NCBI GenBank assembly: GCA_037482015.1
Contig: JBBFKT010000013.1
Span: 1 to 39,357, forward strand
DNA: 39,357 nucleotides
From: Thermodesulforhabdaceae bacterium
GTDB taxonomy: Bacteria > Desulfobacterota > Syntrophobacteria > Syntrophobacterales > Thermodesulforhabdaceae
Direction of reading: 5' to 3'
The notes beneath the pieces were generated by a model. That model searched no databases. It worked only from the letters and a program-made list of their open reading frames with translations, and was not told where the DNA came from. The stretch's first letter is position 1. The number at the start of each line of letters is the position of its first letter. The translations under genes and the position numbers were made by a program. Of the stretch, positions 1-39,357 are shown one piece after another.

Positions 1-1
1 G

Positions 2-235
2 GACGTAACGAGCACAGGAAGAATAGACATGACGGTTTTCTATGGGGACAGAGTTTACATTATGGAATTCAAGGTTGTTGAGCTTGAAGGTGAGGAAAAG
101 GCAATTAGCCAACTAAAAGAGAAAAGATATTGGGATAAGTATGCAAATGGGTCAAGGATGGTATATCTTCTTGGGATTGAATTCAGTCGTGAGAGCAGAA
201 ACATTGTGGGATTTGATGTTGAAGAAGTAAGGTAA
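2..235 (+). CDS. C-terminal fragment of AAA-ATPase/PD-(D/E)XK nuclease family protein (5' end outside window)
   Basis: The frame is open from the first bases of the window to a stop at 235, so this is the end of a longer gene. The 77 visible residues match the C-terminus of the next gene almost residue for residue. They carry the PD-(D/E)XK-like signature: an Asp in GRIDMTV, then MEFKVVE with the E-x-K pair. The family (AAA_ATPase-like N-terminus plus PDDEXK_9-type C-terminus, often labelled DUF1703) has no settled function. The next paralogue starts only 8 bases downstream, so the two form a tandem pair. Whether this copy is intact cannot be seen here. Confidence 0.85.
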   Translation, partial: DVTSTGRIDMTVFYGDRVYIMEFKVVELEGEEKAISQLKEKRYWDKYANGSRMVYLLGIEFSRESRNIVGFDVEEVR

Positions 236-243
236 GGAATGAG

Positions 244-1779
244 ATGAATAAACTTCCTATAGGGATTCAGAGTTTTGAAGAAATAAGATCGGAAGATTAT
301 TACTACGTGGATAAAACTCGCTTTATTGAAAAGCTTGTCTGTGAAGGTAAATATTATTTTCTTTCTCGTCCTCGTCGTTTCGGTAAATCTTTGTTTCTGG
401 ACACTCTAAGGCAAGCCTTTCTTGGGAAAAGAGAGCTTTTCAAAGGACTTTATCTTTACGATCACTGGGACTGGAGTAAAAGTTATCCCGTAATTTATAT
501 AGACTTTGCTGAAGGGGTTATTGATTCCAAGGATGCACTGTCTAAGACAATTGAGTCGATTCTTCGGAGACACGGTAAGTCTTACGGTATAATCTACGAA
601 GAAGAACTCCTTAATCTTAGATTTAGAGAACTTATAGAAAAGGTTTCGGAAAAGTATGAAAGCAAAGTGGTCGTTCTAATAGACGAATACGACAAACCAA
701 TCTTGGACAGGATAGAAGATAAGGAAGCTGCTATTGAGATAAGGGAAGTCCTGAAGAATTTCTACGGTGTATTGAAACCCCTGGATGCCTATCTAAAGTT
801 TGTGTTTATTACTGGAGTATCAAAATTCAGCAAGGTATCTTTATTCAGCGGGTTGAATCAACTTCAGGATATCACCTTAAATCCCCGATATGGAAGCATA
901 TGCGGTTATACGCAGGGGGAGTTTGAAGAGGTTTTTTCAGAAAGGCTTTCAGGAGTTGATCTTGAAAAGGTCAGATGCTGGTATGATGGATATTCCTGGC
1001 TTGGAGAAAAGGTTTACAATCCCTTCGATATTCTTCTGTATCTTGCCGAAGGAGAATTTCGCCCCTACTGGTTTGAGACAGGAACACCGACGTTTTTGAT
1101 AAAGCTTATGTTTGAAAACCGGTTTTATCTTCCTGAAGTAGAGACACTTGATGCGGGAGAAAAACTGATAGGGAGCTTTGATATAGATGAGATTTATCCA
1201 GAGAATTTGATGTTTCAGACGGGATATTTGACCATAGCCGGCAAGGAATGGAGAGATACAGGGGCTCTTTACTTTTTGAAGTTTCCGAACAAGGAAGTTA
1301 GGGTAAGCTTTAACGATCATCTTTTGTCGTATTACACGAAGGCTCCCCGGCAGGTTGAGAGGAACAAAGGGTTTCTTAAGGAAGCTGTAGCAAAGAACGA
1401 TTTTGATTCGGTCAGGAAGATCTTTCATAGCTTTTTCTCAAGTATTCCACACGATTGGTACAGGCGAAACGACATAGGGGGGTATGAGGGATATTATGCA
1501 AGTGTAGTGTATGCCTATTTTTGCGCCAGCGGATTTGATGTGGTGGTGGAAGACGCAACAAGCGCAGGAAAGATAGACATGACAGTTTTCTATGGGGATA
1601 AGGTTTACATTATGGAATTCAAGGTTGTTGAGCTGGAGGGGGGGAAGGCCCTTAGTCAGCTAAAAGAAAAGAAATACTGGGAAAAATATGCAGACGGTTC
1701 AAGAAAGATATATCTTCTTGGGATTGAATTTAGCCGAGAAAGCAGAAACATTGTGGGTTCTGATGTTGAAGAAGTGTAG
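244..1779 (+). CDS. AAA-ATPase-like protein with C-terminal PD-(D/E)XK nuclease domain
   Basis: A complete protein of 511 residues. The N-terminus LPIGIQSFEEIR followed by YYYVDKT is the family hallmark. A P-loop-like RPRRFGKS sits near residue 43 and a Walker-B-like VVVLIDEYDK near residue 144. The last 80 residues hold the PD-(D/E)XK core: Asp in GKIDMTVFYG, then IMEFKV with E-x-K. Such proteins occur in many copies in some genomes and are often annotated only as ATPases; a nuclease or mobile-element-related role is suspected but unproven. The C-terminal 230 bp are nearly identical to the fragment at 2-235 and to the minus-strand fragment at 39123-39356. The start is the ATG at 244, at the family's usual N-terminus. 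The family call is firm and the function unknown. Confidence 0.9.
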   Translation: MNKLPIGIQSFEEIRSEDYYYVDKTRFIEKLVCEGKYYFLSRPRRFGKSLFLDTLRQAFLGKRELFKGLYLYDHWDWSKSYPVIYIDFAEGVIDSKDALSKTIESILRRHGKSYGIIYEEELLNLRFRELIEKVSEKYESKVVVLIDEYDKPILDRIEDKEAAIEIREVLKNFYGVLKPLDAYLKFVFITGVSKFSKVSLFSGLNQLQDITLNPRYGSICGYTQGEFEEVFSERLSGVDLEKVRCWYDGYSWLGEKVYNPFDILLYLAEGEFRPYWFETGTPTFLIKLMFENRFYLPEVETLDAGEKLIGSFDIDEIYPENLMFQTGYLTIAGKEWRDTGALYFLKFPNKEVRVSFNDHLLSYYTKAPRQVERNKGFLKEAVAKNDFDSVRKIFHSFFSSIPHDWYRRNDIGGYEGYYASVVYAYFCASGFDVVVEDATSAGKIDMTVFYGDKVYIMEFKVVELEGGKALSQLKEKKYWEKYADGSRKIYLLGIEFSRESRNIVGSDVEEV

Positions 1780-1822
1780 TTGCTGATTACATTGCTTCCG
1801 TTTCACGATTTTTTCACGTGAC

Positions 1823-1854
1823 TTGTCAGTCTAGAGTGATAGAAAGCTTATAAT
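1823..1854 (+). promoter_or_regulatory. Candidate sigma-70 promoter for the pilY1 operon
   Basis: A perfect -10 box TATAAT lies at 1849-1854, about 50 bases before the first start codon of the operon. The best -35-like hexamer, TTGTCA at 1823-1828, is 20 bases upstream, which is longer than the preferred 17. The -10 may be real with a poor -35, or an activator may help. Confidence 0.45.
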
Positions 1855-1906
1855 CAATTAGAATTTTGATATGATAAAGCACAGCAAAATATCAGGGAGG
1901 ATGTCA

Positions 1907-2239
1907 ATGAGGTTAGCAAAAGTCTTACATATAAGTATCCTTTTTTTGCTGTTCTCTCCTATGTTTTTAATTCCTTTTGTTTTGATAGCGGATGATCACA
2001 TATACATTAATGGCAGGCTTGAGAATATTAATAAAAACATGCTTGTTTTGAAAGTTCTTGATACCAATAAAGAAATCCCCCTGGCTTCTGACGTTAAGTG
2101 GTTGAAACACATAGAAAAAAGTGGGCATATTTACCAAGAACCAGCTTTCTTTAGTGATGCTCAAGTGGGAAAATCGGTCACTGTTAAAATTGTAAAAGGA
2201 CAGGCTGTGGAAGTTATAATAGAGGAGTATAGAAGATGA
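1907..2239 (+). CDS. Small exported protein of unknown function, first gene of the pilY1 operon
   Basis: This predicted 110-residue protein is not one I recognise. The ATG at 1907 is chosen because GGGAGG ends 6 bases before it; the ATG at 1901 touches that ribosome site and the one at 1871 has none. Residues 1-28 are a hydrophobic signal-like segment ending near LIADD, followed by about 80 polar residues of mixed beta-strand character without cysteines. The stop overlaps the pilY1 start in ATGA, so the two are translationally coupled. Its position suggests a periplasmic or cell-surface helper of PilY1 or of minor-pilin assembly, which is inference from context only. Confidence 0.75.
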   Translation: MRLAKVLHISILFLLFSPMFLIPFVLIADDHIYINGRLENINKNMLVLKVLDTNKEIPLASDVKWLKHIEKSGHIYQEPAFFSDAQVGKSVTVKIVKGQAVEVIIEEYRR

Positions 2240-5200
2240 GAACTAAAAGCTTGGTTTTTTCGCTTTTTTTTCTGGCTACTGTTCTTTTTTCTATCGAAGC
2301 TCATGCACAACCTAATATGAATAGTTATTGTTATGTTCCGCCTTTTGTAATCGGAGAAGGTGCCTCTGCTCCGGCTCTAGTAACACTAGTGGCTGGCAGA
2401 GATCATAAGTTGTATTACGAAGCTTACAATGATGCTTCCGATTTGGACGAGGATGGTGAAGTAGATGTTGGATATAAGCATTCCATAGACTATTATGGAT
2501 ATTTCGATCCATATAAATGCTACAAATACCAAGGATCGGGGGGTAGTGCGCTATTTGTTCCTGTTAGAGTAACTAACGACAAATATTGCGGAAACTCTGG
2601 TGAATGGAGTGGCAATTTCTTGAACTGGCTTACAATGTCCAGGATGGATGTTTTAAGAAAAGTATTATATGGTGGACATAGAGAAACTGACAGTTCGAAT
2701 GAAACAGTTCTATCCGGTGCCTACATTCCTCAGGATGCTCATAGCTGGGGAAAGGAAATTAGCGAGATAGCGGGTGAGAGAAGTTATGTCCCAAATATTG
2801 ATAAACTTGTTCCTATTGGAAAACCAGAAAGTGGAAAACGCCACCTTTTTTGTGTTGTCAGTAAATCAGATGGCGCAGTTCCTGTCATTAGAGTCTTAAA
2901 AAATAAGGACAAAAGGATATGGGAATGGACATCAAAGGAAAGACCCGTGTGTGACAATAGTCTTGGTACTCCTTACGACTACTCTGTTAAAGTTAAAGTG
3001 TGTGACAAAGATATTGGGCTCGAATCGAACTGCAAAGTATATAAGTATACATCAGGTAACCAGGTATATAGAACATATAAGCCGATAGGATTATTACAAA
3101 AATATGGAGAACCAAAAGTTAGCGAAAAGGTATGTTCCAAGTCTTTTTATCCCTGTAAGACAGATGATGATTGTAAAAAATATGAGGGATCTTATAAGGA
3201 CAATGGACTATGTATAGATAAATCTCAAATGTATTTTGGTTTATTCACCGGGTCATATACTAAAAATACAAGTGGCGGCGTTTTGAGAAAAAATATATGG
3301 ACGGTATTAGATGAAATTAATAGTCAAACCGGAATATTTCAGACTTCTGAGAATGTTCAAGGGAATATAATTCTCACCTTTGATAGAATGAAAGTTATAG
3401 GATTTAGGTATTCTGATTATTCTTATCAGGATTCTTCAGGTGGTACCTGTGGTTGGATTACTGATCATTCTTTGAACGAAGGTGAGTGTCGCATGTGGGG
3501 AAATCCTATAGCAGAAATGATGTATGAAGCGCTGAGATACTTAGCAGGAAAAAGTTCTCCAACTTCAGGCTTTACTTATGATGGCACTCAAGATAGCACT
3601 ATTAATCTTCCTAAACCTTCCTGGGGAATAAATCAAGGTAGCACTACCTACAGTGTCCCACAGCTTTTTCCATGGTGTGCAAAATCTTTTATGATAGTAT
3701 TAAGTGACATTAACCCAAGCTATGATTCCGACAGTCTCCCTGGTTCGTATTTTGGATCTTTTACTGGAGATTTGAGTGATATGAATGTTCAATCCCTCGC
3801 TGATGAAATAACTTCCACCGAAACTATTTCCGGGAATTACTTCATTGGTCAGTCAGGAAGTCAGAATGATTTTGTATGTTCTCCCAAAAATGTTTCTTCA
3901 TTATCCACAATAAGAGGACTATGTCCTGAAGAACCAACAAAGCAGGGAAGTTATTATTCTGCTGCTGTTTCATATTATGGAAGAACCAAATGGAATGCTA
4001 ATTTGTCAGATCCTGGACGTCCTAATGTAACTACTTACTCTGTTGCTCTAGCTTCCCCGATTCCAGATATTTCTTTGAAAATTGGTGGTAAAGATGTGAA
4101 GATTACACCCTTTGCTAAATCGATAAGTGGTTGTTATAATGTGTATGACAATTGCAGTTCAAAATGTACTATATCAGTGAAAAACGGGAATCTTACTATT
4201 TCTTCATGTCAAGCGGGTGCCTTTTGTCCGACCAACCAAATTGTGGATTTTTATGTAGATACAATAAACTATGATTCTAATGGCAATGTTACTTATGCAA
4301 AGTTTAGAATAAATTTTGAAGACGTTGAACAAGGGGCAGATCACGATATGGATGCCCTCGTGAACTACGAGATAACCCCTGTGGGAAATAATCAGCTAAA
4401 AGTAAAATTGACTTCTGATTATGCTGCAGGTTGTATCGATCAAGTTCTTGGTTTTATAATTTCCGGAACAACTGAAGATGGGCAGTATCTTGTCGTGAAA
4501 GATAAAGATGCTAGTCAGGATGGCGATACCCCTTTTATTGTAGCTAATATGCCTCTAACTTGGGAAAAAACCTTTACTGTATCTGGAAATGCTGCCGGTC
4601 AACTAAAAGACCCTCTGTGGTATGCTGCTAAATGGGGAGGATTTGATGATATCAACGGAAACAATAAACCCGATCTTCCTGAGGAATGGGACAAAGACGG
4701 GAATGGTATTCCCGATACATACTTTAGGGTAACAAATCCTCTTAAGATGGAAGAACAATTAGAGAGTGTATTCATTGACATTCTCCGTAAAGTTTCTTCA
4801 GGAACTACCGTCGTAGCACTACCTCCTACTTCAACAACGGCATTCTCTATCCTGGCTAGAACCTATTTCTACCCATCTAAGATCTTGAATAACTCTCAAA
4901 TAAACTGGGTTGGAGAGCTTGCCACTTTGTGGTTCGATTCAAACGGACTTATGAGAGAAAATACCGATGAAAACGAAGAAAATGAAAAAGAGAAGTTTCT
5001 GGATATCAGAAAGGATCTTCCTTTGAGTTTCGTATTTGACTATACACATAATGCCTATGTTGGCATGGTTTATTCTAGTCTAGACTCGGAAGGTAATCCT
5101 ACTTCGTGTGATGATCACCAGGTTAAACCACTTGAAACTATCATGTCTATTTTCAAATCAGGTGAAATGCTGCTTACGGTCAACCCGAATGATCGGAAAA

Positions 5201-7314
5201 TAAAAACCGGCATTGACTCAGATAACGATGGGAAAATAACTTCCAGTGAAGTAGTGGATTTCACAACCAGTCTTAATAGCACACTGAAGGATTACTGGAA
5301 CTATGGTGACCTAGAACTAGGTCCTTGTGATGACGATTGTGCTGAATCGGTAATAAAATACATAAGAGGTTACGATAAACCCACTCCTTCAGGGGATTCC
5401 TTCAGACTCAGACAGGGAAACAGTTCAATGTTGGATAATCCGAACACCTGGAAGCTTGGCGATACAGTATATTCCACACCAAGGATTGCTCCAAACGCTG
5501 CTGTTAATGGATATGATCTTAGATATAATGATTCAACTTACTCTGCTTTCATAAAAAATACTATCAAGAACCAAGATCCTCTCATTATTATGGGAGCAAA
5601 TGATGGCATGGTTCATGCTTTCAGGCTTGGTAAGATGGACGATATACTACCCCCAACATACAATAACGGGGGTAAACAGGTAACGAAGTTGAGCTCGGAT
5701 CAGCCTGTTGGGCAGGAAGTGTGGAATTATATCCCTTATAATGCGATCCCCTATCTACGCTGGTATTGTCAGGAAAATTACTGCCACATTCCCACGCTTG
5801 AAACGACTTTTACAATACTTGATGCTTCAATTGGAGATCCTGGAGGTCCTCAAAATCCGAATGCAGATAAGACAGTAGCTTCATGGCGCCGTCTTCTCAT
5901 TGCTCAGATGGGGCTTGGCGGTTCTAAGATCACTATTGGCGAGGGTGATAATCAAAAGACTTTCAGCTCTTCTATTATCGTTATAGATATTACAGATCAT
6001 TTGAATCCGGTATTACTTTGGGAACAACCTCTTCCTGACAATACTCTTACCTTCGCCACTCCAGGTATTGTGAGACTAGGAGACAGAGATAAAAATGGTA
6101 GCTGGTATCTTGTAATAGGAAGTGGTCCTACTGGTATAACTACAACAACTCTGTCCTATCCAGTATCTCCTAACATTTATGTTTTCGATTTAAAGACAGG
6201 TGAAATGAAGGCTTCTTTCTCACTAAGTAGCGTCGGCGTTTCTAATCAAGCAGTCGGTGACATGCTTTCTACAGATTTAGACCTTCCAGCGGGAGACTAT
6301 CAGGTAGATGATATCTATTTTGGAACCTATAACGATTCCCAAGGGGATCTCTGGCGATTGAGAATTAGAAATGGAAGTGGATACGAGACAGACCCGACCA
6401 AATGGGCAATTAGTAAAGTAATTGATGTAGGAAGACCTGTTTTTGCGGCTCCTGCAGTGGCTCACGATAGGCGAGATGTAAGATGGCTTTACTTTGGGAC
6501 AGGCATATACTTGACGACTTCTCATGCAAACCCCACGAACGAAAAGTTTTTTGGCGTCATAGAACCTGATGAATGCTGGAAAGGGACTGGGACTTGTAGC
6601 ACAGTGATTGAATCGAATCTTCTTGATACCACCAGTGCAACGTTTGGGCAAGGCAAAGCGGTAAGCTATGTCTGTCAGTGTCCTGGAGGAATTACGGTTA
6701 GTAAAGGATCCTGTTACGTGGATAACAATAATCAAATTGTGTGTCCACCATGCCCTAGCGGCACTCAGGTTATAACCGAAATCCGTGATGCGGTTCTTAC
6801 TACAGAAGCAACAGAAATTAGTGGCTGCAATAACAAAACAAAAGACGAAGCTATAAAATGTATTGAAGATACTATTTATAAATATGATGAAAGCACGGGA
6901 AAGATGAATTACTACTTTAGAGGCTGGCAGAGGTTACTTTCTCAGAAAAAGCTGTATTCATCTCCTGTTGTAACTGGAGGTGCGGTTATCGCAACTCCTT
7001 TCAAGCCTGTAGATGATATATGTGCTTCTGGCGGTAGCACATATTTTCTTGCCGTTTATTACACAACAGGAACTCCCTATTATCAGCCTATCATAAAAGC
7101 TGAGGGTGGGACGACCGGTGAGATAGATAATGTGGCCGTAGTGGTGGAAGTTGAATTGGCTAAAGGAGCTCCTCCAACTAAGTCTAGTGTTGTTTTGAGA
7201 CAGCAGGGTGATAAAGTTACCGCCGTAACCCAGGTAAGTGGTGCACCTATTTCCACAGAAGTCACGCAACCAAACCCAATTAAGGATAAGTTTATCCACT
7301 GGTTTGCCAAGTAG
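2236..7314 (+). CDS. pilY1: PilY1-type pilus tip adhesin / biogenesis factor
   Basis: The protein has 1692 residues. A signal peptide covers residues 1-25 (hydrophobic core, then EAHAQ). The C-terminal PilC/PilY1 beta-propeller spans roughly 1075-1480 and includes GANDGMVHAF and EVWNYIPYNAIPYLRW. Calcium-type acidic loops are visible at about 69-77 (DLDEDGEVD), 804-830 (two D-x-N/D-x-N/D-G stretches) and 994-1005 (DSDNDGKITSSE, a canonical EF-hand loop). In studied species PilY1 sits at the pilus tip, primes assembly with the minor pilins and controls retraction and adhesion, partly through calcium. The variable N-terminal half is Cys-rich and carries a C-x3-D-D-C motif near residue 307. At 1692 residues it is longer than many PilY1 proteins. 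It overlaps the preceding gene by 4 bases. Confidence 0.95.
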   Translation: MRTKSLVFSLFFLATVLFSIEAHAQPNMNSYCYVPPFVIGEGASAPALVTLVAGRDHKLYYEAYNDASDLDEDGEVDVGYKHSIDYYGYFDPYKCYKYQGSGGSALFVPVRVTNDKYCGNSGEWSGNFLNWLTMSRMDVLRKVLYGGHRETDSSNETVLSGAYIPQDAHSWGKEISEIAGERSYVPNIDKLVPIGKPESGKRHLFCVVSKSDGAVPVIRVLKNKDKRIWEWTSKERPVCDNSLGTPYDYSVKVKVCDKDIGLESNCKVYKYTSGNQVYRTYKPIGLLQKYGEPKVSEKVCSKSFYPCKTDDDCKKYEGSYKDNGLCIDKSQMYFGLFTGSYTKNTSGGVLRKNIWTVLDEINSQTGIFQTSENVQGNIILTFDRMKVIGFRYSDYSYQDSSGGTCGWITDHSLNEGECRMWGNPIAEMMYEALRYLAGKSSPTSGFTYDGTQDSTINLPKPSWGINQGSTTYSVPQLFPWCAKSFMIVLSDINPSYDSDSLPGSYFGSFTGDLSDMNVQSLADEITSTETISGNYFIGQSGSQNDFVCSPKNVSSLSTIRGLCPEEPTKQGSYYSAAVSYYGRTKWNANLSDPGRPNVTTYSVALASPIPDISLKIGGKDVKITPFAKSISGCYNVYDNCSSKCTISVKNGNLTISSCQAGAFCPTNQIVDFYVDTINYDSNGNVTYAKFRINFEDVEQGADHDMDALVNYEITPVGNNQLKVKLTSDYAAGCIDQVLGFIISGTTEDGQYLVVKDKDASQDGDTPFIVANMPLTWEKTFTVSGNAAGQLKDPLWYAAKWGGFDDINGNNKPDLPEEWDKDGNGIPDTYFRVTNPLKMEEQLESVFIDILRKVSSGTTVVALPPTSTTAFSILARTYFYPSKILNNSQINWVGELATLWFDSNGLMRENTDENEENEKEKFLDIRKDLPLSFVFDYTHNAYVGMVYSSLDSEGNPTSCDDHQVKPLETIMSIFKSGEMLLTVNPNDRKIKTGIDSDNDGKITSSEVVDFTTSLNSTLKDYWNYGDLELGPCDDDCAESVIKYIRGYDKPTPSGDSFRLRQGNSSMLDNPNTWKLGDTVYSTPRIAPNAAVNGYDLRYNDSTYSAFIKNTIKNQDPLIIMGANDGMVHAFRLGKMDDILPPTYNNGGKQVTKLSSDQPVGQEVWNYIPYNAIPYLRWYCQENYCHIPTLETTFTILDASIGDPGGPQNPNADKTVASWRRLLIAQMGLGGSKITIGEGDNQKTFSSSIIVIDITDHLNPVLLWEQPLPDNTLTFATPGIVRLGDRDKNGSWYLVIGSGPTGITTTTLSYPVSPNIYVFDLKTGEMKASFSLSSVGVSNQAVGDMLSTDLDLPAGDYQVDDIYFGTYNDSQGDLWRLRIRNGSGYETDPTKWAISKVIDVGRPVFAAPAVAHDRRDVRWLYFGTGIYLTTSHANPTNEKFFGVIEPDECWKGTGTCSTVIESNLLDTTSATFGQGKAVSYVCQCPGGITVSKGSCYVDNNNQIVCPPCPSGTQVITEIRDAVLTTEATEISGCNNKTKDEAIKCIEDTIYKYDESTGKMNYYFRGWQRLLSQKKLYSSPVVTGGAVIATPFKPVDDICASGGSTYFLAVYYTTGTPYYQPIIKAEGGTTGEIDNVAVVVEVELAKGAPPTKSSVVLRQQGDKVTAVTQVSGAPISTEVTQPNPIKDKFIHWFAK

Positions 7315-7327
7315 AGGAACTGACGAA

Positions 7328-7918
7328 ATGAAGGTGAATAAAAATAGAATTTCTCTGCAGGACGAAATTGCTTTTTCCCTTGTTGAACTTTTGGTTGTTA
7401 TTGCCATAGTGGCGATTGTGGCAAGTTTATCGACTTATGCTATGAGCGTTTACCGGAATTCATTAACATCCAAGCTGAGAGACGATATGTTGAACGCCTT
7501 GGAAAGAGCAAGATTCCTTTCTATGGCTTCTGTGCCCCACGGGGTAGAATGCACATCTAGCGAATTTAGAATAGTTGGGCTTAAAGATGGGCGGTGCAGT
7601 AATAACAATGACCCTTGTTATTCAGATAGTGATTGTGGTGGTAATTTATGCCAACCTGGAGATTACATTAAAACTTCTGATGAAAATGACGAATCTTATC
7701 GAATTACTTTTGAGCATAGAAAAATACCCTCCGGATATTCCCTGTGCTGCACCTCTTCTTGCCCCAGTAGCTATATAATATGGTTTGACAGAAGGGGAAT
7801 TCCTAGAGACTATTCATGGGGACTTGGAATGACAACAGTGACAATAAAATACTCTGGTTCTGATGTCGCAAGTATTATTATAAGTCCTGCAGGAAGGATC
7901 CAATATGAAAGAAGGTAG
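7328..7918 (+). CDS. fimT: FimT/GspH-like minor pseudopilin
   Basis: The protein has 196 residues from the ATG at 7328, which follows AGAGGA at 7313-7318. Longer upstream readings run back into pilY1 without a ribosome site. The type IV prepilin N-terminus is present: FSLVELLVV followed by a hydrophobic helix, with Glu at mature position 5. The residue before the expected cleavage site is Ala (DEIA|F) instead of the usual Gly. The C-terminal part holds a Cys-rich insert around residues 90-108 (NDPCYSDSDCGG) and a later CC...C cluster, so disulfides are likely. FimT-like minor pilins help prime pilus assembly, and some bind DNA during transformation; DNA binding is not evident here. The end overlaps pilV by 14 bases. 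Confidence 0.85.
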   Translation: MKVNKNRISLQDEIAFSLVELLVVIAIVAIVASLSTYAMSVYRNSLTSKLRDDMLNALERARFLSMASVPHGVECTSSEFRIVGLKDGRCSNNNDPCYSDSDCGGNLCQPGDYIKTSDENDESYRITFEHRKIPSGYSLCCTSSCPSSYIIWFDRRGIPRDYSWGLGMTTVTIKYSGSDVASIIISPAGRIQYERR

Positions 7919-8591
7919 AGAAATTAGCGGTTTTACCCTTTTGGAAGTTTTGGTTGCAATGTTATTTTTTATGCTTTGTTCCGTAGGGCTTCTTGCCTTT
8001 ACGATGACAAGCATCGGTGAGAGGAAGTCTATTGAGAGAAGAAGTTTTGCGTATAATATGATAGATGATGTTATTGAGCGCCTTAGGGGCCTTCCAGTAG
8101 AACAGGGTGCCCAGTTAAGCCAGCTTGTTAGACCTAGTTCAGCTCATGAAGATGAATACTTTAAATATGACGAAGGTAAAATAAAAACTTGTAGTGGTGG
8201 TAACATAGTAGATACCTGGACGTTGATAAATCCCCTCGGTAACGGCAATTTGTATCTATACGATTCCAACCATAATGGACAGATTGATAGCGGTGAAATT
8301 AATTCTACAGCTAATTCTCAAATTGATCATCCATCATCTGGCAACGATTACTCAGCTATTATTCCGATTAGGAAGGATGCTAGTGGAACTACTTACTATT
8401 CTGTATGGACTGTGCGATACTTCCCCTGCGGTTTTCAATCTCAGGTTAAAATATTTGCTGCAGTTTACTGGATTGAACCTGAACCGACCGAATCAGAGTC
8501 TTCCGCAGTGGTGAGCAAAATAAATAGCGGCGTTTATAAATTAAAACGTGTTACTACTGTTACAGACAGAGTCTATGGAGTATCGCGATGA
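7905..8591 (+). CDS. pilV: PilV-like minor pilin
   Basis: The protein has 228 residues. The prepilin leader MKEGREISG is cut before FTLLEVLVAMLFF, with Glu at mature position 5 and Gly at -1. A long hydrophobic alpha-1 helix follows, then the GERKSIERR... region with IERLRGLP typical of PilV. The start at 7905 lies inside fimT and has GGAAGG upstream, giving a 14-base overlap. It also overlaps pilW by 4 bases (ATGA). In PilY1-containing systems PilV, PilW, PilX and FimU/FimT form the priming complex at the pilus tip. Confidence 0.85.
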   Translation: MKEGREISGFTLLEVLVAMLFFMLCSVGLLAFTMTSIGERKSIERRSFAYNMIDDVIERLRGLPVEQGAQLSQLVRPSSAHEDEYFKYDEGKIKTCSGGNIVDTWTLINPLGNGNLYLYDSNHNGQIDSGEINSTANSQIDHPSSGNDYSAIIPIRKDASGTTYYSVWTVRYFPCGFQSQVKIFAAVYWIEPEPTESESSAVVSKINSGVYKLKRVTTVTDRVYGVSR

Positions 8592-9601
8592 GAAACAAAA
8601 AATTTGGTCTAAATGGCTTTTCTCTGGTTGAGCTACTTGCAGCTATAGCTTTAGTTTCGATTGTTCTTGCTATTGTGTTTCCCCAGTTTGCTTCCATTTT
8701 GAAACATTCAACATCCACAAGAAAAGTGGCGAAAACCCAGTCCGATTTATTTGCCGACCTTGAATATATATTTAAAGAAATATCGTTGGCTGGTTATGGC
8801 TTGCCTGTTTCTAGAGATAATTTGTCAAGATCGTGGTGTGTAAGAGAAGGTCATTCGGCTGTTGTTGTTGAAAGCACAGGTAATGCTAGCGAAAGTTTGA
8901 TTATTTATAGTGCAGGAGTAGGAAATAGAAAGGGTAGAGGACGTTGGGGAATTGTTGATGTTAACAGTGGATCGTTATCATTGTTTGGTGTATCTGGCAT
9001 GTTACCACCTACAAGTAATAGCTATGTTATGATTATAGATACAGCAGATGCGTCGCTTAGAAAACTTGGAGTTTTCAAAGTATCAAACAACGGTCTTGCT
9101 ACAATAAAAAAATATGTTTCCGATGAAGTTCTTACTAATAAAATAGCTTACTGGATACCAACTGCGTCGAGTTCAGAAATATACGAATGTTACGAGTCTC
9201 AATTTTATATTGAATCGTATTCTTCTGACAAACCTCAAATATGTGCAAATAGCACGTCTGTTCTAGTGAAAGATCAAGATCCGCCTGATGGTGGAGTGGG
9301 TAAAGCACCCATTCTTGACTGTGTTAAAGACTTAAGGTTTCGATTAGGTTGTGTTGATTATAATACTGGAAGCGTTAACTGGAGAACTTCATGCAGAGCT
9401 TCTGAAGTTCCTAAAATGGTTAGAGTGGGAATGGTTGTTCAAGCCAGCGGTAGAGAAAAAGATATCGTGTTTCCCCATAGTAGCTTAAGTCTTTTTAGTA
9501 GTCTCGGATCTAATAGCATTGTTATTAGCCTGACGGAAGATGAGAGGTATTACAGATGGACTACAGTAGAAAAAACAATTTTTATTCCGAACGTGGAATA
9601 G
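8588..9601 (+). CDS. pilW: PilW-like minor pilin
   Basis: The protein has 337 residues. The leader MRNKKFGLNG precedes FSLVELLAAIALVSIVLAIV, a standard class III signal with Gly at -1 and Glu at +5. The large C-terminal region with SLAGYG and a later KDLRFRLG segment, together with the length, fits PilW rather than a major pilin. Several Cys residues in the C-terminal half could pair. The start overlaps pilV by 4 bases and the end overlaps the next gene by 46 bases, so the minor pilins are made in a tightly coupled series. Confidence 0.85.
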   Translation: MRNKKFGLNGFSLVELLAAIALVSIVLAIVFPQFASILKHSTSTRKVAKTQSDLFADLEYIFKEISLAGYGLPVSRDNLSRSWCVREGHSAVVVESTGNASESLIIYSAGVGNRKGRGRWGIVDVNSGSLSLFGVSGMLPPTSNSYVMIIDTADASLRKLGVFKVSNNGLATIKKYVSDEVLTNKIAYWIPTASSSEIYECYESQFYIESYSSDKPQICANSTSVLVKDQDPPDGGVGKAPILDCVKDLRFRLGCVDYNTGSVNWRTSCRASEVPKMVRVGMVVQASGREKDIVFPHSSLSLFSSLGSNSIVISLTEDERYYRWTTVEKTIFIPNVE

Positions 9602-10119
9602 CTCTCCTTACTACGCTTATGGTTGCTATCGGTGCCGCTGCTCTTATTGCGGGTATCTATTATATGCTCAAAGGGACTTTAAGAATTTCCGGTTTTAGCA
9701 GGCAGTTTAGTTCTGCTCAGGAAGCCGCTTTTGGGGGCGTTGAACATGGTTTAGTTGTTGTTAAAAGGGCGATCGCTGGTGATGATAGTGATGCACTAAG
9801 TGATCTGGGAGTTCCTTCTTCAGTATCCGTAGAAGGGCTAAGATTATGTAATATTAATTCTCCCGTGAATTTTCGTGTAGAAACCCCAAAAGACTTTGGT
9901 GGAAGTAGTTTTAATATAAACATAACGATCCAATGTGTTGGATATGTTCCTATTCCTGGATCATCTGAAAGTCTTGTTTTTCCACCTCCACCAACCGGAA
10001 TAGGCGGCGGCGGCGGAAGTAAATCATTTTATGTCGTTTATGTCGTTAGATCTATTGCAAAAGATACTACCACTAACTTGATGGCAGATGTTGAGGGGTT
10101 GTATCGTATATCAAGGTAA
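9556..10119 (+). CDS. pilX: PilX-like minor pilin
   Basis: The protein has 187 residues. The leader MDYSRKNNFYSERG precedes IALLTTLMVAIGAAALIAGIYYM. Cleavage after Gly would give a mature protein without Glu at position 5, as in PilX and the GspK-like tip subunits. SAQEAAFGGVEHGL is the recognisable PilX-type stretch after the helix. GAGAGG at about 9541-9546 supports the ATG at 9556 although it lies deep inside pilW. A Pro/Gly-rich loop (FPPPPTGIGGGGG) lies near residue 140. This is the last gene of the pilus-tip operon and is followed by the MITE-like element, with no ordinary terminator seen. Confidence 0.82.
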   Translation: MDYSRKNNFYSERGIALLTTLMVAIGAAALIAGIYYMLKGTLRISGFSRQFSSAQEAAFGGVEHGLVVVKRAIAGDDSDALSDLGVPSSVSVEGLRLCNINSPVNFRVETPKDFGGSSFNINITIQCVGYVPIPGSSESLVFPPPPTGIGGGGGSKSFYVVYVVRSIAKDTTTNLMADVEGLYRISR

Positions 10120-10121
10120 TT

Positions 10122-10308
10122 TGAGGGTGTTCTAAAACTTCCCTTATGGGGTGGCGGAACATAGAAAAGGCAGGGACGAAACTAAGCTTCGAAGACCTTC
10201 CCAGACTCAGGTAGCTAAAAACAACGTCAATATATGATTCACCACACTGTAGGGGCGACGCATGCGTCGCCCCTACAATTCTATTACGGAGTTTTTAGAA
10301 CACCCTCA
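10122..10308. mobile_element. MITE-like element, copy 1
   Basis: A 187-bp element is bounded by 16-bp perfect terminal inverted repeats: TGAGGGTGTTCTAAAA at 10122-10137 and its complement at 10293-10308. It encodes no protein and holds a 30-bp perfect palindrome. The hexamer TAATTT occurs just outside on both sides (10117-10122 and 10311-10316), which may be a trace of target duplication, although the right copy is two bases away from the repeat end. A diverged second copy lies at 13235-13451. It sits between the convergent ends of pilX and pckA. The remainder of this gap, 10309-10454, shows only a weak hairpin (10378-10402). Confidence 0.75.
10248..10277. repeat. Perfect 30-bp palindrome at the core of the MITE-like element
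   Basis: Starting TGTAGGGGCGACGCA, this sequence equals its own complement over 30 bases without a spacer. The same 28-bp core recurs exactly at 13374-13401, and a variant with a different centre occurs at 38827-38854. Both strands read through it as VGATHASP, which creates spurious short open frames. It could form a cruciform or act as a bidirectional terminator. Confidence 0.9.
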
Positions 10309-10454
10309 GATAATTTTGTTGAGTTTTTACCATATCTCATTTTAGTATCCATTCTGCGAAGTGGGAGTAATGTGGCAGTTGATAGAATTTTTTCTTATCA
10401 ACCACTTATCCTATGTCTTTCCCTAAATAAAACAAGTAGTGTTGGTTAACTTGG

Positions 10455-12053
10455 TTACGTTACCTTTTTCACAGCTTCTGGCACATAAGGAGCAAACTTC
10501 TCAAAGTTTGCTCTAAACCGCTTTTTAAGCGCCTCCGCCGACGATGCGTAAGCATCTCTATTTTTCCACATTCTGTCTGGGTGAAGAATTTCTTCGGGGA
10601 TATCTGGACATCGCTCCGGCACAAAAAGTCCAAAGTATGGTTCCGGGTGAAAATTAACCGAAGAAAGTTCCCCATTTAATGCCGCCTTTACCATACGGCG
10701 AGTTAACCCGATAGGGATACGTTCTCCTATCCCGTAAGGTCCTTTGATCCAGCCAGTATTTACAAGCCAGCAACGAGGCTTATAGCGATTGATCCGGTTT
10801 CCCAATTGTTCAGCATATCTTATGGGCGAAAGAATCATAAAGGGAGCACCAAAACAGGTGCTGAATGTTGCTACTGGCTCCACTATGCCAGCTTCAGTCC
10901 CTGCTACCTTGGCAGTGTATCCAGAAAGGAAGTAGTAAATAGCCTGTTCAGGAGTAAGAAGCGCTATCGGTGGAAGGACCCCAAAAGCGTCGCAGGTCAG
11001 CATAATTAAATCCAATGGATGATCCGCCACGCCACTGCTCCAGATCTGCTCAATAGATACAAGTGGATAGGACGCTCTGGTGTTTTCAGTGATGCTATCG
11101 TCGTCTAAATCAACTACTCTGCTTTTTTTATCGTAAATCACATTTTCCAGAATGGTTCCAAAGCTTTTCGTGCACCGGTAAATGAGAGGTTCAGCCTCTT
11201 CAGAAAGTCGAATTACTTTTGCATAGCATCCACCTTCAAAATTGAAGACTCCGTAATGGCTCCAGCCGTGTTCGTCGTCCCCAATAAGAAATCTATCAGG
11301 ATCCGAAGAAAGACTGGTCTTACCTGTTCCCGAAAGCCCAAAGAAAAGCGCAACCTTTCCATCTTTCCCTACGTTTGCCGCACAGTGCATGGGAAATACT
11401 TTGTGTTTTGGCATGAAGTAATTCATCACTGTGAAAACCGCTTTTTTTATTTCGCCCCCGTATCCTGTCCCACCGATCAGGATTATTCTTTTTGCAAGAT
11501 GGATGATTATAAAAGCCTCCGAAACAGTCCCGTCCAGCTCCGGGCAGGCTTCAAAGTCTGGCACAGAGATGATCAGAAAAGGGTCACTTCCGAGTTCACT
11601 ATCAATTTCATTCTCCTCGTTTTGTATTCTGAGAAACATGTTGTATGCAAACAGACTCTGCCATGCCTTCTCTGTCACTACCCGTAACCTTAATCTGTAT
11701 TGGGGATCTGCTCCAACAGCGCAATCTTGAACAAAAAGCTCTTTTCCTTCAAGATAAGCTATAACGCTTCGGAAAAGCCGGTTGAATTTTTCTTCTTCAA
11801 AGGGCTGATTTATTTCTCCCCACCAAATATCAGCTTCCGATGATGGCTCTCTAACGATGAACCTGTCTCTGGGCGTCCTTCCCGTGTATTTTCCCGTTCT
11901 TACAGCCAGTGCTCCACCATAAGTAATTGTGCCTTCCGATCGTCTTACAGCGTGTTCGTAAAGGGCTGGCGGGGGGAGGTTGAGGTGTATGGCGGCTATG
12001 CGTCTAAATCCCAACTTGGTCAAATATTGTTCCTCATCCTTTGCGTTTTCCAT
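10455..12053 (-). CDS. pckA: Phosphoenolpyruvate carboxykinase (ATP)
   Basis: The 532-residue length is typical of the ATP-dependent enzyme (EC 4.1.1.49), which interconverts oxaloacetate plus ATP with PEP, CO2 and ADP. The P-loop GLSGTGKTSL is near residues 240-248 with the nucleotide-binding Lys at about 245. GTGYGGEIKK precedes it with metal- and substrate-binding residues, and IGDDEHGW follows. The N-terminal TGRTPRDRF is the substrate-binding Arg region. The ATG is preceded by AGGGG with a short gap. It is the third gene of a compact minus-strand cluster, 14 bases after gmhB. In this kind of organism it may serve gluconeogenesis. Confidence 0.97.
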   Translation of the reverse strand: MENAKDEEQYLTKLGFRRIAAIHLNLPPPALYEHAVRRSEGTITYGGALAVRTGKYTGRTPRDRFIVREPSSEADIWWGEINQPFEEEKFNRLFRSVIAYLEGKELFVQDCAVGADPQYRLRLRVVTEKAWQSLFAYNMFLRIQNEENEIDSELGSDPFLIISVPDFEACPELDGTVSEAFIIIHLAKRIILIGGTGYGGEIKKAVFTVMNYFMPKHKVFPMHCAANVGKDGKVALFFGLSGTGKTSLSSDPDRFLIGDDEHGWSHYGVFNFEGGCYAKVIRLSEEAEPLIYRCTKSFGTILENVIYDKKSRVVDLDDDSITENTRASYPLVSIEQIWSSGVADHPLDLIMLTCDAFGVLPPIALLTPEQAIYYFLSGYTAKVAGTEAGIVEPVATFSTCFGAPFMILSPIRYAEQLGNRINRYKPRCWLVNTGWIKGPYGIGERIPIGLTRRMVKAALNGELSSVNFHPEPYFGLFVPERCPDIPEEILHPDRMWKNRDAYASSAEALKKRFRANFEKFAPYVPEAVKKVT

Positions 12054-12067
12054 GGCGGAATTATCCC

Positions 12068-12649
12068 CTAACGTAAAAGTTTTTCGATATTTATTACAGC
12101 TTCAATGAGATTGCTAGCTAGATGATATTCACCTTTTGGTAGGATCTTGCTAATATCTGGTGAGTCATTTCTACAGAGCATAATGCCCCGGCATCCTGCT
12201 CTGCTGGCTGCTTCCATGTCGGATATTCTGTCTCCAATGAAAAAACTCCTATCTGGAGACAGTCCCAGCACGTTAAGTATAAAAAGGATCATTTCTGGAG
12301 ATGGTTTCCTGCACAGGCAGGAATCTGAAGGATGGTGAGGACAGTAAACCGCCGCTGAGAAATGAATATTGTGATGAGCAAAAGTTTCAGCGATTTTTCT
12401 GTGAATATCCCAGAAGTCCTCAAAAGAAATGTAGCCTCGACCTATACCGGACTGGTTGCTTACTATAACAAGCCTTGCGCCAAGACCGCAGGCTCTTCTT
12501 AACCCCTCCACGGCGTCAGGATAAATTATAACATCTTCCCATTTTCTCACAAAGTCCGGACTATCCCGGTTAATGACACCATCCCGGTCAAGAAACAAAA
12601 TAAACTTTTCTTTATTTTTTCTCGCTTCTTGCGAAAACCATGCTATCAT
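12068..12649 (-). CDS. gmhB: D,D-heptose 1,7-bisphosphate phosphatase (HAD family)
   Basis: The protein has 193 residues, the usual GmhB length. HAD motif I is LFLDRDGVIN near residue 18, motif II is VIVSNQSGIGRG, motif III is CRKPSP and motif IV is FIGDRISDMEAA. The zinc-loop CPHHPSDSCLCRKP separates GmhB from other HAD phosphatases. It removes the 7-phosphate from heptose bisphosphate in ADP-heptose synthesis for lipopolysaccharide, which supports a Gram-negative host. It sits between the PilZ gene (11 bases upstream) and pckA, and no strong ribosome site precedes it, so translation may depend on coupling. Confidence 0.93.
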   Translation of the reverse strand: MIAWFSQEARKNKEKFILFLDRDGVINRDSPDFVRKWEDVIIYPDAVEGLRRACGLGARLVIVSNQSGIGRGYISFEDFWDIHRKIAETFAHHNIHFSAAVYCPHHPSDSCLCRKPSPEMILFILNVLGLSPDRSFFIGDRISDMEAASRAGCRGIMLCRNDSPDISKILPKGEYHLASNLIEAVINIEKLLR

Positions 12650-12660
12650 TAAAGTTTTGA

Positions 12661-13128
12661 TTAATTGCTAAGGAAAAAGGCCAATGCCTTATTGTAATTT
12701 TCTTGCTGAACAAATTCTAAACCTGCTCTTTGATGCCCAGTATGCCGCACAATGCCCAATTGCCTGATGATGGATCTCCTGTGGTCCCTTAATTCGAAAT
12801 TTACATACACTATGTCTCCAATTTTGAGCATTTTCACAAGTGGTGATCTGAAGCAAAGCCCACCAAAAGAGAGATTTTCCACAACCATTGAATATTCACG
12901 ATCATCACCTTCGCGCCAGCACTTTCCATAAAGCATAACAGGTTTTCGGTAATGCATCCTCATATCAACGATTACATGAAATTTGTTTCCACAAGGGCAT
13001 TTCACCAATAAATTTCTATTTTCGGCGCAACCTGGAGGTATTTTCCCGATCTTTCCACAACGATTACAAACAACCAGTGTGCCTTTTTTGGGGTCTATTC
13101 TGGCTTTTTTGATCTCGATGGGACTCAT
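12661..13128 (-). CDS. PilZ-domain protein with N-terminal zinc-ribbon-like segment
   Basis: The protein has 155 residues from the ATG at 13128, preceded by AAAAAGGGG at a good distance; a longer reading from 13170 lacks a ribosome site. Residues 19-50 hold CNRCG and, further on, CPCG, a zinc-ribbon-like set of cysteines. The rest is a PilZ domain: HYRKP...YGKC (a reduced version of the RxxxR c-di-GMP motif) and VENLSFGG (the D/NxSxxG motif). PilZ domains bind c-di-GMP and control motility, pili or exopolysaccharide. The first motif departs from R-x3-R, so ligand binding is not certain. It leads the pckA cluster, about 2.5 kb from the pilus-tip operon. Confidence 0.85.
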   Translation of the reverse strand: MSPIEIKKARIDPKKGTLVVCNRCGKIGKIPPGCAENRNLLVKCPCGNKFHVIVDMRMHYRKPVMLYGKCWREGDDREYSMVVENLSFGGLCFRSPLVKMLKIGDIVYVNFELRDHRRSIIRQLGIVRHTGHQRAGLEFVQQENYNKALAFFLSN

Positions 13129-13234
13129 TTTGTAACCCCTTTTTGATGTTTTTGATGTCTTTCTATACATTTAACATTCTAACATCCTAAGAACGAAAAT
13201 CTAGCTAAATTTTTGAGAAATGGCGACGATATCA

Positions 13235-13451
13235 AAAAGATGTTCGAAAAATTCCCTTATGGTGTAGTAAGGTAGCGTAAACCATAAAAACACAGGTATT
13301 AAACTCAACTTGGAAGACCTTTCTGGATTTAGGCAACTAATAAACGACCAAATATATGATCCAGCAGATAAATGTAGGGGCGACGCATGCGTCGCCCCTA
13401 CGATATGATAACCAGGAATGTTATTACCACGATCTTTTTTGACCACCCTTA
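13235..13451. mobile_element. MITE-like element, diverged copy 2
   Basis: This element aligns with copy 1 along its whole length in the same orientation. Matching stretches include TGTTCGAAAA then TTCCCTTATGG, GAAGACCTTTC, AATATATGAT and the identical 28-bp palindrome; the right end TTTGACCACCCTTA matches the right terminal repeat of copy 1. The terminal inverted repeats have decayed. It fills the gap between the PilZ gene and rnc. The remainder of that gap, 13452-13604, contains a short hairpin (13543-13561) and no gene. Confidence 0.7.
13374..13401. repeat. Perfect 28-bp palindrome, copy 2
   Basis: This is base-for-base the same as the core at 10249-10276 although the flanking element has diverged. 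That contrast suggests recent conversion, insertion of the palindrome as a unit, or selection on it. Confidence 0.88.
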
Positions 13452-13604
13452 CATCTTGTTATACAATTATAAAGATTGTATTAAACTCACGGAGTCCTTT
13501 ATTTGCCCCTTTTGTATCTATGGGGAATGGGGGCGCTTTTTGGACTCTTTTTAGAAGAGTCTTGTGAATATTCAATAGAAGCGAGGTAATTTTGGGTATT
13601 GATT

Positions 13605-14369
13605 ATGCTTGAAGAATTTGAGCGTATCATCGGCTATACCTTTAATAACAAAGATTTGCTGAATGAAGCCCTTACTCACCGGTCTTTTGCCTACGAATGC
13701 CTGGAAGCAGGGCGGGTAAGAAGAGATAACGAAAGACTGGAATTTCTCGGAGATGCTGTTCTAGATCTAGCCGTCAGCCATTTTTTATGGCATCGCTATC
13801 CACATTATTCTGAAGGGGAACTATCTCGCCTTAGATCTGCTATTGTCTGCGAAGATGAACTTGCACGACTTGCTGAAAGACTTCACCTGGGAAACTATCT
13901 GATTCTGGGAAAAGGCGAGGAGCAAACAGGAGGAAGACACAAGCCATCAATACTCTCTGGTGCTGTTGAAGCTGTTCTTGGGGCGATCTATCTTGACGGT
14001 GGCCTGGATGTGGTAATGCGTTTTGTGGAAACACATTTTTTGCCCTTTCTTGAAGCAATTTCCGATAAAGATCCTCTCAGTAAACTTGATCGAGACTACA
14101 AGACAAAACTTCAGGAATGGATGCAGGGAACTTTTAAGCAAACGCCTGTTTACCGTATTGATCGAGAAGAAGGACCTGATCATGCCAAGACCTTTTATGT
14201 GAGTGTTCTTATGGGCGAAAAGGTGCTGGCGCGCGGGAGGGGACGTTCCAAAAAAGAAGCCCAGCAGAAAGCGGCTCAGGTGGCTTATATGAAGCTTACC
14301 GGAAAGAAAGTTTCTGACGGTAGCCAGGAGTCTCAGGAAATATCTGAAGAGAACAGACAGTTCAAATGA
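13605..14369 (+). CDS. rnc: Ribonuclease III
   Basis: The RNase III signature ERLEFLGDAVLDL is near residue 43 with the catalytic Glu and Asp pair, and a second acidic site lies in GAVEAVLGAIYLDGG. The C-terminal dsRNA-binding domain begins at DYKTKLQEWMQ and ends with GRGRSKKEAQQKAA. The enzyme cuts double-stranded RNA in rRNA and mRNA processing. The ATG at 13605 gives 254 residues; a TTG at 13599 is closer to GAGG (13583-13586) and cannot be excluded. The stop overlaps the next gene by 4 bases. Confidence 0.96.
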   Translation: MLEEFERIIGYTFNNKDLLNEALTHRSFAYECLEAGRVRRDNERLEFLGDAVLDLAVSHFLWHRYPHYSEGELSRLRSAIVCEDELARLAERLHLGNYLILGKGEEQTGGRHKPSILSGAVEAVLGAIYLDGGLDVVMRFVETHFLPFLEAISDKDPLSKLDRDYKTKLQEWMQGTFKQTPVYRIDREEGPDHAKTFYVSVLMGEKVLARGRGRSKKEAQQKAAQVAYMKLTGKKVSDGSQESQEISEENRQFK

Positions 14370-15397
14370 GGATTTATCCTATTTTTTTGCCTTTCTACGG
14401 TTGTCCTTCACGGTGTGTGTATTGTGACCAAACTGTAAACACGCTCGAAAAGCCCCCCAGCAGGGAAGAAATACTGCAGGATATAAAAGATCGTCTTGAG
14501 GCTCTCAAAGAGGCGGTTTTGAAAAGTAAATCTCCCGGTGAGGTTGCCTTTTATGGCGGCACTTTTACGGCTCTTCCAGTGGAGACGCTTTCTGAAATTG
14601 TTGAAATGCTTCAGCCCATGATCCGTGAAGGCATTTTTACAGGGGTGCGCTGTTCCACAAGACCAGATGCGGTAAGTGTAGAAAAGCTCGAGGTACTTAA
14701 ATCTATCCCTGTCACAATGATAGAACTGGGAGTTCAATCGCTGGATGATCATCTTTTGAGAATCATAAGGCGAGGCTACACATCAAGGGTCGTAGATGAA
14801 GCAGTGCAGATTATAAAATCTTTTGGATGGAAAGTGGGGCTTCAGCTTATGGTGGGTCTTCCCGGTGAAAGTCGGGAGCTTTTTCTGGAAACAGTGAGAA
14901 AGGCCATATCCCTAGTCCCTGATGGATTGCGATTCTATCCTTTGCTGGTTTTCCCCGACACAGTTCTCGCCAGGTGGTATCGTGAGGGGTTTTTTAAGCC
15001 TCTTTCTCTTAAAGAGGCTATTTTGTGGTGTGCAGAAGCTCTCTTGATGTGTGAAGATGCTGGCATTCCTGTGATGCGTATAGGTCTTCAGGCAAATTCG
15101 GCTCTGGATGGTGGATCTGTTCTTGCTGGTCCCTATCATCCGGCTTTTGGATTTTTTGTTCGAGTCCACTGGTGGCGGCTTGTAGTGAACAGAGAAATTT
15201 CGCGCCTCGGCGTGGGTGAGGGCGCTAGAGTGCTCCTCTCTGTTCCTCGAAGGTTTCTTTACGAATGCTGTGGTCCTCAAAACATTAACCGCCGCTTCTG
15301 GATTAAAAGGTGGAATTTAGCCGAATTAGATGTTAAATTCTTTCTCCCTGAAAACAATGTCATAGATAGAGCCTTTTCCATAGACTTGTTCTTATAG
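14366..15397 (+). CDS. Elp3-like radical SAM protein
   Basis: The protein has 343 residues. The radical SAM cluster motif is CPSRCVYC (C-x3-C-x2-C) at about residues 13-20, followed by GEVAFYGGTFTALP, a glycine-rich SAM contact. ELGVQSLDD and VGLQLMVGLPGES belong to the Elp3/coproporphyrinogen-oxidase-like superfamily. It lacks an acetyltransferase domain, so it is not full Elp3. The true substrate is unknown; it commonly lies beside rnc in related genomes. It overlaps rnc by 4 bases (ATGA). Confidence 0.88.
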   Translation: MRIYPIFLPFYGCPSRCVYCDQTVNTLEKPPSREEILQDIKDRLEALKEAVLKSKSPGEVAFYGGTFTALPVETLSEIVEMLQPMIREGIFTGVRCSTRPDAVSVEKLEVLKSIPVTMIELGVQSLDDHLLRIIRRGYTSRVVDEAVQIIKSFGWKVGLQLMVGLPGESRELFLETVRKAISLVPDGLRFYPLLVFPDTVLARWYREGFFKPLSLKEAILWCAEALLMCEDAGIPVMRIGLQANSALDGGSVLAGPYHPAFGFFVRVHWWRLVVNREISRLGVGEGARVLLSVPRRFLYECCGPQNINRRFWIKRWNLAELDVKFFLPENNVIDRAFSIDLFL

Positions 15398-15546
15398 GTT
15401 CAATTGAGCTTCATGTGAGAATTCATGACAAAATAACTCTTGCTAATTTCCAGAACACACCACCATCTGACATATTTTGTCGGAAAAAGGACGTAAAGTG
15501 GCAGTATGGGAATTAAAAACACCTCTATTGACGGGCAGGTCGAAAT

Positions 15547-15566
15547 TGTAAGATTATGATCTTACA
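15547..15566. promoter_or_regulatory. Inverted repeat upstream of pilin promoter, possible activator site
   Basis: TGTAAGAT, a 4-base spacer, then ATCTTACA form a perfect dyad. Its centre lies about 45 bases upstream of the sigma-54 -24 element and roughly 70 from the expected start of transcription, a normal place for an NtrC/PilR-type activator. It could instead be a hairpin terminator for the radical SAM gene, but no T-run follows. Confidence 0.5.
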
Positions 15567-15599
15567 GTAATTTTCTAAATTGCGTTTTCTTTCTTCGTA

Positions 15600-15615
15600 T
15601 GGCATTAAATTTGCC
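15600..15615 (+). promoter_or_regulatory. Sigma-54 (RpoN) promoter of the pilin gene
   Basis: TGGCATTAAATTTGCC matches the TGGCAC-N5-TTGCW consensus closely, with GG and GC exactly 10 bases apart. The expected start of transcription is near 15627, about 60 bases before the pilin ATG. Pilin genes in many proteobacteria use RpoN with PilR, which agrees. Of the remaining 290 bp between the radical SAM gene and the pilin gene, only the dyad at 15547 stands out. Confidence 0.85.
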
Positions 15616-15687
15616 CTAAGGACAAAGCAAGTTGTTTTATGTAAAGGTTAGATGTAAAAAAATAAAAAGTCTGAAGGAGGTTTAGTT

Positions 15688-16206
15688 ATGAGGAATTCAA
15701 AAGGTTTTACGTTGATTGAGCTTTTAGTCGTTGTGGCGATTATTGCCATTCTTGCAGCTATTGCCGTGCCGCAATACATGAAATACACGGCAAACGCAAG
15801 ACTATCGAACGTCCAGAATCTTACAAAAAGTCTTGCAAACCTTGCTATTGGGTTAGGGGCTACTGCTGTGCAGAATGTCGATCCTAATTGTGCTTACGAC
15901 AATACATTTGGTATTATTTATAGTGATAGTATGTTGATTGCTCAAGGGGATGCTAATGGCACAACTACTGATTGTGATAGAGTGAGAGCGTTTTCAACCC
16001 CTCCTGGATGGCTTAGTGCGATTCAGATTGATGGGCTTACAGTAGAGATTCAGGGTAGTCAAGTTGTAATAAGCAATGGAAGTATTGTAGTGCTGTCTAA
16101 TTATGTTATTAGTGGCACCGATAAGTTTGGTTGTGCCTATGATGGGGTAAGTCATGTTCTTACAGATCCAACAACTCCTTCAGGTTATTATTGCCGCATT
16201 CCATAA
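15688..16206 (+). CDS. pilA: Type IV major pilin-like protein
   Basis: The protein has 172 residues. The leader MRNSKG is cut before FTLIELLVVVAIIAILAAIAVPQY, the canonical type IVa pilin helix with Glu at +5. The C-terminal region has cysteines near residues 68, 95, 146 and 168 that could form disulfide loops. A strong GAAGGAGG lies a few bases before the ATG. It has its own sigma-54 promoter and is followed by an intrinsic terminator, so it is probably expressed as a short abundant message. Its length is in the normal range for full-size pilins, unlike the very short Geobacter PilA-N. Confidence 0.93.
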   Translation: MRNSKGFTLIELLVVVAIIAILAAIAVPQYMKYTANARLSNVQNLTKSLANLAIGLGATAVQNVDPNCAYDNTFGIIYSDSMLIAQGDANGTTTDCDRVRAFSTPPGWLSAIQIDGLTVEIQGSQVVISNGSIVVLSNYVISGTDKFGCAYDGVSHVLTDPTTPSGYYCRIP

Positions 16207-16234
16207 AGTATAGTGAGTTGTTAGCTTAGATTTT

Positions 16235-16275
16235 AATGGTAGCTTCCTAGCGATAGGGGGAGCTACCATTTTTGT
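16235..16275 (+). terminator. Intrinsic terminator between the two pilin genes
   Basis: The stem AATGGTAGCT / AGCTACCATT is perfect over 10 bp with a 16-base loop that can pair further, and is followed by a run of five T. It would stop most transcripts after pilA and let a fraction read into the second pilin. Confidence 0.85.
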
Positions 16276-16292
16276 ATAAAAAAGGAGTTTTT

Positions 16293-16787
16293 ATGAGCCA
16301 GCAACGAGGCTTTTCTCTTATAGAACTCCTGGTTGTTATGGCAATCATTGCTATCCTGGCTGCTGTTGGAACTACTCAGTATATGAAATATATTGCCAAC
16401 TCCCGCTATGCCAGGCTTGAAAGCACTCTGAAGCAAATGATGCTTGTGGCTGAGGATTTTTATAGTGAATTTAACAGATATCCTAATGGTGTCTGCGATG
16501 CAACTGCATCAAGTGTTGATAAGGTATGTTGGGTTGATGCTTCCGGTTCTATAGTAACTTCTTCAGGTAGTTACAGTTTTAAGATTCCTCCGCTTGTAAG
16601 GATTACTTTTACACCAGCCGGATCGGCTTCAATCCAAATTACGTTGGAAAGTTCTTCTAAGGTTCTGCGAAATTTTGCAAAAAATGGTGGTGCTAAGCTG
16701 GTGTTTGATTCCAGAACATCAACCAGTGATATTGCCTGTTATGATGATGAAATCCACGGTAAGGGTGGAGCAACAGGTTGTCCATAA
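16293..16787 (+). CDS. Second type IV pilin-like protein
   Basis: The protein has 164 residues from the ATG at 16293, placed by AAAGGAG five bases upstream; an in-frame ATG at 16272 overlaps the terminator and lacks a ribosome site. The leader MSQQRG precedes FSLIELLVVMAIIAILAAVGTTQY, with Glu at +5. The helix is close to that of the first pilin, including QYMKYIAN, but the C-terminal domain is different and has four cysteines. It may be a minor or alternative shaft subunit. Its stop overlaps the next ATG in TAATG, so it is translationally coupled to the membrane glycosyltransferase. Confidence 0.9.
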   Translation: MSQQRGFSLIELLVVMAIIAILAAVGTTQYMKYIANSRYARLESTLKQMMLVAEDFYSEFNRYPNGVCDATASSVDKVCWVDASGSIVTSSGSYSFKIPPLVRITFTPAGSASIQITLESSSKVLRNFAKNGGAKLVFDSRTSTSDIACYDDEIHGKGGATGCP

Positions 16788-18526
16788 TGAAAAAGCATTT
16801 GATTTTTGGATGGGTTTCTATCCCTATTCTTGGAATTCTTGCTTATTTATGCACTTTTAAGATTGGTTTTGTCTGGGACGACTACATATACATCCAACAG
16901 CAACTTGCGTCCATTAGAGAATTTAGTTTTTTTGAAGGGCTGAAAAAGTATGTATATTTTCGCCCAACGATAACTGTTTTTTCCCTGATTGATTATACTA
17001 TATGGCACCGTAATGCTCTGGGGTATCATATTACCAATATCACCTTTCATCTGTTAAATTCGCTCCTTGTTGCTCTTTTAGCTCACAGGCTTTTACTAAT
17101 TCACTACGACAGCAAATCTTCCAGCATTCCCTGGATCGCAGGACTCCTGTTTGCACTTCACCCAATTCACACTGAGTCGGTTAACTGGATTGAAGGAAGA
17201 ACCGATTTGATATGCACGACCTTCTTCCTGCTCGCCATAATATCTTACATTGAATTCAGGTCTAAGAAGTCCTGGGCTGCCCTGGTTTCTTTTCTGATTT
17301 TTACCGTTTTTACAATGGCTGCAAAAGAGCCGGGAGTAATGGTTCCTGTGGTGGTGATGGCTTATGAGTTTGTTTATGCCAGAGAACGACGAATTATCAT
17401 TGCTGTTGTCGCAGTGTGTTCTCTTCTTTTTGGGGCAGTTGTAGCTGCAAGAAGCCATATCATTAAAAATTTGCTTCTTCCTTTTCTTTCTCATCACAGT
17501 CTTACCGAACTTATTCGTCTGGGAATAGTGTCTTACGGATTCTATCTCAGAAAAATATTCTGGCCCCTGCCGTTAAATTTCTTCATTGGTGAACTGCCCG
17601 AAGGGGTTCTATTTTTTGTCTTTAGCCTGATATCTCTTATCGGATTGCTAGTTCTAGCAGTGGTGTTAAGAAAAAGATATTCTTTGATCTCCTTTTTCAT
17701 TCTATGGTGGCTTATAACTATTCTGCCTCATGAGGTTATTCTATTGGGCGGAAGTGCTGTAACTCCTGTAGCTGAAAGATACCTTTATCTTCCTTCCGTG
17801 GCTTTTGCCATAGTTGTTGCCGTCTTTATAATGAGCATACCCGCTACGGCTGTGAGATGGGTATTGGTTCTGGTTTTGGTGGTTTTTTACGGCGTGGTTA
17901 CGTTTCACAGAACGATGATATGGACTGATGGAGAAAAACTCTGGGGTGATACTGTCAGGAAGTCTCCCGATTTTGCTTTGCCTTACCAGTGGTATGGAAA
18001 CGCTCTATACGAAAAGGGAAAGGTTCAGGAAGCGATGGATGTATGGAAAAGAGCTCTCGATTGTCCCTATATGACCGGTAAAGGCATGGACGTAACTGGA
18101 GCAGATTCTAAGTTCAGGAAAAGCCTTTTTCATACTTCGCTGGCTCTCGGGTATATCAATATTGGTGATGATGAAACCGCTCGCTACCATCTATTTCAAT
18201 CAACCGAGTTGTTTGCAAACTACCATTCTTATTTCCTTTTGGGAATGATTGAAAGAAGAGCGGCAGAAAGAGCGGAAAGTGAGGAATTCAAGAAAGAACA
18301 TCTTTCAAGGGCTCTAGTGTATTTAGACATTTCGGTTCAGCTTAATCCATCCTTTCAGGAAGCCGTATATTTTCTCGCACTAACAGAGGCTGAAACGGGT
18401 CATTATCTTGAAGCTATGGAACACTTCAAGGCGGCTTTAGAGCTTGATCCCAGAACTCCAATTGCAATTCAAGCCGCCCTGGAACTTAACAAGTTAAGAT
18501 CCAGGGCATATACGCCAGTTCAGTAA
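16787..18526 (+). CDS. TMTC-like polytopic membrane protein with C-terminal TPRs, probable GT-C glycosyltransferase
   Basis: The protein has 579 residues. A first membrane helix is followed by FVWDDYIYI, the acidic loop motif typical of GT-C enzymes. About nine further hydrophobic segments run to residue 380 (FALHPIHTESVNWIEGRTDL is a conserved TMTC-like loop). Residues 400-575 contain tetratricopeptide-like repeats such as QWYGNALYEKGKVQEAMDVW and AETGHYLEAMEHFKAALELDP. TMTC proteins in animals are O-mannosyltransferases; bacterial relatives are mostly uncharacterised. Coupling to a pilin gene recalls the pilin glycosyltransferases encoded beside pilA in other bacteria, so pilin O-glycosylation is a reasonable inference. 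The start overlaps the pilin stop (TAATG). Confidence 0.85.
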   Translation: MKKHLIFGWVSIPILGILAYLCTFKIGFVWDDYIYIQQQLASIREFSFFEGLKKYVYFRPTITVFSLIDYTIWHRNALGYHITNITFHLLNSLLVALLAHRLLLIHYDSKSSSIPWIAGLLFALHPIHTESVNWIEGRTDLICTTFFLLAIISYIEFRSKKSWAALVSFLIFTVFTMAAKEPGVMVPVVVMAYEFVYARERRIIIAVVAVCSLLFGAVVAARSHIIKNLLLPFLSHHSLTELIRLGIVSYGFYLRKIFWPLPLNFFIGELPEGVLFFVFSLISLIGLLVLAVVLRKRYSLISFFILWWLITILPHEVILLGGSAVTPVAERYLYLPSVAFAIVVAVFIMSIPATAVRWVLVLVLVVFYGVVTFHRTMIWTDGEKLWGDTVRKSPDFALPYQWYGNALYEKGKVQEAMDVWKRALDCPYMTGKGMDVTGADSKFRKSLFHTSLALGYINIGDDETARYHLFQSTELFANYHSYFLLGMIERRAAERAESEEFKKEHLSRALVYLDISVQLNPSFQEAVYFLALTEAETGHYLEAMEHFKAALELDPRTPIAIQAALELNKLRSRAYTPVQ

Positions 18527-18603
18527 GAAACTGAGCTAATCACAGAGACGCAGAGAGAATAGAGGAAGCACAGAGAAAATAGCAAGCCGGTCTTCAAAAC
18601 CCC

Positions 18604-18630
18604 TTGACAGTTTCGCCAAAATTTTCTAAT
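18604..18630 (+). promoter_or_regulatory. Candidate promoter of the tRNA pair
   Basis: TTGACA at 18604-18609 and TCTAAT at 18625-18630 are good hexamers, but the spacer is 15 bases, shorter than ideal. They lie about 50 bases before tRNA-Val. The stretch before it (18540-18585) is a purine-rich CAGAGA-type low-complexity run without a gene. Confidence 0.5.
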
Positions 18631-18678
18631 AGAGAGACGCAACACGCGGAACTTACCTACCCCCGGCGGGTAGGAAGT

Positions 18679-18753
18679 GGGCGGGTAGCTCAGCGGGAGA
18701 GCATCGGCCTTACAAGCCGGGGGTCACAGGTTCGAGTCCTGTTCCGCCCACCA
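18679..18753 (+). tRNA. tRNA-Val (anticodon UAC)
   Basis: A full cloverleaf is visible. GGGCGGG pairs with the 3' acceptor strand (one G-U pair), the D-arm is GCTC...GAGC, and the anticodon stem TCGGC/GCCGG holds the loop CTTACAA. The T-arm ACAGG TTCGAGT CCTGT is intact. The CCA end is encoded. The anticodon TAC reads GUA and other GUN valine codons. Confidence 0.97.
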
Positions 18754-18785
18754 GGACAGAGATAAATTTAAGTTGTTTAAGTTGC

Positions 18786-18863
<78 letters not shown>

Positions 18864-18895
18864 TTTTTTTGTCTTGTGAAAGCCTACAAAAAGTC

Positions 18896-18923
18896 TTGCT
18901 ATTGAAGCTATGCTCACTATAAT
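18896..18923 (+). promoter_or_regulatory. Sigma-70 promoter before rpmE
   Basis: TTGCTA at 18896-18901 and a perfect TATAAT at 18918-18923 are separated by 16 bases and lie about 65 bases before the rpmE start. Confidence 0.65.
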
Positions 18924-18989
18924 ACCAGTTCTTGGTTGGAAGACCTCGTAAGAAACCGAAAGGAAGATAAAAAGGAGGAAGTTTAAGTC

Positions 18990-19202
18990 ATGAAAAAAGG
19001 TATTCATCCGCCCTATCACCAGGCAGTTATTAAGTGCGCCTGCGGAAATGAAATCCATGTTGGATCAACTAAGAAGGAACTAAAAGTTGAAGTCTGTTCC
19101 AAATGCCATCCTTTCTTTACCGGTAAACAGAAACTTGTGGATACTACGGGAAGAGTTGAACAATTCCTGAAGAAATACAAAGATTACCAGATTCAAGAAT
19201 AA
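18990..19202 (+). CDS. rpmE: 50S ribosomal protein L31, zinc-binding form
   Basis: The protein has 70 residues starting [10 protein letters not shown], with the zinc ligands C16, C18, C36 and C39 (KCACGN ... VCSKCHPF) and the usual end [17 protein letters not shown]. It is the zinc-containing C+ paralogue; the window also holds a zinc importer. AAAAGGAGG precedes the ATG. Proximity of rpmE to prfA and prmC is common in bacteria. Confidence 0.97.
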
Positions 19203-19252
19203 AAACTCTCGGAAAGAAAGAATTTTTCGGCAGTTAGCCGTTATGAAATCCT

Positions 19253-19285
19253 GCAGGGTGCATGCTGTGCATCCTGCCTTTTCTT
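19253..19285 (+). terminator. Intrinsic terminator after rpmE
   Basis: GCAGGGTGCA pairs with TGCATCCTGC over 10 bp (one G-U pair) around a 5-base loop, then CTTTTCTT. It separates rpmE from prfA. A dyad GATACT-AGTC-AGTATC at 19308-19323, just upstream of prfA, may mark regulation of the next transcript. Confidence 0.75.
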
Positions 19286-19358
19286 ATCAGTCTGTTGGTA
19301 AGGCTGTGATACTAGTCAGTATCTAGTAAAAAATCAGGATGGTGGTGTCAGAGGTGTT

Positions 19359-20429
19359 ATGTTAGAGAGGTTGGAAGCTGTAGAAAGTAAGTTTGTGCAA
19401 ATTGAGCAAGCAATGAGCAGTCCTGAGGTTATTGGTCGTCCTCAGGAGTATCAGAAGCTTGTAAGAGAACATGCGGAAATTGCTCCTATTGTTGATGCAT
19501 ACAGAAAATACAAGGATTTGAATCGCCAAATTGAAGCAAATCTCGAACTTCTTGAAGATGAAAAAGATCCTGAGATGAGGGATCTAATCAAACAGGATAT
19601 TGCTGAACTCGAGGAAAAAAGAGATGAAGCTCTTCATCAGCTAAAGCTCATGATGCTTCCCAAAGATCCCAATGATGAAAAAAACGTCATTCTGGAAATT
19701 CGTGCTGGAACTGGTGGGGAGGAAGCCGCTTTGTTTGCGGCGGATCTTTTCAGGATGTATGCCCGCTATGCAGAAGAAAAGGGATGGAAGATAGAAGTTC
19801 TGGATAAACATGTGTCGGACATGGGTGGCTTCAAAGAAATCATTGCAAGCATTCATGGTAAGGGTGCTTATAGTCGTTTGAAATTTGAGCGGGGAGTTCA
19901 CCGAGTCCAGCGAATTCCTGTTACAGAAAGCCAGGGACGGATTCACACTTCTGCCGTTACGGTGGCAGTGCTTCCGGAAGCAGAAGAGGTGGATATCGAA
20001 ATTGATCCGTCGGAACTTCGTATTGATGTTTTCAGATCGTCGGGACCAGGAGGACAGAGTGTCAACACTACCGATTCTGCTGTAAGGATTACCCATCTGC
20101 CCACAGGGATTGTAGTTACCTGCCAGGATGAAAAGTCCCAGCATAAAAACAAGGCTAAGGCTCTTAAGGTGCTTCGTTCTCGGCTTCTTGATATGAAGCG
20201 ACGCGAACAGGAAGAAAGGATTGCTCAGGAAAGAAGACAGCAGGTGGGAACGGGGGACCGAAGTGAGCGTATCCGAACATACAATTTCCCTCAAAATAGG
20301 GTCACCGATCACCGTATTAACCTTACACTTTACAAACTTGAAGAAGTTCTTAGCGGACTCCTTGATGAAATCATAGATGCCTTGATAACTTACTATCAGA
20401 CGGAAGAATTGAAGCGGTTGGATGTTTAG
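19359..20429 (+). CDS. prfA: Peptide chain release factor 1
   Basis: The protein has 356 residues, the normal RF1 length. The GGQ motif is at residues 231-233 in [17 protein letters not shown], and the stop-codon-recognition domain contains the RF1-type stretch before REQEERI. RF1 reads UAA and UAG and triggers peptide release. The next gene encodes the methyltransferase that modifies the GGQ glutamine, so enzyme and substrate are adjacent, 18 bases apart. The ribosome site before the ATG is weak (AGAGGTG). Confidence 0.98.
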
Positions 20430-20447
20430 TTCTTATGTGGGCGCACA

Positions 20448-21347
20448 ATGCGGAAGCAATGGACTATTTTGACTCTTCTCGAGTGGACCGTTGACTATTT
20501 TCGTAAGAAAGGCATTGATGCGCCTCGTTCAGAAGCTGAAGTTCTCCTTGCTCACACCCTGGGAATCCGTAGAATTGATCTTTATCTTCGCTATGATCAG
20601 CCTCTGTCCCCTGTCGAACTCGCTTCTTTCAAGGAAGTAGTAAAGCGCCGGGTGGCTCGTGAGCCTTCTCAATACATAACGGGGCGAAAAGAATTCTGGT
20701 CGCTGGAATTCGAAGTTAATCCATCGGTTCTAATACCCAGACCGGAGACAGAAATCCTGGTCGAGAAGGCTGTAGATTGTGTTCTAGAGCGGGGCTATAA
20801 GCGAGTAGTTGATGTTGGAACCGGATCGGGTGCTATAATCGTTTCGATTGCTCATGAACTTCCAATACTTGATTTTCTCGTGGCAACCGATATTTCTCCC
20901 GAAGCTATAGCCGTTGCGCGTCGGAATGCAGAAAAGCATGGAGTCGCTGATCGAATTAACTTTTTAGTTATGGATCTTTTTTCGGCTTTCAAGCCTGGCG
21001 TGCTTTTCGATCTTATAGTTTCTAACCCTCCTTACGTTTCCCATGAAGAATATAAAACACTTGCCCCCGAGATACGTAATTATGAACCGTCTCACGCTCT
21101 TCTTGGTGGTGGAAAGGATGGCCTAGATACAGTAAAAGCTGTTTTGACCAATGGTTGGAATCATCTTGTCGTGAGAGGTATGATGCTTGTTGAAATAGGA
21201 CATAAACAGGCGTCAGATGCTGGTGAATTCTTTAGAGATATGATTGAAAAAAGGGGCGGAAGTGAAGAATGCTTTCGTCTGAATGTGATAAAAGACTACA
21301 GTGGTTTTGATCGATTGCTTTGCGTTGAGAAGATAAAACCTACGTAG
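20448..21347 (+). CDS. prmC: Release factor glutamine N5-methyltransferase
   Basis: The protein has 299 residues. The catalytic NPPY is at residues 193-196, the SAM-binding motif I is VVDVGTGSGAI near 120, and the N-terminal PrmC helical domain includes PSQYITGRKEFW. It methylates the GGQ glutamine of RF1 and RF2. It is co-directional with prfA and likely in one operon with murA, 64 bases further on. Confidence 0.97.
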   Translation: MRKQWTILTLLEWTVDYFRKKGIDAPRSEAEVLLAHTLGIRRIDLYLRYDQPLSPVELASFKEVVKRRVAREPSQYITGRKEFWSLEFEVNPSVLIPRPETEILVEKAVDCVLERGYKRVVDVGTGSGAIIVSIAHELPILDFLVATDISPEAIAVARRNAEKHGVADRINFLVMDLFSAFKPGVLFDLIVSNPPYVSHEEYKTLAPEIRNYEPSHALLGGGKDGLDTVKAVLTNGWNHLVVRGMMLVEIGHKQASDAGEFFRDMIEKRGGSEECFRLNVIKDYSGFDRLLCVEKIKPT

Positions 21348-21411
21348 CTTTGAATCTTCCGAAAGAAAGATTAAAAATTTTGGGGTGTAAGAATGGAGGG
21401 AAAACTGAGCC

Positions 21412-22668
21412 GTGGATAAACTCGTTATAGAAGGAGGCAAGTCTCTTGAAGGAACCGTTCCTATAAGTGGAGCAAAGAATGCAGTTCTACCGCTCATGGC
21501 TTCCACTATACTTGCTCCTGGTGTTCATCGTTTTGAAAATGTTCCTCGTCTAAGAGATGTTAAAACCATGATGAGTCTTCTAGAATTTATGGGGGCTGAA
21601 ACGTCCCTGGATGATAGCGGAAACCTTCTCATTGACTCATCTAGGCTTAATAATCTAGAAGCTCCCTATGATTTGGTTAAGACTATGCGTGCTTCTGTGC
21701 TGGTGTTGGGTCCTCTTGTTGCCCGTTATGGTAGAGCTAGAGTATCCCTTCCTGGTGGGTGCGCTATTGGAGCTCGCCCTATCGATTTGCACATAAAGGC
21801 TCTTGAGTTGATGGGTGCTGACATAAACATAGAACACGGCTATGTAATCGCTGTTGCCGAAAGGCTCCGAGGAACAGTTTTCACCTTTGATCAGGTTACG
21901 GTAACAGGCACCGAGAATATACTCATGGCGGCAACACTAGCGGAAGGAACAACCGTTATTGAAAATGCCGCTCGAGAGCCAGAAGTTGTGGCGCTAGCGG
22001 AATATCTCAAATCTATGGGAGCAAAGATTCAAGGGGCAGGGTCTCATCAGATCATTGTTGAAGGTGTAGATAAACTCACGCCGTCCACCTGTGGGGTGAT
22101 TCCTGACAGGATTGAGATTGGGACTTATATGGTGGCTGCCGGTATAACCGGTGGACATCTCATTTTGAGTCCTTGCATTATTGAGCATGTAGAAGCTATC
22201 GTTAATAAATTAAAGCTTGCTGGCTTAAAAATCGAAGAGCGAAATAATGGTCTGGAAGTGTGGGGACCGGAATCGATCAAAAGTGTTGATGTCAAGACCT
22301 GGCCCTTTCCGGGATTTCCAACCGATATGCAGGCTCAATTCATGGCTTTGATGACCCTTGGATCCGGCGTTAGTGTGATAACAGAGCAGATTTTCGAGAA
22401 CAGATTTATGCATGTGCCTGAACTTAACCGCATGGGTGCCAAGATAAGGCTTGAGGGACGTAGTGCCATTGTTCAGGGAGTTAAGAAACTTACAGGAGCA
22501 CCGGTTATGGCGACAGATTTGCGAGCTTCGGCATCCCTTGTTCTTGCAGGGCTTGCCGCTAATGGCAGGACGGAAGTTAGTCGAGTCTATCATCTTGATC
22601 GAGGATACGAAAAACTTGATCAAAAGCTTGAAGCTGTGGGAGCGCGTATCAAACGCGTTAAAACGTAG
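21412..22668 (+). CDS. murA: UDP-N-acetylglucosamine 1-carboxyvinyltransferase
   Basis: The protein has 418 residues. It starts at a GTG at 21412 with GGAGGG upstream, giving [24 protein letters not shown], the standard MurA N-terminus with the active-site Lys. The catalytic Cys is C117 in [14 protein letters not shown]; enzymes with Asp here resist fosfomycin, so this one is the usual sensitive type. It catalyses the first committed step of peptidoglycan precursor synthesis. The 3' end overlaps the likely comEC start. Confidence 0.97.
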
Positions 22669-25252
22669 TTTAAGAAATCTTTCCCCTGGTGGTGCTCTAG
22701 GGTTTTCTTTTGTTCTAGGTCTCTACCTTACCGACATAATACCCCTTTTTACGATTTTTCTAATTGCCTTATTGTGCCTTGCCTTCTGGGCGATAATCCG
22801 CTTTAGACAATATAAATTGGAATTTTTCGTCATATGTCTGATTATATTTAGTTTCATTGCTGGAATAGGGTATCGGTATCTTCAGACTCAGATGGCCGAG
22901 AAAGATGTTGAGAATTTTAAAGAGTTCATGCAAGTTCTTGGATTTCCTAATCAAGTTCGGTGGGAAGGCTCTATTGATAGTTTCATTGAAAAATATCCCG
23001 ATAAAATACGCTTCGTTGCTAGAGTAGAAAAAATCCTGGATGGAAACGAGGCCAGCAAATTCCTTGAAGATGGAATATTCAAACCGAAGCTTTACGTTTT
23101 TGTGAAAAATCCGGATAGACGCTGGAAATACGGTGAAAAGTTTATTGCGGTAAGCTCTATACAGGAGTCGAAAAATTTCAGAAATCCAACTCCACCATCT
23201 CATCAGGATTTTCAAAAGATAAAGTTCTGGAAGGGCATTTACGGTGTATCTTTCATAGATGGGAAGGAAATTATCACTCTGAATGACGAATATAGGTCAC
23301 TTTATGTTCGTTTCCTGCAATGGATAGATGAACAAAGGCAGGCTTTTTCTGATTATCTGGATCGGACTATATCATATCCAGAGAGTGCTTTCCTTAAGGC
23401 TCTGACGGTTGGTTATAGAAGGTTTATCAGTGATGAATGGAATGAGTTTACAAGTCGTGCTGGAGTCCAGCATCTACTTGCCATTTCGGGGCTACATTTA
23501 GCTTCCGTAGCTGTTTTATTGTTTTTTCTGGTGAGATGGGGGCTTAAGAATATCGCTCCAGGGTTATTTCTTTTCATTCCGGAACCCGTGCTTTCTGCTT
23601 TAATTTCGCTCCCTGTCGTGGCTTGTTACGCTGTTTTAGCCGGTCTTGCCGCCCCAACTCAAAGATCGCTTATAGCTGTGGGATTCATAAGTTTTGGATT
23701 GCTTTTATTTAGAAAAATAGACTTTTTTACAATTTTTTCCCTTGCCGCCATGATGATACTTATTACGGATCTGTCCTTGCTTTATTCTCCGTCTTTTGCG
23801 CTTTCCTTTGCAGCAGTGGCTGGTATTACATGGGTGGCCATGGTGTTGAGACCTATGGGAGAAAACGGATATCTTTGGGCAGGAGGCTCAGAACCTGATC
23901 AGGGACGTTTGGTAAAGTTGCTAATTGGGACGAGGAGAGTTCTTTTTGATATTTTTTGGGTAAGCCTGTGTGTGCAAGTTGTTCTGTGTCCGCTGGTAAT
24001 CTACTTTTTCTTCAGGTTTTCCTGGGCTGGATTGATAGCAAACGTTGCGCTTGTTCCTTACGTGAGCCTTTTCGTGGTTCCAGTGGGACTTGCTGTTCTT
24101 GTTGGTTTCTTGGTGAGTCAGGTCATAAGCGATATTTTTGTCGGTATCGCAAAGTTTTTGATCAAGGTAATGATTGGGCTAATAAAGTTTTTTGGGAACT
24201 GGAATGAGCTTGTTTTTTGGGGAACTCCATGGACGTCATCTCCAGTAGTAGCAAAGTTATGGATCATTTGCTATTGGATCGGACTGGCTTTGGCTGTTGT
24301 AACACTTAAAAGAAGAAAATCGCCGATTTTATTGACGATGATTATACTTGCTCTAATTTCAGCATCTTATCAGGGTTTAATTGCTGTCACGGAGCGAAAG
24401 GAAGGGGGTACACTTGAAGCAATTGTGCTGGATGTGGGCGATGGAAGTAGCAACTTTATCGCTTTTCCAGATGGCAAGACAATGATTATAGACGGGGGAG
24501 GCATTCCCAAAAGCTCGATGGACATTGGATCTCGGATCATTGTTCCTGCTGTTATCGCCTTAGGTTTCAGGCATATAGATGATGTTGTTCTTTCTCATTA
24601 TCATTACGACCACGCAAAGGGGCTTGAATTTTTGCTTAATTCTTTTCCCGTAAGACGCTTTATAGAACCTTTATGTCCTCCGACACACGATGATGAATTT
24701 AGGTTGGTAAGCTTTGCCGCTTCAAGAAAAGTGTTTGTAATTCCATACCATAATGCAAACCAGATTAACAGTGACTTTGAAAAGGTAAATTTTCAGATTT
24801 TGTATCCTTCATTCGATGAGTTGAGTTCTACGTCCTTATGCAAGAATCTTAATAGATCTTCTACGGTTTATAAGGTTAGCTACGAAAAAACGGTTCTTGT
24901 AATTCCTTCTGATGCCACCCTGGATGTGCTTTATCAAATAAAATCAGACATTTCCAGGAAAGATAATGAAGTGCTTCTGCTAGTTGCGCCTCATCATGGA
25001 AGATGTGGATCTTTTGATGAATCTCTTTTTGATGAGATTTCTCCAGATGCTGTCATTATTTCGACAAAAAAATCCAAAAATGTGCCTTGTCCGGCCTTTA
25101 TTCAGTGGTGTAAGAAAAGAAATGTTCCTTGCTTTACGACTTTTGATAGCGGAGCCATAAGATCTATATCCAATGGAAAGTCCTGGGCTATTTACGGAAC
25201 CAGTGAGAAAGGCACGCCCTATTTGTTAAGTGTGATTTCTTATCGGCATTAG
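22562..25252 (+). CDS. comEC: ComEC/Rec2 family DNA uptake channel
   Basis: About 896 residues from the ATG at 22562, which overlaps murA by 107 bases. A TTG at 22628 is an alternative start, and the frame is open further upstream (TTG at 22451), so the N-terminus is uncertain. The order is: membrane helices, a DUF4131-like soluble domain, the Competence domain with many helices ([14 protein letters not shown] is its signature), and a C-terminal metallo-beta-lactamase domain with [12 protein letters not shown] and the metal motif HYHYDH. ComEC forms the inner-membrane channel for single-stranded DNA in natural transformation; the lactamase-like domain is thought to be a nuclease. A ComEA-like protein lies about 1.5 kb downstream. 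Confidence 0.93.
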
Positions 25253-25336
25253 AAAATTTTTCCGCTTTTTCTTAAATGGATAGAAAGTTTAGGAAAAGGT
25301 TGTCTTGGTGTAATAAGCTTAAGGGAGGATGTGAAA

Positions 25337-26188
25337 ATGCGCATTTATGGATTTGGCGATATTCATGGGAATGAGAAGGCTCTGGATGTTATTCTTAGAC
25401 ATATTGATACTGTAAAGCCTGATGAGGTTATATGTCTTGGGGATATCGTAGGATGGCTTCCCTGGGGTAGAAAAACTCTTGAAGTCATTACTAAAATGGG
25501 AATTCCTTCTGTCGCTGGGAATCATGATCTTATGGTGGCAGGGGTTTTCCCTGATTATAAGGATCAAATAGATAGAATGCAGGCAACAGCTTACACAGCC
25601 GGGACCCTAGCCGAATTTCCACAATTCTTGGAATATCTCGAATCTCTTCCGCTGGTTATAGAAAAAGAAACATGTGTGATCACTCACTTTAGCCCCTTTG
25701 ATTTACCCGAGGAAGGCACTTCGGTGTCTATTGAAAATTTCACATATCTTAGTGAAGAAAAACTTGGGGAATGTATCCCAAAGTGGAAAGACTTCTTGGT
25801 CCAAGTCATTATCACCGGACACGATCATCTACCCGCACTCTACGAATTTACTGAGAACGGACAGGTAAAGAAACATCCTATAAGGGCGAAAGACTCTGTG
25901 GCTGAAAGTAGTTCTACTTTTGCTGGTGGAATAATAGAAGAGAAGTTTGTGCTTAATGGTTCTAGTAAATATTGGATAAAAGCAGGGGCTGTAGGGGGAC
26001 CTTACAGGGACGGCGTGCCTATGGCAAACAGCGTTTTGTATGATGCCAACGAAGGAGTGATAAGCTTTTTTCGTATACCTTACGATGTATGGAACGTTGC
26101 CGAATCTTTGAGATTAAATAGACTATTCAGGAACATTGAAACCATTCAGCGTTTTGTCAGGACAGCCTATGCCTGGAATAAAAAATAA
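25337..26188 (+). CDS. Calcineurin-like metallophosphoesterase
   Basis: The protein has 283 residues from the ATG at 25337; GGGAGG ends 8 bases before it, while the GTG at 25331 is too close. Metal-binding motifs appear in order: GDIHGNE, CLGDIVGW, AGNHDL, ITHFS and TGHDHLP. The family covers phosphodiesterases and protein phosphatases; the substrate is unknown. It resembles the YfcE/ApaH-like group. It is followed by a hairpin and faces the minus-strand gene for the Lys-rich protein. Confidence 0.9.
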   Translation: MRIYGFGDIHGNEKALDVILRHIDTVKPDEVICLGDIVGWLPWGRKTLEVITKMGIPSVAGNHDLMVAGVFPDYKDQIDRMQATAYTAGTLAEFPQFLEYLESLPLVIEKETCVITHFSPFDLPEEGTSVSIENFTYLSEEKLGECIPKWKDFLVQVIITGHDHLPALYEFTENGQVKKHPIRAKDSVAESSSTFAGGIIEEKFVLNGSSKYWIKAGAVGGPYRDGVPMANSVLYDANEGVISFFRIPYDVWNVAESLRLNRLFRNIETIQRFVRTAYAWNKK

Positions 26189-26192
26189 ATGA

Positions 26193-26234
26193 GAAACTTC
26201 CCCTTCCCGAAGTTTGTGGAAAAGGGGAAGTTTC
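26193..26234. terminator. Hairpin between convergent genes
   Basis: GAAACTTCCCCTT and AAGGGGAAGTTTC are perfect complements over 13 bp around a 16-base loop, placed between the metallophosphoesterase and the Lys-rich gene. No strong T-run follows on the plus strand; a bidirectional terminator role is the simplest reading. Confidence 0.65.
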
Positions 26235-26275
26235 CTGAGAGAGGTGGGAAGATTATAAATTTAGGCTATTCTCGG

Positions 26276-26554
26276 TTACTTGGTTGTTGCTTTCTTGGCA
26301 GCGGGTTTCTTAGCTTTAGCTTTTTTTGCTTTAGCTTTTTTCACTTTCTTCTTGGCCTTCTTCACTTTCTTTTTGGTAACTTTCTTAGCGGGAGCCTGAG
26401 CTGGCACAGGGCTTAGTTGCTCGGATACACCTTGCTGCTGAACAGCCGGTGGTTGTCCTGCCGGTGCTGGAGGAGCCTGCTGCTCCTGAGCAAAAGATGC
26501 CCCATTAACCATGATAAAACTTGCTGCGATGAGTGCACTTAAGAACCTTTTCAT
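26276..26554 (-). CDS. Exported lysine-rich protein with histone-H1-like tail
   Basis: The protein has 92 residues. A clear signal peptide (MKRFLSALIAASFIMVNGASFA, then QEQ) is followed by a Pro/Ala/Gln linker of about 30 residues and a tail of about 37 residues in which Lys and Ala dominate (VTKKKVKKAKKK...). It has no recognised domain. Linker and tail start resemble the neighbouring ComEA-like protein, including QQAP...AVQQQ and KKVTKK, so the two genes look like partial duplicates. The basic tail would bind nucleic acid or other polyanions. The signal peptide places it outside the cytoplasm, unlike nucleoid proteins. An ATG with GGAGAACAAGGA upstream supports the start. Confidence 0.75.
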   Translation of the reverse strand: MKRFLSALIAASFIMVNGASFAQEQQAPPAPAGQPPAVQQQGVSEQLSPVPAQAPAKKVTKKKVKKAKKKVKKAKAKKAKAKKPAAKKATTK

Positions 26555-26610
26555 ATTCCTTGTTCTCCTCTCTAAAATTTATTCCGATTCCTCCCCGCCT
26601 CTCGGGAAAT

Positions 26611-26646
26611 AAAAGTGCTACTTCCTATTTTAGGAAGCAGCACTTT
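26611..26646 (-). terminator. Terminator between the ComEA-like gene and the Lys-rich gene
   Basis: Reading the minus strand, AAAGTGCT and CTTCCTA pair with TAGGAAG and AGCACTTT around a short loop, interrupted by one mismatch, then TTTTATTT follows. The two minus-strand genes are thus probably separate transcripts, or the second is expressed by read-through. Confidence 0.75.
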
Positions 26647-26656
26647 CGCTTATTTA

Positions 26657-27124
26657 TTACTGAACCACAACGTGGCTTTTAATAGCTTCAAATTTCTTCT
26701 TGGTAATGCCCTTTACCTTCATAAGATCTTCAGGTGCACTGAAAGGTCCGTTCTTTGTTCGATATTCAACAATTCTCTTGGCAAGAACTTTACCAATGCC
26801 AGGAAGTTTCTCAAGATCTTTCTCTGTAGCAGTGTTAATATTCACAGGTGCTGCAGCCTCTGCCGCCTTGGCCTTCTTGGTAACTTTCTTAGGAGCCGCT
26901 TCTTTCTTTTCAGGAGCAGCCGCTTTTTCATCTTTCTTCATTTCTTTAGGAGCAGATGCTGGCGGGGCTGCTGGTTGAGCTGGCTGAGCTGGTGCCTGTT
27001 GCTGAACTGCAGGTGCTGGCTGAGCTGCTGGCTGAGCTGGTGCCTGCTGATCAGCCGCAAATGAAATACCAACCGTTCCCATCAAAAAAACTGCTGCTAC
27101 GACTACTTTCAACCACTTGCTCAT
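26657..27124 (-). CDS. ComEA-like exported helix-hairpin-helix DNA-binding protein
   Basis: The protein has 155 residues. A signal peptide (through GISFAAD) is followed by a Pro/Ala/Gln-rich stretch to about residue 57, then a Lys/Glu/Ala stretch to about residue 92. The C-terminal 60 residues are a ComEA-type double helix-hairpin-helix: VNINTATEKDLEKLPGIGKVLAKRI and later LMKVKGITKKKFEAI. ComEA binds incoming double-stranded DNA in the periplasm and ratchets it towards ComEC. The extended low-complexity linker is unusual. AAAGGAGG precedes the ATG. A CTCAC-N7-GTGAG hairpin (27170-27186) lies in the upstream leader. Confidence 0.88.
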   Translation of the reverse strand: MSKWLKVVVAAVFLMGTVGISFAADQQAPAQPAAQPAPAVQQQAPAQPAQPAAPPASAPKEMKKDEKAAAPEKKEAAPKKVTKKAKAAEAAAPVNINTATEKDLEKLPGIGKVLAKRIVEYRTKNGPFSAPEDLMKVKGITKKKFEAIKSHVVVQ

Positions 27125-27477
27125 TTTGTCCTCCTTTGCTTACTTTGTTAATTGTTGGTCTAAATCCCACCTCTCACTATTAGCGTGAGCTAGCTTAATC
27201 ATTATTTTAACCAAATATCAAAGCCTTATTATGGCTATTGATGACTTAAAAAAGATGCTTTATTCGATTTGGCATGTATTTTTTGTGAAATATCATCATT
27301 TTTAATGCTGATTCTTCTTAAATTAGTTAGTTTCGCAATAAGCTTATGCTTGTTTGGGATGGTTAATCGAATTAAAAACCTTTCTTGCTTTTTAATATGC
27401 TGGGCATAATATTAAATTTCTATTGTTTCTCCAAAATAGTTGGAACAGTGGTAACAGACGAAGGAGGTTAAGAAGAG
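27125..27477. other. AT-rich intergenic region between divergent comEA-like and znuA genes
   Basis: These 353 bases contain no gene. They must hold both divergent promoters. The best plus-strand pair is TTGCTT at 27385-27390 and TAATAT at 27407-27412 with a 16-base spacer. The spacer contains TATGC-TGG-GCATA, an inverted repeat that could be an operator for a metal-responsive repressor such as Zur. No clear Zur or Fur consensus is present. Confidence 0.4.
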
Positions 27478-28386
27478 GTGGGCCACTTTAGAGTGAGTAT
27501 TTTGCTGTTTGCTTTTTTTAGTTTTTTGGGAATTCTCGGTGTTGAACGGGGTTTGGCTGATATTACTCAAGGGGCTTCTCCCGCTATAGTGGTTGCCGTA
27601 AGTATTCCCCCTCAGAAATTTTTCGTCGAACAAATTGGTGGAAATCGTGTCCAGGTTGTTACTCTAATCCCCCAAGGAGCTGATCCCCACACTTATGAAC
27701 CAAAACCAAAGGATATTGATGATCTTCAGAAAGCAAAACTCTATTTTGCTATAGGTTATTTGGATGTGGAGAAAATATGGCTTGATAGGTTAAAGAAACG
27801 TTTCCCCCAAATGTCGGTAATCAACATAACTTATGGTGTTGTTATGAAAGAAGGTCATTCTCATAGAGATGGGGGAGAACATCATCTTGATAGCGATGGC
27901 GTGGATCCTCATGTATGGCTTTCCCCACCCCTTGTGATGCTTCAGTCTCGCAATATATATCAAGCTTTGGTGTATGCAGACCCGGAAGGAAGAGCTTTTT
28001 ATAGTGATAACTTTAAAAACTGGATGACAAGGCTTGTAGCTCTTGATGTGGAGCTTGCATCGATGTTTTATTCATTTAAAGGGCGTTCTTTTTTGGTTTA
28101 CCATCCAGCATGGAGCTACTTTGCCGAGACTTATGGGTTAAACCAACTGGCTGTGGAGAAGGAAGGAAAATCTCCTGGTCCCAGGGATCTCGAAAGATTG
28201 AAGGCTGAAGTAAAAGAAAACGGCATTAAGGTTCTTTTCGTCTCGTCCGATGTCCCTTCAGTCGCTGAAAAGAATATTTCTAAAGAGCTTGGGGTTGACC
28301 TTGATGTTTTAAATCCTCTTGTTTACGATTGGGAAAGTAACATGAGAAATGTTGCAGCCAAATTGGTATCATCCATGAAGAGGTAA
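27478..28386 (+). CDS. znuA: Zinc ABC transporter, periplasmic metal-binding protein
   Basis: The protein has 302 residues, starting at a GTG preceded by GGAGG. A signal peptide covers about 1-30. Cluster A-I ligand sites are visible: DPHTYEP, DPHVWLSP and YHPAWSYF histidines and a C-terminal acidic residue in the SSDVPS region. A short His-rich loop (GHSHRDGGEHH, about residues 125-135) points to zinc rather than manganese. It captures zinc in the periplasm for the ZnuCB importer. The stop is followed 6 bases later by znuC. Confidence 0.9.
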   Translation: MGHFRVSILLFAFFSFLGILGVERGLADITQGASPAIVVAVSIPPQKFFVEQIGGNRVQVVTLIPQGADPHTYEPKPKDIDDLQKAKLYFAIGYLDVEKIWLDRLKKRFPQMSVINITYGVVMKEGHSHRDGGEHHLDSDGVDPHVWLSPPLVMLQSRNIYQALVYADPEGRAFYSDNFKNWMTRLVALDVELASMFYSFKGRSFLVYHPAWSYFAETYGLNQLAVEKEGKSPGPRDLERLKAEVKENGIKVLFVSSDVPSVAEKNISKELGVDLDVLNPLVYDWESNMRNVAAKLVSSMKR

Positions 28387-28392
28387 GAAGAT

Positions 28393-29160
28393 TTGAATAA
28401 ATCCGGTAAAATCGTTGTAGAGTTTGAAAATGTAAGTTTTTCTTACAACGGGCATACAGTGCTTAAAAATGTGAATTTACAAGTTCCGGAAAGGGACTTT
28501 TTAGCTTTGTTAGGTCCCAACGGTGGTGGGAAAACTACTTTAATTAAACTTTGTGTTGGGCTTTTGAAGCCGGAAAAAGGGATTGTCCGCATATTTGGAG
28601 TTGATCCAGAAAAAGCAAGGCACCGCATTGGCTATGTGCCTCAGGATATAAACCGCAATAAAGAATTTCCTATTAGCGTCTTTGACGTTGTAATGACAGG
28701 TCGTCTTGCAAAGAAAAGGGGATTAAGACGTTCAATTTCTTTAGAAGATCGCCGCAAGGTTCAAGAAATACTGGAACGGATGCATCTTTCTTCATATGTT
28801 CATCGCAGACTTGGTGAACTCTCAGGGGGACAGAGACAGCGGGTTTTTATTGCTCGAGCTCTGATTGGAGAGCCGGAAATTCTCTTTATGGATGAACCTA
28901 CAGCGAGTGTTGATCCTATGTTTCAGACTGAGCTTTATGATCTTCTCAAAAAACTAAACGAGAATCTTACAATTGTTGTGGTGAGTCATGACATGAGTGT
29001 TTTATCGTCCTATGTTAAATCTATAGCATGCGTAAATGGAGGAGTATTTTATCACGGCGATCCAGAACTTACAGAAGAAGTGATCGGTAAGGTTTATCAC
29101 TGCCCTGTGGAATTGATAGCTCATGGTGTTCCACATCGGGTGCTTAAGGAACATCGATAA
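28393..29160 (+). CDS. znuC: Zinc ABC transporter, ATP-binding protein
   Basis: The protein has 255 residues, starting at a TTG at 28393 (a rare start) with AGGTAAG upstream. Walker A is GPNGGGKTT, the signature is LSGGQRQRV, Walker B is EILFMDEPTASVD, and the switch His is VVVSHD. It couples ATP hydrolysis to metal import. It lies between the binding-protein and permease genes and is separated from the latter by under 20 bases. Confidence 0.93.
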   Translation: MNKSGKIVVEFENVSFSYNGHTVLKNVNLQVPERDFLALLGPNGGGKTTLIKLCVGLLKPEKGIVRIFGVDPEKARHRIGYVPQDINRNKEFPISVFDVVMTGRLAKKRGLRRSISLEDRRKVQEILERMHLSSYVHRRLGELSGGQRQRVFIARALIGEPEILFMDEPTASVDPMFQTELYDLLKKLNENLTIVVVSHDMSVLSSYVKSIACVNGGVFYHGDPELTEEVIGKVYHCPVELIAHGVPHRVLKEHR

Positions 29161-29178
29161 ATTGAGGAAATGCAAAAC

Positions 29179-30003
29179 ATGGCGGAATTGATATCGTTCT
29201 TTCATCTGGATTTTATGAGACAGGCACTTCTAGCTTCTTTTCTTGCAGCTATAGCTTGTGGGATTATTGGTTCTTTGGTTGTGGTAAATAGAATGGTCTT
29301 TCTCGCAGGAGGTATCGCGCATGCTGCCTATGGAGGTGTAGGACTTTCACTGTTCTTTAGACTTCCAATGCTTCCTGTTGTAACAAGTTTTTCGGTTTTA
29401 TGTGCTCTCCTGCTTGGTATCATAACATTTCGAAGGCAACATCATGCCGATGCCCTCGTGAGTGCTCTATGGTCTATTGGGATGGCTCTGGGAGCTTTGC
29501 TAGTTAGCCTTACGCCCGGCTATCAATCGGATCTTATGGGTTATCTTTTTGGAAGCATTTTGACCATTTTGCCGTCTGACATTATGGTGATGTTTATACT
29601 TGATGGAGTTCTTCTAATCTGGATTTGGTGGTTTTATAGGGAAATTATGGCAGTTTCCTATGACCTTGAGTATGCTCGGGTTTTAGGTATTCCCGCCACA
29701 TTGATTTATTATTTAATTCTTGTTCTTACGTCTGTAGCTATTATTCTTCTCATGAGATTCGTAGGTCTTGTTCTTGTGCTTGCAATGCTTTCTATTCCGT
29801 CATATTTGGCTGAACACTGGAGTGGATCTCTAAAGACCATGATGTTTCTTTCGTCAGTCTTTTCCTTTGTTTTTATGGTGTTGGGACTCTGGATATCCTA
29901 TGAGCTTAATTTGCCTGCTGGTCCTGTAATGATAATAGTATCCGGCGTAAGTTTTTCAGTGGTAGAAGTAACTCGCTACATGGCTCTAAGAAAAAAATCT
30001 TGA
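29179..30003 (+). CDS. znuB: Zinc ABC transporter, permease
   Basis: The protein has 274 residues from the ATG at 29179, which stands 10 bases after TTGAGGA; the ATG at 29170 is too close to that site but adds only three residues. About eight hydrophobic segments and GGIAHAAYGGVG, SLTPGYQSDLMGYLFGS and the EYARVLGIP loop are typical of the ABC-3 permease family. It forms the membrane channel with ZnuC. Confidence 0.92.
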   Translation: MAELISFFHLDFMRQALLASFLAAIACGIIGSLVVVNRMVFLAGGIAHAAYGGVGLSLFFRLPMLPVVTSFSVLCALLLGIITFRRQHHADALVSALWSIGMALGALLVSLTPGYQSDLMGYLFGSILTILPSDIMVMFILDGVLLIWIWWFYREIMAVSYDLEYARVLGIPATLIYYLILVLTSVAIILLMRFVGLVLVLAMLSIPSYLAEHWSGSLKTMMFLSSVFSFVFMVLGLWISYELNLPAGPVMIIVSGVSFSVVEVTRYMALRKKS

Positions 30004-30060
30004 CACCATATAAAGTTTGTCTTACCTAACAATTGAACAATCCAACTGAGGTAAGAAACC

Positions 30061-30381
30061 ATGAAAGGGTTTAAGGAATTTTGGAAATTTTGGAAGAATG
30101 ATTGTCCTCCATGCGCGAAGATGCCCCAGTTTGATCCAAAACAGAATAATCTAAAACCTCTGGCTATGGCTGAATCGGGAAAAAGGCTTAAGGTTTGTCG
30201 AGTTATTGGTGGGCGAGGGGTTTGTGCAAGGCTTGCTCACATGGGCATCTATCCTGGTGTGGAAATGGAACTTCTTTGCGGGGGGTGTGATTCTCCATGC
30301 ATAGTAAAAGTTCACAACGTAACGATATCTCTTGGTAGAGGCGTAAGCCAGAAAATCATGGTGGAAGAAATCGGTAGATAG
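30061..30381 (+). CDS. feoA: FeoA-domain protein with extra cysteines
   Basis: The protein has 106 residues. The FeoA SH3-like domain covers roughly 35-105 (RLAHMGIYPGVEMEL and RGVSQKIMV). An N-terminal extension of about 30 residues carries CPPC at 15-18; further cysteines are at 46, 55, 73, 76 and 80, including CGGC. Standard FeoA proteins are shorter and lack this set. It could bind a metal or an Fe-S cluster and sense iron. GAGGTAAG precedes the ATG. The gene lies 57 bases after znuB and upstream of a second feoA. Confidence 0.87.
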   Translation: MKGFKEFWKFWKNDCPPCAKMPQFDPKQNNLKPLAMAESGKRLKVCRVIGGRGVCARLAHMGIYPGVEMELLCGGCDSPCIVKVHNVTISLGRGVSQKIMVEEIGR

Positions 30382-30437
30382 TTATAATTTTTTTTCGGCT
30401 AATAGTTAGTTGCGCCTAACTTTTAGGGAGGGGGTTG

Positions 30438-30689
30438 ATGGGAAAGCGGATTATACTGATGAGACATATGGCTGAAGGTCAAAAAGGTATTATTCATTCC
30501 ATAAAAGCCACAGGAGAATTAGGAAGAAGAGTCAGAGATATGGGACTTACGCCGGGAACCCCGATAGAAATTCAGGGTAGAGCACCTCTTAAAGATCCTG
30601 TTGCCATTAAGGTCAGAGACTTTAGACTGACTCTTAGAAATAATGAGGCGGATTACATAGAGGTAGAAGTGGAGGGAAACGATTCATGA
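30438..30689 (+). CDS. feoA: FeoA-domain protein, second copy
   Basis: The protein has 83 residues from the ATG at 30438, supported by GGGAGGGG just upstream; a TTG at 30435 adds only one residue. The domain shows GELGRRVRDMGLTPGTPIEIQGRAPL, the classic FeoA core, and no cysteines. FeoA binds FeoB and is needed for ferrous iron import. Its stop overlaps feoB in ATGA. A dyad AGTTAG-N6-CTAACT lies just before it at 30404-30421. Confidence 0.93.
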   Translation: MGKRIILMRHMAEGQKGIIHSIKATGELGRRVRDMGLTPGTPIEIQGRAPLKDPVAIKVRDFRLTLRNNEADYIEVEVEGNDS

Positions 30690-32785
30690 GCCAGGAACTT
30701 GTTGTTGCGCTTGCTGGAAATCCTAATTGTGGAAAATCCACTCTATTTAACGAACTGACCGGAGGGCGTCAGCATGTTAGCAATTATCCGGGCATTACTG
30801 TAGAAAGAAAGGAAGGATTTTTTAATTTCAATGGATTAAGATTAAAAATAGTTGACCTTCCTGGAACTTATTCCCTTACTGCCTACTCCCTGGAAGAACT
30901 CGTTGCCAGAGACTTTATCGTTGATGAAAAGCCTCATGTAGTGGTTAATATCGTGGATGCCACAAGTTTGGAGCGACATCTTTATCTGACTGTTCAATTG
31001 CTGGAACTAGGTGTTCCTGTCGTGCTGGCTCTTAATATGATGGATATGGTCGAGCAGCGAGGAATGTCTATAGATAAGGAAAAGCTTTCAAAACGCCTTG
31101 GAATTCCGATCGTTCCCATGGTGGCGAGATCTGGTAAGGGAAAAGAAGAACTGATTCGAACAATCATTCAAACGGCACAAAATCCCAGAAATAATAATAT
31201 ATTCACTATCTCCTATGGCCCCGATGTGGATCACTTCCTTCATGAAATGGAAAAGCTTATTGATGAGAAAAAGTTCCTGACCGATAAGTATCCATCTCGA
31301 TGGATTGCTCTTAAATATCTCGAAGAAGATCAACAAATTATGGAAAAAGGTGATGCGGTCAGCAAGGAATTCTCTGACTATCTAAAATCAATGGCAGGCA
31401 AAGTGGCGGACCACATCTCAAAAACTCTTGAAACCTACCCTGAAGCAGTTATTGCAGATTATCGCTACGGCTTTATTACGGCTCTCCTAAAGGATGGTAT
31501 AATCCAGCGACAGTCTGTTCCTGGAGGCAGGGAATTAACCGACGTTCTTGACCGTATTCTTACCAATCGACTTCTGGGTCCCATCATTATGATCCTTATT
31601 CTTTACCTGGTTTATACTGTGACATTTACCTATAGCGAACTTCCGGTAGAATGGGTCAATAAACTGTTTGAGTGGCTTGCTAAAGCCGTAAATAAAGTTC
31701 TTCCAGAAGGACCTTTGCAATCTCTTATCGTGGATGGAATAATAGGTGGCGTAGGGAATGTCTTCAGTTTTGTGCCGTTAATAATGCTAATGTTTTTCTG
31801 TATAGCTGTCCTCGAAGATACTGGATATTTAGCCAGAGTGGCTTACATGCTTGATAGGATTTTCAGGGTTTTTGGACTTCACGGCAATTCAGTAATGGCT
31901 TTCATCATTGGAGGAGGAATTGCTGGTGGATGTGCTGTCCCGGGTGTTATGGCTACCAGAACGCTTCGTAGCTCCAAAGAGCGTCTTGCGACAATTCTTA
32001 CCACGCCTTTTATGAATTGCGGCGCCAAATTACCTGTTTATGCGATGATCATTGCGACTTTTTTTGAAACACAGCGAGCTCAAATCATGGTTGTTTTGAC
32101 TCTATTTTCATGGCTGATAGCTCTTGTCGTGGCTTGGATACTTAGATCAACAATTTTGAAGGGACCTCCAACTCCATTTCTGCTAGAACTACCGGTGTAT
32201 CGTCTCCCAACCCTCAAGGGGCTTATTATCCACACCTGGGAGCGCACATGGCAATACATTAAAAAAGCTGGCACGATTATTGTGGCTATTACTGTCCTGT
32301 TGTGGGCACTTATGAGTTATCCTAAGCCGCCTGAGGAAATGATAAAAAATGCAGGCCCAGAAGATAAAAATCGAATCGAGCTTGAATATTCCGTTGCTGG
32401 TAGAATTGGTAAAGGCCTTACCCTGGTAAGCCATCTCTGTGGCTTCGATTGGAAAATTAATGTGGCTCTTTTTGGAGGTTTTGCCGCTAAAGAGGTGATC
32501 CTTTCAACTCTTGGAACAGCTTACGCTCTGGGATCTGAAGATGGTAATGAAGAAGCAGCAAACACGAGCCTTAGTCAAAGGATTAAAGATGATCCACAGT
32601 GGACGCCCCTCCTTGCGTGGGTCTTCATGATTTTCATTATGATCTACGCTCCCTGTATAGCAACTCTAGCTGTTATTGCTAAAGAAACAGGGGGTGTTAA
32701 ATGGAGTCTTTTTGCGTTGGTGTTTAACACTCTGGTTGCTTTTACAATTGCGACAATTATATACCAGGTAGGTAGAATTATTTGA
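30686..32785 (+). CDS. feoB: Ferrous iron transport protein B
   Basis: The protein has 699 residues. The N-terminal G domain has G1 GNPNCGKS, the switch region SNYPGITVE, G3 DLPGTYSL and G4 NMMD. The membrane part begins near residue 285 and includes the Gate motifs (GCAVPGVMATRT and FMNCGAKLPVYAM) and ends with FeoB_C helices. It is the GTP-driven inner-membrane ferrous iron importer. It overlaps feoA by 4 bases and is followed by a small membrane protein gene. Confidence 0.97.
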   Translation: MSQELVVALAGNPNCGKSTLFNELTGGRQHVSNYPGITVERKEGFFNFNGLRLKIVDLPGTYSLTAYSLEELVARDFIVDEKPHVVVNIVDATSLERHLYLTVQLLELGVPVVLALNMMDMVEQRGMSIDKEKLSKRLGIPIVPMVARSGKGKEELIRTIIQTAQNPRNNNIFTISYGPDVDHFLHEMEKLIDEKKFLTDKYPSRWIALKYLEEDQQIMEKGDAVSKEFSDYLKSMAGKVADHISKTLETYPEAVIADYRYGFITALLKDGIIQRQSVPGGRELTDVLDRILTNRLLGPIIMILILYLVYTVTFTYSELPVEWVNKLFEWLAKAVNKVLPEGPLQSLIVDGIIGGVGNVFSFVPLIMLMFFCIAVLEDTGYLARVAYMLDRIFRVFGLHGNSVMAFIIGGGIAGGCAVPGVMATRTLRSSKERLATILTTPFMNCGAKLPVYAMIIATFFETQRAQIMVVLTLFSWLIALVVAWILRSTILKGPPTPFLLELPVYRLPTLKGLIIHTWERTWQYIKKAGTIIVAITVLLWALMSYPKPPEEMIKNAGPEDKNRIELEYSVAGRIGKGLTLVSHLCGFDWKINVALFGGFAAKEVILSTLGTAYALGSEDGNEEAANTSLSQRIKDDPQWTPLLAWVFMIFIMIYAPCIATLAVIAKETGGVKWSLFALVFNTLVAFTIATIIYQVGRII

Positions 32786-32813
32786 TTTTCCTGGACAAAA
32801 AGGAGAAGCCGAA

Positions 32814-32984
32814 GTGATCCAATGGATATTAGTTTGGTTTATTGTAGTTGTGTGTGTCGTGATTGTAGTAAGATTCTTTTTAATAAGAATAGGGGCGGGA
32901 GCTTGTAACTGCTCTTCATGCTCTATGACTGGTTGTGCTAGTAGGATTGAACTAAAGGATGATTTAGGATCTAATCGGCAATAA
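32814..32984 (+). CDS. Small FeoB-associated Cys-rich membrane protein
   Basis: This short gene, starting at a GTG at 32814 with AAAGGAG upstream, encodes 56 residues. A single membrane helix fills residues 4-25, then a cluster C-x-C-x2-C-x4-C (positions 31, 33, 36, 41) follows directly. This matches the FeoB-associated Cys-rich membrane protein family found after feoB. Its function is unproven; it could receive or pass on ferrous iron. It precedes aroB by 28 bases. Confidence 0.82.
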   Translation: MIQWILVWFIVVVCVVIVVRFFLIRIGAGACNCSSCSMTGCASRIELKDDLGSNRQ

Positions 32985-33012
32985 AATGTAACGATTAAGA
33001 AGGATTTTTGCA

Positions 33013-34086
33013 GTGGAAATATCGGTAAATATTAAGAGAGAAGGCGACTATTCCTACAAAATAGAGTGTGAGCAGGGGCTCAGAAAGAAGATAAGGAATA
33101 AACTTAAAGAACTTGCTCCTGGGAAGAAGATGTTTTGGATCTGCGATTGGGAAGTCACAAAAAGATGGGCTAAAGATTTTTTTTGGGAAGATGACGAAGT
33201 GATTGAATGGGAAGCTCGGGAAGATCTAAAAAATCTAAGCTCGATTGAAGCACTTGCTCGGGAGTTGGTTCGCCGTGGAGCCGACAGAACGTCTCTTTTA
33301 GTTGCCGTAGGTGGAGGCGTTACAGGGGATGTGGTAGGGTTTCTTGCGTCAGTTTACATGCGAGGTGTGCCTTTTGTGCAAGTTCCAACAACCCTTGTTG
33401 CTCAAGTGGATAGCAGTATTGGTGGTAAAACGGGGGTTGACCTTCCCGAGGGTAAAAACCTTGTCGGAACTTTTTATCAGCCTTTGTGGGTGGCTATAGA
33501 TCCTGAATTTTTAGTTACATTGCCTGAACGAGTTTTTTCCCAGGGGATGGCTGAAGTTATAAAAACAGCGTGGATTGGGGATCCCGAATTGATTAAGCTT
33601 TTGGAGGAAGGGAATGATCAAGCTGTAAAGTCACGTGATTTGGCTGTTCTTGAAAATGTAGTTAGTCGATGTGCCAGGATAAAAGCAAATATTGTTATGG
33701 CAGATGAGAGAGAAAGCGGGCTAAGGCGTGTGCTGAATCTTGGACATACCTTTGGGCACGCTATTGAAAAAGTGAGTGGCTATTCGATTCCCCATGGAGA
33801 TGCTGTTGCGATTGGTTGCGTTTGCGCTGCGCATCTTGGTGTTTTATTGAAGAAAGTTTCTGATGATGTGCCTGTGAGAATGGCTTCGCTTTTTTCTAAG
33901 TATGATCTTCCTGTTAAGATTCCAAAGCTATTTCGATTTGAAGATATTATGGAAGCCTTATGGGCTGATAAAAAGAAAACGGGCCAGAAGCTTACTTTTG
34001 TTATACCTCTTGAACCAGGGCAGGTCGAGCTTTATACCACAAGAGATTTTTCTTTAGTGGAAAAAACCGTGCTTTTAAATTATTGA
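33013..34086 (+). CDS. aroB: 3-dehydroquinate synthase
   Basis: The protein has 357 residues, starting at a GTG at 33013. GGGVTGDVVGFLASVYMRG near residue 98 binds NAD, VPTTLVAQVDSSIGGKTGVD follows, and the zinc ligands lie in FGHAIEKVSGYSIPHGDAV and the upstream Glu. It makes 3-dehydroquinate, the second step of the shikimate pathway. No other aro genes are in the window, so it is not part of an aro operon here. It follows the iron cassette closely and may be co-transcribed. Confidence 0.96.
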   Translation: MEISVNIKREGDYSYKIECEQGLRKKIRNKLKELAPGKKMFWICDWEVTKRWAKDFFWEDDEVIEWEAREDLKNLSSIEALARELVRRGADRTSLLVAVGGGVTGDVVGFLASVYMRGVPFVQVPTTLVAQVDSSIGGKTGVDLPEGKNLVGTFYQPLWVAIDPEFLVTLPERVFSQGMAEVIKTAWIGDPELIKLLEEGNDQAVKSRDLAVLENVVSRCARIKANIVMADERESGLRRVLNLGHTFGHAIEKVSGYSIPHGDAVAIGCVCAAHLGVLLKKVSDDVPVRMASLFSKYDLPVKIPKLFRFEDIMEALWADKKKTGQKLTFVIPLEPGQVELYTTRDFSLVEKTVLLNY

Positions 34087-34093
34087 AAATCTC

Positions 34094-34122
34094 TTGACGA
34101 ACTAAAAACGCTTAACTAACAT
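34094..34122 (+). promoter_or_regulatory. Sigma-70 promoter of the lipoprotein gene
   Basis: TTGACG at 34094-34099 and TAACAT at 34117-34122 are exactly 17 bases apart, about 67 bases before the start codon. They overlap the hairpin just downstream of aroB. Confidence 0.6.
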
Positions 34123-34140
34123 GAGAAGCGTTTTGAAGCT
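34105..34140 (+). terminator. Hairpin after aroB
   Basis: AAAACGCTT and AAGCGTTTT pair over 9 bp, then GAAGCTTTTTT follows. It can end aroB transcription. Because it overlaps the lipoprotein promoter it could also act on that region. Confidence 0.6.
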
Positions 34141-34188
34141 TTTTTAGGTGTGTGTATGTGCTAACATTTATCAGGAGGAGGATTGTAG

Positions 34189-34449
34189 ATGAAGAAGCTT
34201 GTTGGAATCCTTGGGGCTGTGGTTCTTTGTGCATCGCTTTTAGGCGGTTGCGCCAGCACTAAGGAAATCAAGGCGTTGCAGGATCAGACTCAGCAGGCGT
34301 TGCAGCAGGCTCAGCAGGCTCAGCAGCAGTGCCAGGCCAGCGCTCAGGCTGCGGAATCCGCTGCCCAGAGAGCTGAGCAGGCCGCTCGCAAAGCCGAGGC
34401 AATGGCTGCTAAGTGCGAAAGCATTTTCACGAAGCACATGAAGAAGTAG
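34189..34449 (+). CDS. Small coiled-coil lipoprotein, Lpp-like
   Basis: The protein has 86 residues. A signal peptide ends in the lipobox LGGC with Cys at 21. The mature part is an Ala/Gln-rich heptad-like helix (TQQALQQAQQAQQQCQ...) and ends KHMKK. The C-terminal Lys recalls Braun's lipoprotein, which is linked to peptidoglycan through its last Lys; that link is inference. Two extra Cys residues lie within the helix region. GGAGGAGG precedes the ATG. It ends at a bidirectional terminator shared with dnaK. Confidence 0.85.
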   Translation: MKKLVGILGAVVLCASLLGGCASTKEIKALQDQTQQALQQAQQAQQQCQASAQAAESAAQRAEQAARKAEAMAAKCESIFTKHMKK

Positions 34450-34476
34450 TTTTATCTTTTAAGAATTGTTCAATTC

Positions 34477-34515
34477 AAAAAGGGGGAAAATTCGCTGAGA
34501 ATTTTTCCCCTTTTT
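34477..34515. terminator. Bidirectional terminator between the lipoprotein gene and dnaK
   Basis: The 17-base arm 34477-34493 (AAAAAGGGGGAAAATTC) pairs with 34499-34515 (GAATTTTTCCCCTTTTT) with a single G-T pair and a 5-base loop. The arms end in A- and T-runs on both strands, as needed to stop both convergent genes. Confidence 0.88.
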
Positions 34516-34533
34516 AGTTTAATCGAAGTTTAT

Positions 34534-36441
34534 TTACTTGCTCTTTTCTTCAAACTCAGCGTCAACTACGTCTTCATCAGCTTTTCTGGTGTCCTTTTCT
34601 GCTTCCGTTTCTTTAGATCTACTTGCCGATTCGCTACTAGCCTGCTGATATGCCTTTTCAGCAACTCTATGAGAAAGGTTTATAAGAACGTTTGTTTCTC
34701 TCTCTATCGCTTCTCTATCGTTTTCTTCCATTAGCTTTTTGAGCTTTTCAATTTGCGTTTCAATTTCAGATCTTGTGGCCGAATCTACCTTTTCGCCGAG
34801 TTCTCTAAGGCTTTTCTCTACACTGTATATGATACTGTCAGCTCGATTCCGCGCTTCAACAAGTTGTCGTTTTTTGTGATCTTCTTCGGCGTGAAGTTCA
34901 GCTTCTTTTATAAGATTCTGTATTTCTTCCTCAGAAAGTCCGCTGGATGGGGTGATCTTTATGGCCTGTTCCTTTCCTGTGGCTAGATCCTTGGCCGATA
35001 CATGGACAATGCCATTGGCGTCAATGTCAAAGGTTACCTCAATTTTGGGAACTCCTCTAGGAGCAGGTGGGATACCCACTAGATCAAAACGCCCTAGACT
35101 CTTGTTGTCAGCCGCCATTTCTCGTTCGCCCTGCAGGACATGGATAGTAACAGCAGTTTGATTATCAGCAGCGGTGGAGAAGATCTGACTTTTTCTTGTG
35201 GGTATTGTGGTATTTCGTTCGATAATTTTTGTCATTATGCCGCCTAGAGTTTCTATACCCAGAGAAAGAGGCGTTACGTCCAGAAGTAGCACGTCCTTTA
35301 CTTCGCCTTTTAACACTGCACCCTGGATTGCTGCACCGATAGCCACAACTTCATCGGGATTAACACCTTTATGAGGCTCTTTGCCAAAGAAGTTCTTTAC
35401 TAGTTCCTGAACCTTAGGCACTCGAGTCATTCCGCCAACGAGGATGACCTCGTCGATGTCTTTTGCATTAAGACCGGCATCTTTTAAAGCCCGTTCCATT
35501 GGGGGAACAAGACGGTCGATTAGGTCTTCGACGAGCGATTCAAACTTGGCTCTGGTGAGCTTTCTTACGAGATGTTTGGGTCCCGTGGCATCCGCAGTTA
35601 TGAAGGGAAGATTAATTTCAGTTTCCAGAACTGTGGATAGCTCTATTTTGGCTTTTTCTGCTGCGTCTTTGAGGCGCTGTAAAGCCATGCGGTCATTTCT
35701 AAGATCTATGCCCGTCTCTTGCTTGAATTCGCTGACAAGCCAGTCGATGATGCGTTGATCAAAGTCTTCCCCTCCAAGGTGAGTATCACCGTTGGTTGCT
35801 TTGACTTCAAATACTCCATCGCCTATTTCTAGAATGGAAATATCGTATGTGCCGCCTCCAAGATCAAATACTGCTATTTTCTCGTCCTTTTTCTTATCGA
35901 GACCGTAAGCCAGAGATGCGGCAGTAGGTTCGTTAATGATCCTGAGCACGTTGAGACCAGCTATTCGTCCAGCATCTTTGGTTGCCTGACGCTGGCTATC
36001 ATTGAAGTATGCGGGAACGGTAATTACGGCATCGGTTACCTTTTCGCCAAGATAATCTTCCGCTGTCTGTTTCATCTTCATCAAAATGTAAGCGGAAATT
36101 TCGGGAGGGCTGTAAACTCGCCCTCTAATTTCAATATGAGCATCACCATTTGAAGCTGGAACAACCTTGTAAGGCAGAATTTTTACATCACCTTGAACCT
36201 CCGGAGAATCGTATTTCCTTCCCATGAGTCTTTTCACAGCAAATACAGTGTTATTAGGATTTGTGATGGCTTGGCGTTTTGCGACCTGACCTACCAGCAA
36301 TTCCCCTGCCTCTGTAAAAGCGACTATGGATGGTGTGGTGCGTCCTCCTTCCGAATTTACAAGCACTTTTGGTTCCTTACCTTCCATTATGGCTACAACC
36401 GAGTTTGTTGTGCCAAGATCTATGCCTATTACTTTGCTCAT
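34534..36441 (-). CDS. dnaK: Chaperone DnaK (Hsp70)
   Basis: The protein has 635 residues from the ATG at 36441, preceded by AAGGGAGG; a longer in-frame reading to 36522 lacks a ribosome site and departs from the family. [13 protein letters not shown] is the N-terminus, and [14 protein letters not shown] and [13 protein letters not shown] are the nucleotide-binding signatures. A substrate-binding domain and a charged lid ending [11 protein letters not shown] follow. It is the main folding chaperone with GrpE and DnaJ. No dnaJ follows. The 153-base gap to grpE has no gene and no clear promoter. Confidence 0.98.
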
Positions 36442-36594
36442 GAGTCGTCGTTTACCTCCCTTTATACAAGAATTTTGATGATTTCTAGGGAACAGGCTGA
36501 CTATAAACAAACTATAAAGCAAAGGATGACTTTAACATGATCGGCGATTCTAGCAATCCCTTGCCTTACTATTTCCCGAAAAACTTCTGGATTT

Positions 36595-37200
36595 TTAATG
36601 GCGAGTTGATCCTTTCGCCACCACAACCATTGCAGGGCGAAGGAGGCGGTCTCGGAACATGTAGCCCTTCTGAAATTCTTCAATGACCGTATTTTCAGGA
36701 TATTCCGATGACTCTCGCTGCATTACAGCTTCGTGATATCTTGGATCAAAGGGCATGCCAACAGATTCGAACGGTTTACAACCAAATTTTTCCAACACGG
36801 TAAGGAAGTTTTTCAATGTTAACTCAACACCTTCCCTAAGAGTTTTAAAATCCGCATCACCTCCTGAATGTTGCAAGGCTCGTTCGAGGTTATCCACTAC
36901 TGGAAGAAGTTCTCGGAGGAGCTGTTCATTGCCGTAACAGATTATGTTTTCACGCTCCCGTTCAAGCCTTTTTCTCATGTTGTCAACGTCTGCAGTCATC
37001 CTAAGCATCCGATCACGTAATTGAGCAATTTCTTCCTCCTTCTGCCTCAGAAATTCCATCAGTTCTTCACGAGTAAGCTCTGTAGCTTCGCTTGGCTCCT
37101 GAGCGGTTTCTTCATTTGTAGCTTCAATCTGATCGTTCTGTTGAAGTTCTTCCTTTGCTGGTTTGTTTTCAGGATGACCGCTATCCTCAAACTTTATCAT
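36595..37200 (-). CDS. grpE: GrpE nucleotide exchange factor
   Basis: The protein has 201 residues. An acidic, Gln/Glu-rich N-terminus is followed by a long coiled coil (about 40-100) and the C-terminal GrpE domain with LPVVDNLERAL, FGCKPFESVGMPFDPRYHEAV and VIEEFQKGYMFRDRLLRPAMVVVAKG. It drives ADP release from DnaK. CAGGAGG precedes the ATG. It lies 26 bases after hrcA. Confidence 0.96.
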   Translation of the reverse strand: MIKFEDSGHPENKPAKEELQQNDQIEATNEETAQEPSEATELTREELMEFLRQKEEEIAQLRDRMLRMTADVDNMRKRLERERENIICYGNEQLLRELLPVVDNLERALQHSGGDADFKTLREGVELTLKNFLTVLEKFGCKPFESVGMPFDPRYHEAVMQRESSEYPENTVIEEFQKGYMFRDRLLRPAMVVVAKGSTRH

Positions 37201-37226
37201 ACTCTTCGCACCTCCTGGACCTTATC

Positions 37227-38312
37227 TTATGCCGAATAGGGACGGCATGTTGGTTCGCTTTCCGCTTTTCCAAGCGGATTTTGCATGTATTCGCTAACTA
37301 CCTGAGCAGTAAATTCAACTATAGGAACTATCCTGGGATAATCCATCCTTAATGGTCCAATAACACCTACAACACCAAGGACAAAATCCCCACGCCGATA
37401 GGGAGAGGAGACAACACCTATTTCGCGGAATTCTTGAAGCTGACTTTCAGGTCCCAGAATCACATGGGCTCCTTCTCGTGGTTTAATAGCCATGTCTAGA
37501 AGTTTCACAATACGGCTTTTGTCTTCGAAGGTTTTTATAATTTGCCTCAGTCTCTCAACATCCGAGAATTCGGGATTGTTTAGGAGATTTGCCTGCCCTT
37601 CAATATGAACATTTGCTTCGAGTTCTTCAGCCTGACGTAACAATTCCCCGAGTAGCTTCATTAGTCTGGCATAAATGTGGTCAAAAACCATTTTATCTTT
37701 TTGCATTTCTTCCAGTATCTTGGCTTTGACCTCCCCAAGTGACAGTTCGTGGACGATGTCATTAAGGTATCGGCTATATTTATCCAGTTCTTCTTGCGTC
37801 AGATTTTCTTCTGAGAGAATAAGCCTGTGGTGAACTATCCCGGATTCGGCAACAATAATTGTCAGGATATACCTTTCATAAAGCTTTATGAATTCAATAC
37901 GTTTAACTTTGACATTTTCAAGTCTCGGGAACAAAACTACACCTACCTGAGAACACAGGTCAGAAAGAAGTTGAGATGTTCTTTTCAATACATCTTCTGT
38001 GCTTCCTGTCGTATTTTGATATGCTTGTCTTATGAGTTCCTGCTCCTTTTTCTCAAGTTTTTTTGACTCCATGAGGGATTCAAGATAAAGTCTGAGCCCT
38101 TTTTCTGTAGGCACCCGCCCAGCTGACGTATGAGGTTGATAAAGATATCCCATCTCTTCGAGGTCGGACATGATATTGCGAATAGTAGCAGGGCCTAGGT
38201 GTTTCATGTATTTCCGCGACACAGTTCGCGATCCTACAGGTTCGCCTGTATGGATGTAATCCACAACCACCGCCTTGAGCACTTCCCTATCTCTTGAACT
38301 AAGCTCAGACAC
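37227..38312 (-). CDS. hrcA: Heat-inducible transcription repressor HrcA
   Basis: The protein has 361 residues. The N-terminal winged helix begins LSSRDREVLKAVVVDYIHTGEPVGS, with LGPATIRNIMSDLEEMGYL as the recognition region, then the HrcA C-terminal domain with LIGPLRMDYPRIVPIVEF. HrcA represses hrcA/groE operons at CIRCE elements and needs GroEL for activity. A ribosome site AAAGGGGGTG lies before the ATG. It is first in the hrcA-grpE-dnaK operon, the order seen in many bacteria. No CIRCE was found in front of it. Confidence 0.96.
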   Translation of the reverse strand: MSELSSRDREVLKAVVVDYIHTGEPVGSRTVSRKYMKHLGPATIRNIMSDLEEMGYLYQPHTSAGRVPTEKGLRLYLESLMESKKLEKKEQELIRQAYQNTTGSTEDVLKRTSQLLSDLCSQVGVVLFPRLENVKVKRIEFIKLYERYILTIIVAESGIVHHRLILSEENLTQEELDKYSRYLNDIVHELSLGEVKAKILEEMQKDKMVFDHIYARLMKLLGELLRQAEELEANVHIEGQANLLNNPEFSDVERLRQIIKTFEDKSRIVKLLDMAIKPREGAHVILGPESQLQEFREIGVVSSPYRRGDFVLGVVGVIGPLRMDYPRIVPIVEFTAQVVSEYMQNPLGKAESEPTCRPYSA

Positions 38313-38374
38313 TTTTTCACCCCCTTTTCCATTGCATCAAAGCTTTTTAACATCATATACCAGGGCTAATTCAG

Positions 38375-38403
38375 AATGTAGTGCCAATTTAAATGCATGT
38401 CAA
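38375..38403 (-). promoter_or_regulatory. Sigma-70 promoter of hrcA-grpE-dnaK
   Basis: On the minus strand TTGACA (38403-38398) and TACATT (38380-38375) are 17 bases apart, about 60 bases before the hrcA start. The surrounding 100 bases contain neither TTAGCACTC nor its partner GAGTGCTAA, and no CTTGAA-type sigma-32 pair. Confidence 0.7.
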
Positions 38404-38416
38404 CTAAGCTAGGAGC

Positions 38417-38578
38417 GTGTTCTAAAAAGACGTCGGTAAGGGTGAAAAAATTTTCACCTCTACCTTGGGCGCCGAGGATGGGGATTGATTCCCTATGAAT
38501 CGGTCGCCGAGGACGGCGACCATCCCAATATCTTACCGCCGTCATGGGAGGGACGGCGTCCTCACCGTCTGTTCTCTG
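38417..38578. repeat. Repeat cluster: MITE terminal-repeat remnant and palindromes
   Basis: GTGTTCTAAAA at 38417-38427 is identical to 11 bases of the terminal repeat of the element at 10122. It is followed by an imperfect palindrome at 38434-38463 (GGTAAGGGTGAAAA and its near-complement) and a perfect hairpin GGTCGCCG-AGGA-CGGCGACC at 38502-38521. A similar GGACGGCG-type hairpin follows at 38551. There is no coding sequence. The region is richer in G+C than its surroundings. Confidence 0.7.
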
Positions 38579-38692
38579 GTGCGCCCGGCATGGACGTGCT
38601 CCTGGAGGTGAAAGTCCTCCCGTGGGTTGATCACAGCGAGCGTAGGGAAGCGCAACTGCACGAGGGTGACCTGGTGTAGGGAGTCTCAGGAT

Positions 38693-38712
38693 GGACGGCG
38701 TCCTCGCCGTCC
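38693..38712. repeat. Hairpin repeat inside the intron remnant
   Basis: GGACGGCG-TCCT-CGCCGTCC is a perfect 8-bp stem with a 4-base loop. It resembles the hairpins at 38502 and 38551 and is probably a small dispersed repeat inserted in the intron. Confidence 0.75.
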
Positions 38713-38826
38713 TGCGAGCCGATGGACAGGAGCCAGATAGAAAGTGCTGCGGAGCAGGGCGAGCGGTCTGGAGTCTGCGAAGCTCTCGTGATCAAGGCGA
38801 AGTGGCGTAAATTCGGCGGTTGTGCA

Positions 38827-38854
38827 GTAAGGGCGAAAAATTTTTCGCCCCTAC
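38827..38854. repeat. 28-bp palindrome inserted in the intron remnant
   Basis: GTAAGGGCGAAAAA followed by TTTTTCGCCCCTAC is palindromic with one mismatch. Its arms match the GTAGGGGCG...CGCCCCTAC palindromes at 10249 and 13374, with another centre. TGCA stands on both sides (38823-38826 and 38856-38859), as a short target duplication might. Confidence 0.75.
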
Positions 38855-39122
38855 ATGCACCCGAAAAGGTGAGGGTGATGAACCGGAGCGGGAAGTCAGC
38901 AGAGGCCGTAGTAGCTATCTGCAGAGGCAACCACAAGATGTCGCCCCTACACTTCTCGAGCCACCCGATGTGGATCCCCATGCCAGTTGGTGTGGGAGGG
39001 GATCGGTCAAACTAACCGCCCCTATCCCAATTTATAAGGCGGTGCATGCTACCATAGGGTGTGCTGGCAACAAACTTTCACAAAACTATGAACACCTTAG
39101 AAGTCTTATTCATTATTATCTT

Positions 39123-39356
39123 CTACCTGACTTCTTCAACATCAAACCCCACAATGTTTCTGCTCTCTCGGCTGAATTCAATTCCAAGAAGATATATTTT
39201 TGTGGATCCATTTGCATACTTTTCCCAATATCTCTTTTCTTTTAGCTGACCAAGTGCCTTTCCTTCCCCATCTAGTTCAACAACCTTGAATTCCATAATG
39301 TAAACTCTGTCCCCATAGAAAACCGTCATGTCTATCTTGCCTACGTTCGTAGCATC
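39123..39356 (-). CDS. C-terminal fragment of AAA-ATPase/PD-(D/E)XK nuclease family protein (5' end outside window)
   Basis: Reading the minus strand from the window end, the frame DATNVGKIDMTVFYGD continues to a stop at 39123, giving 77 residues with the E-x-K motif in IMEFKVVE. It is nearly identical to the C-terminus of the complete gene at 244-1779 and to the fragment at 2-235. The 5' part lies beyond the window, so intactness is unknown. Confidence 0.85.
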   Translation of the reverse strand, partial: DATNVGKIDMTVFYGDRVYIMEFKVVELDGEGKALGQLKEKRYWEKYANGSTKIYLLGIEFSRESRNIVGFDVEEVR

Positions 39357-39357
39357 T

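Follow-up and report, generated by a model that had tools for sequence, protein, structure and literature searches.

A lysine-rich, putatively exported protein encoded beside a ComEA-like gene in one genus of the Thermodesulforhabdaceae

Introduction

ComEA has been described in V. cholerae (PMC3879209) and in Gram-positive bacteria (PMC9747964, PMC13168374). The condensation of DNA by ComEA itself has been measured for the Gram-positive form, in which the balance of DNA bridging is set by the length of the linker (PMC13168374). Gram-negative ComEA is without the oligomerisation domain by which the Gram-positive protein condenses DNA (PMC13168374).

Several Lys-rich proteins offer a second point of comparison. 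The Lys-Pro-Ala tail of HbhA, with its AKKA repeats, is both necessary and sufficient to bind DNA and binds sulphated glycoconjugates too, and the tails of HbhA and HupB bind DNA without sequence preference (PMC10665949). Among histone H1-like proteins, AlgP (PMC9239181) and Hc2 (PMC2848022) have Lys-rich repeat tails and are intracellular, AlgP being located at polyphosphate granules and Hc2 on chlamydial DNA. Asr is a periplasmic disordered chaperone which supports outer-membrane integrity (PMC10746267). No periplasmic Lys-rich or histone-like transformation factor was found in the open-licence literature.

Here, a gene for a 92-aa Lys-rich protein is described which lies next to a gene for a 155-aa ComEA-like protein in a Thermodesulforhabdaceae bacterium (Table 1). 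The window, that is the whole stretch of DNA analysed, comprises 39,357 nucleotides (assembly GCA_037482015.1, contig JBBFKT010000013.1).

Table 1. Features of the locus (positions in the window) and layout of the two proteins (residues).
Feature	Position	Strand	Basis or remark
comEC	22451..25252	(+), opposite to the pair	PF03772 (E=4.6e-48), DUF4131, Lactamase_B; only ComEC found in the genome
Metallophosphoesterase gene	25331..26188	(+)	between comEC and the pair
Terminator-like hairpin downstream of the Lys-rich gene	26180..26282	(-)	fold -26.2 kcal/mol, z -3.3
Lys-rich protein gene, 92 aa	26276..26554	(-)	ORF and sequence features
Lys-rich protein, signal peptide	residues 1-22		
Lys-rich protein, Pro/Ala/Gln linker	residues 23-56		
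Lys-rich protein, Lys/Ala tail	residues 57-92		
Terminator-like hairpin between the pair	26605..26660	(-)	17-bp stem, then T-rich run; fold -25 kcal/mol, z -7.8
ComEA-like protein gene, 155 aa	26657..27124	(-)	ORF, profile matches, AF2 model
ComEA-like protein, signal peptide	residues 1-23		
ComEA-like protein, Pro/Ala/Gln/Lys/Glu linker			68 aa
ComEA-like protein, HhH domain	residues 91-154		

The ComEA-like protein and competence genes

The 155-aa protein resembles ComEA in having a signal peptide and one C-terminal HhH domain. The ComEA helix-hairpin-helix which a first-pass annotation had placed at its end was confirmed by PF12836 (HHH_3; E=6.4e-25, 87.5 bits) and above cut-off by TIGR00426 (62.8 bits, cut-off 53.1). 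The cut-off of the comE subfamily model TIGR01259 was missed (71.4 bits vs 152.35, with only model positions 38-120 matched) and the protein is therefore named ComEA-like, outside that subfamily model. The AF2 model, with a pLDDT of 88-95 across residues 91-155, has a confident HhH behind a disordered stretch. Solved chains matched by the sequence are 8dss, 8dfk and 2duy, its nearest solved relatives by sequence including Gram-positive ComEA and the Thermus ComEA-related 2DUY. The protein most likely acts as ComEA does, as a periplasmic DNA receptor for uptake.

It differs from ComEA in its linker, which is composed of Pro/Ala/Gln first and Lys/Glu after and is longer than that of all 21 ComEA-like proteins measured in the other genera of the phylum. 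When counted from the hydrophobic core to the HhH, the linkers of the genus are the longest of 23 ComEA-like sequences, at 67-75 residues vs 7-44 in the others. In Gram-positive ComEA, the effect of the linker on bridging needs an oligomerisation domain, and none was seen in the ComEA-like protein of the genus.

DprA, PilQ and PilT are present in the genome besides ComEC, and likewise in four relatives of the family. Elsewhere in the window, at 10-24 kb from the pair, are genes for type IV pili, one of them PilY1-like. On account of DprA, PilQ, PilT and the type IV pilus genes, natural transformation of the organism is plausible, and equally so for relatives which are without the Lys-rich protein. 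A type IV pilin-like ORF at 16272-16787 (+) gave a weak match to ComP_DUS (DNA-uptake-sequence receptor pilin), with 21.7 bits being below the cut-off of 27.3.

The Lys-rich gene and its product

The 92-aa ORF is a real gene, as indicated by a syntenic orthologue in the sister species (G001, the sole other genome of the genus compared) and by a substitution pattern of purifying selection, which together ruled out a spurious ORF. Both genes of the pair are intact in the sister, in the same position and orientation between the phosphoesterase gene and znuA. The two Lys-rich orthologues are 71% identical, with 12, 13 and 45 differences at codon positions 1, 2 and 3, respectively, a dN of 0.15 (0.08 in the conserved segment and tail) and a saturated dS. 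The start, RBS, reading frame and export signal are preserved and EQLxPVPAQAPAKK is conserved in the linker of the two orthologues; in the tail, neither the number nor the order of the residues is the same in both species. The gene is under purifying selection.

Both minus-strand ORFs are preceded by an RBS-like purine run. Inspection by eye and a simple hydropathy rule indicate a Sec-type signal peptide ending in SFA at the start of both products, in line with the signal peptides that had been proposed for them. In the Lys-rich protein, the segment between the Pro/Ala/Gln linker and the tail reads EQLSPVPAQAPAKK. The tail had been described as almost only Lys and Ala, and of its 36 residues 21 are Lys and 8 are Ala; the mature protein would have a net charge of about +19 across 70 aa. 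Maximum Lys density reaches 20-21 per 40 residues in the two orthologues, and other ORFs of at least 60 aa, in the window and in 19 kb from the sister, do not exceed 11. The motif AKKA occurs two and six times, and KKAK three and five times, in the two orthologues. The mean hydropathy of 0.37 places the protein well on the disordered side of the fold boundary, which is 0.51 for its charge. Its AF2 model consists of a helix at residues 2-25 (the signal peptide), a low-confidence middle and a lone helix at residues 61-81, with no fold apart from these single helices. No lipobox, structural anchor or HhH was found in the window protein.

The best family match of the Lys-rich protein is to Asr (NF033636), with E=6.7e-4 and 20.4 bits in the window and E=4.3e-6 and 27.5 bits in the sister. 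Membership was rejected as both scores are below the curated cut-off of 50. The mature part alone gave no match to the Asr profile, and the scrambled controls for the match were hand-written and approximate rather than exact permutations. The likeness therefore consists of a weak whole-length match and a common build, namely a signal peptide (exported by sequence) followed by a repetitive, basic, low-complexity and disordered protein of similar length. Asr is an acid-shock protein, and no link to acid is known for the Lys-rich protein. As a periplasmic chaperone, Asr shows that DNA is not necessarily the target of an exported polycation.

The Lys/Ala (AKKA) repeat tail is a feature of histone H1-like proteins, and the earlier description of the protein as histone H1-like stands as far as composition goes; the same composition also fits the binding of LPS, polyphosphate, peptidoglycan or proteins. 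AlgP and Hc2 have a similar tail, with the number of repeats in Hc2 being variable too, but the Lys-rich protein differs from these intracellular proteins in carrying an export signal. It shares AKKA/AAKK repeats with HbhA and HupB; HbhA, however, belongs to another phylum and has a coiled-coil domain, whereas the Lys-rich protein is short and has a cleavable-type signal peptide.

Origin and arrangement of the pair

The two genes had been suggested to be partial duplicates, and this was examined with 1000 segment-preserving shuffles in which local composition is kept. In the window species, the signal peptides of the pair scored 40 against 18 ± 4 when shuffled (0/1000 as high) and the mature parts 117 against 90 ± 9 (9/1000). 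The signal peptides of the sister pair were above chance, weakly (17/1000), and its mature parts were not (137/1000). Two cross-species comparisons of the N-termini agree with the picture within species. The suggestion is thus upheld for the signal peptides, which are alike beyond chance in both species, and not for the QQAP..AVQQQ and KKVTKK matches, which are absent from the sister pair. Being peculiar to the window species, these matches could have arisen by gene conversion or by chance in low-complexity sequence. A common N-terminal origin of the two genes is plausible. The N-terminus of the Lys-rich protein may derive from the adjoining comEA-like gene via partial tandem duplication, which by itself would account for the two genes being neighbours.

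The hairpin between the pair is absent in the sister species by alignment, where 44 bp separate comEA from the Lys-rich gene behind it, both on one strand in an operon-like layout. The pair looks co-transcribed in the sister and at least partly uncoupled in the window species. As the hairpin is present in the one and missing in the other, regulation of the pair may differ between the species.

The first-pass annotation had put ComEC about 1.5 kb from the pair, and comEC was located 1.0 kb from the Lys-rich gene and 1.4 kb from comEA, with the phosphoesterase gene between. As listed, the comEC ORF shares its first 218 bases (22451-22668 (+)) with the end of murA. Its sister counterpart begins at a TTG and overlaps murA by ~40 bases, a comparison which puts the true start probably downstream of the listed one, near the murA end. 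The pair most likely arrived at its present site within the lineage of the genus, because the other three genera of the family keep comEC and the phosphoesterase gene together without the pair and have their ComEA-like genes on other contigs. A conserved comEA-comEC neighbourhood was rejected on the basis of these different contigs. The gene order from prfA to aroB is common to both genomes of the genus, and since the whole order is shared, the conserved adjacency of the pair represents one event.

Distribution among relatives

ComEA-like HhH matches were found in 54 of 60 relatives; some of the weakest belong to large proteins, probably Tex, whose HhH regions lie in open frames of 700-800 aa. 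The Lys-rich protein was found in 2/2 genomes of the genus, with no comparable score in any other. A profile search from the two orthologues across 56 genomes of the class returned those two and one marginal match (G054, E=0.007), which lies in the signal-peptide region of a different ORF. Outside the genus, the ComEA neighbourhoods of 80 named loci (flanks of up to 8 kb) and of 28 relatives were without an exported polycation of this build, the few other filter matches near ComEA being ORFs without the build, several of them on G+C-rich contigs. For the reverse test, a DNA pattern for KKAKKAK tails was used and the ComEA HhH motif was sought within ~1.5 kb on each side. Exported KKAKKAK-tailed proteins of like build were identified in 4 of 54 other genomes of the class (G016, G032, G035, G036), and the reading of 30 loci from across the phylum added 10 further genomes; the ComEA motif was within that distance in none of the 14.

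A general linkage of ComEA and polycation was consequently rejected, none being seen outside the genus in the forward or the reverse test. General co-occurrence of the Lys-rich gene with ComEA genes, put forward earlier as a test, is not supported, given the presence of the former in one genus vs the near-universal occurrence of the latter. Within the genus, both genomes keep the two genes of the pair as neighbours, which agrees with the earlier proposal, but in the family's other genera comEC is unlinked to comEA. Judged by its predicted layout, the Lys-rich protein is a genus-restricted example of a build (signal peptide, low-complexity linker and KKAKKAK tail) which is widespread in the phylum.

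Some further genes were recorded during these searches. The tailed proteins from the wider phylum include small lipoproteins with the lipobox LGGAGC, an Ala-rich stretch and a terminal KKAKKAK-type tail, which occur in several genomes belonging to a single family (L179, L181-L185); the one searched against Pfam gave no match. A different family of the order has another pair of exported basic proteins, not beside ComEA (L142 5728-7048 and L143 2023-3505). One of these is Lys-rich, its neighbour has a Gln/Pro/Ala linker, and selA- and mfd-like genes are close by. ORFs of ~310 aa with two to three tandem ComEA-type HhH matches were found at G021:C46:23759-24571, G023:C107:43044-43853 and G025:C145:20328-20903. 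The ORF at 244-1779 (+) in the window and that at L036 1672-3246 (-) look related, starting with KLPIGIQxFxEI...YVDKTxF, and possibly belong to a multi-copy family; the latter directly adjoins a ComEA-like gene in another genus of the family.

Possible roles of the Lys-rich protein

The reading preferred here, with a probability of roughly 0.5, is that the Lys-rich protein is a Sec-exported, mostly disordered polycation of the envelope or periplasm which binds anionic polymers non-specifically. It builds on the ORF and its composition, on the orthologue in the sister species and on the lack of any detected linkage to ComEA elsewhere; from sequence we infer export, disorder, location and ligand. 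Following Sec export, the protein would stay in the periplasm or envelope, where its disordered and strongly positive tail would bind anionic polymers, incoming DNA being one possible ligand. The same-strand spacing of 44 bp in the sister suggests some shared role with comEA, which counts against so general a reading.

The main alternative, and the proposal of the first-pass annotation, is a DNA-condensing partner in uptake. The Lys-rich and ComEA-like proteins would together coat incoming periplasmic DNA, neutralise and condense it and block its back-sliding through the secretin, with ComEC importing it. This is tentative and, on balance, somewhat unlikely. Both proteins look exported, one has the HhH domain, and the genes are adjacent in both genomes of the genus, closely so in the sister. 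However, this adjacency is a single event under the shared gene order, tandem duplication alone would place the genes side by side, and a terminator-like hairpin separates them in the window. The genome has comEC, DprA, PilQ and PilT, and genes for type IV pili lie in the window too, but relatives without the Lys-rich protein equally possess the other competence genes, and comEC is unlinked to comEA in the rest of the family. Since Gram-negative ComEA is without the oligomerisation domain (PMC13168374), there would be work for a condensing factor of its own. AKKA-type tails are necessary and sufficient for DNA binding in HbhA (PMC10665949), and the ComEA linker of the genus is the longest of those measured; against this, the protein is confined to one genus while ComEA-like HhH matches are nearly universal, no such ORF accompanies ComEA in the loci and relatives surveyed, and other exported Lys-rich proteins are not near it. 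A role in DNA uptake is thus possible but unproven. The fuller suggestion, unlikely as it stands, is that uptake in the genus uses two exported DNA-binders of shared N-terminal origin, a long-linker ComEA and a detached polycation, which would supply the DNA condensation that a Gram-negative ComEA probably does not achieve alone.

It is more doubtful that the protein is an envelope anchor or surface protein, an adhesin or stabiliser whose Lys/Ala tail would stick to peptidoglycan, LPS or outside polyanions (mineral, polysaccharide or extracellular DNA). The same tail ends the small lipobox lipoproteins mentioned above, an envelope setting, but the window protein has neither lipobox nor structural anchor; the HbhA tail also binds sulphated glycoconjugates (PMC10665949), but a ligand cannot be read from the tail alone. 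Finally, a chance or non-functional remnant, formed from a duplicated comEA N-terminus and a Lys/Ala tract grown by slippage, would explain the differing tails and the variable N-terminal motifs common to the pair, but is highly improbable in view of the low dN with saturated synonymous sites, the conserved EQLxPVPAQAPAKK and the retention of frame, start, RBS and export signal.

Significance

The general point at present is that short exported Lys/Ala-tailed proteins recur in the phylum, those tested matching no curated family above its cut-off. If the role in uptake is true, DNA in the periplasm would be condensed by a factor distinct from ComEA, which would bear on the way in which DNA is drawn through the outer membrane of Gram-negative bacteria.
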